From NCBI RefSeq assembly GCF_025290835.2, contig NZ_JAOCQD020000002.1, positions 1,736,001-1,800,000 of the forward strand: a stretch of 64,000 nt of DNA, given 5' to 3'. Origin of the DNA: Aquabacterium sp. OR-4 (lineage in GTDB: Bacteria; Pseudomonadota; Gammaproteobacteria; Burkholderiales; Burkholderiaceae_C). The first letter of the stretch is position 1; each line of letters begins with the position of its first letter. Made by a program: the position numbers and the translations under genes. The notes below the pieces were generated by a model, which was not told the origin of the DNA, made no database searches, and saw only the letters and a program-made list of their open reading frames with translations. This document shows, one piece after another, positions 1-64,000 of the stretch.

Positions 1-2
1 TG

Positions 3-2351
3 ATCAAGTGCTCGGGCGCCTGGCACGCGGCCATGGCCAGCGGCCTGCGCCACGTGCTGCAACATGGCGTCACGGCCTCGGTGCCTTCCGATGCGCCGCT
101 GGGCGGCCGCGGCGGCGGCCTGTCGCTGGTGGACGACGACACCATCGAGCGCGAGATCCTCACCTCGCGCCTGGCGCTGGCGGTGATGGATCGCGCCTCC
201 TGGGAGTTCACCGACCTGCGCTCGCGCGTTGCCTACCTTGAGCGCCGCGGCGAGCTCGACACCCACGACATGCTGCGCGCCCACATCTTGGCGCGCGTGG
301 CGCTCGACGCCTGGCGCCAGTCGGGGCTGCTGGCCGGTGACTGGCGCGAGGCCCAGCCGCTGCTGCACGACGAGTTCTCGGCCCTGGCCCAGGAGGCCTA
401 CCACGAGACCAACCGCTGGCTGGTGAGCCAGCGCGTGATGGCCGATGTCGACCTGCGCCCGCTGATCCGCCGCACCCGCGACAGCAATGGCGGCGGCGGT
501 GGTGGCGGCGGCAGCGGTTTCGGTGCCCAGGGCCAGGCGCCGCGCAGCACCTCGGGGGTGCCCAGCACCTCCAGCGGCCATGGCGGCATGGCCCACGCCC
601 ACGCCAGTGGCGCCGGCGGCTACTACGGCAGCGCGCACTCGGGCTACCCAAGCCACGCCGGCCATGCCGACGCCGGTGCGTACGACGGCGGCTGGGAGTC
701 TGCCGGCGAGCGCGACAGCCGCCGCAACGCCCGCTACGCCGACCCGTCGCACGGCCCGTCCGACGACCGGCAGGTGGGCGAAGAAACCCGCATGATGACC
801 CGCGCCGCGCCGCTGGCGCGCGGCAGCGACCATGCCGAGGCGGTGATGAGCCGGCTCAACCGGCTGGTGGGCCGCCACCTGCCTGGCTTCTCCGACACGG
901 TGCAGGCGCGGCCGGTGTCCGACACCCTGGCCGTGGCCATCCAGAACGCGCAGCAGAACCTGCGCCGCCGCTTTGTGGCCACGCCGCCCAGCGGCGCCGC
1001 CGGGCTGGCCGGCCGGCGCAGCGGCAGTGGCGCACCAGGCGGGGCCATGGCGCCCACCGGGCCGATGCTGCTCGACGAGCTCGACAAGGGCAAGCAGGCA
1101 CTCAAGCAGGCCGCCTCCAGCCCCACCGAGCGGGCCACCATCGAAATCGTGGCGATGATGTTCCAGAGCATCCTCACCGAAGACCGCATCCCCGCGGCCA
1201 TGCGCGTGTGGTTTGCCCGGCTGCAGATGCCGGTGCTGCGCGTGGCCATCAGCGAGCCCGACTTCTTCGCCACGCTGGACCACCCGGCGCGCCGGCTGAT
1301 CGACCGCATGGGCGCCTGCGTGATGGGGCTCGATTCGGCCAGCGGCGCGGTCGGCGACGCGCTCGAGAAAGAGATCAAGCGCGTGGTGCAGGTGGTCGAA
1401 GCCTATCCCGACACCGGCCGGCGCGTGTTCCAGACCGTGCTGGTCGAGTTCGAGAAGTTCCTCGAGCACTATTTCAAGAACGAGAACGAGGCCACCCGCC
1501 GCGGCGTCTCGCTGGCCCAGCAGGTCGAGCAGCGCGAAACCCTGGCCATCCAGTACACCATCGAGCTGCGCCGCATGCTCAACGAGGTACCGGTGCAGGA
1601 GGGCGTGCGCCAGTTCCTGTTCCAGGTGTGGGCCGACGTGCTGGCCACCTCGGCCGTGCGCTACGGCGCGCAAAGCACCGAGACCAAGGCCATGAAGCGC
1701 GCCGCCGCCGACCTGATCTGGTCGGCCAGCGCCAAGGTCACGCGCGAAGAGCGCGCCGAGGTCATTCGCCGCCTGCCGCCGCTTCTCAAGCGCCTGCGCG
1801 ACGGCATGGCCTCGGCCAACATGGCCGCCGAGAAGCAGGACGAGCGCATCAACGCGCTGAACAACGCGCTGGCCGCGGCCTTCACTGCCAAGGCGGCGGT
1901 GATTCCCAGCGACCGGCTGCAGGATTTGATGGAGCGGCTCGACTCACTCGAAGAGCTGCTGCCGGCCGCCGAAGACATCGAGATCGACGAGTCGATGGTG
2001 CTCGACCTGTCGGGCCACGAGAGCTCCGAGCTCGAGGTGGTGTCCGACGGCGGCACCATGCCCACCGCGCCGATGCTGGCCTGGGCGCGCGAGCTGATGG
2101 TGGGCAGCTGGTACACGCTGGATTGGCGTGGCCGCCGCGAGAACGTGCAGCTGGTGTGGCACGGCATGCGCCGCCAGCTGTCGCTGTTCGTCACGCCGGC
2201 CGGCCGCTGCCTGATGTTCCAGCAGCAGCGCCTGGCCGCCTATCTGCAGGCCGGCCTGCTGCTGCCTGCGCAAGACGAAGCGCTCACCGTCAAGGCCACA
2301 CGCAGCGCGCTGGCGCGGCTGGACGCTGATCCGTCGAAGCTGATGAACTAG
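3..2351 (+). CDS. DUF1631 family protein, 5' end cut by the window edge
   Basis: This is a large cytoplasmic protein of unknown function, matching the DUF1631 family by its overall helical, acidic C-terminal half. The frame is open back to the first bases of the window and no ribosome binding site precedes the first ATG (33), so the true start lies upstream. A glycine-, serine- and histidine-rich low-complexity stretch, including a run of eight glycines, fills roughly residues 160-250 and separates an N-terminal helical part from the conserved C-terminal part. Family members are common in beta- and gammaproteobacteria, but I know no established function. The next gene is convergent, with 111 bp between the two stops. 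Confidence 0.75.
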   Translation: MKCSGAWHAAMASGLRHVLQHGVTASVPSDAPLGGRGGGLSLVDDDTIEREILTSRLALAVMDRASWEFTDLRSRVAYLERRGELDTHDMLRAHILARVALDAWRQSGLLAGDWREAQPLLHDEFSALAQEAYHETNRWLVSQRVMADVDLRPLIRRTRDSNGGGGGGGGSGFGAQGQAPRSTSGVPSTSSGHGGMAHAHASGAGGYYGSAHSGYPSHAGHADAGAYDGGWESAGERDSRRNARYADPSHGPSDDRQVGEETRMMTRAAPLARGSDHAEAVMSRLNRLVGRHLPGFSDTVQARPVSDTLAVAIQNAQQNLRRRFVATPPSGAAGLAGRRSGSGAPGGAMAPTGPMLLDELDKGKQALKQAASSPTERATIEIVAMMFQSILTEDRIPAAMRVWFARLQMPVLRVAISEPDFFATLDHPARRLIDRMGACVMGLDSASGAVGDALEKEIKRVVQVVEAYPDTGRRVFQTVLVEFEKFLEHYFKNENEATRRGVSLAQQVEQRETLAIQYTIELRRMLNEVPVQEGVRQFLFQVWADVLATSAVRYGAQSTETKAMKRAAADLIWSASAKVTREERAEVIRRLPPLLKRLRDGMASANMAAEKQDERINALNNALAAAFTAKAAVIPSDRLQDLMERLDSLEELLPAAEDIEIDESMVLDLSGHESSELEVVSDGGTMPTAPMLAWARELMVGSWYTLDWRGRRENVQLVWHGMRRQLSLFVTPAGRCLMFQQQRLAAYLQAGLLLPAQDEALTVKATRSALARLDADPSKLMN

Positions 2352-2462
2352 AAGATCCCGGTGCCGGGTGTCGGCCCGCCGGCCCGGCCCGCGCGCGCAG
2401 GCGGTCGTGCACAGGGGTGGTGGCCCGGCGCTTGAAAGCGCCGCAGCGCTCGCAAGCGCCGA

Positions 2463-2915
2463 TCAGTGGATCAGGCGCTCTTCGGGTGCGACGAACAGCT
2501 CGTCCAGGATCAGCGCGTCGGGCTCTTCACCCAGGCTCCAGAAGACCATCAGCACGATGACCTTCAGGTCTTCGAGTGCCAGCGGCGACTCACCCACCGC
2601 GGTGGCACGGTCGATGACCATTTCGCGCATCGAGGGCGGCAGCACGCCGGCCGATTCGAGAAAGCTCACGAAAGCCACGGAATCGGGGCCCAGGCGATCC
2701 ACCTCGGCCGGCGAGTACACGCGCATGCTGGCCTCGGACTGCTCGCCGGTATAGGTTTGCGCCACTTCGGCCAGGCCGTCCAGCCACACCAGGGCTTCCT
2801 GGATCTCGTCGGACTCGAAGCCCACGGCCGAGAGCTTGCGCGTCAGCTGGGCGTGATCCGGGCACGCATCAGGGCGCCAGTAGTTCTCGTAGAGATAGAC
2901 CAGAACCTCGAACAT
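2463..2915 (-). CDS. smg: Smg family protein (DUF494)
   Basis: A 150-residue acidic protein beginning MFEVLVYLYENY, the typical start of Smg/DUF494 proteins. The length matches the family and the C-terminus ends in the conserved LDELFV-type segment. The frame continues upstream of this Met, but that extension overlaps dprA in another frame and is not conserved-looking, so the internal ATG at 2915 was chosen. Smg is usually encoded next to dprA and, in many proteobacteria, near def-fmt, as here. Its molecular function is not established. Confidence 0.88.
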   Translation of the reverse strand: MFEVLVYLYENYWRPDACPDHAQLTRKLSAVGFESDEIQEALVWLDGLAEVAQTYTGEQSEASMRVYSPAEVDRLGPDSVAFVSFLESAGVLPPSMREMVIDRATAVGESPLALEDLKVIVLMVFWSLGEEPDALILDELFVAPEERLIH

Positions 2916-3022
2916 GAATTGACTATACCCCAGGGCCCGGGATTGGGGCGTGGGCCCAGGCCTGGGTTCCGGTGGCTTTTCATGGCTTTGATGTGAGCAT
3001 GCGCTCACTGCCCGAAAAGCGC

Positions 3023-4240
3023 TCAAGAACGCTGGATTCTCTGGTACAGACCGCCAGGCAAACGGGCGATCTGGCCGCTCAATTCCAGCGTCAGCAGGTG
3101 GGCGGAGAGGCTGTGCGCGGGCCAGCCGCAGCGAGCCATCAGGGCGTCCAGCGAGGCCGGATCGTGGCCCAGCGCGCGCAGCACCGGGTCGTCGCTTTCG
3201 TCTGCCGAGGCCGCCGCCGCGGGCGCGTCGGGCCACAGCCCTGCGGCCGCGCCGGCATCGGCCGGCGTGGTGCTGGCGGCCGGCCAGCGGCCCGCGCCGG
3301 CGGCGGGCGGGCCCAGGTCTTCCAGCACCTGCTCGACCGAGCTGACCAGCGTGGCGCCCTGGCGGATCAGCGCATGGCAGCCCTCGCTCTGGTCGGACAG
3401 GATCGAGCCCGGCAGCGCAAACACCTCGCGCCCGGCTTCGGCGGCCAGCCGCGCGGTGATCAGCGAGCCCGATCGCAGTGCAGCCTCGACCACCAGCGTG
3501 CCGCGGGTCAGCCCGGCGATCAGGCGGTTGCGCTGCGGAAAATGCGCCGCCAGCGGTGGCGCGCCCAGCGGCAGCTCGCTGACCAGTAGACCACGCGCGG
3601 CGATGCGCCGGGTGAGTGCCTTGTGCGCCAGCGGATAGGCCACGTCGATGCCGGTGCCGATCACCGCCACGGTGCCGGGGCCGTCGGCACCGGCGGCGGC
3701 TTCGGCCTGGGCCTGCAGCGCACCCTCGTGGGCGGCGGCGTCGATGCCCAGGGCCAGGCCCGAGACCACCGTCCAGCCCTGGCGCAGCAGGGCGGCGCCA
3801 AAGGCCCGGGCGTTTTCGCGGCCCTGCGGCGTGGGCCGGCGGCTGCCGACGATGCCCAGGCCTGGCGCCGACAGCAGCTCGCTGCGCCCCTCCAGGTACA
3901 GCAGCAGCGGCGGATCGGCGGTGTGCAGCAGCAGCGGCGGATAGTCGGCATCGCCCAGCACCATCACGCGGCGCGCCGGGCCATTGGCCCCAGCGCCCTG
4001 CAACCAGGCCTGCACCGCGGCCACCTGGGTCGCCAGCCCGGCGGGCACCTGCGCCAGCGCGGCACCCACCGCCACGCCGGCCACGCTGCGGCAAGGCAGT
4101 TCGCCGGCGGCCAGCACCGCCTGCGGCGAGCCAAACGCGGCCAGCAGGCGCCGCGCGGTGTCGCGGCCCACGCCGGGCGTGGCCAGCAGGCGCAGCCAGG
4201 CGGCCAGTTCGTCAGCGTCGGGCGCGGACGACACCGACAT
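3023..4240 (-). CDS. dprA: DNA-processing protein DprA
   Basis: DprA loads RecA on incoming single-stranded DNA during natural transformation. The 405-residue protein has an N-terminal helix-hairpin-helix-like segment (about 10-60, with TPGVGRDTARRLL), a Rossmann-fold core with GSRRPT at 132-137 and SGLALGIDAAAH at 160-171, and a C-terminal winged-helix-like domain ending LPGGLYQRI. All family hallmarks are present and the length is normal. It lies 107 bp upstream of smg and 16 bp downstream of the LysM gene on the same strand, so the three probably form one transcript. Confidence 0.93.
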   Translation of the reverse strand: MSVSSAPDADELAAWLRLLATPGVGRDTARRLLAAFGSPQAVLAAGELPCRSVAGVAVGAALAQVPAGLATQVAAVQAWLQGAGANGPARRVMVLGDADYPPLLLHTADPPLLLYLEGRSELLSAPGLGIVGSRRPTPQGRENARAFGAALLRQGWTVVSGLALGIDAAAHEGALQAQAEAAAGADGPGTVAVIGTGIDVAYPLAHKALTRRIAARGLLVSELPLGAPPLAAHFPQRNRLIAGLTRGTLVVEAALRSGSLITARLAAEAGREVFALPGSILSDQSEGCHALIRQGATLVSSVEQVLEDLGPPAAGAGRWPAASTTPADAGAAAGLWPDAPAAAASADESDDPVLRALGHDPASLDALMARCGWPAHSLSAHLLTLELSGQIARLPGGLYQRIQRS

Positions 4241-4256
4241 GCCGCCGCGCGCCGGT

Positions 4257-5420
4257 TCAGGGCTGGGTGAAGCGGTCGCCGGGCTTGACCGGATCGAGCG
4301 CCGAGACGATCAGCGCATAGGACACGCGATCGAACACCCGAAACACGAACAGCAGGCCGCTGCGCTCGTCGGGCAGCTGCATCAGCAGCGGCTTGTCCTG
4401 CGTGCGGTCGACCGCCGTCGTGCCGGCGCGCCACAAGGCCAGCACATGGCCGCGCTCGATGCCGTCGCGCGTGCCGCGGTTGATGGCCACGATCTGGTTC
4501 TGGCCGGCGCTCAGCGCTTCGCCGTAGATCGACACCACGCGGCCGGCCACCGGCTGGCCCGGCGCATGCGGCACATAGGCCTGCAGGTCATGCGGCGGCA
4601 CCGGTGCCAGGCGGTCGCCCACGCCGGCCTCCTGGCGCACGCTGGTCATCGTGAAGGTGGCCGGCACCGGCACCCCCTGCTCGACCGCCGTGCGCAGCAA
4701 GTCGGCGGTGCCGACATAGCCGGCCTCGAAACCCAGCAGCTCGCGCGTCTCGGGATCGGACAGCGGCTTGGTCTGGCGGTAGACCGCAAAGCTGCGGGCG
4801 CCGGCGAGATCGCCGCGCACATAGGCCGTCTCGCCGCGCGACACCATCACCCGGCCCTCTTGGGTGGCCACGATGCGTGGCGCGGTGGCCAGCGCGTCGT
4901 CGCTGAGCACCACCGCCTCGTTGAGGAAGGGGCCGATCAGGTGCAGCGGGATCGACGCGATGGCGCCGTTGTCAAGCAGCTGGCTGCGCACCGTGGGCGA
5001 CAGCTTGACGGTGTTGCTGGGCATCTGGCCATCTGCCGCGCCCCTGGCCAGGCGCAGGCGCGCGCGGCCGTTGCTCTTGTCGAGCACCAGCACCTGCCCC
5101 GGGTAGATCAGGTGCGGGTTGCGGATCTGGTCGAGGTTCATGCCCCACAGCTCGGGCCAGCGCCAGGGGCCCTTGAGGAACAGCGAGGACACGCCCCACA
5201 GCGTGTCGCCACGCTGCACGGTGTGCGAATCGGGGGCGTTGGCGGCCAGCTCGGACAGCGGCACGCCGGCCTCGGCCACCTGCTGGGCGGTGGCGCGCCA
5301 GGCCGGGGTGACCGGCTCGAGCGCCTGCACGCCGGCAGCGGCCGCCCACAGCAGCGGCAGCAGACCCCAGGCGCACGCCATCGGGCGCAGGCGTGCGGGT
5401 CGGGGCGGGCGTGAACTCAT
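4257..5420 (-). CDS. Secreted LysM-domain protein
   Basis: A 387-residue exported protein. Starting at MSSRPP gives a signal peptide (basic N-terminus, hydrophobic residues about 16-30, cleavage near AGVQA|LE) followed by a LysM domain at about 66-114 (HTVQRGDTLWG to YPGQVLVLD), which in this family binds peptidoglycan. The rest is a periplasmic domain of unknown function. A longer frame reaches 5657, but the ATG at 5420 has a well-placed GGAG upstream and a proper signal peptide directly after it. This LysM gene next to dprA and divergent from def is a standard Burkholderiales arrangement. Confidence 0.87.
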   Translation of the reverse strand: MSSRPPRPARLRPMACAWGLLPLLWAAAAGVQALEPVTPAWRATAQQVAEAGVPLSELAANAPDSHTVQRGDTLWGVSSLFLKGPWRWPELWGMNLDQIRNPHLIYPGQVLVLDKSNGRARLRLARGAADGQMPSNTVKLSPTVRSQLLDNGAIASIPLHLIGPFLNEAVVLSDDALATAPRIVATQEGRVMVSRGETAYVRGDLAGARSFAVYRQTKPLSDPETRELLGFEAGYVGTADLLRTAVEQGVPVPATFTMTSVRQEAGVGDRLAPVPPHDLQAYVPHAPGQPVAGRVVSIYGEALSAGQNQIVAINRGTRDGIERGHVLALWRAGTTAVDRTQDKPLLMQLPDERSGLLFVFRVFDRVSYALIVSALDPVKPGDRFTQP

Positions 5421-5701
5421 GGCGACAGTCTCCGGAAGGGGCCGGTGCGACAATCCGCACCGCGCGGCACAAGCTGCATCGCAGTGCCCCCACCCGCCCT
5501 TGGCTCGCCAACGGCTGCAAAGGGCTGCAAGGGCGCTGAAATACTTCATGCAGCCTCGCAGATTCTGCCGATAAACCCTTGATGCCGCAATGAAAAGCGC
5601 TGAGGCTGGCCACCGCCGCCCCAAGGCCTTCACCGCCCGGCGTTGCTTGACATCCACAGTTGTTTCCCCATGTGTCGGCCCGAGGCCGACACCGCCCTGC
5701 C

Positions 5702-6220
5702 ATGCCCATGCTGACGATCCTCCGCTACCCCGATCCGCGCCTGCACACCGTGGCCAAGCCCGTCAGCCAGGTGGACGCGCGCATCCGCCAGCTGGCCGAC
5801 GACATGCTGGCCACCATGTACCAGGCCGACGGCGTGGGCCTGGCCGCCACCCAGGTGGATGTGCACGAACGCGTGATCGTGATGGACACCTCGGCCGAGC
5901 GCGACCAGCCGCTGGTGCTGATCAACCCCGAGCTCACCGCGGTGAGCGACGAGATGCACGTGGGCGACGAAGGCTGCCTGTCGGTGCCCACCATCTATGA
6001 GCCGGTGCAGCGCCATGCGCGGGTGAGCGTGCGCGCGCTCGACCGCGAGGGCCGCAGCTTCAGCTTCGACGCCGAGGGCCTGGCCGCGGTGTGCGTGCAG
6101 CACGAGATGGACCACCTGATGGGCAAGGTGTTCGTGGAGTACCTGAGCCTGCTCAAGCGCAACCGCATCAAGACCAAGATGGTCAAGAAGACGCGCGACG
6201 AGCAGGACAGCCCGCGCTGA
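5702..6220 (+). CDS. def: Peptide deformylase
   Basis: Removes the formyl group from the N-terminal methionine of new proteins, using an iron or zinc centre. The 172-residue protein carries all three motifs: GVGLAATQ at 44-51, EGCLS at 90-94 with metal ligand Cys92, and HEMDH at 134-138 with the other two ligands and the catalytic Glu. The start [11 protein letters not shown] was chosen over an upstream in-frame ATG at 5660 because family members begin here. It is followed by fmt, whose product adds the formyl group that this enzyme removes, the usual pairing. Confidence 0.95.
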
Positions 6221-6280
6221 GCCGGCGCCGGCCACCGCACACCGCCTGCCCCAAGCCCTGACGCCCTGACGCCTGACCCG

Positions 6281-7225
6281 ATGAAGCTCGTTTTCGCCGG
6301 CACGCCGGAATTTGCCGCCGAGGCGCTGCGCCAGCTGCTGGCCGCCGGGCACACCGTGCCGCTGGTGCTGACCCAGCCCGACCGCCCGGCCGGCCGTGGC
6401 ATGAAGCTCACGCCCTCACCTGTGAAGGCCCTGGCGCTGCAGCACGGCATCGCCGTGGCCCAGCCACGCAGCCTGCGGCTGGACGGCAAGTACCCTGACG
6501 ATGCCGCGGCGGCGCGCCAGGCGCTGCTGGGCGCCGCGCCCGAGGCCATGGTGGTGGCCGCCTACGGCCTGATCCTGCCGCAGTGGGTGCTGGATCTGCC
6601 GGCGCGCGGCTGCCTGAACATCCATGCCTCGCTGCTGCCGCGCTGGCGTGGCGCGGCGCCCATCCACCGCGCCATCGAGGCCGGCGATGCCCAGACCGGC
6701 ATCACGCTGATGCAGATGGACGCCGGCCTGGACACCGGCGACATGCTGCTCACCGCGGCGCAGGCCATCCGCCCCGACGACACCACCGCCACGCTGCACG
6801 ACCGCCTGGCCACGCAGGGTGGTGCGCTGTGCGTGCAGGGCTTGGCCGCACCCGAGGCACTGCGGCGCACGCCGCAGCCGGCCGAGGGCGTCAACTACGC
6901 GCACAAGATCGAGAAGCACGAGGCGGCCATCGACTGGCGCCAGCCGGCGGCGGTGATCGAGCGCCGCGTGCGCGCCTTCGACCCGTTTCCCGGCGCCAGC
7001 TTCACACTCGGCAACGAGGTGGTGAAGCTGTGGGCGGCCGAGGTGCTGCCGCAGGCCGGCGGCACGCCGGGCCAGGTGCTGCAGGCCGACGGCCAGCGCC
7101 TGCTGGTGGCCTGCGGCGACGGCGCGCTGGCGCTGCGCACGCTGCAGCGGCCGGGCGGCCGGCGCATCGATGTGGGCGTGCTGCTGCAGCAGTGCCCCGG
7201 CCTGGCCGGCACCCAGCTCGGCTGA
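6281..7225 (+). CDS. fmt: Methionyl-tRNA formyltransferase
   Basis: Transfers a formyl group from 10-formyltetrahydrofolate to initiator Met-tRNA. The 314-residue protein starts [13 protein letters not shown] and has the catalytic Asn-His pair in [15 protein letters not shown] (113-127) and the catalytic Asp in MDAGLDTGD (about 151), then a C-terminal tRNA-binding OB-like domain. Length is normal. It lies 60 bp after def, so the two are probably cotranscribed. Confidence 0.96.
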
Positions 7226-7331
7226 TGGCCTTTGGCGGGGGCTCGCCCGCGCGGCATTGAACTCCGCGCCCGCGGCCGCATCTGACGCCTCATCGCCACC
7301 CCTGCCCCGCCCCGCGGGGCGCTGAACCACC

Positions 7332-8171
7332 ATGTTCAACCTGATGAAGACCGCCATCCTGATGGCGGCCATCACCGCCCTCTTCATGCTGCTCGGCCGT
7401 GTGCTGGGCGGGCAGACCGGCATGATGCTGGCGCTGCTGGTGGCGCTGGGGATGAACTTCTTCAGCTACTGGTTCAGCGACAAGATGGTGCTGAAGATGT
7501 ACAACGCCCGCGAGGTGGACGACAGCACCGCGCCGCAGTTCGTGGGCATGGTGCGCGAGCTGGCCGAGCGCGCGCAGATCCCGATGCCGCGGGTGTACGT
7601 GATCGACGACAACGCGCCCAATGCCTTTGCCACCGGCCGCAACCCCGAGCATGCCGCGGTGGCGGCCACCACCGGCATCCTGCGCACCCTCAGCGCACGC
7701 GAGATGCGCGGCGTGATGGCCCACGAGCTGGCGCATGTGAAGCACCGCGACATCCTGATCTCCACCGTCAGCGCCACGATGGCCGGCGCGATCAGCATGC
7801 TGGCCAACTTCGGCATGATGTTCGGTGGCCGTGACAGCGAGGGTCGGCCGGTCAACCCGCTGGCCGGTCTGCTGGTGGCCATCCTGGCACCGATGGCGGC
7901 CGCGCTGATCCAGATGGCGATCAGCCGCGCGCGCGAGTTCGAGGCCGACCGCGGCGGCGCCGAGATCTCGGGCGACCCGCAGGCCCTGGCCTCGGCGCTG
8001 CAGAAGATCGAGCGCTTTGCCCGCGGCGCACCGCTCGAGGCCGCCGAGCGCCACCCCGAGACGGCGCAGATGATGATCGTCAACCCGCTGTCGGGCGGCG
8101 GCCTGCGCGGCCTGTTCTCCACCCACCCGTCCACCGAGGAACGCGTGGAGCGCCTGCTGGCCATGCGCTGA
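7332..8171 (+). CDS. htpX: Membrane zinc metalloprotease HtpX
   Basis: An M48B inner-membrane protease for quality control of membrane proteins. The 279-residue protein has two N-terminal hydrophobic segments (about 5-22 and 28-47), the zinc motif HELAH at 131-135, a second hydrophobic hairpin (about 140-195), and the third zinc ligand Glu in [12 protein letters not shown]. It lies 106 bp after fmt on the same strand. Regulation is not visible in the sequence. Confidence 0.95.
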
Positions 8172-8248
8172 TTGAACGGGGCACCCGGCGCCGCGCGCAC
8201 GCCGCAGCGCCGCTCAAGTTGGCCCGCCGCCGGGCCGATATCGGGGGC

Positions 8249-8632
8249 ATGAAGTGGACCCTCGCGCCCTGGATGCTCGTGTGCGTACTCGCCTCCGGTT
8301 GCGAGCAGCTGGGCATCGACACGCCCGCCGCGGCCGCGGCCAAGCGTGAAGCCGACAGCAAGGCCATCGGTGGCGCCTGCCGCCATGCCGGCCGCGCCAT
8401 CGAAGACTGCTACACGCTCTACAAGAAGGCCGACAAGTCGGCCATCTACGCCGGCTGGCGCGAGATGGACAACTACATGCGCGAGAACAAGATCGAGCCG
8501 GTGACCCCGGTGGTGCCGCTGCCCAAGCCGCCCGAGCCGGCCTCGGCGCCCAAGCCGGCGCCCAAGGCCTCGGCCGCCGACGAGGCCGACGAGGAAGAAG
8601 CCCCGCCGGCCAAGGGCAAGAAGGGCCACTGA
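8249..8632 (+). CDS. Small predicted lipoprotein
   Basis: A 127-residue protein of unknown function. It begins with a lipoprotein signal peptide, MKWTLAPWMLVCVLASGC, whose lipobox LASGC predicts lipid attachment at Cys18. After it come a Cys-containing helical region (CRHAG, DCYTLYKKADKS) and a Pro/Ala/Glu/Lys-rich tail. The ATG at 8249 was preferred over one at 8219 because the signal peptide starts there and a run of five Gs lies just upstream. The low-complexity charged tail suggests a flexible periplasmic end. Confidence 0.72.
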   Translation: MKWTLAPWMLVCVLASGCEQLGIDTPAAAAAKREADSKAIGGACRHAGRAIEDCYTLYKKADKSAIYAGWREMDNYMRENKIEPVTPVVPLPKPPEPASAPKPAPKASAADEADEEEAPPAKGKKGH

Positions 8633-8767
8633 GCGCAGCGCCGCGGCGGCTGACGCCGGCACGTCGCGCCAGGCCGCAGCCTGGGCCACCTGGGCGACGC
8701 TTCGTCGCGCGGCCACTGGGGCGGGTGCCCCGCCTCAGCCATCATCGCGGCCACCGAGGAGCACGCG

Positions 8768-9535
8768 ATGAATTCCACCCCCCGTTCACGGCCGATGACC
8801 GGCTGGCTTGACCGCCTGTTCGGCCTGGCCCTGGCCAGCGCCCTGTTGATGCTGGCCATCACCGCCTGGCCCGGCGCCGCGCGCGCTGCCGATCGCGTGG
8901 TGGGCAGCGGCGAGGCCGCCACCGAGCAGCGCAGCCCGGGCGATTTCGACAGCATCCAGACCCAGGGCTTCAAGGTGAGCGTGCGCCAGGGCGCGGTGCC
9001 GGCCGTCAGCGTGACGGCCGATGCCAACCTGCTGCCGCTGCTGGAAAGCGTGGTCGACGGCCGCACCCTGGTGCTGCGCTGGAAGCGCGGCACCAGCCTG
9101 CAGACGCGCGTGGCGCCGCAGATCCAGGTCACCGTGCCGCAGCTGCGCGGGCTGGCCGTGCAAGGCTCGGGCAAGCTGCTGGCCGAGGCGCTGAAGGTGC
9201 CGCAGCTGCGCGTGCAGATCAGCGGCTCGGGCGATGTGCAGCTGGCCGACATCAGCACCGACGAGCTGAGCATCGACGTATCGGGCTCGGGCGATGTGCT
9301 GGCCGCCGGCCAGGCCACGCGGCTGGTGGTGAAGATCGCCGGCTCGGGCGATGTCAAGGCTGCCGGCCTGCGTGCGGACGATGCCAAGGTCAGCATCGCC
9401 GGCTCGGGCAGTGTCGACCTGCAGGCCCAGCGCACGCTGGACATCGGCATCGCCGGCTCGGGCGATGTGCGCCACACCGGCAACGCCACGGTGCAGACCA
9501 AGGTGGCCGGCTCGGGCAAGGTGAAGAAGTACTGA
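8768..9535 (+). CDS. Secreted GIN/DUF2807-type repeat protein
   Basis: A 255-residue exported protein with a signal peptide (cleavage near ARA|AD, about residue 41) and a DUF2807 (putative head GIN domain) body. The body is a series of short beta-type repeats of about 20 residues, each carrying a GSG[DKS]-V core: GSGKL, GSGDVQ, GSGDVL, GSGDVK, GSGSVD, GSGDVR and GSGKVK, consistent with a small beta-solenoid. Members of this family occur widely in bacterial envelopes with unproven function. A well-placed GAGGAGCACGCG precedes the ATG. Confidence 0.82.
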   Translation: MNSTPRSRPMTGWLDRLFGLALASALLMLAITAWPGAARAADRVVGSGEAATEQRSPGDFDSIQTQGFKVSVRQGAVPAVSVTADANLLPLLESVVDGRTLVLRWKRGTSLQTRVAPQIQVTVPQLRGLAVQGSGKLLAEALKVPQLRVQISGSGDVQLADISTDELSIDVSGSGDVLAAGQATRLVVKIAGSGDVKAAGLRADDAKVSIAGSGSVDLQAQRTLDIGIAGSGDVRHTGNATVQTKVAGSGKVKKY

Positions 9536-9668
9536 GGCGGCCCCCCGCCGCGCTGGCAGCGGCGGTGGCGGTGGCGCCGCGCTGGCAGCGGCGGTGGCGC
9601 CTCGCGGCGTGCATCGGCGCACGGCCCGCCTGCATGGCGCCGCGGCCACAGCGCCGACAATCGCGGCA

Positions 9669-10457
9669 ATGACTTCCGCTTCCGCGGGCCGGCCCCAGCC
9701 CCTGCCGCCCGAACCGCCGGCCAATACCGCCCGCCTGGGCCACCGCCTGGCCCGCCTGGTGCGCCACCCCGAATACCGCCGCGGCGCGCGCGACATGGTG
9801 GGCATTGCGCTGGGCATCGGCGCCTGGGGCCTGGTGACCGGCGTGGCCATGGTCAAGAGCGGGCTCGATCCCTGGCTGGCCGTGCTGATGTCGCTCACCG
9901 TGTTTGCCGGCACGGCCCAGCTGGCCGCCACACCGCTGATGGCCAGCGGCGCGCCGATCTGGGTGGTGTGGGCCACGGCGCTGTGCCTGAACCTGCGCTT
10001 CGTGGTCTTCAGCACGCAGTGGCGGCCCTACTTCGCCCACCTGCCGCGGCGGCGCCGCGCGCTGCTGGCCTACTTTTGCGCCGATCTGAACTACGTGCTG
10101 TTCATGCGCCGCTTTCCCGAGCCCAGGCCGGCGCCCGAGCAGCAGCCCTACTTCTGGGGCGGCGTCACGGTCAACGCCGGCAGCTGGCATGTGATGTCGC
10201 TGCTGGGCATTGCGCTGGGCCACCGCGTGCCGGCCGAATGGGGCCTGGGCTTTGCCGGCACCGTGGCCCTGCTGGGCATGACCTACGCGATGCTGGCCGA
10301 CCGCGCCACCTGGCTGCCCGCCGTGGTGGCCGGCGCCGCGGCCGTGGCCGCCTATGCCCTGCCGCTCAAGCTGAACATGCTGGTGGCCATTGCCGCCGCG
10401 GTGGTGGTGGGCACGGTGATCGACCACACGCGGCCGCTGCGCAGTCGGGGCGCCTGA
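9669..10457 (+). CDS. azlC: AzlC family branched-chain amino acid exporter, large subunit
   Basis: The large membrane subunit of the AzlCD exporter for branched-chain amino acids or their analogues. It is a 262-residue hydrophobic protein with several transmembrane segments; the family signature lies in the first half (RDMVGIALGIGAWGLVTG, then FAGTAQLAA and NLRFVVFS). The start at 9669 avoids a low-complexity upstream extension to 9594. azlD starts 2 bp after its stop, so they are translated from one message. The actual substrate cannot be read from the sequence. Confidence 0.9.
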   Translation: MTSASAGRPQPLPPEPPANTARLGHRLARLVRHPEYRRGARDMVGIALGIGAWGLVTGVAMVKSGLDPWLAVLMSLTVFAGTAQLAATPLMASGAPIWVVWATALCLNLRFVVFSTQWRPYFAHLPRRRRALLAYFCADLNYVLFMRRFPEPRPAPEQQPYFWGGVTVNAGSWHVMSLLGIALGHRVPAEWGLGFAGTVALLGMTYAMLADRATWLPAVVAGAAAVAAYALPLKLNMLVAIAAAVVVGTVIDHTRPLRSRGA

Positions 10458-10459
10458 GC

Positions 10460-10789
10460 ATGGCCACCTGGGAGGTTCTGCTCACCATTGCCGGGCTGGC
10501 GCTGATCACGCTGCTGACGCGCGGCTTCTTCATCCTGCCCGAGCGCGAACTGCCGATGCCCGACTGGCTGCGCGAGGGCCTGCGCTACGCCCCGGTGGGC
10601 GCGCTGGTGGCGGTGATCGCACCCGAGCTGGTGATGAGCCAGGGCCAGCTGATCAGCACCTGGCGCGACCCCCGCCTGGCCGGTGCGCTGGCCGCCACGC
10701 TGTACTACCTGTGGCGGCGCGACATGCTGGGCACCATCGTGGCCGGCACGGCCACGATGTTGATCTGCCGGCTGGGCCTGGGCTGGTGA
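10460..10789 (+). CDS. azlD: AzlD family exporter, small subunit
   Basis: The small membrane partner of AzlC, 109 residues with about four hydrophobic segments and the family pattern LITLLTRGFFILP near the N-terminus and LRYAPVGALVAVIAPEL in the middle. It begins two bases after the azlC stop, indicating translational coupling. pgk follows after 57 bp on the same strand. Confidence 0.9.
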   Translation: MATWEVLLTIAGLALITLLTRGFFILPERELPMPDWLREGLRYAPVGALVAVIAPELVMSQGQLISTWRDPRLAGALAATLYYLWRRDMLGTIVAGTATMLICRLGLGW

Positions 10790-10846
10790 TCTGACAAACT
10801 TGCGGGTGAATCCGAGTTTTTCACCACTCCCGCAAAGCAGCTCACC

Positions 10847-12040
10847 ATGAAGATTCTTCGACTGCAAGACCTGGCCGCGCAAGGCCAGCTGGCCGGCAAG
10901 CGCGTGTTCATCCGCGCCGATCTGAACGTGCCGCAAGACGATGCCGGCGCCATCACCGAAGACACGCGCATCCGCGCCTCGGTGCCGGCCATCGAGCTGG
11001 CGCTGAAGGCCGGCGCCGCGGTGATGGTCACCAGCCACCTGGGCCGCCCGACCGAGGGCGAGTTCAAGCCCGAGGATTCGCTGGCACCCGTGGCCAAGCG
11101 CCTGGGCGAGCTGCTGGGCCGCGAGGTGCCGGTGCTGGCCCACTGGGTCGATGGCGTCACGGTGGCCCCGGGCCAGCTGGTGATGCTGGAAAACTGCCGC
11201 CTGAACAAGGGCGAGAAGAAGAACAACGAAGACCTGGCCAAGAAGATGGCCGCGCTGTGCGACGTCTACGTGAACGACGCCTTCGGCACCGCGCACCGCG
11301 CCGAGGGCACCACCTACGGCATCGCCCAGTTCGCACCCATCGCCTGCGCCGGCCCGCTGCTGGCCGCCGAGATCGACGCCATCAGCCAGGCCCTGGCCGC
11401 GCCCAAGCGCCCGCTGGTGGCCATCGTGGCGGGCAGCAAGGTGAGCACCAAGCTCACCATCCTGAAGAGCCTGAGCGCCAACGTCGACGGCCTGATCGTC
11501 GGCGGCGGCATTGCCAACACCTTCATGCTGGCCGCCGGCCTGAAGATCGGCAAGAGCCTGGCCGAGCCCGACCTGGTGGGCGAAGCCAAGGCCGTGATCG
11601 AGGCCATGGCCGCACGCGGCGCGGCCGTGCCCATCCCCGAAGACGTGGTGTGCGCCAAGGCCTTTGCCGCCGATGCGCCGGCCACCGTGAAGGCTGCCAC
11701 CGAGGTGGAAGACGACGACCTGATCCTCGACATCGGCCCCAAGACCGCCGCCACGCTGGCCGCACAACTCAAGGCCGCCGGCACCATCGTCTGGAACGGC
11801 CCGGTGGGCGTGTTCGAGTTCGAGGCCTTCAGCCGCGGCACCGAGGCCATCGCCCGCGCCATTGCCGACAGCAGCGCCTTCAGCATTGCCGGCGGCGGCG
11901 ACACGCTGGCGGCCATTGCCAAGTACGGCATCGAGCAGCAGGTGGGTTACATCTCCACCGGCGGCGGCGCGTTCCTGGAGGTGCTGGAAGGCAAGACGCT
12001 GCCGGCCTTCGAGATCCTGGCCAAGCGCGCACAAGGCTGA
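10847..12040 (+). CDS. pgk: Phosphoglycerate kinase
   Basis: Glycolytic and gluconeogenic enzyme interconverting 1,3-bisphosphoglycerate plus ADP with 3-phosphoglycerate plus ATP. The 397-residue protein has the family landmarks [37 protein letters not shown] and NGPVGVFE, and the expected length. It heads the central-carbon block pgk-maeB-pyk-fba. A strong hairpin lies directly after its stop. Confidence 0.97.
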
Positions 12041-12046
12041 CCCGGG

Positions 12047-12079
12047 CGCCCGGCCCGAGGTGAAACCTCAGGCCGGGCG
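12047..12079 (+). terminator. Strong hairpin between pgk and maeB
   Basis: CGCCCGGCC and GGCCGGGCG form a 9-bp GC stem, and inside it GAGGT pairs with ACCTC around a GAA loop. No T-run follows, so it may be a weak or Rho-assisted terminator, or an mRNA 3'-end stabiliser, rather than a classic intrinsic terminator. Confidence 0.55.
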
Positions 12080-12141
12080 GTCATGCTTCAGGCGTAATCT
12101 CGGCGGGTCTGCCTGGGCAGACCACGAAGGAGACACACGCC

Positions 12142-14472
12142 ATGGCATCCGAGCTCACCCCGGCCGAGCAGGCGCTGCGCGACGCGGCGCTGGAATACCA
12201 CCGCAGCCCCACGCGGGGCAAGATTGCGGTGCTGCCCACCAAGCCGCTCAGCAACCAGCGTGACCTGAGCCTGGCCTATTCACCCGGCGTGGCCTATGCC
12301 TGCCTGGCCATCGAGCAAGACCCCACGCTGGCGGCCGAGTACACCAGCCGCGCCAACCTGGTGGGCGTGATCACCAACGGCACGGCCGTGCTGGGCCTGG
12401 GCGACATCGGCCCGCTGGCCGGCAAGCCGGTGATGGAGGGCAAGGGCTGCCTGTTCAAGAAGTTCGCCGGCATCGATGTGTTCGACATCGAGCTGGCCGA
12501 GCGCGATCCCGACAAGCTGGTGGAGATCATTGCCGCGCTCGAGCCCACGCTGGGCGGCATCAACCTCGAGGACATCAAGGCGCCCGAGTGCTTCCACATC
12601 GAGCGGGCGCTGCGCGAGCGGCTCCACATCCCGGTGTTTCACGACGACCAGCACGGCACGGCCATCATCAGCTCGGCCGCGCTGCTCAACGCGCTCGAAC
12701 TGGTGGGCAAGCCCATCGACCAGGTGCGGCTGGTGGCCTCGGGCGCCGGCGCCGCGGCCATCGCCTGCCTGGACCTGATGGTGGGCCTGGGCGTGGTCAT
12801 CGGCCACATCACGGTGGTCGACAGCAAGGGCGTGATCCGCGCCGGCCGGGCCGATGTGGCGGCCGGCAAGCTCGACGAGAGCAAGCAGCGCTACTGCCAG
12901 AAGACCGAGGCGCTGACCCTGGCCGATGCGGTGAAGGGCGCCGACGTGTTTCTCGGCTGCTCGGCCGCCGGCGTGCTGACACCCGAGATGGTGGCCACCA
13001 TGGCCGCGCAGCCCATCATCCTGGCGCTGGCCAACCCCGAGCCCGAGATCCGGCCCGAGCTGGCCAAGGCGGCGCGGCCCGACTGCATCGTGGCCACGGG
13101 CCGGTCGGATTATCCGAACCAGGTCAACAACGTCCTGTGCTTTCCCTACATCTTTCGCGGTGCGCTCGATTGCGGCGCCACGCGCATCAACGAGGCCATG
13201 AAGCTGGCCTGCGTGCGCGAGATCGCGGCGCTGGCCAAGGCCGAGACGCCGTCCGAGGTGGCCGCGGCCTATGCCGGCCAGGAGCTGCGTTTCGGGCCCG
13301 ACTACATCATTCCCAAACCCTTTGATGCGCGGCTGATCCTGCGCATTGCCCCGGCCGTGGCCCAGGCCGCCGCCGAGAGCGGCGTGGCCACGCGGCCGAT
13401 CGCCGACCTCGACGCCTACCGCCAGCAGCTGGGCCGCTTTGTCTACCAGACGGGCATGGTGATGCGCCCGGTGTTTGCCGCGGCCAAGGCCGCCCACGCC
13501 CGCCAGCCGGTGCGCGTGGTGTACGCCGAGGGCGAAGACGAACGCGTGCTGCGTGCGGTGCAGGTGGTGCTCGATGAAGGCCTGGCGCGGCCCATCCTGA
13601 TCGGCCGGCCGGCGGTGATGGCCATGCGCATCGAGCGCGCCGGCCTGCGCCTGAAGGCCGGTGTCGACTTCGATGTGTGCGACCCCGAGGACGACCCGCG
13701 CTTTCGCAGCTACTGGGCGCTGTACCACCAGCTGATGGGCCGCGACGGCGTGTCGCAAGAGGCCGCCAAGGCGGCAGTGCGCCGCAGCAACACGCTGATT
13801 GCCTGCCTGATGCTGCGCCGTGGCGAGGCCGAGGCCATGCTGTGCGGCCTGGTGGGCCAGTACGACGCGCACCTGGCGCATGTGTGCAAGGTGATCGGCC
13901 GCGCCCCCGGCGTGGGCACGCTGGCCGCCATGAACGCGTTGATGCTCGAGGAGCACACGCTGTTCATCACCGACACCTTCGTCAACGAGACGCCCGACGC
14001 CGCGGCGCTGGCCGAGATTGCCCGCCTGGCCGCCAACGAGGTGCGGCGCTTCGGCATGCCGCCCAAGGTGGCCTTTGTCTCGCACTCGATGTACGGCTCG
14101 TCGCAGCGCGAATCGGCGCGCCGCATGCGCGCCGCGCGCGACCTGTTCGTGCAGTGGTGTCCCGACGTGGAATGCGATGGCGAGCTGCAGGGCGACGCGG
14201 CCCTGTCGGAGCCCATCCGCGAAAGCTTTCTGGCCGATGCCACGCTCAAGGGCGCGGCCAACCTGCTGGTGCTGCCCAACCTGGACGCGGCCAACATCCT
14301 GTTCAATGTGCTCAAGGTCACCAGCGGCCACGGCGTCACCATCGGCCCGATGCTGCTGGGCGCGGCCGCACCGGTGCATGTGCTCACGCCCTCGGCCACC
14401 ATGCGCCGGGTGGTCAACATGACCGCGCTGGCCGTGGCCGACGCCACGGCGCCGAAAGAAACCGCGCGGTAA
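12142..14472 (+). CDS. maeB: NADP-dependent malic enzyme with phosphotransacetylase-like domain
   Basis: Oxidatively decarboxylates malate to pyruvate. The 776-residue protein is the large MaeB type: an N-terminal malic-enzyme half ([27 protein letters not shown]) with an NAD(P)-binding segment ([13 protein letters not shown]), and from about residue 435 a C-terminal phosphotransacetylase-like domain that in studied homologues is regulatory rather than catalytic. GAAGGAGA lies 8 bases upstream of the ATG. Its product pyruvate links to the pyk gene that follows after 73 bp. Confidence 0.95.
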
Positions 14473-14545
14473 CCGTGTGGCGTCGGCGCACCGGCGCACG
14501 GCGCCCATAATCAGGCCGCCCTTCACTGCCAAGCCACTGCCCACC

Positions 14546-15976
14546 ATGCCACGTGCCACCAAGATCGTTGCCACCCTCGGCCCTGCCAGCAGCGACCCCG
14601 AGGTGCTGGAGCGCATGCTGCGCGCCGGCGTGGATGTGGTGCGGCTGAACTTCAGCCACGGCAAGGCGCAGGACCACATCGACCGCGCCCGGCTGGTGCG
14701 CGAGATCGCCGCCAAGGTGGGCAAGCCGGTGGCCCTGATGGCCGACCTGCAGGGCCCCAAGATCCGCGTGGGCAAGTTTGCCGCCGGCAAGACCATGCTG
14801 GTGGCCGGCGCGCCCTTCGTGCTGGACGCCGCGCGCACCGAGCCTGGCGACGACCTGGGCGTGGGCCTCGACTACAAGGAGCTGCCGCGCGACGTGAAGC
14901 CCGGCGACACCCTGCTGCTCAATGACGGCCTGCTGGTGCTGACGGTGGAAGTCGTGCGCGGCGACCAGGTGCACACCACGGTCAAGATCGGCGGCGAGCT
15001 CAGCAACAACAAGGGCATCAACAAGCAGGGCGGCGGCCTGACCGCGCCGGCGCTCACCGCCAAGGACATGGAGGACATCAAGACCGCCATGGCCTTCCAG
15101 TGCGACTACCTGGCGGTGAGCTTCCCGAAAAACGCCACCGACATGGAGATGGCGCGCCAGCTGGCCAATGTGGCCGGCGAGGCCTACCGCCACAAGCCGG
15201 CGATGATTGCCAAGATCGAGCGCAGCGAGGCCATTCCGCAGCTCGAGGCCATCCTCAAGGCCAGCGACGGCATCATGGTGGCGCGCGGTGATCTGGCGGT
15301 GGAGGTGGGCAACGCCGCCGTGCCCGCGCTGCAGAAGAAGATGATCCGCATGGCGCGCGAGATGGACAAGGTGGCCATCACCGCCACGCAGATGATGGAG
15401 AGCATGATCGTCAACCCGGTGCCCACCCGCGCCGAGGTGAGCGACGTGGCCAACGCGGTGCTCGACGGCACCGACGCGGTGATGCTTAGCGCCGAAACGG
15501 CCGCCGGCAAGTACCCGGTGGAGACGGTGGAGCAGATGGCGCAGATCGCGCTGGAGGCCGAGCGTGCTGAAGACGTGCGCCTGGACGCCAACTTCACCGA
15601 CCGCGCCTTCGGCCGCATCGACCAGAGCATTGCGATGGGTGCGCTGTTCACCGCCCATCACCTGGGCTGCAAGGCCATCGTGGCGCTCACCGAATCGGGC
15701 AGCACCGCGCTGTGGATGAGCCGGCACAACATCCATGTGCCGATCTTCGGCATCACCAGCAAGCCCACCAGCGAGCGGCGCATGGCGCTCTACCGCAACG
15801 TGCGTCCGGTGCTGATGTCGTCGCACTCCGACCGCGACGCCGCGCTGGCCGATGCCGAGCGCGTGCTGGTCAGCCGCGAGGTGCTGCGCCCCGGCGACAC
15901 CTACGCCATCACCTGCGGCGAGCCCATGGGCTACCCGGGCGGCACCAACATGCTCAAGGTCTGCCGCGTCGGCTGA
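14546..15976 (+). CDS. pyk: Pyruvate kinase
   Basis: Converts phosphoenolpyruvate and ADP to pyruvate and ATP. The 476-residue protein begins MPRATKIVATLGPAS, has the active-site Lys region MIAKIER and the signature MVARGDLAVEVG, and a C-terminal domain ending in a nucleotide-like GTNMLKVCRVG segment. The ATG at 14546 was chosen over 14477 because the family starts with this short basic N-terminus. It converges on a minus-strand regulator, with only 16 bp between the stops. Confidence 0.96.
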   Translation: MPRATKIVATLGPASSDPEVLERMLRAGVDVVRLNFSHGKAQDHIDRARLVREIAAKVGKPVALMADLQGPKIRVGKFAAGKTMLVAGAPFVLDAARTEPGDDLGVGLDYKELPRDVKPGDTLLLNDGLLVLTVEVVRGDQVHTTVKIGGELSNNKGINKQGGGLTAPALTAKDMEDIKTAMAFQCDYLAVSFPKNATDMEMARQLANVAGEAYRHKPAMIAKIERSEAIPQLEAILKASDGIMVARGDLAVEVGNAAVPALQKKMIRMAREMDKVAITATQMMESMIVNPVPTRAEVSDVANAVLDGTDAVMLSAETAAGKYPVETVEQMAQIALEAERAEDVRLDANFTDRAFGRIDQSIAMGALFTAHHLGCKAIVALTESGSTALWMSRHNIHVPIFGITSKPTSERRMALYRNVRPVLMSSHSDRDAALADAERVLVSREVLRPGDTYAITCGEPMGYPGGTNMLKVCRVG

Positions 15977-15992
15977 CGCGGCGCCTGTTGGC

Positions 15993-17024
15993 TCAGGCCG
16001 CCACGCTGTGCACCAGCGCGGCCACGCGCGGGGCCATGTTCACCGGCACCAGCTTGACCTGCGGATGCTCGCGCTTGAACACCCGCATCAGCTCGTCGGC
16101 AAAGCCGTGGCCGATGTCGGACAGGCCATCGAAGTCGAGCTCCACGCAGCGGAAATCGGACAGGCGCTGCGCAATGCGGCGCGCCTGCGCACGTGACTCC
16201 AGCCCCACCTGCGGCGCGGTGAGCAGCTTCATCGGCACCACGGTGCGCTCGAAGGCATAGCTCTCGCCATCGGCGCTGAACTGGCGCAGCACCTCGTCGA
16301 CCGTGCGCTCGGTGTCGAGCGCCACCGCCACGTAGATCGAGGTGCCGCGGCCACAGGCCGGGCGGCCGCGCTGCCATTCCTCGCGGTCCCAGTCGCGCTG
16401 CTGAAACGCGGCGCCATTGGCATGCAGGTCGAAGATGTCGGCCATCTTGGCGGTGAAGAACAGGCCGCGGCCGGTGTGGCGGTCGGGCTGGCTGCTGAGC
16501 TTGCCCTTGGCCAGCTCGAGCATGGCATGCACCGGGTCCTCGATCTTGAACTGGCGGCCGATGCTGCTGAACACGCCGCGGCCGTCGTCGCTGACCAGCA
16601 TCTGCATCTGCAGCGGCGTCTGGCGCATCGAGATCGTGACCTGGCGCCCGCCGCTGTGGTCGATGGCGTTGTTCATCAGCTCGGTGAACGCATGTTGGGC
16701 AATGCGCGCCACGTTGTCGGGCAGCGCAAAGTAGGGCGCGAAGTCGTGCTGCCAGGGCACATCTTCCTGCAGGCCGGCCAGGCCGTAGCGGCGCACCACC
16801 TGGCGCAGCGCGCCGGGGCGCCAGGCCGGGCGCGCGGCCGTGCCGGTGGGCTCGAGCCATTGCAGATCCACCAGCTGGTCGCACAGCTCGCGCGCCGCGT
16901 CGGGCGGCATCGCCAGGCGTGCGGCCAGCTTGTGCGGCAACGCGTCGGGGTGACGGATCACCAGTTCGGTGATGCAGTCGCAGGCCTTGCTCAGGGGCGA
17001 ACGGGGAGCTTGTGGCTGGGCCAT
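15993..17024 (-). CDS. Histidine-kinase-type ATPase with STAS-like (DUF4325) domain
   Basis: A 343-residue predicted regulatory protein. The N-terminus is helix-rich, possibly a winged helix (LAARLAMPPDAARELCDQLV). A GHKL ATPase domain follows, with N-box ELMNNAIDHSGG and G1 box DDGRGVF, then a C-terminal STAS-like domain (about 240-343, with VELDFDGLSDIGHGFADEL). This pairing resembles anti-sigma/anti-anti-sigma switch proteins, but the target is unknown. MAQPQ at 17024 was chosen because GAGG lies upstream. It interrupts the otherwise collinear pyk-fba block. Confidence 0.78.
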   Translation of the reverse strand: MAQPQAPRSPLSKACDCITELVIRHPDALPHKLAARLAMPPDAARELCDQLVDLQWLEPTGTAARPAWRPGALRQVVRRYGLAGLQEDVPWQHDFAPYFALPDNVARIAQHAFTELMNNAIDHSGGRQVTISMRQTPLQMQMLVSDDGRGVFSSIGRQFKIEDPVHAMLELAKGKLSSQPDRHTGRGLFFTAKMADIFDLHANGAAFQQRDWDREEWQRGRPACGRGTSIYVAVALDTERTVDEVLRQFSADGESYAFERTVVPMKLLTAPQVGLESRAQARRIAQRLSDFRCVELDFDGLSDIGHGFADELMRVFKREHPQVKLVPVNMAPRVAALVHSVAA

Positions 17025-17298
17025 GGTGTCGTCCTCAGGCGGCATCACCGCCACCGTCTGTGGCTGCCAGTGTCGACCGGCAGGAGCCCGGGCTGAAGCG
17101 CGAAAAGCGCGGCCCCGACCCGCCAATTCCTGCACCGCCGGCACCCACCCGGCTTGAGCGGCCACCCTTGGCGCGACAGCCTCGGTCGATACAATCCTGC
17201 GCAGTTACAAGGCGGTTTCAGCGACCTGACAGCGACATCCACGCGCCGTACCATGGCCACCGCCCGCACGGTTTCTCACTCTCCATCCAGGATCTGCC

Positions 17299-18363
17299 AT
17301 GCCTCTCGTCTCGATGCGCCAACTGCTGGACCATGCCGCCGAAAACGGCTACGGCATCCCGGCCTTCAACGTCAACAACCTCGAGCAGGTGCAGGCCGTG
17401 ATGGCTGCGGCCGACGAAGTGGGCGCCCCGGTGATCCTGCAGGCCAGCGCCGGCGCCCGCAAGTACGCCGGCGAGCCCTTCATCAAGCACCTGATCCAGG
17501 CGGCCACCGAGGCCTACCCGCACATCCCGCTGGTGATGCACCAAGACCACGGCACCAGCCCCAAGGTGTGCGAAGGCGCGATCCACCTGGGCTTCGGCTC
17601 GGTGATGATGGACGGCAGCCTGCGCGAGGACGGCAAGACCCCCGCCGACTTCGACTACAACGTCAGCGTCACCAGCCAGGTGGTGGCCATGGCACACAAG
17701 GTGGGCGTCACGGTGGAAGGCGAGCTCGGCTGCCTGGGCAACCTCGAAACCGGTGAGGCCGGCGAAGAAGACGGCATCGGCGCCGAAGGCAAGCTCGACC
17801 ACAGCCAGATGCTGACCGACCCGGAAGAGGCCGCGGTGTTCGTCAAGGCCACGCAGCTCGACGCGCTGGCGATTGCCATCGGCACCAGCCACGGCGCCTA
17901 CAAGTTCAGCCGCAAGCCCACCGGCGACATCCTGGCCATCAGCCGCGTCAAGGAGATCCACGCGCGCATCCCCAACACCCACCTGGTGATGCACGGCTCG
18001 TCGTCGGTGCCGGCTGAACTGCTGGCCATCATCAACCAGTACGGCGGCAAGATGAAGGAGACCTACGGTGTGCCCATCGAGGAGATCCAGGAAGCCATCA
18101 AGCACGGCGTGCGCAAGATCAACATCGACACCGACATCCGCCTGGCGATGACCGGCGCGGTGCGCAAGTTCATGGCCGAGAACCCCGACAAGTTCGACGC
18201 CCGCGAGTGGCTCAAGCCCGCACGCGAGGCCGCCAAGGCCATCTGCAAGCAGCGCTACATGGAGTTTGGCTGCGAAGGCCAGGCCGGCAAGATCAAGGGC
18301 CACACGCTGGCCGACATGGCAGCGCGTTATGCCGGCGGCCAGCTGGCCCAGCTGGTGAAGTGA
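17299..18363 (+). CDS. fba: Class II fructose-bisphosphate aldolase
   Basis: Splits or forms fructose-1,6-bisphosphate using a zinc ion. The 354-residue protein starts [13 protein letters not shown] and shows class II landmarks: [10 protein letters not shown] with zinc and catalytic residues, [14 protein letters not shown], and MHGSSSVP. The length suits the long class II type of Burkholderiales. It is preceded by a 270-bp divergent gap and followed by a good terminator. Confidence 0.96.
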
Positions 18364-18399
18364 GCGCGGCGGCAAGCACGCCGCAGCGATCGACCCCCA

Positions 18400-18419
18400 G
18401 GGGCCTGCGGGCCCCTTTT
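18400..18419 (+). terminator. Intrinsic terminator after fba
   Basis: GGGGCC, a TGCG loop and GGCCCC are followed by TTTT, 37 bp downstream of the fba stop. It separates fba from purC. Confidence 0.75.
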
Positions 18420-18517
18420 GCATGGCCGCGCGGGCCCCGGCAGGCACAATACGGCCCCTTCCCGCCGGCCCTGCCCGTGGCAGCCGCCCGCCCCCACCCG
18501 CCCTTGCCGAGAAGCCG

Positions 18518-19417
18518 ATGAGCACCGACGCCCTGTTCGAAACCAGCCTCCACTCGCTGCCCCTGCTGGCACGTGGCAAGGTGCGCGACAACTACGCGGT
18601 GGGCGACGACCGCATCCTGATGGTGGCCAGCGACCGCATTTCGGCCTTCGACGTGGTGATGGGCGAGCCCATCCCCGGCAAGGGCCTGCTGCTGACCCAG
18701 ATGGCGCTGTTCTGGTTCGACAAGCTGGGCCATGTGGTGCCCAACCACCTCACTGGTGACGACCCGACCAGCGTGGTGGCCGCCGACGAGGTGGCCCAGG
18801 TGCAGGGCCGCTCGATGCTGGTCAAGCGCCTGAAGCCGCTGCCGGTGGAAGCCGTGGTGCGCGGCTACCTGGCCGGCTCGGGCTGGAAGGAGTACCAGGA
18901 CAACGGCCAGGTCTGCGGCGTGCCGCTGCCGCCCGGCCTGCACAACGCCAGCCGCCTGCCGGCGCCGATCTTCACCCCGGCCACCAAGGCCGAGATGGGC
19001 GACCACGACGAGAACATCAGCTTTGCACGCATGGCCGAGATCATCGGCGCCCCGCTGGCCGAGCAGGTGCGCGACACCGCCATCCGCCTGTACACCGAGG
19101 CCGCCGCCTTGGCGCTGACGCGCGGCATCATCATCGCCGACACCAAGTTCGAGTTCGGCCTCGATGCCGATGGCACGCTGACCCTGATGGACGAGGTGCT
19201 CACACCCGACAGCTCGCGCTTCTGGCCGGTGGCCGGCTACCAGGAGGGCATCAACCCGCCCAGCTTCGACAAGCAGTACCTGCGCGACTGGCTGGAGGGT
19301 GCCCAGGTGGACGGTGAGCCCTGGAACAAGAAGGCACCGGCCCCCCCGGTACCAACCCAGGTTGCCAACGCCACGGCGCAGCGGTATAGAACGGCCTTGG
19401 CCACGCTGCAGGGCTGA
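18518..19417 (+). CDS. purC: Phosphoribosylaminoimidazole-succinocarboxamide synthase (SAICAR synthetase)
   Basis: Purine biosynthesis enzyme that joins aspartate to CAIR using ATP. The 299-residue protein is the longer type, with [13 protein letters not shown] near residue 16, [10 protein letters not shown], the catalytic region [14 protein letters not shown], and [17 protein letters not shown] at 18518 is the start used by close relatives; a longer frame begins at 18422. In many Burkholderiales purE and purK follow, but here an atypical helical-repeat gene starts 35 bp later. Confidence 0.95.
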
Positions 19418-19452
19418 CACCACAGCCTGCACGCGGGCCGGGGAGGCCCGCG

Positions 19453-20586
19453 ATGTACTGCCGACTGCTGGACGACCTGGAAACCCAGGCCCGTAACGCC
19501 ACCGACCGCGTGCACTGGGCACGCGCGGCGTGCAAGATCTCCGTGCACCGCGCCCGCCAGGGCCAGCACGACGAAGCCCAGTCACTGATCCTGCGCATCC
19601 GCGAAACCTTCGGCGTGGAACTGCACCACGAGATCGCGCCGTGGGTGATGTTGGCGGAGGGGGTGGGGCATTATTTTCAGATCAGGGTGAAACCCTCGTG
19701 GGAGCGAATGCGACGCGCATATGCGCTCGCGGTCGCCCTCAGGACCGAGGCCTTTCTGCCGGCTTGTGCCGCCTGGATGGGTTTGATCGCCCTCGAGAAC
19801 AGTCGGTACGACGAAATGTCTCGATTCCTAGTCGAGGCCTTCGAGCACGCGCACGTTCAAGATCATCATGCCTTGGGCCGAGCGAGCTTGACGTTGGCCG
19901 ATACGATCCACATGGCTGGCAGTTATCCCCTTGCACGCCGTTGGTACGAGAGCGCCCGCCGACATGCCACCGCCGAGGGCGATCAAGCCTTGCTGAGTGC
20001 GATGTTATTCAACGTTGCAATTTGCCGGGCCGCGAATATCTTGATCGCAGACGCGTTTGGTGAGGTTTCTGCGTCCGAGCTACTCAGGGCGAACATGGAA
20101 GTGGGCTCGTTCCGAACTTACGACTTTGCCGTTGGCGCTGTCTCGTTCGAGGAGTCGACGCCCCTAGTGCGCGGGCAACTTTTTCTAGTCGGGAGGAAGT
20201 ACGCCGAGGCAAGCGACATGCTCGACAAGGTGCGAGCCGACATGTTGCCAAAGCGAGAGGTTCCACTTCTGCTGGCTAGTCGCGCATGGAGCTACGCCAA
20301 CCTTGGCCGGCTGTCTGACGCCATGGAACTGATAGGTGTGGCCGTTGCATCGCTAACGGCTACTGACGACGAAGACAACCAAGCGTATGTGTTTGGTCGA
20401 GCCCGGCAAACAGCCAATCTTTGCGGGCACCCAGACTTGGCCTCTGCGTATGGCGAGCATGCTGATGCCCACCTTCAGGCGCACCAAGCTACCCAACAAT
20501 CGACCATGTCGCTTGCCATGGCAATCGTAGAGAAGATCGACAGTATTCCCAAAAAAGAAGGCCCGGCGATTGCCGGGCCTCCATAG
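19453..20586 (+). CDS. Helical-repeat (TPR-like) protein of unknown function, mosaic composition
   Basis: A 377-residue protein of tandem helix pairs (for example YDEMSRFLVEAFEHAHV, YPLARRWYESARRHATAEG, YAEASDMLDKVRAD, RLSDAMELIGVAVAS), consistent with a TPR-type protein-interaction scaffold. It has no signal peptide or catalytic motif. GGGAGG lies 6 bases before the ATG. The first 60 or so codons have host-like GC-rich third positions; from about 19,650 the codon use is clearly less GC-rich, a sign of a chimera or recent transfer. The last codons run through the terminator hairpin of the convergent histone gene, so the two 3' ends overlap functionally. Confidence 0.7.
   Translation: MYCRLLDDLETQARNATDRVHWARAACKISVHRARQGQHDEAQSLILRIRETFGVELHHEIAPWVMLAEGVGHYFQIRVKPSWERMRRAYALAVALRTEAFLPACAAWMGLIALENSRYDEMSRFLVEAFEHAHVQDHHALGRASLTLADTIHMAGSYPLARRWYESARRHATAEGDQALLSAMLFNVAICRAANILIADAFGEVSASELLRANMEVGSFRTYDFAVGAVSFEESTPLVRGQLFLVGRKYAEASDMLDKVRADMLPKREVPLLLASRAWSYANLGRLSDAMELIGVAVASLTATDDEDNQAYVFGRARQTANLCGHPDLASAYGEHADAHLQAHQATQQSTMSLAMAIVEKIDSIPKKEGPAIAGPP
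20550..20579 (-). terminator. Intrinsic terminator of the histone-like gene
   Basis: Read on the minus strand, GGCCCGGC, an AATC loop and GCCGGGCC are followed by CTTCTTTTTT. It lies 26 bp after the stop of the histone-like gene and inside the coding end of the convergent helical-repeat gene. Confidence 0.85.
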
Positions 20587-20605
20587 ACAGTCGCTACGTC
20601 AGCGC

Positions 20606-21154
20606 TTAGGGCTTGTTCCCTGTCGGGAACGGCCAAGCCGCCGCGGGACTCAGAGCCGTCTTTGCAGCAGGTGCCGCAGGCGCAGGCGCAGGGGTGGCGG
20701 GCGCTTTCTTCGCAGCCGCCTTCTTTGCAGCGGCCTTCTTGGCCGGGGCAGCCTTCGTGGCCACAGCCTTCGGAGCCGCCGCCTTCTTGGCCGGTGCAGC
20801 CTTCTTCGCCGGCACGGCGGCCTTCTTGGCCGGTGCCGCCTTCTTGGCGGGCGCAGCGACCTTCTTCGCCGGTGCCGCAGCCTTCTTCGCCGGTGCCGCC
20901 TTCTTGGCCGGTGCAGCAGCCTTCTTGGCCGGAGCAGCAGCCTTCTTGGCCGGAGCGGCAGCCTTCTTCGCCGGAGCCGCGGCCTTCTTTGCCGGAGCAG
21001 CAGCCTTCTTGGCCGGAGCAGCAGCCTTCTTGGCCGGAGCGGCCTTCTTGGCCGGAGCAGCAGCCTTCTTGGCCGGTGCAGCCTTCTTGGCGGGGGCGGC
21101 TGGCTTAGTAGCCGGACGCTTCGCTGCCGGAGCAGCCTTCTTCGCAGTTGCCAT
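20606..21154 (-). CDS. Histone H1-like DNA-binding protein
   Basis: A 182-residue, extremely basic protein built almost wholly of Lys, Ala and Pro. After MATAKKAAPAAKRPATKP come about twenty AAPAKKA or APAKKA units, ending in a short neutral tail AAWPFPTGNKP. This resembles the eukaryotic H1 tail and the bacterial AlgP/HctB-like proteins of betaproteobacteria, which bind DNA non-specifically. The ATG at 21154 was chosen because AAGGAG lies 6 bases upstream. Alignment to families is limited by low complexity. Confidence 0.85.
   Translation of the reverse strand: MATAKKAAPAAKRPATKPAAPAKKAAPAKKAAAPAKKAAPAKKAAAPAKKAAAPAKKAAAPAKKAAAPAKKAAAPAKKAAAPAKKAAPAKKAAAPAKKVAAPAKKAAPAKKAAVPAKKAAPAKKAAAPKAVATKAAPAKKAAAKKAAAKKAPATPAPAPAAPAAKTALSPAAAWPFPTGNKP
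20770..21110. repeat. Degenerate 15-21 bp repeats encoding PAKKA units
   Basis: Tandem units of the type GCCTTCTTGGCCGGAGCAGCA, partly in 15-bp steps, make up the core of the histone-like gene. Neighbouring copies are nearly identical, so copy number is likely to vary between strains by slippage or recombination without frameshift. Confidence 0.8.
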
Positions 21155-21366
21155 CACAAACTCCTTGATCAAGTTGCAAGACACATTCCGTCGGTCTAGC
21201 GACGGCGTGATTCACCGCAGCGCCACGCGGGCCTCGAGACCCTTGCTGGCTCCCCGGTGAACGGGGATGCGTCCGCGGCGGTTGCTTCTGGTGAGCAACT
21301 CGACACGGACGCGGATCTTGTTCTGACCGCGGGACCTTGCGCCAGGCACCTGCGTGCCCGGCCCAA

Positions 21367-22632
21367 TCAGTCCCAGCTCAGTGCGCCACCGGTTTGATAC
21401 TCGATGACGCGGGTTTCGAAGAAATTGCGCTCCTTCTTCAGGTCGATCATTTCGCTCATCCAGGGGAACGGGTTCTCCTCGTTCGGGAAGAGCGCTTCCA
21501 GGCCGATCTGCGTGGCGCGCCGGTTGGCGATGTAGCGCAGGTAGCCCTTGAACATCGATGCGTTGAGACCCAGCACGCCACGGGGCATGGTGTCTTCGGC
21601 ATAGCGGTACTCGAGCTCGACGGCCTTCTCGAACAGGCCGCGGATCTCGGCCTTGAACTGGGCCGTCCACAGTTGCGGGTTCTCGAGCTTGATCTGGTTG
21701 ATCAGGTCGATGCCGAAGTTGCAGTGCATCGACTCGTCGCGCAGGATGTACTGGTACTGCTCGGCTGCGCCGGTCATCTTGTTCTGGCGGCCCAGCGCCA
21801 GGATCTGCGTGAAGCCGACGTAGAAGAACAGGCCTTCCATCAGGCACGCAAACACGATCAGCGAGCGCAGCAGCGTCTGGTCGTTCTCGAGCGTGCCGGT
21901 GCGGAAGTTGGGGTCCATGATCGCGTCGATGAACGGGATCAGGAACTCGTCCTTCTGACGGATCGAATCCACCTCGTGATAGGCGTTGAAGATCTCGCTC
22001 TCGTCGAGACCCAGGCTCTCCACGATGTACTGGTAGGCGTGGGTGTGGATCGCTTCTTCAAAGGCCTGGCGCAACAGGAACTGGCGGCACTCGGGCGCGG
22101 TGATGTGGCGGTAGGTGCCCAGCGTGATGTTGTTGGCCGCCAGCGAATCGGCGGTGACGAAGAAGCCGAGGTTGCGGCAGATGATGCGGCGCTCGTCTTC
22201 GGTCAGGCCGTTGGGATCCTTCCAGGTCGCGATGTCGCGCGACATGTTGATCTCTTGCGGCATCCAGTGGTTGGCACAGGTGGCGAGGTACTTCTCCCAG
22301 GCCCACTTGTACTTGAACGGCACCAGCTGGTTCACGTCGGTCTGGCCGTTGATGATGCGCTTCTCGGCCACGTTGACACGGCGCGTGCTCTTGGCTGCAG
22401 CCAGTTGCGGCGTGGCCACCGGGTCGGCCGATGCGGCGACCGCTTGCGCGGGTGCAGCGCTTGTGCGGGCAGTTGCCGTTGCCACTGCGGGGGCCACAGA
22501 GGCCACTGCCACCTGCTGCATCGGCGCAAGAGGAGAAGAGGCCTCAGGCCGCAATGCATTGGCGGCTTGCGGTGTGGAACCCTGTGGCGGTGTCGTCGAA
22601 GGGGATGCGACGTCGTCTTCCCAGACCAGCAT
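21367..22632 (-). CDS. nrdB: Ribonucleoside-diphosphate reductase, beta subunit (class Ia)
   Basis: Holds the di-iron/tyrosyl-radical cofactor for deoxyribonucleotide synthesis. The 421-residue protein has an Ala/Pro-rich N-terminal extension of about 90 residues, then the R2 fold with iron-ligand segments [15 protein letters not shown] and [12 protein letters not shown], and a C-terminal tail (ending TGGALSWD) that docks on the alpha subunit. It lies 223 bp downstream of nrdA on the same strand, with a long hairpin between them. Confidence 0.95.
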
Positions 22633-22746
22633 GCGATTTCGTCCTATGGGTGCGAATTATCGGAGTGTCGTGTTCAAACACCAAGCACTTCTTGACATGC
22701 AGACGACTTCGTCGTTGCACGCTTGCATCGTTGGTGTGAGGTGATG

Positions 22747-22776
22747 CCCTGCCACGGCACCACAAGCGTGGCAGGG
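22747..22776 (-). promoter_or_regulatory. Inverted repeat in the nrdA-nrdB gap
   Basis: CCCTGCCACG and CGTGGCAGGG form a perfect 10-bp stem with a 10-base loop, 80 bp downstream of the nrdA stop. No T-run follows on the minus strand, so it is more likely an mRNA processing or stability element setting the NrdA:NrdB ratio than a full terminator. Confidence 0.55.
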
Positions 22777-22855
22777 ATCACACGACAGCGGGGATCTTGA
22801 GCGCAAGACCGCCCGCTCACTTTGCGGTTTATCAGCGCGGCAGCGGCAGCGCCGC

Positions 22856-25762
<2,907 letters not shown>

Positions 25763-25987
25763 GGATTCCCCTTGCGTGAATGACGGCGCGGTGCCGCTGG
25801 ATGTTTGGTTCGGCGTGCCCGTGGGCACGCGCTGGCTGTGCTGCCCTGTGGCGCCGGTCACCCAACAACACCGGCGGCCCGGGTGCCAGGCGGCACCGCG
25901 GATCAGGCTGCAGGTGAGGAGGGTGAACAGGCGCCGCGCGAAGGCGTCAGGGCAAGGTGTTCAAGGCGTTCAGCATAGCACGAAGGG

Positions 25988-26003
25988 ACACTATATCTGG
26001 GGG
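25988..26003 (-). promoter_or_regulatory. NrdR-type box overlapping the nrdA -10
   Basis: The core CTATATCTGG with flanking ACA matches the NrdR consensus (ACA-CWATATATWG-TGT) well in its left half. It overlaps the predicted -10, so bound NrdR would block the polymerase. Confidence 0.6.
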
Positions 26004-26019
26004 TACGTGCCACTCTCAA
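25990..26019 (-). promoter_or_regulatory. Predicted sigma-70 promoter of nrdA
   Basis: On the minus strand TTGAGA (26019-26014) and TATAGT (25995-25990) are separated by 18 bases, each differing from consensus at one position. The predicted transcript starts near 25983, giving a leader of about 220 bases. Confidence 0.6.
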
Positions 26020-26035
26020 GCACTACCGGTAGCGT
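26020..26035 (-). promoter_or_regulatory. Second, weaker NrdR-type box upstream of the nrdA -35
   Basis: The perfectly palindromic core CTACCGGTAG matches the outer positions of the NrdR core but not the central ATAT. It lies exactly 32 bp from the first box, the three-helical-turn spacing typical of paired NrdR boxes; that spacing is the main support. Confidence 0.45.
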
Positions 26036-26152
26036 GCTTACCCTGCTTTGTGCTGGTGCATGGCGGCACCCGAAACAGGCCTTGAACCGGGGCATGCGCC
26101 GCCGCGCCGCGTGGTTGGTGGCGATGGCGGCGCGAAGCCGCGCCAGCACTGG

Positions 26153-26804
26153 CTAAGCGGCCGGTTTCGGCCCGCCAGGCCGCGCCATTGCTGGCTCGGC
26201 GGCGCACCAGTGGCGCGGCCACAGCGCCTGCGCCTGCAGCGCCTGCCAGTCGAAGCCGGGGCCGGGGTCGCGCTTTCGCAACGGCGCCACATGCTCATGC
26301 CCGGCCAGATCGCGCACCGGGTAGGCCTGGGCGATGTCGGCCAGCAGCCGCGCCAGCACGGTGTACTGCGCCGGCTCGAAGGTTTCACCCTCCAGCCCTT
26401 CGAGCTCGATGCCGATCGACCAGTCGTTGCAGTTGTCACGGCCACGCCAGTGCGAGGCGCCGGCATGCCAGGCGCGGTGATCGCACGAGACGAACTGCAG
26501 CACCCGGCCGTCGCGCCGCACCAGAAAGTGCGCCGAGACCTGCAGCCCGCGGATCTGGCCGTAGTAGGGGTGGGCGTCCCAGTCGAGCTGGTTGGTGAAC
26601 AGGCGCTCGATGGCGTCGCCACCGTACTGGCCGGGCGGCAGGCTGATCGAGTGCAGCACAACCAGCGCGATCTCCTCGCCCGGCGGCCGCGGGCCATGGT
26701 TGGGCGAGGGGCAGCGCTGCGCCGCCAACCACCAGCCGGCCTGCCAGGCGCCAGGCGCAGCGGGTGATGGCAAGACCGGTGGCAGCGGCGCGCTCGGGCC
26801 GGGC

Positions 26805-26818
<14 letters not shown>
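26153..26818 (-). CDS. ampD: 1,6-anhydro-N-acetylmuramyl-L-alanine amidase AmpD
   Basis: Zinc amidase that recycles peptidoglycan by cutting anhydromuropeptides. The 221-residue protein has the zinc ligand region LVVLHSISLPPGQYGG, the catalytic Glu in WSIGIELEG, AGHEHVAP with the second His, and KRDPGPGFDW with the third ligand. About 20 extra N-terminal residues precede the domain. The start at 26818 overlaps the end of pilR by 14 bp, so the two are cotranscribed, as is common in Burkholderiales. Confidence 0.94.
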
Positions 26819-28385
<1,567 letters not shown>

Positions 28386-28477
28386 TGCAGAGGGCTCATG
28401 GGGGCGGCATGGCGGCAGCGTTTGGGGGCGGCGTGGGGTGCGGCGTCGCGCGGCTGGCGCGGCGGCCGGCAGCGGCC

Positions 28478-30349
28478 TCAGCTGGCCGCGGCCACGCGTC
28501 GCATCACCACGCTGAACTGGTTGCGGTGACCGACATGAAGCTGCCCGACGGCGCCAGGGCGGTACTCGATGCTGGCGCCGTAGCGCTCGCACAGCTCGCG
28601 GCAAATATACAGGCCGAGCCCGCCGCCGCGGCTGCGCGTGGAGAAGAAGGGCTCGAACAGGTGTCGCTCGACCTCGGGCGCGATGGCCTCGCCGTCGCTG
28701 GCCACGTTGAGCAGCACGGCGCGGTCACCGGTGAGCGGGCGCAGCGTCAGCACCACCGCACCGGGCTGCTCGCCGGCATGCCGCACGGCGTTGTCCAGCA
28801 GGTTCAGCAGCACGCGGCGCAGGTGGTCGGCGTCGAAGCGCACGCGCAGCGCATGCCCGGGCAGGCTCACGCTCAGGCGCTCGTCGGCGCGCCAGCTGCT
28901 GGGCGCGCTGCGGCGCCAGTCGGCCACCACCACGGCCACCTCGGCGTTGGCATCGATCTCGGCGCTGCTGGGCGCGGCGCCGGGGGCCACGGCCATGACG
29001 TCGTCGACGATGCGCTTGAGGCGGTCGACGTTGTCGGCCACGATGCGGGTCAGGCGCTGCTGGGTGGGCGGCAGGTCGTCTTCCAGCAGCAGCGCATTGG
29101 CCTGGGCGATGGCCGCCAGCGGGTTGCGGATCTCGTGCGCGATGCCGGCCGACATGCGGCCCATGGCCGCCAGCTTCTCCTGGCGCTGGCGGCTGCGCAG
29201 CAGGCGCAGGTCTTCGATGAACAGCACGCAGATGTCCTCGGGCGGCGTGTCGTCGGCGGCGATGCCGCTGCGCCGCGTGAAGCGCGCGCGCACCTGCACC
29301 GCGCGGCCCTCGCCCTCGGCCTGCGGCAGCACCTGCTCGCGCGCCGATTCAGGCCAGTTGCCCTGCACATAGGCCTGCTGCAGCGCCTGCCACAGCCCGG
29401 CCAATACCGGCTCGCCGGACATCGGGCAGGGCAAGGCAATGCGCTGCCCCGCCACGCCCAGCAACTGGCGCGCGGCCGGGTTGATGGTGCGCACCGTGCC
29501 GGCACGGTCGACCACCATCACGCCGTCGTTCATCTCCTCGATCACCACGCGGTTGAGCTGGGTCTGCTGGCGCGCCAGCTCGAGGCTGCTGCGTGCGCTG
29601 CGCTCCTCGCGCGCCAGGCGCTGCGCCAGCTCGGCCGACAGCAGCGCCACCAGAAACAGCCCGGCCCCCGACAGCCCGGCCTGCGACAGCGCCAGCAGCA
29701 GGTCGCCCGCCGGCTGGCTGCTCCACCAGGCGGTGGCCAGCAGCACCAGGGCCACGGCGGCGGCCGTGCCGAGCGCCAGCACCCGCCGCGTGAGCACGCC
29801 GGCCATCAGCACCGGCAGCACCAGCAGCGCGCCATAGTTCAGCAGCCCGGTGGGATCGAGCAGGCGCAGCAGCACGAAGGCCAGCAGGTCGATGCCGATG
29901 GTCCACAGCCATTGCCGCGGCAGCAGGCGATCGGCCGGCGCGTCGTCGTGCACCCCGCGCAGCACCCACAGCGACACCGCCTGGCTGGCATAGACCAGGG
30001 CCACCAGCATCATCGGCAGCGGCGGCCGGCTGCCCAGCAGGGCCGCCACCCAGGGCGCCACCACCAGCGCCATGCCCAGCGCCGCCCGTGCGATCACATA
30101 GGTGCGCAGGATGCGCGGCAGCGCGGCGCCATCGCCCGACACCAGACGCTCGGCCTCGCGGCGCAGCAGCCGGCTGTCGCCACCGCCACCGGCATCGGCC
30201 TCGGCCCCGCCATCGCGCCGGCTGCTGGTGCGCGAATCGCCCCACACGCTGAGCCAGCTGTCGCCCAGCGTCGAGCGCGGCGGCCGGCGCCGGTCTCCCT
30301 GCCGACGGTCGGGCTGGCGGCGGCGTTCGGTGCCGCGCGATCCGGCCAT
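28478..30349 (-). CDS. pilS: Membrane sensor histidine kinase, PilS type
   Basis: Partner kinase of PilR. The 623-residue protein has a charged N-terminus rich in Arg and Asp, about six hydrophobic segments (roughly 100-270), a PAS-like region (NRVVIEEMNDGVMVVDRAG), a phospho-acceptor helix with AGIAHEIRNPLAAI, and an ATPase domain with NLLDNAVRH and GGGLGLYICRELC. Its ATG at 30349 overlaps the stop of the small upstream gene by one base, and pilR follows after 92 bp. PilS senses pilin level in studied bacteria. Confidence 0.9.
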   Translation of the reverse strand: MAGSRGTERRRQPDRRQGDRRRPPRSTLGDSWLSVWGDSRTSSRRDGGAEADAGGGGDSRLLRREAERLVSGDGAALPRILRTYVIARAALGMALVVAPWVAALLGSRPPLPMMLVALVYASQAVSLWVLRGVHDDAPADRLLPRQWLWTIGIDLLAFVLLRLLDPTGLLNYGALLVLPVLMAGVLTRRVLALGTAAAVALVLLATAWWSSQPAGDLLLALSQAGLSGAGLFLVALLSAELAQRLAREERSARSSLELARQQTQLNRVVIEEMNDGVMVVDRAGTVRTINPAARQLLGVAGQRIALPCPMSGEPVLAGLWQALQQAYVQGNWPESAREQVLPQAEGEGRAVQVRARFTRRSGIAADDTPPEDICVLFIEDLRLLRSRQRQEKLAAMGRMSAGIAHEIRNPLAAIAQANALLLEDDLPPTQQRLTRIVADNVDRLKRIVDDVMAVAPGAAPSSAEIDANAEVAVVVADWRRSAPSSWRADERLSVSLPGHALRVRFDADHLRRVLLNLLDNAVRHAGEQPGAVVLTLRPLTGDRAVLLNVASDGEAIAPEVERHLFEPFFSTRSRGGGLGLYICRELCERYGASIEYRPGAVGQLHVGHRNQFSVVMRRVAAAS

Positions 30350-30603
30350 CACGCCGGCGGTGTGCGCGGGCCCAGCGCGCGGTGCGCCGGGCTGCAGTAG
30401 ATGTGCGAACCCTCCAGCAGCGCATCGGCCGCCGGCAGGTGCAGCCCGCAATGCGCACAGGCCACCATGGCGGCCGGCGCGCGCCCGGGGGTGCCGGCGG
30501 CGGGCTTGGCGGGCGGCGGTGGTGGCTTCACGCGCAGGCGCGCCGCCACCTTCCACAGCACCAGGCCCAGAACCAGCAGCAGCAACAGGTATTTCAAGAT
30601 CAA
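30349..30603 (-). CDS. PP0621 family small membrane protein with zinc-ribbon-like end
   Basis: An 84-residue protein with one N-terminal transmembrane helix (MILKYLLLLLVLGLVLWKVA), a Pro-rich linker, and a C-terminal segment with CAHCG, a later Cys (YCSPAH) and several His, a likely zinc-binding knuckle. This is the PP0621 family pattern. It is translationally coupled to pilS (TGATG) and lies 3 bp after the cytochrome-assembly-type gene. Function is unknown; its invariable neighbourhood with pilS suggests a link to pilus control. Confidence 0.8.
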   Translation of the reverse strand: MILKYLLLLLVLGLVLWKVAARLRVKPPPPPAKPAAGTPGRAPAAMVACAHCGLHLPAADALLEGSHIYCSPAHRALGPRTPPA

Positions 30604-30606
30604 CTC

Positions 30607-31500
30607 TCAGCCGGCCGAGCGGCCCAGCACCACTTCGAACACAAAGCGCGAGCCGGCGTAGGCCAGCAGCAGCAGCAGCGCACCACCGTACAGCCAGCGC
30701 GTGGCGCGCCGGCCGCGCCAGCCCTGGCGATGGCGGCCCACCAGCAGCGCCGCAAACACCGCCCAGCCCAGCAGCGAGAACACCGTCTTGTGGTTGAAGC
30801 GGAACGGCGCGGCCGTGGCCACGCCCAGCACCAGCGCGGCGGTGAGCACCGCAAAGCCGGCCTCGACGAAGCGGAAGGTCAGCCGCTCGAGCCGCAGCAG
30901 CGGCATGCCCATCGGGCCCGGGCGTGCAGCACCCGGCAGGCCAGCGCCGGCCGCGGCCGGCAGGCCGATCTGGCCCGAGCCCACGGCCAGCAGGCCGGCC
31001 CGCGACCGCAGCGCGCGCTCGGCCGAATCCAGCATCGAGGCATGCAGCACCGCGGCACCGAACAGGCCGTACGAGGCCACGCCCAGCACCCAGTGCAGCG
31101 GCGCCCACGGGCTGGTCAGCGCCTGCACCCCGCCCGGAAAGGCCCAGGCCAGCAAGACCGCACCGGCCCCCATCACCGCCAGCACGCGGCGCACCGCGGG
31201 CAGCGGCACGAAGCGGCTCTCGACCGCATGCACCGCCACCACCAGCCACACGGTGAGCGACAGCACCGGGCCGAAGCCCAGGCGCGCGCCCGGTGTCTCG
31301 CGGCCCCAGCCGCCCACATCGAGCACCAGCAGCACCGCATGCAGCAGCCAGCCGGCCACCAGGGCCGGCGCCGGCCAGCGGGCGGTGCCGCCCGGCCCGG
31401 CCGCCGGCAGGGCCGCCACGGCATAGGCAAGCATGGCCACCAGCGCCAGCGCCAGTGGCGCCGCGCCCAGGCTGGCCATGGGGGCGAACGGTAGAATCAT
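30607..31500 (-). CDS. CcsA/YpjD-type inner membrane protein
   Basis: A 297-residue polytopic protein with about eight hydrophobic segments, of the cytochrome c assembly (CcsA/HemX/YpjD) superfamily. Conserved His residues occur in LHWVLGVASYGLF and RFNHKTVFSLLGW. I do not see the WWD haem-handling motif, so it fits the YpjD-like branch, whose function is poorly known. MILPF at 31500 was used; MASLGAAP at 31479 is possible, and neither has a clear ribosome binding site. It is divergent from ffh, with 91 bp between. Confidence 0.8.
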   Translation of the reverse strand: MILPFAPMASLGAAPLALALVAMLAYAVAALPAAGPGGTARWPAPALVAGWLLHAVLLVLDVGGWGRETPGARLGFGPVLSLTVWLVVAVHAVESRFVPLPAVRRVLAVMGAGAVLLAWAFPGGVQALTSPWAPLHWVLGVASYGLFGAAVLHASMLDSAERALRSRAGLLAVGSGQIGLPAAAGAGLPGAARPGPMGMPLLRLERLTFRFVEAGFAVLTAALVLGVATAAPFRFNHKTVFSLLGWAVFAALLVGRHRQGWRGRRATRWLYGGALLLLLAYAGSRFVFEVVLGRSAG

Positions 31501-31591
31501 CGCAACGAGTGTACTTTCGCGGCCGTGCTCCTACGGCCGCTTCACGTTGCGCAAGGCACCCGGGGCATCGCGCCTCGGCCACATTGAGAAG

Positions 31592-33001
31592 ATGGCCTCC
31601 ACCCTTTCCGATCGCCTGTCACGCCTGGTCAAGACGATGCGCGGCCAGGCCCGCATCACCGAATCCAACGTGCAGGACATGCTGCGCGAGGTGCGCATGG
31701 CCCTGCTCGAGGCCGACGTGGCCTTGCCTGTGGTGCGCGACTTCATCGCCCGCGTGAAGGACAAGGCCCTGGGCCAGGAGGTGGCCGGCTCGCTGAACCC
31801 CGGCCAGGCGCTGGTGGGCATCGTGCACAAGGAGCTGGCGGCCACGATGGGCGAGCTGGCCCCCGATGGCGTGACGCTGCGCCCGGTGGCCGACATCAAC
31901 CTGGTGACCCAGCCGCCGGCCGTGATCCTGATGGCCGGTCTGCAGGGCGCGGGCAAGACCACCACCACCGGCAAGCTCACCAAGCACCTGATCGAGCGGC
32001 GCAAGAAGAAGGTGCTCACCGTCTCGGCCGACGTGTACCGCCCGGCCGCCATCGAGCAGCTCAAGACCGTCACCCAGCAGGCCGGCGGCGAGTGGTTCCC
32101 GTCCACGCCCGACCAGAAGCCGCACGACATCGCGCTGGCGGCCATCGACCACGCGCGCCGCCACTACTTCGATGTGCTGATCGTCGACACCGCCGGCCGC
32201 CTGGCGATCGACGAGGCGCTGATGGCCGAGATCCGCGACCTGCACGCCACCATCCACCCGGTGGAGACGCTGTTCGTGGTGGATGCCATGCAGGGCCAGG
32301 ACGCGATCAACACCGCCAAGGCCTTCAAGGAGGCCCTGCCGCTGACCGGCATCGTGCTCACCAAGATGGACGGCGATTCGCGCGGCGGCGCGGCGCTCAG
32401 CGTGCGCCAGATCACCGGCGCGCCGATCAAGTTTGCCGGCGTCAGCGAAAAGATCGACGGCCTGGAGGCGTTTGACGCCGAGCGCCATGCCGGCCGCGTG
32501 CTGGGCATGGGCGACATCGTGGCCCTGGTCGAAGAGGTGACCAAGGGCGTGGACATGGCGGCCGCGCAGAAGCTGGCCGAGAAGGTGAAGTCGGGCGACG
32601 GCTTCGACCTCAACGACTTTCTCGCCCAGCTCAGCCAGATGAAGAAGATGGGCGGCCTGGGGCAACTGATGGACAAGCTGCCCTCGCAGATGACCGCCAA
32701 GGCCGGCCAGGCCGACCTGGACAAGGCCGAGAAGGACATGCGCCGCATGGAAGGCATCCTCAACGCCATGACGGCCAAGGAACGCGCCCGCCCCGCGCTG
32801 CTGATGGACGGCAAGACCAAGGCCAGCCGCAAGCGCCGCATCGCCACCGGTGCCGGCGTGCAGATCCAGGACGTCAACCGCCTGCTCAACCAGTTTGATC
32901 AGATGCAGGGGATGATGAAGAAGATGAAGGGCGGCGGCCTGATGAAGATGATGAAACGCCTGGGCGGCATGAAAGGCATGATGCCCCCCGGCATGGGCTG
33001 A
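31592..33001 (+). CDS. ffh: Signal recognition particle protein Ffh
   Basis: GTPase that binds signal sequences with 4.5S RNA and delivers ribosomes to FtsY. The 469-residue protein has the N domain (MASTLSDRLSRLVKTMRG), a G domain with GLQGAGKTTTTGKL, VDTAGRLAID and TKMDGDSRGGAAL, and a Met-rich M domain (about 300-469) ending in repeated GGMKGMM-like segments. The ATG at 31592 was chosen over 31433 because the family begins at this helix. ftsY, its receptor, is encoded 1.6 kb away on the other strand. Confidence 0.97.
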   Translation: MASTLSDRLSRLVKTMRGQARITESNVQDMLREVRMALLEADVALPVVRDFIARVKDKALGQEVAGSLNPGQALVGIVHKELAATMGELAPDGVTLRPVADINLVTQPPAVILMAGLQGAGKTTTTGKLTKHLIERRKKKVLTVSADVYRPAAIEQLKTVTQQAGGEWFPSTPDQKPHDIALAAIDHARRHYFDVLIVDTAGRLAIDEALMAEIRDLHATIHPVETLFVVDAMQGQDAINTAKAFKEALPLTGIVLTKMDGDSRGGAALSVRQITGAPIKFAGVSEKIDGLEAFDAERHAGRVLGMGDIVALVEEVTKGVDMAAAQKLAEKVKSGDGFDLNDFLAQLSQMKKMGGLGQLMDKLPSQMTAKAGQADLDKAEKDMRRMEGILNAMTAKERARPALLMDGKTKASRKRRIATGAGVQIQDVNRLLNQFDQMQGMMKKMKGGGLMKMMKRLGGMKGMMPPGMG

Positions 33002-33176
33002 GGCCGGACATGAGCCCGTCCTGAGGACGGGCGAATGCCTGCCGAAGCGGCCGGGCATGCAAAGCCCGGCCGTGGGGCAAGGCTGGACATGAGCCCGTCC
33101 TGAGGACGGGCGAGTGCCTGCCGAAGCGGCCGGGCATGCAAAGCCCGGCCGTGGGGCAAGGCCGGACATGAGCCCG
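33001..33176. repeat. 79-bp tandem repeat with two hairpins per unit, after ffh
   Basis: Two full units (33001-33079, 33080-33158) differ at two positions, and the first 18 bp of a third follow. Each unit contains GCCCGTCC-TGA-GGACGGGC and GGCCGGGC-ATGCAAA-GCCCGGCC, both perfect 8-bp stems. The array begins at the last base of the ffh stop codon and fills the convergent gap. It resembles a REP-type element and probably also protects or ends the ffh transcript. Confidence 0.85.
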
Positions 33177-33184
33177 GCCCCCGA

Positions 33185-33640
33185 TCAAACCCAGCCCAGC
33201 GCCCGCAGGTAGCCCCCCAGCAGGCCGCCCACCGCAGCCAGCTCAGCCAGTGCCTTGCCGGCCATCACGGCATCGGCCACACGGCTGTGCACCACGCGCG
33301 GCCCCACGCGCATCGGCTCGGCAAACTGGTTGTCGGTGTCGCGCAGCACGCCGTGCAGCACATACGAGCCGATGGCCAGCACGAAGCTGGCCACCGCCGC
33401 CAGCACGCAGGCCACCGCCCACGCCGTGGGCAGCGCGTTGTGCTGCGCCAGCAGGCCCAGCAGCACCGTGGCAAAGGCATACATCAGCGCCGCGCGGTGG
33501 GCGGTGCTCACGTACTCGGGCGCCTGGGCCTGGGCGCTGCGGCGAATGGCCCGGTACTTCCACACCCCCAGCAGCAGGCCCACCAGCAGCAGCCCTCCTG
33601 CGCAGGCCAGCGCCAAACTGGCCGCGATCGATCCATTCAT
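33185..33640 (-). CDS. Hypothetical four-helix membrane protein
   Basis: A 151-residue protein with four hydrophobic segments: LALACAGGLLLVGLLLGVW, LMYAFATVLLGLL, AVACVLAAVASFVLAIGSYV and a final AELAAVGGLLGGYL. There is no recognisable family motif and function is unknown. The start MNGSIAAS at 33640 has GGGAG about 8 bases upstream. It lies just beyond the ffh repeat array and is divergent from the AraC-type regulator. Confidence 0.68.
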   Translation of the reverse strand: MNGSIAASLALACAGGLLLVGLLLGVWKYRAIRRSAQAQAPEYVSTAHRAALMYAFATVLLGLLAQHNALPTAWAVACVLAAVASFVLAIGSYVLHGVLRDTDNQFAEPMRVGPRVVHSRVADAVMAGKALAELAAVGGLLGGYLRALGWV

Positions 33641-34643
33641 GCCCGTTGCTCCCTGCGGCGGATGCCGCATCCAGCCACCCGATGCGGCTGGCACACTGCG
33701 CGCACTCTAGGCAGCGCGGAGGGCGCGGCATTGAACGATTCGGCTGTGCTGCAGGGCCGTCGCCCCCCGGCCCGCGCGGCCACCGGCGCCGACAGCTGCC
33801 TGGTGTTCCATGCGCTGGCCGTGCTGTTTGTCGGGCCGCTCGGGCCGGTGGCGCCGCACACCCATGCCGCCCCGGCCCTGCTGGTGGGCCTGGATGGGCC
33901 GGTGGGCGTGGCCGCGGCCGATGCCCAGGCGCCGATGCAGCGTGCCAGCGCCTGGTGCATTGCGCCCGGTTGGCCGCACCGGGTGGATGGTGGCCATGGC
34001 GCGGTGGCGGTGCTGTACCTCGAGCCCGGCAGCCGGGCCGCACGCGCCGCCCTGCGCCTGGCGCCCGGCCCGGCGGCGCAGGCATCGGATGCGGCCACGG
34101 GCGCCTGCCCGCTGCCTGGGGCCGCCAACTGGTGCCGGGCGCTGCGCTGGGCACGGCGGCTGCACAGCGCGCCGCGCCTGGCCCGGCTGATGGCCGGCCT
34201 GTGCGAGGCGCTGCCCCCGCTGGCGCCACCCCCGCCCGGCGAACTGGCCAGCCGGCGCCACGGTGCGGCGCAGGTGCTGCGCGCCCTGGCCCAGGTGCGA
34301 AGCCTGGCCTTGGCGCCCGACGCGGCCGCCAGCGGCGCCCCGCCGCTGCGCGGCTTGCCATCGCCGGCCGCGGCCGGCATTGCGCTGTCGGCCTCGCGCC
34401 TGCGCCACCTGGTGAGCGCGCAGGCCGGCACGCCGCTGCGGCGCTACCGCCTGTGGTGCCGGCTCACCCAGGCCGCGCAGTGGGCGGCACGCGGCCACAG
34501 CCTCACCGACGCCGCACTGGCCGCCGGCTTTGCCGACCAGGCCCACTTCACCCGGGCCTTTCGCGCCATGTTCGGGTTGCCGCCCTCGGCCGTGCTGGCG
34601 CGGCCGGCGCTGCGCGTGTGGCTGCCCGAGGCCGCCGCCCCGC

Positions 34644-36092
<1,449 letters not shown>

Positions 36093-36118
36093 GCGTTTGG
36101 GATTCGGCGCCGGGGGGC

Positions 36119-36149
36119 TTGCGAAAGGTTCCAAGATCCTGGCTATAAT
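36119..36149 (+). promoter_or_regulatory. Promoter of the tRNA-Met gene
   Basis: TTGCGA (36119-36124) and a perfect TATAAT (36144-36149) are separated by 19 bases. A GC-rich GCGGGC discriminator follows the -10, as is usual for stringently controlled tRNA promoters. Confidence 0.6.
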
Positions 36150-36160
36150 CGCGGGCTCTT

Positions 36161-36237
<77 letters not shown>

Positions 36238-36248
36238 AAATCTAAAAT

Positions 36249-36285
36249 AGCCTCGCAGGTCAAAGACTTGCGAGGCTTTTTCTTT
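36249..36285 (+). terminator. Intrinsic terminator after tRNA-Met
   Basis: A 13-bp stem with one G-T pair (AGCCTCGCAGGTC against GACTTGCGAGGCT, loop AAA) is followed by TTTTCTTT. It ends the tRNA transcript just before the integrase. Confidence 0.88.
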
Positions 36286-36315
36286 GGCCGGGGTATCCAC
36301 CTAGGGTATCCACTT

Positions 36316-38142
36316 TTGGCCGCCAAGCCCGCTCGACTCGCCCGCAACCGACACGGCACCTTCACCTTCCGGTGGATCGTGCCGGTGCCTCTGCGCGAGC
36401 GCGTGGGCGCGCGCCGCGAGATCAGGGTCTCCCTTCGCACGAAGGACTGCCGGACAGCACGCATCCTCGCGCTCGAGCTCAACTTAGAACTCGAACGACT
36501 GCGCGCCGCCATGTCCAAGGACCCTGCCGCCGATCTCCGGCACCTGATCACCCCGCTCAACCTCAAGCTGCCGGGCGGCATCGAAGCCGAGATCAAGGAC
36601 GACAACGACCTCCGCCTCTTCCAGAGCTTCCTGACGCAGAACGGCGACCTGCGCGACGCGCTGATGCAGGCCATCCGCCGCGGCGAAGATCCCAGCCAGG
36701 CGATGGCCAGCCTCGTGCAGGATCTCAAGCAGGCCGCCAGCGGCGCTCACCGCGTCGCTCGCCCGACGCCGATGGTCGAGGCCATCCAGCAGTTCGTCGC
36801 TGCCGCGAACGCGGGATCGGCCGCCGAGGTCACGCGCGGCACCCGCAGCACGCCCGGCGAGAAGCTGCGCACGCTGACCCTGCTGCTCGATGATCTGGCT
36901 GCGCAAGGCCGCGACCGAGAGACCGTGTGTGTCCACGAAGTCACCCGGTCCGACGTCAAAGGTTTCGTCGATCGCTACGCCAAGCGTCCGTCGAAGGCCG
37001 CCAGGGTGGCCCTCGCAGACCGCAAGCGTGCGGCGACGTCGCCTGAAGACACCGCGGTCGAGCCGACCAAGGCAGAGCTGAAGACCCTCAACGCGCGCAC
37101 GATCAAGAAAGCGCTTGGCCACCTCCAAGACTTTTTCGTCCAGGCGCTGGCCAACGACTGGATCGCCATCAGCCCGATCGACGACGCCTTCGACCGAGCC
37201 ACCGCGCAGTACCGCGTGATCTCCAGCAAGGAGAAGAAGTCCAACCACTACGACCTCTTCGATGAAGCCGAGATCCAAGGCATCTTCGAACCGCGGCGCT
37301 ATCTGCGCAACCTGAACGCGGCGGATGACTTCTGGGCGCCGCTGCTGGCGCTCTTCAGCGGCGCACGCGCGGGAGAACTCGTCGGCCTGCGCGTGGCCGA
37401 CATCGTGCTCGACGCGCCATCGCAGCTGTGGGTGATCAACATCACCGAGGAGCTCAACGACAGCGACGGGCCCAAGACCCAGAACTCCGTCCGCAGGATT
37501 CCCATCGCGTCGGCGCTCGTCGAACTCGGCTTCCTGGCCTACGTCGAGAAGCTGCGCCTGGCCGGCGCACAGGCGCTGTTTCCGCATCGCCCGATGAACA
37601 AGACGCGGAAGAACGATCCCTCGAAGCACCTCTCCCGCGTGTACTCGGAGCATCTGCGCGACTGCGATCTGAAGACCGCCAAGAAAGTGTTCCATTCGTT
37701 CAGGCACACCGCCATCACGCGCATGCACGTGCGCGGGGTGCCGGTCGGCGACGCTGAACTGATCGTCGGCCACGCATCGCAGGACACCGAGCTTCGGCTG
37801 CAGGCAGGGCGTGGCGCCGCTGGGAATCGCGGCAACGCGACGCACCTCGATACCTACGTCGATGCGGCGGCTTTTGCCGACAACGACAAGCCGCTGATGT
37901 TGCGACTGCGCGAGCATGTCGATCGCTGCCTCACCTTCGGCATCGACTTCGCAGGCCTGAAAGAGGCTGCGGCCATCGTCCAAGAACTCACTGTCTTGGA
38001 AGGGAAGCGGTGGAAGTCGGGCTGGCACGCCAACAGCCACAAGGTGGCGCAGACGATGACGGAGCGGGTCGCCGGCGCCTGCGGCCGACCGGCCGACGCC
38101 GCGTCGCCGGCCCCTGCGGAACCCGGCACCGCAGCGGCCTGA
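36316..38142 (+). CDS. int: Tyrosine-type site-specific integrase
   Basis: Likely catalyses integration and excision of the element at tRNA-Met. It is about 608 residues: an N-terminal segment like DUF6538 integrases (ARNRHGTFTFRWIVPVPLRE), a SAM-like arm, and a catalytic domain with Arg in FSGARAGELVGLRV, His-x-x-Arg in HSFRHTAITRM, VGHAS, and a Tyr near THLDTYVD. No ATG precedes the conserved N-terminus; TTG at 36316 is proposed because AGGG lies about 10 bases upstream, while a TTG at 36268 lies inside the terminator stem. A 10-bp direct repeat GGGTATCCAC (36291 and 36304) precedes it. Confidence 0.87.
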   Translation: MAAKPARLARNRHGTFTFRWIVPVPLRERVGARREIRVSLRTKDCRTARILALELNLELERLRAAMSKDPAADLRHLITPLNLKLPGGIEAEIKDDNDLRLFQSFLTQNGDLRDALMQAIRRGEDPSQAMASLVQDLKQAASGAHRVARPTPMVEAIQQFVAAANAGSAAEVTRGTRSTPGEKLRTLTLLLDDLAAQGRDRETVCVHEVTRSDVKGFVDRYAKRPSKAARVALADRKRAATSPEDTAVEPTKAELKTLNARTIKKALGHLQDFFVQALANDWIAISPIDDAFDRATAQYRVISSKEKKSNHYDLFDEAEIQGIFEPRRYLRNLNAADDFWAPLLALFSGARAGELVGLRVADIVLDAPSQLWVINITEELNDSDGPKTQNSVRRIPIASALVELGFLAYVEKLRLAGAQALFPHRPMNKTRKNDPSKHLSRVYSEHLRDCDLKTAKKVFHSFRHTAITRMHVRGVPVGDAELIVGHASQDTELRLQAGRGAAGNRGNATHLDTYVDAAAFADNDKPLMLRLREHVDRCLTFGIDFAGLKEAAAIVQELTVLEGKRWKSGWHANSHKVAQTMTERVAGACGRPADAASPAPAEPGTAAA

Positions 38143-38210
38143 TCCCGCATTTCAGGCAGCACGCCCCCAGTCGCATTTCAGCACCACCACCACGCCGCAT
38201 TAACAACCAC

Positions 38211-39206
38211 ATGAGCGCGCCTGAAATGCGAACCACACAACTCACACAAACGCGGGAGACGCAGAGCTTCTACAGGCGCGTGGTGGCCCGGCTCGAACGC
38301 CACGCCGCCAAGCTGCTGGCAGCGGGCGACATGGCCGAGATCCCGGATCGCAACGTGCGCGTGGCCATCGCCTACGCTTGCCTGGAACCCACCGTGACCG
38401 AGGCCACCGCACGCCTGTACCGCGCGGCCATCCTGCACCTGATCGAGGCCGAACCGGGTGAGCGGGACTGGGACGTGCTGAAGATCATCGACCCCGAACC
38501 TTCGGCGAGCGAGTCCGACCGACAGGATGAGCTCCGGGAGAAACGTGCGCGGAACCTTCAGACGCTACGCGGCGCCCAGCAAAAGGCCAAGTGGCTGTCG
38601 ATGCAGGACTGGGCCAGGCTGAGCGAAGCATTCGGTCGGTCCCGCAGCATCTGGGCCACACCGGCCCGCCACTGGATCACCGCCACCTTGCTGACGGGCC
38701 TGCGGCCCTGCGAGTGGCGCCGGGCCATGCTCGACGGCGCGTCGCTGGTCGTCGTGAACGCGAAGGCGACCAACGGGCGCTCGCACTCGGCGACCCGGAC
38801 CATCGGGCTGGGCAAGTGCGATCGCACGGAACTGGCAATCGTCGCCTCCTTTCTGGAACTGGTGCGCAGCTTCGGCGAGGACGGCTACAAGACGCTCTAC
38901 GACGGCGTGCGCGACCTGATCTGTGATGTTGCCCGCGAGACCTTTCCGGGCCGGGACCGGTATCCGTCGCTGTACACGGCGAGACATTGCTTCGCCGCGC
39001 GTGCCAAGGCGACTTACTCGAAGGTGGAAGTCGCCGCCTTGATGGGCCACGCCAGCACGGCCACGGCAGGCCGCAACTACGCCGCGGCGCGTCACGCCCG
39101 AGGCGGCCGACCGCTGGAGGCAGAACCCAGCGCCAACGACATCGACGCCGTGCGCCGCGCCCAGAACGCCAGGAACCTGCTCAGCGAACCCAAGGACATG
39201 CCATGA
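38211..39206 (+). CDS. Second, divergent tyrosine recombinase
   Basis: A 331-residue protein with a reduced tyrosine-recombinase catalytic domain: Arg in LLTGLRPCEWRRAML, ARHCFAARA in place of the usual HxxR box, MGHASTATAGRNY with the late His and a candidate catalytic Tyr. The N-terminal 170 residues are helical and resemble an arm/core-binding domain. The start at 38211 gives the shortest plausible N-terminus; 38226 is an alternative. It sits 68 bp after the integrase and its stop overlaps the next small ORF. It could be a partner recombinase or a directionality or dimer-resolution factor; this is inference. Confidence 0.75.
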   Translation: MSAPEMRTTQLTQTRETQSFYRRVVARLERHAAKLLAAGDMAEIPDRNVRVAIAYACLEPTVTEATARLYRAAILHLIEAEPGERDWDVLKIIDPEPSASESDRQDELREKRARNLQTLRGAQQKAKWLSMQDWARLSEAFGRSRSIWATPARHWITATLLTGLRPCEWRRAMLDGASLVVVNAKATNGRSHSATRTIGLGKCDRTELAIVASFLELVRSFGEDGYKTLYDGVRDLICDVARETFPGRDRYPSLYTARHCFAARAKATYSKVEVAALMGHASTATAGRNYAAARHARGGRPLEAEPSANDIDAVRRAQNARNLLSEPKDMP

Positions 39207-39319
39207 AGCCAAGCTCTCGCGATGACCGGCCAGCCTGGCCAAACCTCGCCAACAACAGTGATGACATGGCGACATGCCGGCATGAAGGCGGCGTTGCATC
39301 GTGGGGGCGGTCATGCTGA
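39203..39319 (+). CDS. Possible 38-aa coupled small ORF
   Basis: The ATG overlaps the stop of the upstream recombinase (ATGA), and its stop overlaps the start of parA. The product is polar with no recognisable motif. The two-sided overlap suggests translational coupling, but the stretch also contains GTGATGACATGG and GACATG repeats that may be a DNA site, so the coding potential is doubtful. Confidence 0.3.
   Translation: MKPSSRDDRPAWPNLANNSDDMATCRHEGGVASWGRSC
39258..39269 (+). promoter_or_regulatory. GTGATGACATGG motif upstream of parA
   Basis: This 12-mer recurs exactly, on the opposite strand, at 60074-60085 beside the 8-bp repeat array. Further GACATG copies follow it at 39271. It may be a binding site for an element-encoded partition or relaxosome protein. 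Confidence 0.35.
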
Positions 39320-39957
39320 AACTCGCCGTTTTCTCTCAAAAGGGCGGCGCCGGAAAGTCCACGATCGCCGTGCACGTCGCGGTCGCGGCGGCGCGGTCGA
39401 TGAAGGTGATCCTAATCGACGCGGACCCCCAAGGCACGGTGGCCAGCTGGGCCCAGGACCGACAGGCCACGGACCCTTTCGTCGCCCGCGTCGAGCCGTC
39501 GTCCATCACGCAGCTTCTGGAAAGCGCCGAGTCAGAGAGCTTCGACCTGGCGGTCATCGACTGCCCGCCGCACGCGGCACCCGGCACGGCCGCACTGCTG
39601 CGCGCGGCCAACCACATCGTGATCCCGACGCAACCGACGATGCCCGACCTCTCGGCCACCGCCCGCTCGGTGGCCCTGGCTCGATCCGCCGGCCGGGGCT
39701 ACTCCTTCGTGGTGAACCGCGCGCCCACCCGCGCTCCGGAAGTCATGCAGGCCATCGAGGCGCTGGGCGGCGGCGGACGGGTGGCGCCGGTGGTGATCGG
39801 TGACCGCAGGGCTTACTCGCGCGCGCTGACGGCTGGCCTTGCGGTGACCGAGTTTGCGCCCGGCAGGTCGAAAGCCGCCACCGAGATCAACGTCTACTGG
39901 GATTGGTTGTACGAACACATGAAGGAACAAGCATGGCAAACGCCGCAAGCAGCCTGA
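39313..39957 (+). CDS. parA: ParA family partition ATPase
   Basis: A 214-residue ParA/MinD-type ATPase for keeping the element in dividing cells. It has the deviant Walker A KGGAGKST (10-17), LIDADPQG, the switch IDCPPHAAPG, and a C-terminal helix. It is of the small type without an N-terminal DNA-binding domain, as in plasmid type Ib systems. The ATG at 39313 was chosen over GTG 39301 because GGGGGCGG then lies just upstream. The next gene overlaps its end by 25 bp and probably encodes its centromere-binding partner. Confidence 0.88.
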   Translation: MLKLAVFSQKGGAGKSTIAVHVAVAAARSMKVILIDADPQGTVASWAQDRQATDPFVARVEPSSITQLLESAESESFDLAVIDCPPHAAPGTAALLRAANHIVIPTQPTMPDLSATARSVALARSAGRGYSFVVNRAPTRAPEVMQAIEALGGGGRVAPVVIGDRRAYSRALTAGLAVTEFAPGRSKAATEINVYWDWLYEHMKEQAWQTPQAA

Positions 39958-40190
39958 GCAAATTCGCTGTCAAGCCAGTGGACGAGGCGAACGCCTCGAC
40001 GAGCCCGGGCATCGTCCCCACGCGTGGGAAGAACAAGCGCGTGGGCATCGCTGTCCGCCTCAGCCCCGCAGACTGGCACCGCGCCACGGAACTCGCCATG
40101 CGCGAACGAACGTCGCTACAGCGCCTGCTGCTCGAAGGGGTGAGTGAGTTGCTCCGGCAGCGTGGCCTGCCGCCCTTGGCGGGGGACTGA
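39933..40190 (+). CDS. Small ribbon-helix-helix-like partner of ParA
   Basis: An 85-residue basic protein. Its second half (RVGIAVRLSPADWHRATELAMRE and SLQRLLLEGVSELL) reads as strand-helix-helix, like CopG/ParG-type DNA-binding proteins, and the N-terminal 45 residues look disordered. AAGGAA precedes the ATG. The overlap with parA and the small size fit a centromere-binding protein of a type Ib partition pair. The fold assignment is from pattern only. Confidence 0.65.
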   Translation: MANAASSLSKFAVKPVDEANASTSPGIVPTRGKNKRVGIAVRLSPADWHRATELAMRERTSLQRLLLEGVSELLRQRGLPPLAGD

Positions 40191-40212
40191 ACCGCGCCAG
40201 CGAAGTGGTGGC

Positions 40213-40244
40213 GTGGTGACATGCCACCACGTCACCGTGTCACC
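40213..40244. promoter_or_regulatory. Clustered inverted repeats after the parA pair (candidate centromere)
   Basis: GTGGTG-ACATGC-CACCAC is a perfect inverted repeat, and overlapping it GGTGAC at 40215 faces GTCACC at 40231 and TCACC at 40240. The cluster starts 23 bp after the small DNA-binding gene and contains the same GACATG/GTCACC words seen upstream of parA and near 60,050. It is a candidate partition site. Confidence 0.4.
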
Positions 40245-40354
40245 GTCCGTCGGTGCTGTTCGACATCGCAGGCAGCGCGCTGCCTGCGCTCGGCGCGACA
40301 AACCTCCGCGGTCTCGGCAGACTGCTTGTTGTCGCAACCCCTGGTCAGTTCATG

Positions 40355-40380
40355 GTAAGCGTCCGGCGAACCCGTCTTGA
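40355..40380 (+). repeat. IS66 left inverted repeat
   Basis: It begins GTAAGCGTCCGGCGAACCC and pairs with 41998-42023 with one mismatch in 26 positions. Confidence 0.93.
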
Positions 40381-40395
40381 CGACGGGTGCGGAGC

Positions 40396-41226
40396 TCAGG
40401 CGGAGGTGATGGGCTGCCAGTGATGCGGCAGGAGTTCGGTGATCCGGCTGGCCGGCTGCGTAGGAAGCCGCTCGAGCACGTACCGCATGTAGGCGTAGGG
40501 GTCGAGCCCGTTGAGCTTGGCTGAGTGGATCAGGCTCATGCCAGCAGCGGCACGCTTACCGGCGCGAAGTGATCCGGCGAACAGCCAGTTCTGCCGTCCG
40601 ATCGCAATGGGCCGGATGCGGTTCTCCACCCAGTTGTTATCGATCGGCAGATCACCATCATCCAGGAAGCGCGTCAGCGCCACCCAGCGGTTCAGGCTGT
40701 AGTCGATCGCCCGAGCTGTGGCCGAACCATCCGGGATCTTCTGCCGCTGCTGCCGCACCCACTTGCCACGGATGTGCCGCTCCACCGTGAACACGCCCGG
40801 CTGGTAGTCCAGCTTCTCGGCCACGTCCTCGCCGATGCGCTGCATCGGTGTGCCGCAGCCGCAGGTGGTGTCCTCGGGCTCGTGGTGAACCTCGCGGCGC
40901 GGCAGGTTCGCCGGCAGCTTCTCGCGCTTGGGGGTTTGCTTCTCACCAGGCGCCTTGGTCGGGGCTTGCATCCCCTCGATCTCGGCGGCCACCGCCGCCA
41001 GATCGCTGTCCAGCGTCTCGTCCAGCAGGCTCTTCTGCTCGGCGTTGTAGGCCTCGCTCTTGGCGGCGAACTTCAGCCGCTTGAGGAGCGCGTTCTCGTG
41101 CGTGAGCTTGTCGATGACCGCCTGCTTGAACGCGATCTCGGCGCGCGAGGCACGCAGTGCCTGGCGCAGTTGCTCCGGATCCAGCGTGTCGAGGTCTTCG
41201 GCGATCACGGAGTGTGATCGTGCCAA
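40396..41226 (-). pseudogene. tnpC: IS66 transposase TnpC with in-frame internal deletion
   Basis: A 276-residue open frame made of the N-terminal leucine-zipper-like part (FKQAVIDKLTHENALLKRL), the zinc-binding segment (CGCGTPMQRIGEDVAEKLDYQ), and then a jump from RGKWVRQQ straight to the C-terminal part (IPDGSATARAIDYSLNRW to DNNWVENRIRPIAIG). Normal TnpC is about 500 residues; the lost middle holds the two catalytic Asp residues, so this copy should be inactive. The deletion junction lies in a CTGCCGCTGCTGCCGC repeat, suggesting recombination between short repeats. The apparent start is TTG at 41226. Confidence 0.88.
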
Positions 41227-41269
41227 GCGCAGCCTGCGACCACCATTGGCAGATGCCGCAATGGACGCG

Positions 41270-41602
41270 CTACAGCAGCGTGATCACGCCCGCCTCACCG
41301 ATGCGTTGCCAGGGCAGGCCCAGCACCAGCGCATCGAACTGCGACCGGCTCAGCGTCAGCGTGCCACTGATGTCCTTGGGCCAAGCGAACTTGCCGCTGT
41401 TCAAGCGCCGGGCCGCCAGCCACACGCCGATGCCGTCGTGCACCAGCACCTTCATGCGGTTGGCGCGCCGGTTGGCGAACAGATAGGCATGGTGCGGCCG
41501 TGCTGCGCCGAACACCGTGACCACGCGCGCCAGCGCTGCTTCGGTGCCAGCGCGCATGTCCAGTGGCTCCACAGCCAGCCACACCGCTTCGACCTTGATC
41601 AC
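41270..41602 (-). CDS. tnpB: IS66 accessory protein TnpB
   Basis: A 110-residue protein of the IS66 Orf2 family, with the typical MRAGTEAALARVV and HHAYLFANRRANRMKVLVHDG segments. It is required for IS66 transposition in studied elements but has no known enzymatic role. It overlaps the end of tnpA by 4 bp. Confidence 0.93.
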   Translation of the reverse strand: MIKVEAVWLAVEPLDMRAGTEAALARVVTVFGAARPHHAYLFANRRANRMKVLVHDGIGVWLAARRLNSGKFAWPKDISGTLTLSRSQFDALVLGLPWQRIGEAGVITLL

Positions 41603-41943
41603 CGAAGCAACTCGCGCATCCAGCCCGACAAATCCATCACCGAACTCATGGGCCAGCTCAGCTTCACCGTGATGGCGCCGCGGCGCAGCTCAACCTCGAT
41701 GGCCTGCTTGTCCGCCGACGGCACCGCGGTCGTCGCGACCGCCACCGGCACGAACTGCTGCGACACAGTCACTGCACCTGCCTCGCGGGCCAGCTTGCGC
41801 CAGCCATGCACGATATTGGCGTTGATCCCGTGCGCCATTGCGACCTTGGCTACTGACGCGCCCGGCACGGCGCACTCGGCCAGGATCTGCGCCTTGAGCT
41901 CGGCGCTGTGGCGCCGTCGCTTACGACTCTTCTCCGTATCCAT
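41599..41943 (-). CDS. tnpA: IS66 accessory protein TnpA
   Basis: A 114-residue helix-turn-helix protein of the IS66 Orf1/IS3-OrfA-like type (RRRHSAELKAQILAEC, VAKVAMAHGINANIVHGWRK). It probably binds the element ends. It is intact and coupled to tnpB. Confidence 0.92.
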   Translation of the reverse strand: MDTEKSRKRRRHSAELKAQILAECAVPGASVAKVAMAHGINANIVHGWRKLAREAGAVTVSQQFVPVAVATTAVPSADKQAIEVELRRGAITVKLSWPMSSVMDLSGWMRELLR

Positions 41944-41997
41944 CGTGTCCAGCTATTCGTTAACTGGACAGGATCGTTATCGCCGCACCGCCCCGGT

Positions 41998-42023
41998 TCA
42001 AGATGGGTTCGCCGGACGCTTAC
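41998..42023 (-). repeat. IS66 right inverted repeat
   Basis: Reverse complement of the left repeat with a single C/T-type difference. It directly abuts the second copy of the target duplication. Confidence 0.93.
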
Positions 42024-42028
42024 AGTTC

Positions 42029-43114
42029 ATGATGGATCCGCCTGAACCTCTCGTCGCCACCGCACCGATGAACGACGCTGCGGCCCTGCATGCAGGCGTT
42101 GGTGCCGGCGCGCATCGCAGCGCCCGGCTTGACCAGGCGGTGCGCGGCGTTGCCCGAGCGGCGATGAAGCGCGGGGAGAAGGTTGTCCAGATCCGGACCA
42201 CGATCAAGCTTGGCCAGGCCCAGCGTAGCGAGAAGCCGAAGGCGTCAGCGCCGACGGTGCTGCTGTTGGACCCCAGGCAGATCGATGTGTCGCGCTGGTT
42301 CAACCGGCACGACGAGAGCTACCGCAGCGACGCATTCCAAAACCTCAAAAGGAGCATCCAACATGATGGTGAAAACCACGTCCCTGTCCTCGTCCGCGCC
42401 CTGCCCTCGGGCCGCAGCGGCACTGCGCAGCCACGCTACGAACTGGTCTACGGCCATCGGCGCCGCCAGGCTTGCTTGGAGCTCGGCCTGCCCGTTCGCG
42501 CAATCGTCGAAAAGCTCGCCGAAGGGGACTTGGTAAGGCGGGCCCACGCCGAGAACAGGGACCGGGCGCCCCTGTCTGCCTATGAAGCTGGCCTGTTCTA
42601 CAAGCAGCTGATGGATGCTCAGCTGTACAGCAGCCAGCGCCAGATGGCGGAAGCCCTGGGCATCGACCAAGCCGACGCCGGCCGGAAGATGTGGTTAGCT
42701 GGGATGCCCGCCGATCTGATCGCGGTCTTCCGGAACCCGGTGGAGATCGGCTGCGACGATGCAAAGCGGCTGCGTGCAGCTTGGACGCAGGATGCCGAGG
42801 GCCTACTGCACCGCGCGCGCGGTCTGCTGGAAGTAGACGGGCCACTGCCAGCCAGGCAGGCCATTGTGAGGCTGGTGCCCCGGCGCCTTGCCGTGGGTGA
42901 TGGAGGCTCCATCACCCAGGCCGATCAACCTGCCCCGGCTGCCGTCGATGCACAGACCAGAGCCATCGTCGAGATTCAGTCCTCGGGGCCCAGTGCGGTG
43001 ACGCTTCGGGTCCACGCCGGCCTGTCCAAGTCCGACTGCGAAGCCCTGGTCGCCCAAGTGACTTTGTTCTTGCACAAGCGGCGAAGCGACCGGTCGATCT
43101 CTGCGGCGCAATGA
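42029..43114 (+). CDS. parB: ParB family partition protein, start codon at an IS66 junction
   Basis: A 361-residue ParB-fold protein. The ParB N-terminal region has VSRWFNRHDESYRSDAFQNLK and the nucleotide-binding-box-like VYGHRRRQACLELG, then a helix-turn-helix (SQRQMAEALGIDQADAGRKM) and a C-terminal domain for dimerisation. The ATG lies inside the IS66 target duplication, so the original leader is now 1.7 kb away. Without the IS the upstream frame stays open to about 40,220, so the native N-terminus may have been longer. An IS-borne promoter, if any, would now drive it. Confidence 0.8.
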   Translation: MMDPPEPLVATAPMNDAAALHAGVGAGAHRSARLDQAVRGVARAAMKRGEKVVQIRTTIKLGQAQRSEKPKASAPTVLLLDPRQIDVSRWFNRHDESYRSDAFQNLKRSIQHDGENHVPVLVRALPSGRSGTAQPRYELVYGHRRRQACLELGLPVRAIVEKLAEGDLVRRAHAENRDRAPLSAYEAGLFYKQLMDAQLYSSQRQMAEALGIDQADAGRKMWLAGMPADLIAVFRNPVEIGCDDAKRLRAAWTQDAEGLLHRARGLLEVDGPLPARQAIVRLVPRRLAVGDGGSITQADQPAPAAVDAQTRAIVEIQSSGPSAVTLRVHAGLSKSDCEALVAQVTLFLHKRRSDRSISAAQ

Positions 43115-43137
43115 GTCTGCTCATCGGAGTGCAGGAT

Positions 43138-43159
43138 GGATGGAAGCATGCTTCCATCC
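43138..43159. promoter_or_regulatory. 22-bp perfect palindrome after parB (candidate parS)
   Basis: GGATGGAAGCA followed by its exact reverse complement, starting 24 bp after the parB stop. The length and perfect symmetry resemble ParB-type centromere sites. It could also act as a 3'-end hairpin, but it has no spacer loop and no T-run. Confidence 0.45.
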
Positions 43160-43402
43160 GAGGGCGGGACAAGGGCTTGACCTCCGCAAGGGCTCGGCGT
43201 GCAGGAAGTCGGGTGGCGGCGCGCAGGCGCTGTGCATACGGCACCTGTCAAAACGAATAAGATGCGCCCACAGCCGCGTTACGCTGAACCTGCTGCCGGG
43301 TTAAACAACGTTTTCCGCTTCCCTTTCTGATTCGCAGACCGTGCCCATTCCTCTGGTCGGTGCGTAATCGGCAGACATCGACCATGCACTAAGGAATTTG
43401 GC

Positions 43403-44158
43403 ATGTCTGTTTCGACTTTTTTCGTTTCCTCGGCCGCCGTGCGACATCTCAAGCATGGCGCCCAACACCGCACACGCGGTGTCCCCTCCGCCCATATGAG
43501 CGAGGCCCTCGCAGCGGCGCTTGGCTTCAGGACCCATGCCGCGCTTCGCGACGCACTCAGCGGCCGCGCCACGGTCGAGGTTCCCAAGCCCAGCAATGCA
43601 CGCATGGTGAAACGGTTGCACGAACTCGGTCACCACGCGATCCCAGGTGGGGCTCGCCTCGTGCCCGAGTTCGAACACTCCTACACGCCCTTCCGCAACG
43701 ACCCTCTGCGCAAGAAGCGCAGTGCGCGCTGGTGGGCCTGGCGCAACCTGATGGTGTCGGCCATCAACGCCGGTCTTGATCAGCGGCTATTCGGCCTCAC
43801 GCCTACCGACAACTGGTGGCCCGGCGCCTCGCCGGAGAACCAACGCTGCCAGGCGCACATGTACCGCTTCCTGGTCGACGGCCGTCTGCCTGCACTTGTG
43901 AGCGTGGACGCCCATGCCGGCGACGAGCTGTCCATCTGCGTGCTGCTCAGCCCCAAGAGAACCGACATCAAGCCGGAGTGGCACCACGGTTTGGACTGGG
44001 CCGACGCGATGGCGCATGGCTGGGTGGAGCGCCGACTGGGCGTCTGGATTCAGGACGGCGGTGAGGCCTTCCACTGCAAGCGCGACCTCAAACCTCAGCT
44101 GGCCGAGCTGGCCATCGAGCCTTCTGGCTACGCCGATCAGGGCAGCTTCATTCTCTGA
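43403..44158 (+). CDS. Hypothetical protein of integrative elements
   Basis: A 251-residue cytoplasmic protein I do not recognise. The first 60 residues (HLKHGAQHRTRG, SEALAAALGFRTHAALRDAL) resemble the small helical domain that precedes glyoxalase-like folds in some element-borne proteins. The rest is Trp-rich (RWWAWRNLMVSAINAG, TDNWWPGASPENQ) with no catalytic motif. AAGGA lies 8 bases before the ATG. It is preceded by a 288-bp gap holding the palindrome. Codon use is normal, so it is probably a real gene. Confidence 0.62.
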   Translation: MSVSTFFVSSAAVRHLKHGAQHRTRGVPSAHMSEALAAALGFRTHAALRDALSGRATVEVPKPSNARMVKRLHELGHHAIPGGARLVPEFEHSYTPFRNDPLRKKRSARWWAWRNLMVSAINAGLDQRLFGLTPTDNWWPGASPENQRCQAHMYRFLVDGRLPALVSVDAHAGDELSICVLLSPKRTDIKPEWHHGLDWADAMAHGWVERRLGVWIQDGGEAFHCKRDLKPQLAELAIEPSGYADQGSFIL

Positions 44159-44326
44159 TGTTCGCTCGTACGTCGGGGCAACACCTTTGCCCTGACGCAA
44201 CGGTGTCGTGCGCCGCCAGGCTCTCGGCCTGCGTCCCGTGTCGTCACGTCACGGGCTTCCGGCGTCGATCCTTCATGTCCTCGAGCTCGTTGGCCTTCAC
44301 CTGCCGATGGTTCACGGAATGCCTGT

Positions 44327-45121
44327 TCAGAGCTTCGCGTCGCCGGTCTTCGGCTTCTCGCCATTGATGTTGCCCGCGCCAGAAGCCATGTACTTCATGA
44401 ACGAGCGCCCTGCATCGAGGTCCACCAGTTGGCCGAATCCGGACGCCAGGATCTTGACCCCGTTCCTGTGCTGGGGCTGGTAGCTGACGCCGAAAGCTTT
44501 GCGGCAGGCGGGGTCGAGCCTGATCTTGTCACCGCTGCCGCTGCGGACGAACGGGAAGTCCAAGCACTGCCCTTCAAACAGCTCGGCACCGTGGATGGCG
44601 GGATCACCTTGCTGCGGCGCGATGGTGCCACCGTTCACGATCATGAAGGCGCTCTTGATGGGCGCGGCGTCCGCGTACTTGGCCTGCACGTCGGCGACCA
44701 TCTTCTCGTAGGCATACCGACCGCTCGCATCGTCGCGCCAGACCGCCCAGACCTTCCCTTCGTGGAGGAAGACCTTCACGAAATCGAAGTTCGACTTCGC
44801 TTCCGGATGCAGATCGAAGCGGATGCCTGCCCTCACCTTGGCACCGGTTGCCGGGCTGGTGAGCTCGTAGTCGGACTGTTTGAGGTTGATCGGCCGATCG
44901 TTGGCGTCCTTGCTACCCGGCGGGAAGCGCTTTCGGATGGCTGTAACGGCCTCGGCCTCGCTCATGCCCAGCTTCACGCCGAGAAGGTCGTACGAGGCAA
45001 TTGCGCCCTTGGTGTCCTGCGGCTTGTAGATCGATGCCGCTTGAACGGGGCCGGCGCTCAGGGCGGCGAGAAGTGCGGTGGCGATGAGGCTGCGACAGGG
45101 GCGGAGGGCAGACAGAGTCAT
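44327..45121 (-). CDS. Secreted hypothetical protein
   Basis: A 264-residue protein with a clear signal peptide (MTLSALRPCRSLIATALLAA, cleavage near VQA|AS) and no known domain. The mature part starts with YDLLGVKLGMSEAEAVTAIRKRF, a motif shared with various periplasmic proteins that sense or process ligands. It contains two Cys (QCLDFPF, DPACRKAFG) that could form a disulfide. It lies 91 bp downstream of a second small secreted protein on the same strand. It is convergent with the 251-residue gene, with 168 bp between. Confidence 0.7.
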   Translation of the reverse strand: MTLSALRPCRSLIATALLAALSAGPVQAASIYKPQDTKGAIASYDLLGVKLGMSEAEAVTAIRKRFPPGSKDANDRPINLKQSDYELTSPATGAKVRAGIRFDLHPEAKSNFDFVKVFLHEGKVWAVWRDDASGRYAYEKMVADVQAKYADAAPIKSAFMIVNGGTIAPQQGDPAIHGAELFEGQCLDFPFVRSGSGDKIRLDPACRKAFGVSYQPQHRNGVKILASGFGQLVDLDAGRSFMKYMASGAGNINGEKPKTGDAKL

Positions 45122-45212
45122 GTTGGTTTGATCGAAGGGAAGCACTGGGGGCATGCGGCCGAGCCCCGGTCTGCACACGCAGACCTCGCGGCCTTGGTCT
45201 GGGCTGATGCGG

Positions 45213-45479
45213 TCAGCGCCGCTCCGCAGAGGCCCGCGCTGGGCGGAAGACTCGGATGGCCCCGTTCAGCTCAGGATCGGAGTCCTTGCGCGCGGCTATC
45301 GCGGCAGCAAGGAGAACAGCATCCGGAATGCTGGATGCAGCCAGAGGCGTATTGCTCCGATCTGCGGCTCGCTCGCCGCTCTGGCGGCGCGGGTCGGTAT
45401 CGGCTGCACGCACAGCGACAGCGTTCAGCAATACCACCGCGACTAGGCCAGCGGTTGCCGCAAACGGGCGAGTCTTCAT
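45213..45479 (-). CDS. Small secreted hypothetical protein
   Basis: An 88-residue protein with a signal peptide (MKTRPFAATAGLVAVVLLNA, cleavage near VRA|AD) and a short polar mature part. GAGGAGG lies 9 bases before the ATG, which strongly supports translation from 45479 rather than from the longer frame to 45593. It is divergent from the XRE regulator and upstream of the larger secreted gene. No family is recognised. Confidence 0.62.
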   Translation of the reverse strand: MKTRPFAATAGLVAVVLLNAVAVRAADTDPRRQSGERAADRSNTPLAASSIPDAVLLAAAIAARKDSDPELNGAIRVFRPARASAERR

Positions 45480-45590
45480 GTTCTTGGCCTCCTCAGGCGA
45501 GACGTTGCGCCGGTTCAACCGGCTCGATGGCGACCGTCTGGACAGCTGCATTGCGGCCATGAGAGAGATCGGTTCAATCTCGCTTTGTAC

Positions 45591-45612
45591 CATATATGAG
45601 GGTGCATATATG
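45591..45612. promoter_or_regulatory. Paired CATATATG boxes upstream of the XRE regulator
   Basis: Two copies of the palindrome CATATATG (45591-45598 and 45605-45612) are 14 bp apart in the gap between the divergent secreted-protein gene and the regulator. TTGTAC at 45585 with TATATG at 45607 would form a sigma-70-like promoter overlapped by both boxes. This is a likely self-regulation site. Confidence 0.5.
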
Positions 45613-45638
45613 CGACCACATCCTCACCATTTCCGAGG

Positions 45639-45890
45639 ATGCGCAAAGCCCAAGACGAACTGGTATTGCGAGCCGCCGCCGCTGAAATCAAAGCGCGCCG
45701 CGGCCGCATTGACATCAGCCAAGAGGAGTTGGCGCACCGCGCGGACGTCCACCGGTCCTTCATCGCGCGCGTGGAAGTGGCGCAGACGCAGCCCTCGCTG
45801 GCCGTCTTGGTCAGGATTGCTGACGCGTTGGAGGTGGACGCGGCTGAGCTCGTGCGCGCCATCGTTGAGCGCTGCAAACGCGAGGCATAA
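45639..45890 (+). CDS. XRE family helix-turn-helix regulator
   Basis: An 83-residue Cro/C1-type repressor: almost the whole protein is one HTH_3 domain (ISQEELAHRADVHRSFIARVEVAQTQPSLAVLVRIADALEVD). Proteins of this size commonly control mobile-element genes and themselves. GAGG lies directly against the ATG, too close for normal use, so translation may depend on a short or leaderless message. The paired CATATATG boxes lie just upstream. Confidence 0.88.
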   Translation: MRKAQDELVLRAAAAEIKARRGRIDISQEELAHRADVHRSFIARVEVAQTQPSLAVLVRIADALEVDAAELVRAIVERCKREA

Positions 45891-46096
45891 AGCAGGAAAG
45901 TCTCTGCTGCAGCAGGCGTTCCCAACCCCGATCACGAGGGCACATCTCGCGCCATGCCATCAAGCCGCTGCCTGCCAGCCTTTCATGCGGGGAGGTACCA
46001 AGACAGTGCGTCGGCGCCCGCGTCATGAAGCCGTCACGAACTGACCAGACCATGTAGGCATCACATGTAAGCGTTGCGATCAGGTGAGGCTATCGG

Positions 46097-47665
46097 GTGC
46101 AGGATCAGGCTGGGCAGAGCGATGAAGACGATGCCGAGGACGCCGGGATACCGGTGGCCCAGTACGTTCGCATGTCCACGGAGCATCAGAGGTACTCGAC
46201 TGAAAATCAGGCCGCCACGATCAGCGAGTACGCAGCCCGCCACGGGATGCGGATCGTGCGGACGTACGAGGATTCCGGCAAGAGCGGGCTGAACCTCCGA
46301 GGTCGCAGTGGTCTGCAGGCGTTGCTTCACGACGTGAAGCAACCCAATCCGAAGTTCAGTTCCGTACTGGTTTACGACGTCAGCCGCTGGGGCCGCTTCC
46401 CTGACCCCGACGAAGCCGCTGTCTATGAGCACGCGTGCAAGAGCCGCGGCATCCGGGTCATTTACTGTGCCGAGCCCTTCAACAACGACGGCTCGTTGCC
46501 GTCCACTGTGTTCATCGGCATCAAGCGCAGCATGGCGGCCGAGTACAGCCGTGAGCTTTCAGTGAAAGTGTTTGCCGGCGCCAGCAACATCGTCCGGCAC
46601 GGCTTTCGCCAAGGTGGCGTCGCCGGGTTCGGGCTGCGGCGTCAGTTGGTCGACGAGCAACAGAACGTCAAGGGGCTGCTGTCGCGCGGCGAGAAGAAGA
46701 GCATCCAGACCGACCGCGTGGTGCTGGTCCCCGGCCCGCCCGAAGAGGTGGCGGTCGTGCATCGCATCTATCGGCTCTTTCTCGAAGACTGCATGCCGGA
46801 GCGCGTGATCGCCTCCGTGCTCAACCGGGAAGGCATCCCGTCGGACGCGGGGCGCGCCTGGACGCGCGGCACGGTCCACCAGATCCTGACCAACGAGAAG
46901 TACATCGGCAACAACGTCTACAATCGCACGTCGTACAAGCTGAAGGTCCGGCACGTGCGCAACCCGCCGGACGAATGGGTGCGTCGCGACAGTGCGTTCG
47001 AAGCCATTGTTCCGATGCACATGTTCGTGCAAGCCCAGGCGATCATCGCCGCGCGCTCTCAGCATCTGGATGACGATCAGTTGCTGGACCTTCTCCGGCG
47101 GACACTGCAGAAGCACGGCGCCTTGTCCGGCATCGTCATCGATGAAGACGAGGACGCGCCGTCCAGCTCCACATATCGCAGCAGGTTCGGCTGCCTGCTG
47201 CGGGCCTACAGCCTCATCGGCTACACCCCGCGGCGCGACTATGCCTATCTGGAGATTAATCGGGCGCTACGGCGCCACCATCCCGAACTGATCGAGCAGA
47301 TGGCGGCCAACCTCGTCAGCACAGGCGGCTGGACGGTGCGTGACCCCTTGACAGACCTGCTCACCGTCAACGGCGAGTTCACCGTGTCGCTGGTGATCGC
47401 GAGATCGAAACCGACACCCGCTGGATCGCAACGGTGGCGGATCCGCTTCGACGCCAGCCTGCTGCCGGACATCACCGTCGTGGCTCGCATGGACCCCGGA
47501 AACCAGCGGGTCTTCGACTACTACGTTTTCCCAGCCATCGACTTCATTCCAGACACGTTGCCGACGCTGGAAGACAACGGCTTCACACTGGATGCCTACC
47601 GCACGGATTCGCTCGACTTCTTCTACCAAGTGGCGGGACGTGTTTCTCTGCAGGACGCCGCATGA
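46097..47665 (+). CDS. Large serine recombinase
   Basis: A 522-residue resolvase/invertase-type recombinase. The catalytic domain (about 18-165) has the nucleophile in YVRMSTEHQ (Ser27), the Arg-containing YDVSRWGRF and a long helix. A recombinase domain (HGFRQGGVAGFGLRR, NREGIPSDAGRAWTRGTVHQILTNEKYIGNNVYNR) and a C-terminal region of about 200 residues follow. The best start is GTG at 46097, with AGGTGAGG 8 bases upstream. It is coupled (ATGA) to two ParB-fold genes. It could move this three-gene unit or act on the whole element. Confidence 0.88.
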   Translation: MQDQAGQSDEDDAEDAGIPVAQYVRMSTEHQRYSTENQAATISEYAARHGMRIVRTYEDSGKSGLNLRGRSGLQALLHDVKQPNPKFSSVLVYDVSRWGRFPDPDEAAVYEHACKSRGIRVIYCAEPFNNDGSLPSTVFIGIKRSMAAEYSRELSVKVFAGASNIVRHGFRQGGVAGFGLRRQLVDEQQNVKGLLSRGEKKSIQTDRVVLVPGPPEEVAVVHRIYRLFLEDCMPERVIASVLNREGIPSDAGRAWTRGTVHQILTNEKYIGNNVYNRTSYKLKVRHVRNPPDEWVRRDSAFEAIVPMHMFVQAQAIIAARSQHLDDDQLLDLLRRTLQKHGALSGIVIDEDEDAPSSSTYRSRFGCLLRAYSLIGYTPRRDYAYLEINRALRRHHPELIEQMAANLVSTGGWTVRDPLTDLLTVNGEFTVSLVIARSKPTPAGSQRWRIRFDASLLPDITVVARMDPGNQRVFDYYVFPAIDFIPDTLPTLEDNGFTLDAYRTDSLDFFYQVAGRVSLQDAA

Positions 47666-48558
47666 CCCAATCGTCCCCCCACATTGAAATGATCCCGATT
47701 GCCGACATCGCGGTAGTCAACCCACGTGTCCGCAACCCGAGGATCCACAAGACCATCACCGAGAGCATTGATCAGGTCGGTCTGAAGAGGCCGATCACTG
47801 TGCGGCGCGTACCGCCGGGGCAAGGTGGTACGCCCTATGCGCTGATCTGCGGACAAGGGCGCCTGGAATCCTGCCGGATGCTGGGGCAGACCGAGATCGC
47901 CGCCTTGATCGTCGACGTCGACGAAGAGACCGGGCACGTGATGAGCATTGTGGAGAACGTTGCCCGGCGAACGCCCCGCGCCGTGGAGACGCTCGAGCAT
48001 GTGCGTGTCCTCAAGCAGCGCGGTTACACCGATTCCGAAGTGGCGGCCAAGCTCGGCTGCACGCCCTCGTGGGTCAACAACGTGGTGAACCTGCTGGAGC
48101 GCGGCGAGAAGCGATTGTTGGCGGCCACCGAAGCAGGCCACATCCCGATCAACCTGGCTGTCAGCATCTCTCGTGCGAATGGCGCCGACGCACAGCAGCT
48201 GCTGATGGATGCCTACGAAAGCGGCGAGTTGACGGGTCGAAAGATCACCGTTGTGCGTAAGATCCTCGAGCAGCGGGAGCGCAGCGGCAAAAAGGGCACC
48301 AATTCGTTTGCCAGGGGCCCGACGCGGCGCCAGATGAGCCCCGAGGACCTGGCCAAGCTGTACCAGCGCGACGTCGAAATGCACCGGCGGATCCAAAAGA
48401 AGGCCGAGTACACGCAGAAGTCGCTGCTGCTGGCCCAGCAGATCTTCAAGGAACTGTTCGCGAGCAAGGAGTTCTGCGCCCTGCTACGTTCCGAGAAGCT
48501 GGTGAGCGTGCCGCAACCCTTGGCTGAATTGGTGCCGCGCGGGGGCCTGGTGCGATGA
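47662..48558 (+). CDS. ParB N-terminal-domain protein, recombinase-linked
   Basis: A 298-residue ParB-fold protein: an N-terminal ParB domain (IEMIPIADIAVVNPRVRNPR, then CGQGRLESCRMLGQ, which replaces the GERR nucleotide box of classical ParB), a helix-turn-helix (SEVAAKLGCTPSWVNNVVNL) and a basic C-terminal half (KKGTNSFARGPTRRQMSPED). The ATG overlaps the recombinase stop and its own stop overlaps the next ATG, so the three products are made together. No parA is adjacent, so a role in recombination rather than partition is possible. Confidence 0.8.
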   Translation: MTQSSPHIEMIPIADIAVVNPRVRNPRIHKTITESIDQVGLKRPITVRRVPPGQGGTPYALICGQGRLESCRMLGQTEIAALIVDVDEETGHVMSIVENVARRTPRAVETLEHVRVLKQRGYTDSEVAAKLGCTPSWVNNVVNLLERGEKRLLAATEAGHIPINLAVSISRANGADAQQLLMDAYESGELTGRKITVVRKILEQRERSGKKGTNSFARGPTRRQMSPEDLAKLYQRDVEMHRRIQKKAEYTQKSLLLAQQIFKELFASKEFCALLRSEKLVSVPQPLAELVPRGGLVR

Positions 48559-49457
48559 GCCAGAAGCCGCCAAAGTCGGTCCGGCTGGGGTTCGAGCGGA
48601 ATTGCAAGGAGATCGCGCTCGACCTGCTCCAGCCGGGCATCCCCTTGCCGGCCGGCATCAAAGAGACCGTCAAATATCACCAGATTCGCACATCGGTGCA
48701 GGCCATCGGCCTTGTGGAGCCGATCGTGGTGGCGCACAGCCGCGAGACTGCCGGCACGTTCACGGTGCTTGACGGACGCATGCGCCTGGAGGCGCTGCGC
48801 GAATTGGCCGCGCAGCATGCGCTGTGCCTCATCTCGACGGACGACGAGGCCTACACCTACAACAAGCGCGTCAACCGACTCTCGGTGGTGCAGGAGCACC
48901 GCATGATCGTCCGTGCCGCCGAGCGGGGCGTGTCGGTCCAGCAACTGGCCGATGTGCTGGCCGTATCCCCCGGCGCCATACGGCAGCAGTTCAAGCTGCT
49001 CGATGGCATCTGCAGCGAGGCGGTGTCACTGCTGGCCGACAAGCCTGCCACCCATGGCATGTTCAAGGTGCTTAAACAGATGAAGCCGTTCCGGCAGATT
49101 GACGTGGCGCAGGCCATGATCAACCTCAACAACTACACCATCAAGTTGGCGCTGGCCATGCTGCAGGCCACACCGCCGGAACAACTGACGGAAGCGGCGA
49201 CAGCAAAGGGTCAGCGCGCCGGCCCGACGGAGGCTCTTCAGCGACTGCAGCGTGAACTGGCTGCCGTGCAGGCCGACACCAAGCTTCTGGAGGAAGGCTA
49301 CGGGCCGGCCAACCTGCAGTTGGAGATCATCAAGACCTACGTTGGCAAGACGCTGCTCGAAAACGCCGCCGTCGTCCGCTGGCTGGCCAAGACGCACGCC
49401 GAGTACCTGCAACAGCTCCAGCTGATAGCGGAGATCAAGCAACTGCCGACGCAGTAG
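48555..49457 (+). CDS. RepB/ParB-like protein, recombinase-linked
   Basis: A 300-residue protein with an N-terminal ParB-like domain (SVQAIGLVEPIVVAHSRE, LDGRMRLEALREL), a helix-turn-helix (VSVQQLADVLAVSPGAIRQQFKLL) and a long helical C-terminal part of the plasmid RepB type (YNKRVNRLSVVQEHRMIVRA; a final coiled region about 220-290). It is the third member of the recombinase operon, overlapping its neighbour by 4 bp. In rhizobial plasmids RepB partners RepA; no RepA is present here. Confidence 0.78.
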   Translation: MSQKPPKSVRLGFERNCKEIALDLLQPGIPLPAGIKETVKYHQIRTSVQAIGLVEPIVVAHSRETAGTFTVLDGRMRLEALRELAAQHALCLISTDDEAYTYNKRVNRLSVVQEHRMIVRAAERGVSVQQLADVLAVSPGAIRQQFKLLDGICSEAVSLLADKPATHGMFKVLKQMKPFRQIDVAQAMINLNNYTIKLALAMLQATPPEQLTEAATAKGQRAGPTEALQRLQRELAAVQADTKLLEEGYGPANLQLEIIKTYVGKTLLENAAVVRWLAKTHAEYLQQLQLIAEIKQLPTQ

Positions 49458-49474
49458 CGCTGCAACCCGCCGGT

Positions 49475-50227
49475 TCAGATTCGGAGCACGTCCTCTGCCA
49501 TGCCATCCAATCGCTGCTTGACGGCCTTCCAGCCCGGCAGGTGCCGATCCAGCAGCCGATAGAACCGCGGGCTGTGGTCGTGGCTGGCCAGGTGACACAG
49601 CTCGTGCAGCACCACGTAGTCGATGCATTCGCGCGGCGCCCGGACCAGTCCGGGGTGCAAGGTGATGCGCCCAGTGGGGGAGCAACTGCCCCATTGCACG
49701 CGCATGGCCTGCAATCGCATCGGCGGCGATGCCTTCACCCAGCGAAGCCCCATCGCAACCGAATCCATCCGCTCACGAAGCACCTCTCGGGCACGTTGCC
49801 GATACCAATGGTCCAGCGCCTGCTGCACCGTTGCCGAAGCCGCTTCGCGCGCGACCACTTCCAGGCAAGCACCGCGCAGCTTGCATGACGGCGTTGCCAC
49901 TTCGTCTACGATGACCCGCAAGCGATACCGACGGCCCAGGTAGTGCACCGCCTCACCGCTGACGTATTCACGGGGGCGAACATGGGCCGTACGCGCACGA
50001 GCAGCCTCTACGTGATCGAGGATCCATCGCGACCGTTTCTTTACGGCGACGATGACTGCTTCGTGTCCGACGCCTTCGGGTGCGTCCACGAGCACCCGCC
50101 CATCGGGCTCAACGTGGATCGCCACCTTCGATGGCTTTCGATCCCGTTGTACCCGCAACGAAAACGAAATGACTTCGTCTCCGTAGCGGACGCTGAAGCG
50201 CCCTGCCCGGACCTCGGCACCGGCCAT
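49475..50227 (-). CDS. M48-type (DUF45/YgjP-like) metallopeptidase
   Basis: A 250-residue soluble zinc-peptidase-like protein: an N-terminal beta-rich DUF45 region, RVQWGSCSPTGRITL, the zinc motif HELCH at 208-212 and a third ligand in HDHSPRFY (about 218). Proteins of this kind are very often encoded directly after hsdR in type I restriction loci, but their substrate is unknown. Its ATG overlaps the hsdR stop (TGATG), so it belongs to the restriction operon. It converges on the recombinase operon, with 17 bp between stops. Confidence 0.87.
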   Translation of the reverse strand: MAGAEVRAGRFSVRYGDEVISFSLRVQRDRKPSKVAIHVEPDGRVLVDAPEGVGHEAVIVAVKKRSRWILDHVEAARARTAHVRPREYVSGEAVHYLGRRYRLRVIVDEVATPSCKLRGACLEVVAREAASATVQQALDHWYRQRAREVLRERMDSVAMGLRWVKASPPMRLQAMRVQWGSCSPTGRITLHPGLVRAPRECIDYVVLHELCHLASHDHSPRFYRLLDRHLPGWKAVKQRLDGMAEDVLRI

Positions 50228-53200
50228 CACGCTTTTCCAAGCCCCAAACGCGTGATCTGCACGATCTGGTCCACGGCCTGCTTCGCGCCGTCCAGGCCCA
50301 GGGTCTTGAACAACAGCGGCAGCAGCCCCTTGCGAATGGCCGCTTCGATGCTCTGCGGGCTCAGCGAGTTTTCGGCCACCGCATCACGCACCACCTGGTC
50401 GATGGCCAAGGCCTGCGCCACCACGGCATCGCGTGCAGGGACGTCCATGGCGGCCACGGCGTCATCGCCCATCACCAGGCGCAGCACGCCGAAGTAGGCC
50501 CGGGCATGGGGCTGGTCGGCCAGCGCGTCGGGCGTGCCAGGCGCCTGGCGGGCACCAAGCCTGTCCTCGAAGTCCTTGAACAGGGCGTACTGCTTCAGCG
50601 GGTGCTCGAACATGGCCTCAGCCTCGGCGATGGCCTGCCGCAGCAGCTCGCCGAACACCTTCTGCGCGTACGGGTCTTCTGCCAGCTCTTGCTCGATGGT
50701 CTTGCGCAGCCGCGTACGAATCAAGTCGGTCTCGTTGCGGGTCTTCTCCTCGGACCACTGTGCCGGGTCTTCGGGCTGGCCGAGCTGATGCACCAGGTAC
50801 ACGCCCTCGGGCTCACGCACTTCCTTGCCGATGACCTGCTTGTCCACCAGGCGGCGGATCTGGTCTTCGTAGACGCTGTAGTCCACCACCTCCATCGCGT
50901 CGCGACGGGCAGTCTGGCGCAGCTCGGTGAAGAAGCGCAGGTCGGCCTTGTACTGCGCGATCAGGCCTTCCGAGAAACTCTTGTCCTCAAAGAAGCTTCG
51001 GCTGGCCAGCGCCGTCTGCAGGCACAGGCCGAAGGCCGTGACGGCGGCATAGAAGTCATCGCGCAGCTTCTGGCGCTCGTCGTACTCCTCGCCATCAGGG
51101 GCCGTCACGAACTTCGGCGTCAACACCTGGCGGTACTGCTCGCGGTCGCGCTTGTTGGCCACGCCCTTGAAGAAGGACCAAAGCTTGTCGTGCAGCGCCG
51201 GCAGGCGCTTGTATTCGGTGCTGACCTGCTGGTACAGGCCTTCCAGGTCGTTGAGGTCGAAGCCGCCCTGGGTGCGTTCTTCCAGGTCCTGGTAGGCGCG
51301 GATCGCCGTGTCCAACTCTTTCAAGATGCCGCGGTAGTCCACCAGCAGACCGAAGCGCTTGGCATCGTGCAGCCGGTTGACCCGCGCCACGGCCTGGATC
51401 AGGTTGTGGCCCTTCAGGGGCTTGTCGATGTAGAGCACCGCGTTGCGCGGCTCGTCAAAGCCCGTCAGCAGCTTGTCGACGACGATCAGCAGGTCGGGCT
51501 CACCATCGCTGCCGAAGTCGGCGATCAGCTGCTTCTCGTAGTCTTCCGGGTCACGCCCGCTGGCCAACACCGTCTGCTTCCACCACTTCTGCACCTCAGG
51601 CAGGGTGTCCTCGTCGACCTCGGCATTGCCCTCGCGGGTGTCCGGCGCCGAGATCACGACGGCGCTGCTGACCAGGCCGGTGTCGTCCAGCGCCTTCTTG
51701 TAGCGGATGGCATCCTGCTTGCTGTCGGTGGCGATCTGACCTTTCAGCCCCGTGCCCAGCTGCTTGAAGTTCTGGTCGAAGTGGCTGGCGATGTCCCAGG
51801 CGATCAGCTCGATGCGGCCGGCCGCGCCATAGATCGCCCCCTTCTTGGCGAACTTCTTCTTCAGGTCGGCGCGCTGCGCGTCGCTGAGGCTGGCCGTCAG
51901 CTTGTCGAACCAGCGGTTCACCGCCTCTTCGTTGATCGTCAGCTCGGGCACCCGCTCTTCGTACAGCAGCGGCGCCACGGTTTCGTCTTCCACCGCCCGC
52001 TGCATGGTGTAAGCATGCACGATGGGGCCGAACTTGCTGGCTGTCTTCTCGTTCTTCAGCAACGGCGTGCCGGTGAAGGCCACGTAGGCCGCACGGGGCA
52101 GCGCCTGCTTCATGCGCTCGTGCGTCTCGCCGCCATGGCTGCGGTGGCCCTCGTCCACCAGCACGATCAGGTTGGGGGAGTCGTTGCGGCACTCCGGCAG
52201 CTTGGACGCCGCGTTGAACTTGTGCACCAGCGTGAACGAGATGCGTTCGGTGCCGCTGCCGATGCGCCGGGCCAGGTCACGGCCCGACAGCGCCCGGCTC
52301 TTTTCACCATCCTTCACCGAGGCGATGGCCGAACCAAAGGCGCCGCCCGACATGAAATTGCGTGCCAGCTGGCTTTCCAGGTCCACCCGGTCGGTCACAA
52401 CCACCACGCGGCACTCGGCCAGTGCCTCCACCAGCAACAGCGCCTTGGTGAGGAACACCATCGTGAAGCTTTTGCCGGATCCCGTGGTGTGCCAGATCAC
52501 CCCGCCCTCGCGACCACCGTCGGGCCGCAGCTGGCCCAGCCGCTGCAGCAGCGCACGGATGCCGAAGAATTGCTGGTAGCGGGCGACGATCTTGCCCACC
52601 TTGCGGTCGAACAGCACATAGCCGCGCAGAAATTCGAGCAACCGGGCTGGCGCCAGCAGGCCGATCAGCAATACGTCCTGCTCGGACGTGGCCATGGTCT
52701 CGGCCCACAGGCCCTCGAAGTACGCCCGCAGCGCTGGTGGCTTGCCGTCAAACAGGCGGTCGCGCACGTCGGTGGCGAGCGGCGCGTTCTTCAACGCCAG
52801 CCAGTGCGGCTCGCTGAATTCTTCGTCGCGCCAGCGGGCCCAGAACTTGGCCGCCGTGCCGGTGGTGCCATAGCGGCCCTCGGTCTGGCTGATGGCCAGT
52901 AACAACTGGGCGTAGGCAAACAGCTGGGGAATCTCGTCCGGCCGCTGGTTGCGCAGGTGCTGGCTGACGCCCTCGGCCACCATCGATTTCGCAGCGTGCG
53001 AGCCCTCGGGCCGCTTGGCTTCGATCACCACCAGAGGCAGGCCATTGACGTAGCCCACGATGTCGGGTGCGCGGTGGTGCGTACCCTGGGTCGACAGCAC
53101 CTGCAGCTCTTCCGTCACATCGAAGCGGTTCGCCGTCGGGTCGGGGTTGCTCCAGTCGATGATCGCAATCGTCGGCTGGTGCTTCTTGCCGTCGGGCATG

Positions 53201-53523
53201 AACTCGGTGACCGTGATGCCCAGGGCCAGCTTGGCGTACAGCCGTTCGTTGGCCGGCAACAAGCCCTCGGCCAAGTTCACCGCTGACAGCTCGCGCACGA
53301 TCTGCTCGATGCCGCTGCTGGACAGCGGGTAGCTCTGGCCCTTGTAGTCGTAGCGCCGGGTCTGCAGCACCTCCACCAAGCGGTGCTTGAGGATCACCTC
53401 GCGCGTCCCTCCGCGCAGGGCCAGCGCCTGCGCGGTGGACAGGAAACTCCAGCCCAGGTTGCACAGCAGATGCAGCGCGGGGATGTGAGCGCTGTACTGT
53501 TCTCGGGGGTTCGGCGTGGTCAT
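50227..53523 (-). CDS. hsdR: Type I restriction enzyme, R subunit
   Basis: Motor and nuclease subunit of the type I restriction complex. The 1,098-residue protein has an N-terminal PD-ExK nuclease (PDIVGYVNGLPLVVIEAK, about 153-170), a helicase motor with Walker A HTTGSGKS (345-352) and DEGH at 457-460, a second RecA-like domain (DKLLTGFDEPRNAVLYIDKP), and a C-terminal coupling domain. No frameshift or missing motif is seen, so it should be active. It lies 121 bp after hsdS. Confidence 0.95.
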   Translation of the reverse strand: MTTPNPREQYSAHIPALHLLCNLGWSFLSTAQALALRGGTREVILKHRLVEVLQTRRYDYKGQSYPLSSSGIEQIVRELSAVNLAEGLLPANERLYAKLALGITVTEFMPDGKKHQPTIAIIDWSNPDPTANRFDVTEELQVLSTQGTHHRAPDIVGYVNGLPLVVIEAKRPEGSHAAKSMVAEGVSQHLRNQRPDEIPQLFAYAQLLLAISQTEGRYGTTGTAAKFWARWRDEEFSEPHWLALKNAPLATDVRDRLFDGKPPALRAYFEGLWAETMATSEQDVLLIGLLAPARLLEFLRGYVLFDRKVGKIVARYQQFFGIRALLQRLGQLRPDGGREGGVIWHTTGSGKSFTMVFLTKALLLVEALAECRVVVVTDRVDLESQLARNFMSGGAFGSAIASVKDGEKSRALSGRDLARRIGSGTERISFTLVHKFNAASKLPECRNDSPNLIVLVDEGHRSHGGETHERMKQALPRAAYVAFTGTPLLKNEKTASKFGPIVHAYTMQRAVEDETVAPLLYEERVPELTINEEAVNRWFDKLTASLSDAQRADLKKKFAKKGAIYGAAGRIELIAWDIASHFDQNFKQLGTGLKGQIATDSKQDAIRYKKALDDTGLVSSAVVISAPDTREGNAEVDEDTLPEVQKWWKQTVLASGRDPEDYEKQLIADFGSDGEPDLLIVVDKLLTGFDEPRNAVLYIDKPLKGHNLIQAVARVNRLHDAKRFGLLVDYRGILKELDTAIRAYQDLEERTQGGFDLNDLEGLYQQVSTEYKRLPALHDKLWSFFKGVANKRDREQYRQVLTPKFVTAPDGEEYDERQKLRDDFYAAVTAFGLCLQTALASRSFFEDKSFSEGLIAQYKADLRFFTELRQTARRDAMEVVDYSVYEDQIRRLVDKQVIGKEVREPEGVYLVHQLGQPEDPAQWSEEKTRNETDLIRTRLRKTIEQELAEDPYAQKVFGELLRQAIAEAEAMFEHPLKQYALFKDFEDRLGARQAPGTPDALADQPHARAYFGVLRLVMGDDAVAAMDVPARDAVVAQALAIDQVVRDAVAENSLSPQSIEAAIRKGLLPLLFKTLGLDGAKQAVDQIVQITRLGLGKA

Positions 53524-53644
53524 CGCGGTGCGCCCCGGCCAGGCAACAAAAAGCCGCCGAGGTTGCGCATGCGTGGGCAGAGGCGTGGCGGCTGTGTTGA
53601 CCGAAGTTTAGAAGACGCGGGCATCCGGGGGGCGATTGGATGAA

Positions 53645-54886
53645 TCACGCAGCAACTCCTTCACGCTCCAGATGCACCCGGCGCTTGCCGGTCAGCAGGT
53701 CGGCCATCAGGGCGGCCTTCTCCTGAACGAGCCGGTCGAACATCTCTTTGGTGCCGTGAGCTACCTGCATGGCTGCATCAACGATGGCGACGATTCGCTC
53801 TTGCTCCGCTATCGGCACCAGTGGAATTGGCAAGGCCTTCAGCTGGGTCGAGTTGATGCTTGCCAAGTTCGTGCTGCGCTTGGCACAGCTGAGAAAGTAG
53901 CTGCGCCCGTGGTCGCTGGCGGCCATGGCGGCGATGAAGCCTGGGAGCACGCGGCCAAGCTTGGGACGCACCGCAAAGACATGGTTCTGGTGCAGGCAGG
54001 GATCGATCTCGCCCGACCACACCGTCCCGCGGCCGAGCTTGTCGAAGTCGCCGCCCTCGGTCATCAGAACATCTCCGGCCTGCAGCGCGTACCGGCTGAC
54101 ATGTTCGCGAGCCACCTCGATGAGCTTGACCTCGCTCAGGTCGAGTCGGCCGTCCTGGACGTTGGCGACGCGGAGATATGGCACCTTGATCGCGTCCCGT
54201 TGCCCGGTCTTTCCTTTGGCCAGGCCTGTGCGCACGTCAGCAACATCCGCAAGGGGGACACGAGCGTGCCTCAGCGCAGTACCGATCAGCGTCTCGCGGA
54301 CGAGCCTGGCCTGCTCCATCCGTTTGGCCCAGAGCGCTCCCGCCACAACAATTGCGTCGTCCCACGCGGTAAGGATTCTGGCGATGCGGCGCTGTTCGTC
54401 CAGCGGCGGTACCGTTACGGCAAGGTTTAGGAACTGCTCCTTAGATATGTTCTTCATGCTGCCGCTTGAGCCCGTCGCAAGCGCAGAAATCTCAGCCCGC
54501 GTCGGTGCGTTTGCAAGCCAATTTGCCAGCCATCGCATGTGAACCGGCCTTGTCGAAGTTGGCTGCAATTGCCATAGCTTGTCGGGAAGAAACAGGTCTC
54601 GGTGATCCTGTTCGATGTAGGCGCTCGCGCCCAGCAGTTCGGCGGTGTTGCAGCGACTGACGATGATCCGATCCGCGCGCGGATTCGACTTTGCGCGCGA
54701 AACTTCATCCGCTCGAATTAACTTGTTCTGCGTCGGATCGAACACGCCGCTGGTGACAGCACTGATCTTCAGCACTCCATATTCGCCCTGGCCAGCCGCC
54801 CTATCCAGGCCGTTCACGCTGACACCAGACTCGACATCGGCAACCAAGTCGCCAAGCCTACTGCGTGACCATCCTTCAGGAAGCAT
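53645..54886 (-). CDS. hsdS: Type I restriction enzyme, S (specificity) subunit
   Basis: Determines the two-part target sequence. The 413-residue protein has two target-recognition domains (starting LPEGWSRSRLGDLV and VPLADVADVRTG) and two helical spacer regions (VPPLDEQRRIARILTAWD and PIAEQERIVAIVDAAM), the full-length architecture. The start MLPEGWSRS at 54886 overlaps rhuM by 11 bp. A second, half-size S-like gene lies at the other end of the operon. Confidence 0.92.
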   Translation of the reverse strand: MLPEGWSRSRLGDLVADVESGVSVNGLDRAAGQGEYGVLKISAVTSGVFDPTQNKLIRADEVSRAKSNPRADRIIVSRCNTAELLGASAYIEQDHRDLFLPDKLWQLQPTSTRPVHMRWLANWLANAPTRAEISALATGSSGSMKNISKEQFLNLAVTVPPLDEQRRIARILTAWDDAIVVAGALWAKRMEQARLVRETLIGTALRHARVPLADVADVRTGLAKGKTGQRDAIKVPYLRVANVQDGRLDLSEVKLIEVAREHVSRYALQAGDVLMTEGGDFDKLGRGTVWSGEIDPCLHQNHVFAVRPKLGRVLPGFIAAMAASDHGRSYFLSCAKRSTNLASINSTQLKALPIPLVPIAEQERIVAIVDAAMQVAHGTKEMFDRLVQEKAALMADLLTGKRRVHLEREGVAA

Positions 54887-56015
54887 CGCCCGCCTCCTTC
54901 GTTGCCTTGACCTCATCGACCAACAGTGATCCCGCCGGCTCCTCCCCAGCCCCTTGCACCAGCCTGTCAAAGTCAGACTCGTACAGCCGATCCTGCACGA
55001 CGCGGTACTTCTCGAATTCGCTCTCGGCGTGCGCTCGCGCAATTTCGGCGGTGACCTTGCCCGCGTCCTGCAGCACCTCCCGGTCTGTCGCGACGATGAA
55101 GCGGTTTAGGCGCGTCTCCCAGTCCTGCATGGTCATGGGGATGTTGCGCAAGGCCATGTCTTCGGCCACATCGAGGTAAGCCGATACCAGGCGCTGCAGC
55201 TGCGCCATTTCGCTCTCGGTCAGGTAGTTCTTGGCCACCACCACGTCGAACTTCTGGATCTTTCCCTCGGGCGCGTCCTTCCACGAGGTCAGGCCCATGC
55301 GGTCCTTGCGCGCATCAGCGCGGCTGTGGATCACCTCGGCGGCGGTCTGGCCGTGGATGGCCCAGTGCAGCTTGTTCTGCACGGTGGCAAAAAAGCGCTG
55401 GGTGGACTGTGCTTGGCGGTCGTAGTCGATGGCCGTGGCGTAGATGTCGGTGATCTTTTGGTAGAACTTGCGCTCTGACAGGCGGATCTCGCGGACGCGC
55501 TGCAGCTGCTCCTCGAAATACTGCTTCGTGAACACCGTGCCGTCGTTCTTCAGCCGCTCGTCATCCATCGCGAAGCCCTTGATGGTGAAGGACTCGACGA
55601 TGGCGCTGGCCCACTTGCGAAACTGCACCGCGCGCTCGGAATTGACCTTGTAGCCCACCGCGATGATGGCGCCCAGGTTGTAGTGCTGGGTGTCGTAGGT
55701 CTTGCCGTCACTGGCAGTTTTCCGGAATTTCCGGATAACTGAATCTTCGGCCAGCTCTCGGTCCGAGAAGATCTTCTTGAGGTGCTCGCTGACCGTGCGG
55801 ACGTTCACGTCATAGAGCTGGCCCATCATCTTTTGGGTCAGCCAGACGTTTTCATCGGCATAGAGGGCTTCCACACCCCCCTGGCCGGCGGCCGCAACAA
55901 AGGTCAGGTACTCGGCCGCCGATGAGCGCGTGATGCCAGGCGCCACCGTCAAGGCCCGGCTGCCAGGCTTGCTGCTCGCACCGCCGCCTTTGCCACCTTT
56001 GCCCCTTTCACTCAT
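54876..56015 (-). CDS. rhuM: RhuM family protein
   Basis: A 379-residue protein of the RhuM/virulence-associated family: after a Gly/Lys-rich N-terminus comes the conserved NVWLTQKMMGQLYDVNVRT and SVIRKFRKTASDGKTYDTQH core, YNLGAIIAVGYKVNSERAVQF, and a helical C-terminal half. RhuM genes lie inside many type I restriction operons between hsdM and hsdS; the core resembles phage antirepressor-like DNA-binding domains, but the function in restriction is not established. It overlaps hsdM by 8 bp and hsdS by 11 bp. Confidence 0.9.
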   Translation of the reverse strand: MSERGKGGKGGGASSKPGSRALTVAPGITRSSAAEYLTFVAAAGQGGVEALYADENVWLTQKMMGQLYDVNVRTVSEHLKKIFSDRELAEDSVIRKFRKTASDGKTYDTQHYNLGAIIAVGYKVNSERAVQFRKWASAIVESFTIKGFAMDDERLKNDGTVFTKQYFEEQLQRVREIRLSERKFYQKITDIYATAIDYDRQAQSTQRFFATVQNKLHWAIHGQTAAEVIHSRADARKDRMGLTSWKDAPEGKIQKFDVVVAKNYLTESEMAQLQRLVSAYLDVAEDMALRNIPMTMQDWETRLNRFIVATDREVLQDAGKVTAEIARAHAESEFEKYRVVQDRLYESDFDRLVQGAGEEPAGSLLVDEVKATKEAGDAS

Positions 56016-57543
56016 AGCCCAGCTCCTTCAGATAAGCGTCCATCTGGGTTTCCAGCCGCGCCAGCTCGGCCTTGAGCTCCAGGCGTTCGCGGCGGACGGC
56101 CATCAGGTCGATGGGAGCCTCTTCCTGGAAGGTGTCGACGTACCTGGGAATGTTCAGGTTGAAGTCGTTCTCGGCGATCTGGGCCTTTGTTGCCAGGTGG
56201 GCGTAGCGCGGCACCGACTGGCGGTCGGCCGCGGTGGCCTGGATGCGCTGCAGGTCGGCTTCGCGCAGCACGTTCTGGTTCTTGCCGGCCTCGAAGTCGC
56301 GGCTGGCGTCGATGAACAGCACGCGGTCATCGACCTTGTTTTTGCGCAGCAGCAGCACGGCGGCCGGGATGCCGGTGCCGTAGAACAGCTTCTCGGGCAG
56401 GCCGATGACCACGTCGAGCAGGTTTTCTTCAATCAGCTGCTGGCGAATGCGCCCCTCGGCCGCGCCGCGGAACAGCACGCCGTGCGGCACCACCACCGCC
56501 ATGCGCCCGCTGCCGGGCTTCATCGTCTCGACCATGTGCAGGATGAAGGCGTAGTCGCCCTTGGTGCGCGGTGGCACGCCACGGCGGAAGCGGCTGAACT
56601 TGTCGGCATCGGCGCCTTCGAAGCCCCACTTTTCCAGGCTGAATGGCGGGTTGGCGACCACGATGTCGAAGTGCTTCAGGTTGTTGGCACCGTCCAGCAG
56701 CTTGGGGTTGCGGATGGTGTCGCCCCACTCGATGCGGTGGTTGTCCTCGCCGTGCAGGAACATGTTCATCTTGGCCAGCGCCCAGGTGCTGCCGATGGCC
56801 TCCTGCCCGTAGAGGGCGTATTTGCGGCTGCCGGCGCCTTCGCGGATCAGCCGGCCGCACTTCATCAGCAGCGAGCCCGAGCCGCAGGTGGGGTCGCAGA
56901 TCTCATCGCCGGGCTGTGGCGCCATCAGCCGCGCCATCAGGGTGGACACCTCGGGCGGGGTGTAGAACTCGCCGGCCTTCTTGCCGCTGGTGGAGGCGAA
57001 GTTCTTGATGAGGAATTCGTAGGCGTTGCCGATCACGTCCAGCGAGCCGACGCGGCCCTCGCGCAAGTTCAATGCGGGCTTGGCGAAGTCTTCCAGCAGG
57101 TGGCGCAGGATGTCGTTCTTCTGCTGCTCGTCGCCCAGCTTGTTGCTGTTGAAGCTGATGTCCTGGAACACGTCGCGCAGCTTGGACAGGTTGGCGTCTT
57201 CGATGGCGTGCAAGGCCTTGTCGATGCGCTCGCCGTTGCCGGGCGTGTGGCGCAGCGCGTGCAGCGCGTAGAAGCTGGCGCTGGCGGGCAGCACAAAGCG
57301 CTCGTTCTTGAGCATTTCGGCGATCAGCTCAGGGTGGTCGCCGTACTGGGCCTTGTAGTTGTCGTAGTGGTCCTGCCATACGTCGGAGACGTATTTCAGG
57401 AACAGCATGGTCAGGACATAGTCCTTATAGATGCTGGGGTCCACCGTGCCGCGGAAGGTGTCGCAGGCGGCCCAGACGGCTGCGTTGATGTCGTCCTGGC
57501 TGACAGCAGCTTGGGCGAGTTGGGGTGTGGTGAGATCGTTCAT
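56008..57543 (-). CDS. hsdM: Type I restriction enzyme, M (adenine methyltransferase) subunit
   Basis: Methylates adenine in the target sequence using S-adenosylmethionine. The 511-residue protein has a helical N-terminal domain, motif I DPTCGSGS (217-224) and the catalytic motif NPPF (298-301), and a C-terminal coiled segment that contacts the S subunit. Length and motifs are normal. Its ATG overlaps the stop of the half-size S gene (ATGA). Confidence 0.95.
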   Translation of the reverse strand: MNDLTTPQLAQAAVSQDDINAAVWAACDTFRGTVDPSIYKDYVLTMLFLKYVSDVWQDHYDNYKAQYGDHPELIAEMLKNERFVLPASASFYALHALRHTPGNGERIDKALHAIEDANLSKLRDVFQDISFNSNKLGDEQQKNDILRHLLEDFAKPALNLREGRVGSLDVIGNAYEFLIKNFASTSGKKAGEFYTPPEVSTLMARLMAPQPGDEICDPTCGSGSLLMKCGRLIREGAGSRKYALYGQEAIGSTWALAKMNMFLHGEDNHRIEWGDTIRNPKLLDGANNLKHFDIVVANPPFSLEKWGFEGADADKFSRFRRGVPPRTKGDYAFILHMVETMKPGSGRMAVVVPHGVLFRGAAEGRIRQQLIEENLLDVVIGLPEKLFYGTGIPAAVLLLRKNKVDDRVLFIDASRDFEAGKNQNVLREADLQRIQATAADRQSVPRYAHLATKAQIAENDFNLNIPRYVDTFQEEAPIDLMAVRRERLELKAELARLETQMDAYLKELGYE

Positions 57544-58157
57544 GGGCGGGTGGCCTGTTGACTGCGCATGGAGGCCGCCGACAGGGCTTCGGCCAGCGCG
57601 TGGAGTTGTTGTTCGCGGTTCTGGATGAGGCGACGCAGGGTGGCCCTCTCAGCGCGGGCGGCGCGGTCCAGCGCAACGATGCGGTGCTGCTGCGACAGGG
57701 GCGGCACGGCCAGCGGCAACGCCTCCAGCACCGGGCGGCGGATGCTGAGCTGGCCGCTGCCCTCGGCGCTCTGCATCAGCAGGCGCTGAAACGGTGGCTG
57801 GTTGATCTGCCAAGCCAAAAAGGCCGGCTCCACCGCGACGCCAGGCTGCACGCGCAGGTGGAAGAAGGCCGGGCCGCAGACCGAGGGCATGGGCGGCGTA
57901 TCCACCACCACCGCGTAGAAGCGCGCGCCTTTGGCGACAAAGAGCAGGTCGCCGGGCTGCAACCAGCTCGGCCCCTTGCGGCCAGGCAGGTGCGTGCGCA
58001 GCGCGCCCGCCCATGCAATGCCCGACTCGGGATCGACATCTTTCATCTGCAGCGCAATCACGCCGCCGTCCTGGGCACCCTCAATGGTGCCCCGGAACGG
58101 ATAGCCCGACTGGACGGCAGCCACCTGACTCAACGAGAAGAAGTTTGCATCAATCAC
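57540..58157 (-). CDS. Half-size S-subunit-like protein
   Basis: A 205-residue protein equal to one half of HsdS: a single target-recognition domain (LSQVAAVQSGYPFRG, VIALQMKDVDPESG, LQPGDLLFVAKGARFYAVVV) followed by one helical spacer (VPPLSQQHRIVALDRAARAERATLRRLI). Half-S proteins can form homodimers with symmetric specificity, or may act as a modulator. It is the first gene of the operon, coupled to hsdM. The start is GTG at 58157 with no clear ribosome binding site; a -10-like TATGAT lies only 8 bases upstream. Confidence 0.78.
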   Translation of the reverse strand: MIDANFFSLSQVAAVQSGYPFRGTIEGAQDGGVIALQMKDVDPESGIAWAGALRTHLPGRKGPSWLQPGDLLFVAKGARFYAVVVDTPPMPSVCGPAFFHLRVQPGVAVEPAFLAWQINQPPFQRLLMQSAEGSGQLSIRRPVLEALPLAVPPLSQQHRIVALDRAARAERATLRRLIQNREQQLHALAEALSAASMRSQQATRP

Positions 58158-58165
58158 AGTGGAGC

Positions 58166-58193
58166 ATCATACGCGCCACTATGCCAAGCACAA
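58166..58193 (-). promoter_or_regulatory. Predicted promoter of the restriction operon
   Basis: On the minus strand TTGTGC (58193-58188) and TATGAT (58171-58166) have a 16-base spacer. The predicted start falls at or just before the GTG codon of the half-S gene, so the message would be leaderless. Confidence 0.35.
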
Positions 58194-58232
58194 GCACTAT
58201 TTGCTTCAATCCGATTGGAGCAGTATTTGATC

Positions 58233-58248
58233 GACACAGCGGTGTGTC
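58233..58248. promoter_or_regulatory. Inverted repeat upstream of the restriction operon promoter
   Basis: GACACA-GCGG-TGTGTC, a perfect 6-bp repeat with a 4-bp centre, lies about 40 bp upstream of the predicted -35 and 41 bp after the stop of the 575-residue gene. It could be an operator or a short hairpin. Confidence 0.3.
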
Positions 58249-58288
58249 ATGAACCCCCCAGCGCCCGGCCGACTGCGAGCAAGCAGCT

Positions 58289-60016
58289 TCAGACTTTGCC
58301 TGGGCAAACGGAGCTTGCAGCCGGCATGCGCAGAAGGCGTGCTGTCACCCGGCCGGCGCCCACGAAACGCAGCGGCACATCGGTGGGGCGGAAGTCGAAC
58401 GGCAGTGGGCCACGCAAGGTCGGCTCCAGGGGCAGGCCGATGCCAGGCGGCGGCAAGGTCGGCTTGCCTGTCACGGCCTGTGTTGCCAGGATTCGCCACG
58501 GCTCTCGCTGTCGGCCGTCACGCCAGCGCCGGTGGCCGGCGGGGGACCGGTCCAGCGTCGCCTGGACGATGTGCTCCAGCGCGGCGTGCTGGCCGCCCGT
58601 CAGCGCGCCGGTGATCATGGCCAGCATCGAATCCGCGCTCAGCCACGACCAGGCCCAGAAGTTGGCCAGCGCCTCTTCCAGCCAGTCGTCCGTGCCACGC
58701 ACGGCCGTGCACACCGGGGTTTGGTAGGGCATGAACTTGGCGTGCCCGGCCTGCAGCTCCATCCAGGTGAGCGCGGCCTCCACCTGGGCATGAAACAGCG
58801 CGTGCTCATAGGCCAGGCCGACGCCAAGCTTTGCCGCCAGGGCATCACTGCCGCGGCCGAAGCCTTCGCGCTGCAGATCAAGTAGCAGACTGCTGATGAA
58901 GTCGTCCAGGTTCGCTGCGTCGAAGTAGATGCCCCAGGCGCTCTCGGCATGCGTGTGGTGCGGTTGGTACCAGGCGATGGCCTCGAACCCGACCTGGCCC
59001 TGCAGCGCCCGGATCCGATCAGCCGCGGCCTTCGGGTCTGGGAAGTCGAACACCGCTTCGCTGTCGAAGGCGCCGACCCAGGCGGGGTCGGCGGGATCGA
59101 AGGGCCTGGCGTCGCGCACGATGCCGTCGTGACGGCCCACAGGCTGCAACGGTGGATGCGCGCCGGTCTGGCGTGGCGAGGCGAAGGCCCGTGGCAACCG
59201 ACGCTCGGCCGCCGTACGGACTTCGCCATAAGACGGATCGCCTCGATGGGGCTGCCAGGTGACCACGGCCAGACGCCGGCCTGCGCCCGCGTCCACGATC
59301 AACGCCTGGTACTGGCCGTCACGCGGTGGCGGATGCGCAGGATCCGGCGCCGCCAGGATGGCCTCGGTGATTGCCCGGTCAGCCGAGGCCACCGAGGACT
59401 TGTTCAGCCGGACGGCAAAGCCGGGCGGCATCAGTTCCAGCAACGGTGTGATGTCGAGCGCAGGCCGCTCATGCGCCGCTCCCGCGGCACCCGCGCCCGG
59501 ACTCGCCGAACCATCGATCTCATCGACTGCCCACCGCGCGGCAGCCTGTGCCTCCGCGGCCCGCTCTCGGGTCACGCAGACGATGGCCGCATCGCGCACC
59601 GCCTTCGGCACCGCGCTGTTGCCCGGCACCAGCGATGCCACGACGGAGACCGTCCTGCGCGCAGCATCAACGGCCACCGATTGGCAGTGGATTCGCAGGC
59701 CCTCATCGGTACCCACGGGGAACGCACGGCGGGCGAGCAAGAGGCGGGTCAGCTGGCCGACCATTGGTCGTTGCGCAGCCAACATCGCCAGCGCAGCCTT
59801 TCCATTTCGCCCATGGCGAGCTGCGGCGACAGTGAGTTCACCATCGGCGATGAAAAAGGGCAGATCTGGATCAGAGACCGGAACAACTGCAACCAGCAGA
59901 TTGGCGCTGGACTCCTGCACAACGGCGACCGCCAGCCAGATGCCCGCGCGAGGCGACTTCGAACCCGTAGACAACAACGCCGCTCCTCCTGACCTCTTGT
60001 TGCAAACCCCAGCCAT
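58289..60016 (-). CDS. Large protein of unknown function with degenerate zinc-peptidase-like motif
   Basis: A 575-residue cytoplasmic protein I cannot assign. The first half has mixed strands and helices without motifs (LAVAVVQESSANLLVAVV, ALIVDAGAGRRLAVVTW). The second half contains EAIAWYQPHHTHAESAWGI, then YEHALFHAQVEAALTWMEL and DDWLEEALANFWAWSW. This layout resembles a zincin (HExxH plus a later Glu), except that the expected Glu is Ala (HALFH), so it may be an inactive or altered enzyme. It is on the same strand as the restriction operon, 131 bp upstream of it, and downstream of the 8-bp repeat array. The start ATG at 60016 is the first in frame. Confidence 0.62.
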   Translation of the reverse strand: MAGVCNKRSGGAALLSTGSKSPRAGIWLAVAVVQESSANLLVAVVPVSDPDLPFFIADGELTVAAARHGRNGKAALAMLAAQRPMVGQLTRLLLARRAFPVGTDEGLRIHCQSVAVDAARRTVSVVASLVPGNSAVPKAVRDAAIVCVTRERAAEAQAAARWAVDEIDGSASPGAGAAGAAHERPALDITPLLELMPPGFAVRLNKSSVASADRAITEAILAAPDPAHPPPRDGQYQALIVDAGAGRRLAVVTWQPHRGDPSYGEVRTAAERRLPRAFASPRQTGAHPPLQPVGRHDGIVRDARPFDPADPAWVGAFDSEAVFDFPDPKAAADRIRALQGQVGFEAIAWYQPHHTHAESAWGIYFDAANLDDFISSLLLDLQREGFGRGSDALAAKLGVGLAYEHALFHAQVEAALTWMELQAGHAKFMPYQTPVCTAVRGTDDWLEEALANFWAWSWLSADSMLAMITGALTGGQHAALEHIVQATLDRSPAGHRRWRDGRQREPWRILATQAVTGKPTLPPPGIGLPLEPTLRGPLPFDFRPTDVPLRFVGAGRVTARLLRMPAASSVCPGKV

Positions 60017-60082
60017 TGTCCGTTCAGCTGGTCAACCAGGACTGCGGCGCAGTGTCACCACATCGCCACATCACCATGTCAT

Positions 60083-60162
60083 CACGGTGGCACGGTGGCA
60101 CGGTGGCACGGTGGCACGGTGGCACGGTGGCACGGTGGCACGGTGGCACGGTGGCACGGTGG
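60083..60162. repeat. Ten perfect tandem copies of CACGGTGG
   Basis: Ten exact 8-bp units in a row, 49 bp before the stop end of the relaxase gene and 66 bp upstream of the 575-residue gene. The left flank (about 60050-60082) has related words: GTCACCACATCGCCACATCACC and CCATGTCATCAC. The perfect identity points to recent slippage or to a site under selection, for example iteron-like protein binding. Confidence 0.95.
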
Positions 60163-60211
60163 CGAATGATCATGTCTTCAGCATGCCACCCCGGCACCCG
60201 ATGTCATCCGA

Positions 60212-60877
60212 TCAGCTGCCCCGCGAAGCCCCTGGCCTAACATCCACCAGGTGCCCCCACTTCCGGTGATGCGCATGCGCCGCACGCCCCGCCAGCGGGA
60301 TGCCGTAGGCCCCAGCGCACAGCATGGCCACCTCGTGCAGCTGTTTTCGGGAGTTCTTCAGCACGTTCCAGTCGTCGTCGTTGAGCACGGGGATCACCGC
60401 GACAACGTGCACGTGGATGTGGCGCTTGTCGCCGTGCGCCACCATCACGGTCGGGCGGTTCGGTGTCCAGCCGAAGAAGTCCAAGGCGTCGCGAGCCAGG
60501 CGGTAGGCGTTCTGCGCACTCGAGGCCCACTGCGGCACATGGCGGTGCGGGTCTTGAGGCTCTCTCAGCATGCGGGCCGCCGCTGGCGCGAACGAGATGA
60601 CGATGTGCACGTACCAGACCGGCGGAATCTGCGCGCCCGCCTTGGCCGCCCGGCAGTAGCGGTCCATCTGCAGCGTCAGCTGAGCGGCCGCATCGGCAAC
60701 TTCATCGCCCCAGGGCATGGCCGTCAGCGCGAGCTTGTAGAGCTGCGGCGGTCCCAGCAACCGCACGTCCTTGCCAGACATGGAGTGCTGGGGCGAGAAC
60801 AGGTAGCGGAACAGGCGCCGCAAGTCGGCGCGCCGGCGCGGCTGCTTGCGCCGGTGGTTGATGATCTTCAGGAGCAC
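60212..60877 (-). CDS. mobA: MOBP-type relaxase domain protein
   Basis: Likely nicks the element at an origin of transfer to start mobilisation. The 221-residue protein starts LLKIINHRRKQ and has a candidate catalytic Tyr25 in RRLFRYLFSP, YVHIVISFAP (motif II-like), and a complete metal motif HGDKRHIHVH (His148, Asp150, His153, His155, His157), the MOBP HxDxxHxHxH pattern. It has only the relaxase domain, with no helicase or primase extension, so it would need another element's transfer machinery. It starts with GTG and overlaps the upstream gene by 10 bp. Confidence 0.82.
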   Translation of the reverse strand: MLLKIINHRRKQPRRRADLRRLFRYLFSPQHSMSGKDVRLLGPPQLYKLALTAMPWGDEVADAAAQLTLQMDRYCRAAKAGAQIPPVWYVHIVISFAPAAARMLREPQDPHRHVPQWASSAQNAYRLARDALDFFGWTPNRPTVMVAHGDKRHIHVHVVAVIPVLNDDDWNVLKNSRKQLHEVAMLCAGAYGIPLAGRAAHAHHRKWGHLVDVRPGASRGS

Positions 60878-61287
60878 TGAAGATCCTGAAGCAGGTCCGA
60901 GAGCATCCTGCGCGCGTCGGCCACGGTGGCAGCAGCTTCCTGCATCGCCTTCGATGGGCGCTTCTTGCCGGCGTAAAGGGCATCGAGCCCCATCACCGCA
61001 CCCATCAACGCCTGCGACAGGGTGACCAGCTCAGGGGACGGCGACACCGTGCCTGGCTGCTGCAAGGCCGATGGCGACGAGCTTGGCCGCCAGACGCCGT
61101 CAGCCAGGCAGCGTTGCAAGCCGAGGACGATCAGCTCGGACCGGCTGCGGTGGTTCTGCTCGGCCGCCGCGTCCAGGGCTTGCAATTCCGTCTCCGACAT
61201 CCGGAAGTTAACCCGGGCTTTGGCAGCCTTTGAGCGCGGGGCACTGACGCGGCGCGGGCGAGCGGTCTTCTTGGTCGGGCTGGTCAT
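60868..61287 (-). CDS. Ribbon-helix-helix relaxosome accessory protein (MobC-like)
   Basis: A 139-residue basic protein. KARVNFRMSETELQALDAAAEQ and SRSELIVLGLQRCL form a ribbon-helix-helix DNA-binding domain (about 28-65), and a helical C-terminal part follows. Such proteins bind the origin of transfer and assist the relaxase, and here its stop overlaps the relaxase start. The family name MobC is inferred from position and fold. The start MTSPTKK at 61287 was chosen over 61296. Confidence 0.72.
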   Translation of the reverse strand: MTSPTKKTARPRRVSAPRSKAAKARVNFRMSETELQALDAAAEQNHRSRSELIVLGLQRCLADGVWRPSSSPSALQQPGTVSPSPELVTLSQALMGAVMGLDALYAGKKRPSKAMQEAAATVADARRMLSDLLQDLQCS

Positions 61288-61425
61288 TGTGCGCACACTT
61301 GTTGTTCATTCTTGCTTGCGCATTTTGGAGTCATTCCGGTAGAGACCCAACGCGCCCTGTCGAAGGAGCGGTGCATCGCATCCGAAGCTTCGTCATCGTT
61401 GCAAGCAACGATCACGACACGTCGT

Positions 61426-61941
61426 TCAGCATTCGGTCCCGAGGCCTTCCTCGCCGCGCATCGCCGCCACGGCCGCCTGGCGCGCGGCAACGATCCGGGC
61501 AAGGTCCTGCGCCCACTGCCAGACAGCGGGGCGCGTCCACGGACGCAGTCGGTCGTCGAGCACGTACTCGCGCGCCCAGGGCGCCTCTTCTTCCATAGCC
61601 CGCAGCGCGCGCGCCTGGTCACCGAGCGCGATGCAGACATCCAGCCGGGCCGCACCGTGGAGCTGGTCCGCTTCCCCAGAGTCCAGCAAGGCGACCAGAA
61701 GGCCGTGAGCGCCCACGCTGTGCAGCGCCACGACGGCAGCCTCCAGGCTCCGTTCCCTGTAGACGACAGCGATGCCGCAGGGACTGATGCCGTACTGCTG
61801 GCCATCGGGGGCCGGGCCCAGTTCGCCGCTCCTCCAGGCCTGGCACTCTTCGTCGTTGAGCGGCCGCCAGTCCTCGAGGTCCAGCAGTTCCTGCTCCAGC
61901 GTTCGGCCGTCCCATGCCCGGCGAAGTGGCGCTGTGCTCAT
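61426..61941 (-). CDS. Hypothetical protein coupled to the AAA+ ATPase
   Basis: A 171-residue acidic protein with many Trp and Leu (WDGRTLEQELLDLEDWRPL, EEAPWAREYVLDDRLRPW). I recognise no family. Its ATG overlaps the ATPase stop (ATGA), so the two are made together and may form a complex. The Met at 61941 was chosen over an upstream start at 62034, which would overlap the ATPase deeply. Confidence 0.65.
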   Translation of the reverse strand: MSTAPLRRAWDGRTLEQELLDLEDWRPLNDEECQAWRSGELGPAPDGQQYGISPCGIAVVYRERSLEAAVVALHSVGAHGLLVALLDSGEADQLHGAARLDVCIALGDQARALRAMEEEAPWAREYVLDDRLRPWTRPAVWQWAQDLARIVAARQAAVAAMRGEEGLGTEC

Positions 61942-63080
61942 GCGCGGAACCCCATTGGCGCGCGCTCCACACGGCCGTCTGGCACATCTTCGGCATGGAG
62001 GATCCAGCGCGACGCCTGAGCCGCGTTTCCGCACGCTCGCCGCAGCAGGCCACGCACGGCACGGGGCCCGTGCCGTGCCAGCTTGGCTGCGGCGTCCGAG
62101 CCCAGATGGAAGCGCGCGAACACGGGTTCGGCCTGTGCGAGCTGGCGCAGCACCGAATGCACCACCTGCACGGCGATCCCAGGCCCGGGCAGCTGGATGT
62201 CGAAAGGGTGCAACCTGCTCAGGATGGCCTCTGGCAACAGGCGGCGCTCATTGGACGTGGCCAGCCACATGATCGACGACGCATCCATTTCCAGCATCGG
62301 CACCGAGATGTCGCGGAAGGTCCTGGCCATGGCGGGCTCGAGCAGCGGGTACAGCGGCCCGACCGGCGAGAAGCGCTCGCCTGGCTGCAGCATCGCCTTG
62401 TCCAGTTCGTCGAGAAGGATCACAGGGTTGGCAAAACGGCCGTTCACCAGCAACTCGAAGACCTGTCCGGTCTGGCTGTTCGCCCAGGTGGCGGACGACC
62501 CGCCGAGCTGGGCGCCGGTTTCTGCCGAGCTCATCTGGATGCGCTGAAATCCGCCGGCCACGATCTTGGCAAGCTGCTCGGCGAAGGTCGATTTCCCTGT
62601 GCCAGGGGTGCCGTCGAGCAACATCGGGTCGAGCTTGATCACGCCATCGTGCAGTTCCGCGAGCGCTCCCATGGCGCGCACATGCCCCAGCACCTCACCG
62701 AAGTTCGGGAAGGCATGCTCCAGCGCGCCGATGTCGGCGCGCCAGGCATCTGGCAGGCGCCACAGCCGGCGAAACCGCCCGTTTGTTCGCCGCAGCGTGG
62801 CAAGGACGGCGGCGTTTCGTTTCCGAAGGTCTTCGTTGCCGATGTCCATCGCCACCGCAGCGGCCAACTCGTCCACGGCTTCCCAGGTGCACAGCATGTG
62901 CCGGGGAGATGCGGACGCGCCCGTATCGGCTGCAGCCTCGGTATCGGTCGGCATGCAGAGCATGTCCTCGATGGACTCGATGCGGACGACTTCGGAATCG
63001 GCGCTACATCTGCGCCGCAATCGGTCAGCTGGGCTCTCAGTTCCGTCTTGCGGTTCAGGGGAGGTGTTGTGGTGCGTCAT
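61938..63080 (-). CDS. AAA+ ATPase, Lon-like
   Basis: A 380-residue ATPase with Walker A GTPGTGKST (157-165), Walker B ILLDELDK (221-228), a sensor-1 segment IMWLATSNE and an Arg finger region ILSRLHPFDI. The spacing and the pore-region-like SSATWANSQTGQVFELL segment resemble the Lon AAA module, but there is no protease domain and the N-terminal 130 residues are different. It probably remodels a protein partner or nucleoprotein complex. It is the centre of the operon that ends in the relaxase. MTHHNTS at 63080 is the chosen start. Confidence 0.82.
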   Translation of the reverse strand: MTHHNTSPEPQDGTESPADRLRRRCSADSEVVRIESIEDMLCMPTDTEAAADTGASASPRHMLCTWEAVDELAAAVAMDIGNEDLRKRNAAVLATLRRTNGRFRRLWRLPDAWRADIGALEHAFPNFGEVLGHVRAMGALAELHDGVIKLDPMLLDGTPGTGKSTFAEQLAKIVAGGFQRIQMSSAETGAQLGGSSATWANSQTGQVFELLVNGRFANPVILLDELDKAMLQPGERFSPVGPLYPLLEPAMARTFRDISVPMLEMDASSIMWLATSNERRLLPEAILSRLHPFDIQLPGPGIAVQVVHSVLRQLAQAEPVFARFHLGSDAAAKLARHGPRAVRGLLRRACGNAAQASRWILHAEDVPDGRVERAPMGFRA

Positions 63081-63238
63081 GCGGCGATCCTGTTGAGGGC
63101 ACGGACGTGCGCAGCCCTCATGGCGCGCACCGCGTGCAACAAGATCGCGACCCTGGGTCGCCACAGAACGGCTTGGCGTTCAGCTGAAAGTTGTGCTCAC
63201 TGTATCCAGAACCTCGGTGAGGCGTGGGGGCGCCTCGG

Positions 63239-63748
63239 TCACGTCGCCCTCGGCATCGGCACGTCCGGCACACCCAGCCGCACGTTCTGATGGGCCATGA
63301 ACCACACGATGTTGGCCTTGTAGCCCTGTTCATCGGCGGCGATGCGCTCCTCGGTCGCATCCTCCGGACAGCGGCGTTGGCGCTCAGTGGCACGCGCACA
63401 GTTCAAGGCAAACCGCGTGGCGCTGACCTGCTGCAGCTTCTCGTCCAGCTCCCGGATGCGCCGCGTCAGCACCACGGTGTACCGCTCGAACGTGTCCTGG
63501 ATGCTCTGCTGCCGCGACTGGGCCTTGCGGTAGTCATGTTGGATCTGGGCCAGGCTGCTGGTCAGCTGCGCATTGCGACGCTCGAGGTCCTTGGCGTAGT
63601 CATGCCAGGCCTTTGCCGACGCCCGTGCTTCGTGCGCGTCTTCGAGGGCGTCAGACGCGGCTTGTTCCTGACGGCGATGGACGAAGCCTTCCACGGCGGC
63701 CTCGAACCCGCCGACGGCCAGGTCAGTGAACTGCAGTGCATTGATCAT
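63239..63748 (-). CDS. Coiled-coil protein of unknown function
   Basis: A 169-residue protein that is mostly one long helix (about 30-130, with RRNAQLTSSLAQIQHDYRKA and TRRIRELDEKLQQV), predicted to form a coiled coil, and a short C-terminal tail (NVRLGVPDVPMPRAT). The start MINALQFTDLAVG at 63748 overlaps the preceding stop (ATGA). It may be a structural partner of the ATPase or of the truncated upstream gene. Confidence 0.65.
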   Translation of the reverse strand: MINALQFTDLAVGGFEAAVEGFVHRRQEQAASDALEDAHEARASAKAWHDYAKDLERRNAQLTSSLAQIQHDYRKAQSRQQSIQDTFERYTVVLTRRIRELDEKLQQVSATRFALNCARATERQRRCPEDATEERIAADEQGYKANIVWFMAHQNVRLGVPDVPMPRAT

Positions 63749-64000
63749 TGCGTCACTCCCCGTGCCGAGGACGCATTGGCCGCCGAGGCCGACGCGAACT
63801 GCACCAGGCGCTGCCACGAGCCCCGCCGCGCTGCGGAGACGACGAACACCTGCCGGTACAGCAGGCTGCCGTGTTTGGCCATCGCCAGCGCCATGCGGGC
63901 CCCCTCAGGAACGCCAGCGTCAGCGGCTGCAGCGAATGCGCCGAAGGCAGCCTGCCAGTGACAACGTTCGTAGGCATCCCAGGCGCCGGTGAGGTCCGAA
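63745..64000 (-). CDS. Protein of unknown function, 5' part beyond the window
   Basis: The frame is open from the right edge to a TGA that overlaps the start of the coiled-coil gene. The visible 84 residues (from SDLTGAWDAYERCHWQAAFG through MAKHGSLLYRQVFVVSAARR to SARGVTQ) have normal coding composition and are Ala-rich and helical. No family is recognised. The ATGA overlap shows it belongs to the same operon. Confidence 0.6.
   Translation of the reverse strand, partial: SDLTGAWDAYERCHWQAAFGAFAAAADAGVPEGARMALAMAKHGSLLYRQVFVVSAARRGSWQRLVQFASASAANASSARGVTQ

Follow-up and report, generated by a model that had tools for sequence, protein, structure and literature searches.

We analysed a 64,000-nucleotide stretch of the Aquabacterium sp. 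OR-4 genome (the window), in which three genes on the + strand (46097–49457) encode Rec, which is a large serine recombinase, together with the ParB-type proteins ParB1 and ParB2. The initial annotation described these genes as coupled by ATGA overlaps and singled out two motifs, CGQGRLES and LDGRMRLE; both joints were confirmed, and both motifs are found in the window proteins. The locus and its surroundings contain:

36161–36237, + strand: tRNA-Met, the probable edge of the island holding the three-gene unit
36268–38142, + strand: tyrosine integrase of the island (DUF6538 and Phage_integrase domains)
46022–46037, + strand: two GTCAY repeats with 11 bp spacing upstream of Rec (alignment of 20 loci)
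46097–47665, + strand: Rec, large serine recombinase, 522 aa (Pfam Resolvase, residues 21–161; Recombinase, residues 215–319)
47069–47662, + strand: C-terminal region of Rec (approximately residues 325–522), with no Pfam or PDB sequence match
47662–48558, + strand: ParB1, a ParB_N and RepB-type protein, 298 aa (Pfam; nucleotide-box residues kept)
48555–49457, + strand: ParB2, a RepB-type protein with a diverged ParB fold, 300 aa (Pfam; Tyr-Asn versus Glu-Asn in Noc)
49427–49472, + strand: 3' end of parB2, the presumed counterpart in the window copy of the right breakpoint seen in other lineages

Rec has the layout of a large serine recombinase, a catalytic serine domain followed by a Recombinase domain, with Pfam scores above the cut-off. 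Residues Y23, R25, S27, D94, R97 and R100 were identical in all 52 aligned sequences, and the active site is intact. The SPβ YokA (also called SprA), phiC31 and Bxb1 integrases share the catalytic and recombinase domains with Rec and are its best fold matches, the top Foldseek matches being serine integrase complexes (9dxd, Bxb1 and phiC31). Unlike these integrases, Rec carries no C-terminal CxxC (0 of 52 sequences after residue 320), and it gave no Pfam zinc-ribbon match. The zinc-ribbon domain with coiled coil of large serine recombinases is thus not recognisable in Rec, which may have a zinc-less domain of related fold. Staphylococcal cassette Ccr proteins are also large serine recombinases of genomic islands, and CcrB was the best NCBIfam match of Rec; however, the scores against the Ccr equivalogs (45.9 bits for CcrB, then 36.4 and 15.9) were below the cut-offs of 900, 900 and 700.

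ParB1 matched the Pfam families ParB_N and RepB (PF07506), and ParB2 matched RepB, with ParB_N below its cut-off. In ParB1, G64, G66, R67, E98, N99, A101 and R102 (G-x-G-R and E-N-x-A-R) were identical in 45 of 45 sequences, and the protein matched structures of Spo0J, Noc and ParB. ParB2 keeps L72, D73, G74, R77 and N103 in all 57 sequences, and has Tyr or Phe in place of the Glu of the Glu-Asn pair that alignment to Noc shows; the first matches of its AlphaFold2 model (pLDDT 77) were nucleotide-bound ParB and Noc. From these likenesses we infer that the ParB proteins may use CTP and load as clamps. The CTP-dependent DNA clamps ParB, Noc and KorB match ParB1 and ParB2 in sequence and fold, but, unlike them, the proteins studied here are tandem paralogues coupled to a recombinase, rarely have ParA nearby, and include a member (ParB2) with a diverged box. 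Across the whole window genome the Recombinase family matched once and the RepB family twice, the latter being ParB1 and ParB2. A third ParB in the window (at approximately 42314–43114) scored above the NCBIfam cut-off and below that of Pfam.

The three genes stay together. Among the testable loci, all fetched through ParB2, 113 of 118 have Rec, ParB1 and ParB2 in this order on one strand; among 250 genomes of the window's order, ParB2 is also present in 12 of the 13 with a long Rec match, the window genome included. A chance association is therefore excluded, and it is well supported that the three genes form a conserved unit. The predicted co-occurrence in the same order holds across alpha-, beta- and gammaproteobacteria with variable surrounding DNA, the commonest neighbour family being found in 31 of the loci checked for gene order; neither separated genes nor a ParA in place of the recombinase was seen. 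Protein distances of Rec, ParB1 and ParB2 correlate pairwise (r 0.90–0.96 over 113 loci, values that stand without a housekeeping control). The unit is found in tRNA/tmRNA islands, an ICE, plasmids and phage-like contigs. Of the 5426 complete E. coli genomes, 652 match a relative, in part over Rec only, and 424 contain 80% or more of a 7-kb segment comprising the unit and its integrase; the laboratory strain BL21 has all three genes, and E. coli genomes carry the unit at two places at most. A search of open-access PMC found no paper describing the operon and no function for it.

The island that holds the unit in the window, like the one at E. coli ssrA, has a tyrosine integrase, which could explain the movement of these islands. 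A second copy of the tRNA-Met 3' end that would close the window's island was looked for with a tolerance of 3 mismatches in the window and 2 in the genome, and none was found. Upstream of Rec, the GTCAY repeats look similar in beta- and gammaproteobacterial relatives (20-locus alignment judged by eye, with no shuffle control), and the pair might be an operator or promoter element. In alphaproteobacteria, conserved upstream k-mers were rejected, being the start of a divergent gene, whose family occurs in 31 loci; the copy at L006 has a DeoR-type HTH, and the piece at L035 has no Pfam match. In a search for centromere-like parS sites by a simple k-mer scan and by exact palindromes with 7-bp arms, no palindrome was shared among the 40 loci listed of the 82 that lack the RNA described below.

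We compared the edges of the unit between similar copies. In 5 of 18 lineages, accounting for 16 of 56 pair breaks, homology is lost between −30 and +15 bp from where parB2 stops. As an example, two E. coli loci (L145 and L156) have different genes after the same parB2 stop. The window and Pseudoxanthomonas L011 (20.9 kb) share a single match, 80.7% identical, at 46094–49458. Against L010, in turn, homology of the window continues 5 kb past the end of parB2, and the left edges vary among lineages. Selection against breaks within the operon likewise drives breaks to its end.

At 39 loci, the window not among them, parB2 is followed by an RNA of approximately 140 nt with covariation. It had no Rfam match at the gathering score in six RNA-bearing loci, nor any up to an E value of 10 at L062:4060–4560, and its covariance model had no hit at E ≤1 in the window, L145, L146 or L152. 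Folding energies of four RNA-region folds were unremarkable (z −0.35 to 1.57), and the case for the RNA therefore depends on covariation. The RNA is a candidate new family.

It is quite possible, and we tentatively adopt this reading, that the unit serves genomic islands, ICEs, plasmids and phage-like elements as a site-specific recombination module, with a pair of ParB clamps governing the synapsis or direction of Rec. Rec would cut and join DNA, ParB1 would probably act as a nucleotide-gated clamp loaded onto DNA, and its diverged partner ParB2 would probably pair with ParB1 or read the site. The two ParB proteins would take over the control of synapsis and direction that elsewhere comes from a zinc ribbon, a coiled coil and a directionality factor, and their genes may stand where other large serine integrases have the latter. 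The site of action would probably be the parB2 3' end, the joint between the module and the changing neighbour DNA, where, in one large group, the structured RNA follows, perhaps with a role of its own. Control of synapsis or of target choice by the ParB proteins, as the initial annotation proposed, is putative; ParB1 does keep its box residues. Against this reading count the failure to find an empty site or a circular form, the tyrosine integrases of the window and ssrA islands, the variable left edges, the missing Glu of the Glu-Asn pair in ParB2, the 13 of 18 lineages in which breaks lie elsewhere only, and the copy number of the unit, one in the window genome and at most two places in E. 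coli genomes.

The 3.4-kb unit could instead be a minimal self-mobile element, in which Rec inserts the three genes between a right end where parB2 stops and a left end a short way upstream of Rec. Three Stenotrophomonas loci (L022, L023 and L024) are 94–95% identical from approximately 100 bp upstream of Rec, have three differing left flanks, and part 2 bp past the stop (L022 from the other two), although L022 has with both of them a further stretch of 69% identity, displaced in position, approximately 1.5 kb downstream. An E. coli ICE has the unit at L145 and L156 but lacks it at L149, where another gene occupies its place, and L149 is therefore not a clean empty site. Two further candidates, E. 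coli ET729 and strain 600, miss portions of the unit adjacent to IS1, and the search in Stenotrophomonas turned up a break located 332 bp beyond the unit rather than an empty site. No terminal repeat was seen at the junctions, which were inspected by eye, the left edges vary by lineage, and the two-copy cases compared (L069/L072 and L214/L215) are large duplications; that in the two-copy genome G662 spans at least 13.5 kb and is not a move of the unit. The initial annotation asked whether the unit has attachment borders of its own; unit edges exist, but no empty site, circular form or excision product was found among the genomes compared, and we consider self-mobility unlikely. Of the wider initial proposal, a self-mobile module or recombination-based maintenance rather than partition, what stands is that the unit stays together, usually without ParA; self-mobility of 3.4 kb alone stays hypothetical.

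We are similarly doubtful that the unit is defence or anti-invader cargo whose Rec and ParB clamps target incoming DNA. Both the window copy and E. coli L155 have type I restriction genes after the unit, and AbiV, McrBC-type and phosphorothioation-related genes lie near other copies; however, defence genes are common in islands generally, these neighbours are given without a background rate, and PADLOC gave no match for Rec, ParB1 or ParB2. A role in partition or stabilisation of the island would suit the RepB plasmid-partition domain of both ParB proteins and the matches to ParB2 in 105 plasmid records, of which the six inspected all have the three genes. Many copies are chromosomal, though, and partition has no need of a recombinase with a conserved active site. 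In parABS, moreover, parA adjoins parB, whereas a Walker-A pattern search found a ParA-like motif within 10 kb at only 2 of 116 loci (near-duplicates included), one being the window. There, the initial statement that no ParA adjoins the genes holds for immediate neighbours, but not farther out, where a ParA-type ATPase lies at 39301–39957. We rejected a partition locus because ParA is missing, and regard a partition or stabilisation role as very unlikely.

The ssrA islands of Dehalococcoides offer a precedent for an integration module that combines a serine integrase with a ParB gene; this module consists of DsiB, DsiA, a RecF-like protein, a ParB-domain protein, Mom and an RNA-polymerase-domain protein, contains a tRNA-like RNA locus, and has an integrase gene whose 3' end overlaps the attachment site (PMC3146451). 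Both systems combine a large serine recombinase and a ParB-domain gene in one conserved module bordering islands whose cargo varies (PMC3146451 for Dehalococcoides). The Dehalococcoides module differs in that its six genes include one ParB and, besides the large recombinase, a small serine recombinase, where the unit has Rec and two RepB-type ParB proteins from overlapping genes; its set of DsiB, small DsiA, RecF-like protein, ParB and Mom does not match the order of our loci, 113 of 118 of which have Rec-ParB1-ParB2, and its RNA locus differs from the RNA after parB2 in a subset of loci. That the unit represents a new type of recombination system, a serine recombinase with target choice or synapsis governed by paired ParB clamps and, in the large group, by a dedicated structured RNA produced from the operon 3' end, has in our view only the slimmest of chances.

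The unit appears to be a recombination module that mobile islands carry and that has so far gone unstudied. ParB CTP clamps are known from chromosome segregation, nucleoid occlusion and gene regulation; if the recombination-module reading is true, they would have the direction of DNA recombination as a further role, and some of the cargo change in islands would be due to the unit.

We found the three genes of the operon in the window at 46097–49457 as the initial annotation had placed them, on one strand and with ATGA overlaps at both joints (Rec/ParB1 and ParB1/ParB2):

46097–47665 (+), Rec, large serine recombinase with Resolvase and Recombinase domains
47662–48558 (+), ParB1, with ParB_N and RepB (PF07506)
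48555–49457 (+), ParB2, with RepB; ParB_N scores under its cut-off

In the window's genome, searches for the Recombinase and RepB families returned nothing beyond the operon's own matches.

We analysed the conservation of this arrangement in relatives of ParB2 taken from species genomes (80 of the 316 confirmed loci were retained), viral contigs (45 loci), plasmids and E. coli; 24 loci were dropped beforehand as short helper loci, near-duplicates or stretches for E. coli comparison, 133 were scanned, and 118 of these had sufficient upstream DNA for the order test. Rec, ParB1 and ParB2 follow each other on one strand in 113 of the 118 loci, all selected by ParB2. L076 and L100 carry all three genes in order and were excluded by the spacing criterion because of a long open frame; Rec is interrupted in L088, no Rec match was found in L091, and ParB2 stands alone in L033. 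Since these loci had been selected by ParB2, we carried out a second test on 250 genomes from the order to which the window's genome belongs, that genome included. Rec matched at over 500 bits in 13 genomes, and 12 of these also had a ParB2 match; for 11 of them, ParB2 is downstream of Rec, shares its contig and strand, and is separated from it by a gap that could hold ParB1. In G483 a ParB2 fragment lies on a different contig from Rec, and in G540, the thirteenth genome, Rec is shortened. Isolated fragments of Rec occur in G459 and G608, and of ParB2 in G555. Among 60 close relatives the unit is present in three genomes (the window's, G019 and G033). The pairwise divergence of the three proteins runs in step (r = 0.909, 0.900 and 0.963; 113 loci). 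Rec–ParB1–ParB2 is thus well established as a conserved unit, and the co-occurrence in fixed order that the initial annotation had put up for checking is borne out.

The surroundings of the operon in the window look like an island, which runs from tRNA-Met through the tyrosine integrase, ParA-type ATPase, an IS66 transposase, third ParB, XRE regulator and the unit to a YgjP-type peptidase and type I restriction genes:

36161, tRNA-Met, upstream of the tyrosine integrase
36268–38142, tyrosine integrase, directly after tRNA-Met
39301–39957, ParA-type ATPase, 3–7 kb upstream of the operon together with the third ParB
about 42314–43114, third ParB protein, upstream of the operon
45639, XRE regulator, before the unit

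A second tRNA-Met end closing the island was not found in the window or the genome. The earlier statement that no ParA lies next to the operon holds for the immediate neighbours but not for the island, as the ParA-type ATPase lies inside it. A ParA-like Walker motif within 10 kb was seen in 2 of 116 loci, the window being one.

The catalytic residues of Rec (Y23, R25, S27, D94, R97 and R100) do not vary among the 52 sequences aligned, none of which has a CxxC beyond residue 320. All 45 ParB1 sequences retain G-x-G-R and E-N-x-A-R, and all 57 ParB2 sequences retain LDG, R77 and N103; the position of the Glu in the Glu-Asn of Noc is taken in ParB2 by Tyr or Phe. The AlphaFold2 model of Rec (mean pLDDT 80) aligned with serine integrases across about 315 columns, and the top matches of the ParB2 model (pLDDT 77) were nucleotide-bound ParB and Noc; query-normalised TM-scores were low for both (about 0.15–0.32 among matches with E of at most 0.001), so these fold assignments rest on single domains. 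The last 200 residues of Rec had no Pfam match and no PDB sequence match.

We compared the edges of the unit among related copies. The window shares a single match with Pseudoxanthomonas L011 (20.9 kb; 80.7% over 46094–49458) and likewise with L012 (80.4% over 46096–49457). L011 and L012 also part at the parB2 stop, with flank too short for the count below. Three Stenotrophomonas loci share 94–95% identity starting about 100 bp before Rec; L022 diverges from L023 and L024 2 bp past the parB2 stop, while the latter two stay alike for another 1.4 kb, and a 69%-identical stretch farther downstream is common to both sides at a shifted place. Five copies from Porphyrobacter, Novosphingobium and relatives (L045, L048, L049, L051, L052) are about 90% alike and begin to diverge in the last parB2 codons; only L049 and L051 stay alike for another 125 bp. 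In an E. coli ICE, L145 matches L156 up to the parB2 stop and then carries different genes; L149 lacks both the unit and the genes that follow parB2 in these two. Among 18 lineages with copies at least 85% identical and enough flank (the identical L144 and L156 copies counting twice), a break falls at −30 to +15 bp of the parB2 stop in 5 lineages and not in the other 13, and accounts for 16 of 56 pair breaks inside readable flank. From these alignments the parB2 3′ end may be read as a frequently changing joint, and selection against breaks within the operon contributes to the breaks there. As to borders of the unit's own, raised at the outset, the right break recurs but left edges vary among lineages, and no empty site was found in the loci and genomes compared; mobility of the unit on its own is not established.

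Directly after parB2, a subset of loci carries a predicted structured RNA with covariation:

L062:4099–4215, RNA of about 140 nt (reference copy), directly after parB2; 38 further loci

A similarity search that included the window gave 38 loci 83–100% identical to the L062 sequence, starting −1 to 49 bp past the parB2 stop, and a covariance model added L120; a small hypothetical gene is annotated across the element in some records. The alignment of 32 sequences has six helices. Both partners had changed in 13 of the 32 base pairs versus 5.8 in shuffles, a number that none of 500 shuffles reached; for further pair types one of 500 did, and 98.2% of cells were paired versus 30–44% when slid. The structure was derived from the same sequences, which are related, and this biases the statistics in its favour. 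Rfam gave no match, and the covariance model found none at E up to 0.01 either in the window or in those beta/gamma relatives to which it was applied. In the order of the Novosphingobium L050 genome, the RNA occurs at 19 places in 18 of 296 genomes. It lies directly after ParB2 at 13 of the 19 (L050 included; some genomes overlap the 38-locus set), beside a ParB2 remnant at one, and at five the stretch fetched has no unit; the strongest of these are L178 (92 bits) and L208 (51 bits), and L210 runs to a contig edge. The L178 copy (9917–10054, −) is near a HipA-like gene. A viral-contig stretch without operon proteins has, close to its own end, an exact match to a piece of the RNA (L143:14710–14734, −). 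The RNA is present in 33 of 113 loci, requiring 10 changes on the protein tree, and its presence differs across a parB2-stop break in two cases (L041 versus L045/L048/L052; L085 versus L089).

ParB2 matched 105 plasmid records, and all six opened have the three genes; in three (L004, L007, L008), Tn7-like or Tni-type transposition genes (TnsA/TniB/TniQ/Mu-type) adjoin the operon. Of 5426 complete E. coli genomes, 652 matched a Samsonia relative at about 65% DNA identity, the match being restricted to the recombinase part in 14 of the 20 matches listed; a 7-kb stretch of integrase plus unit is covered to 80% or more in 424 of these E. coli genomes. Of 12 stretches opened, nine have the three genes, one a Rec cut by IS1, one the integrase followed by IS1, and one no unit. 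The order at ssrA, BL21 included, is tmRNA, tyrosine integrase, Rec, ParB1, ParB2 and then variable DNA. The integrase is frameshifted in L152; in BL21 (L151:9666–13001) the three genes, adjoining ssrA and the integrase, have no annotated defects. Copies from Aureimonas (L068), Nitrospirillum (L080), Asaia (L083), Novosphingobium (L079) and Rhizobium (L088) are about 91–99% identical in DNA (lowest aligned piece 88.6%, L068/L088), and such identity across five genera points to recent transfer between orders. In G662 two identical segments, each at least 13.5 kb long and bearing the operon (L214, L215), are separated by about 67 kb; they are probably a duplicated island. Upstream of Rec, alphaproteobacterial copies share a conserved gene in divergent orientation (L006:4745–5362, −, with a DeoR-type HTH, and 30 other loci), perhaps the operon's regulator. 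Eight loci have a DUF3987 protein after ParB2 and seven a NusG-domain protein ahead of Rec, for the most part on phage-like contigs (L101:3344–4726, L105:6160–7230).

Searches of the open-access PMC literature brought up no paper recognisable as dealing with the operon; subscription papers and bioRxiv preprints, mostly outside that scope, may mention it. The closest precedent is that of Dehalococcoides ssrA islands, in which a single integration module contains a ParB gene together with a CcrB-type serine integrase (PMC3146451). Passages on ParB domains in defence contain no Rec–ParB1–ParB2 operon (PMC12839542, PMC10853773). The observation holds, and its reach goes beyond what was visible in the initial annotation. 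A site-specific recombination module of islands, in which the two ParB proteins, as putative clamps, would set synapsis or direction for Rec, is the most likely of the readings, because the Rec active site is intact, the ParB1 box is conserved and the joint at the parB2 end recurs.
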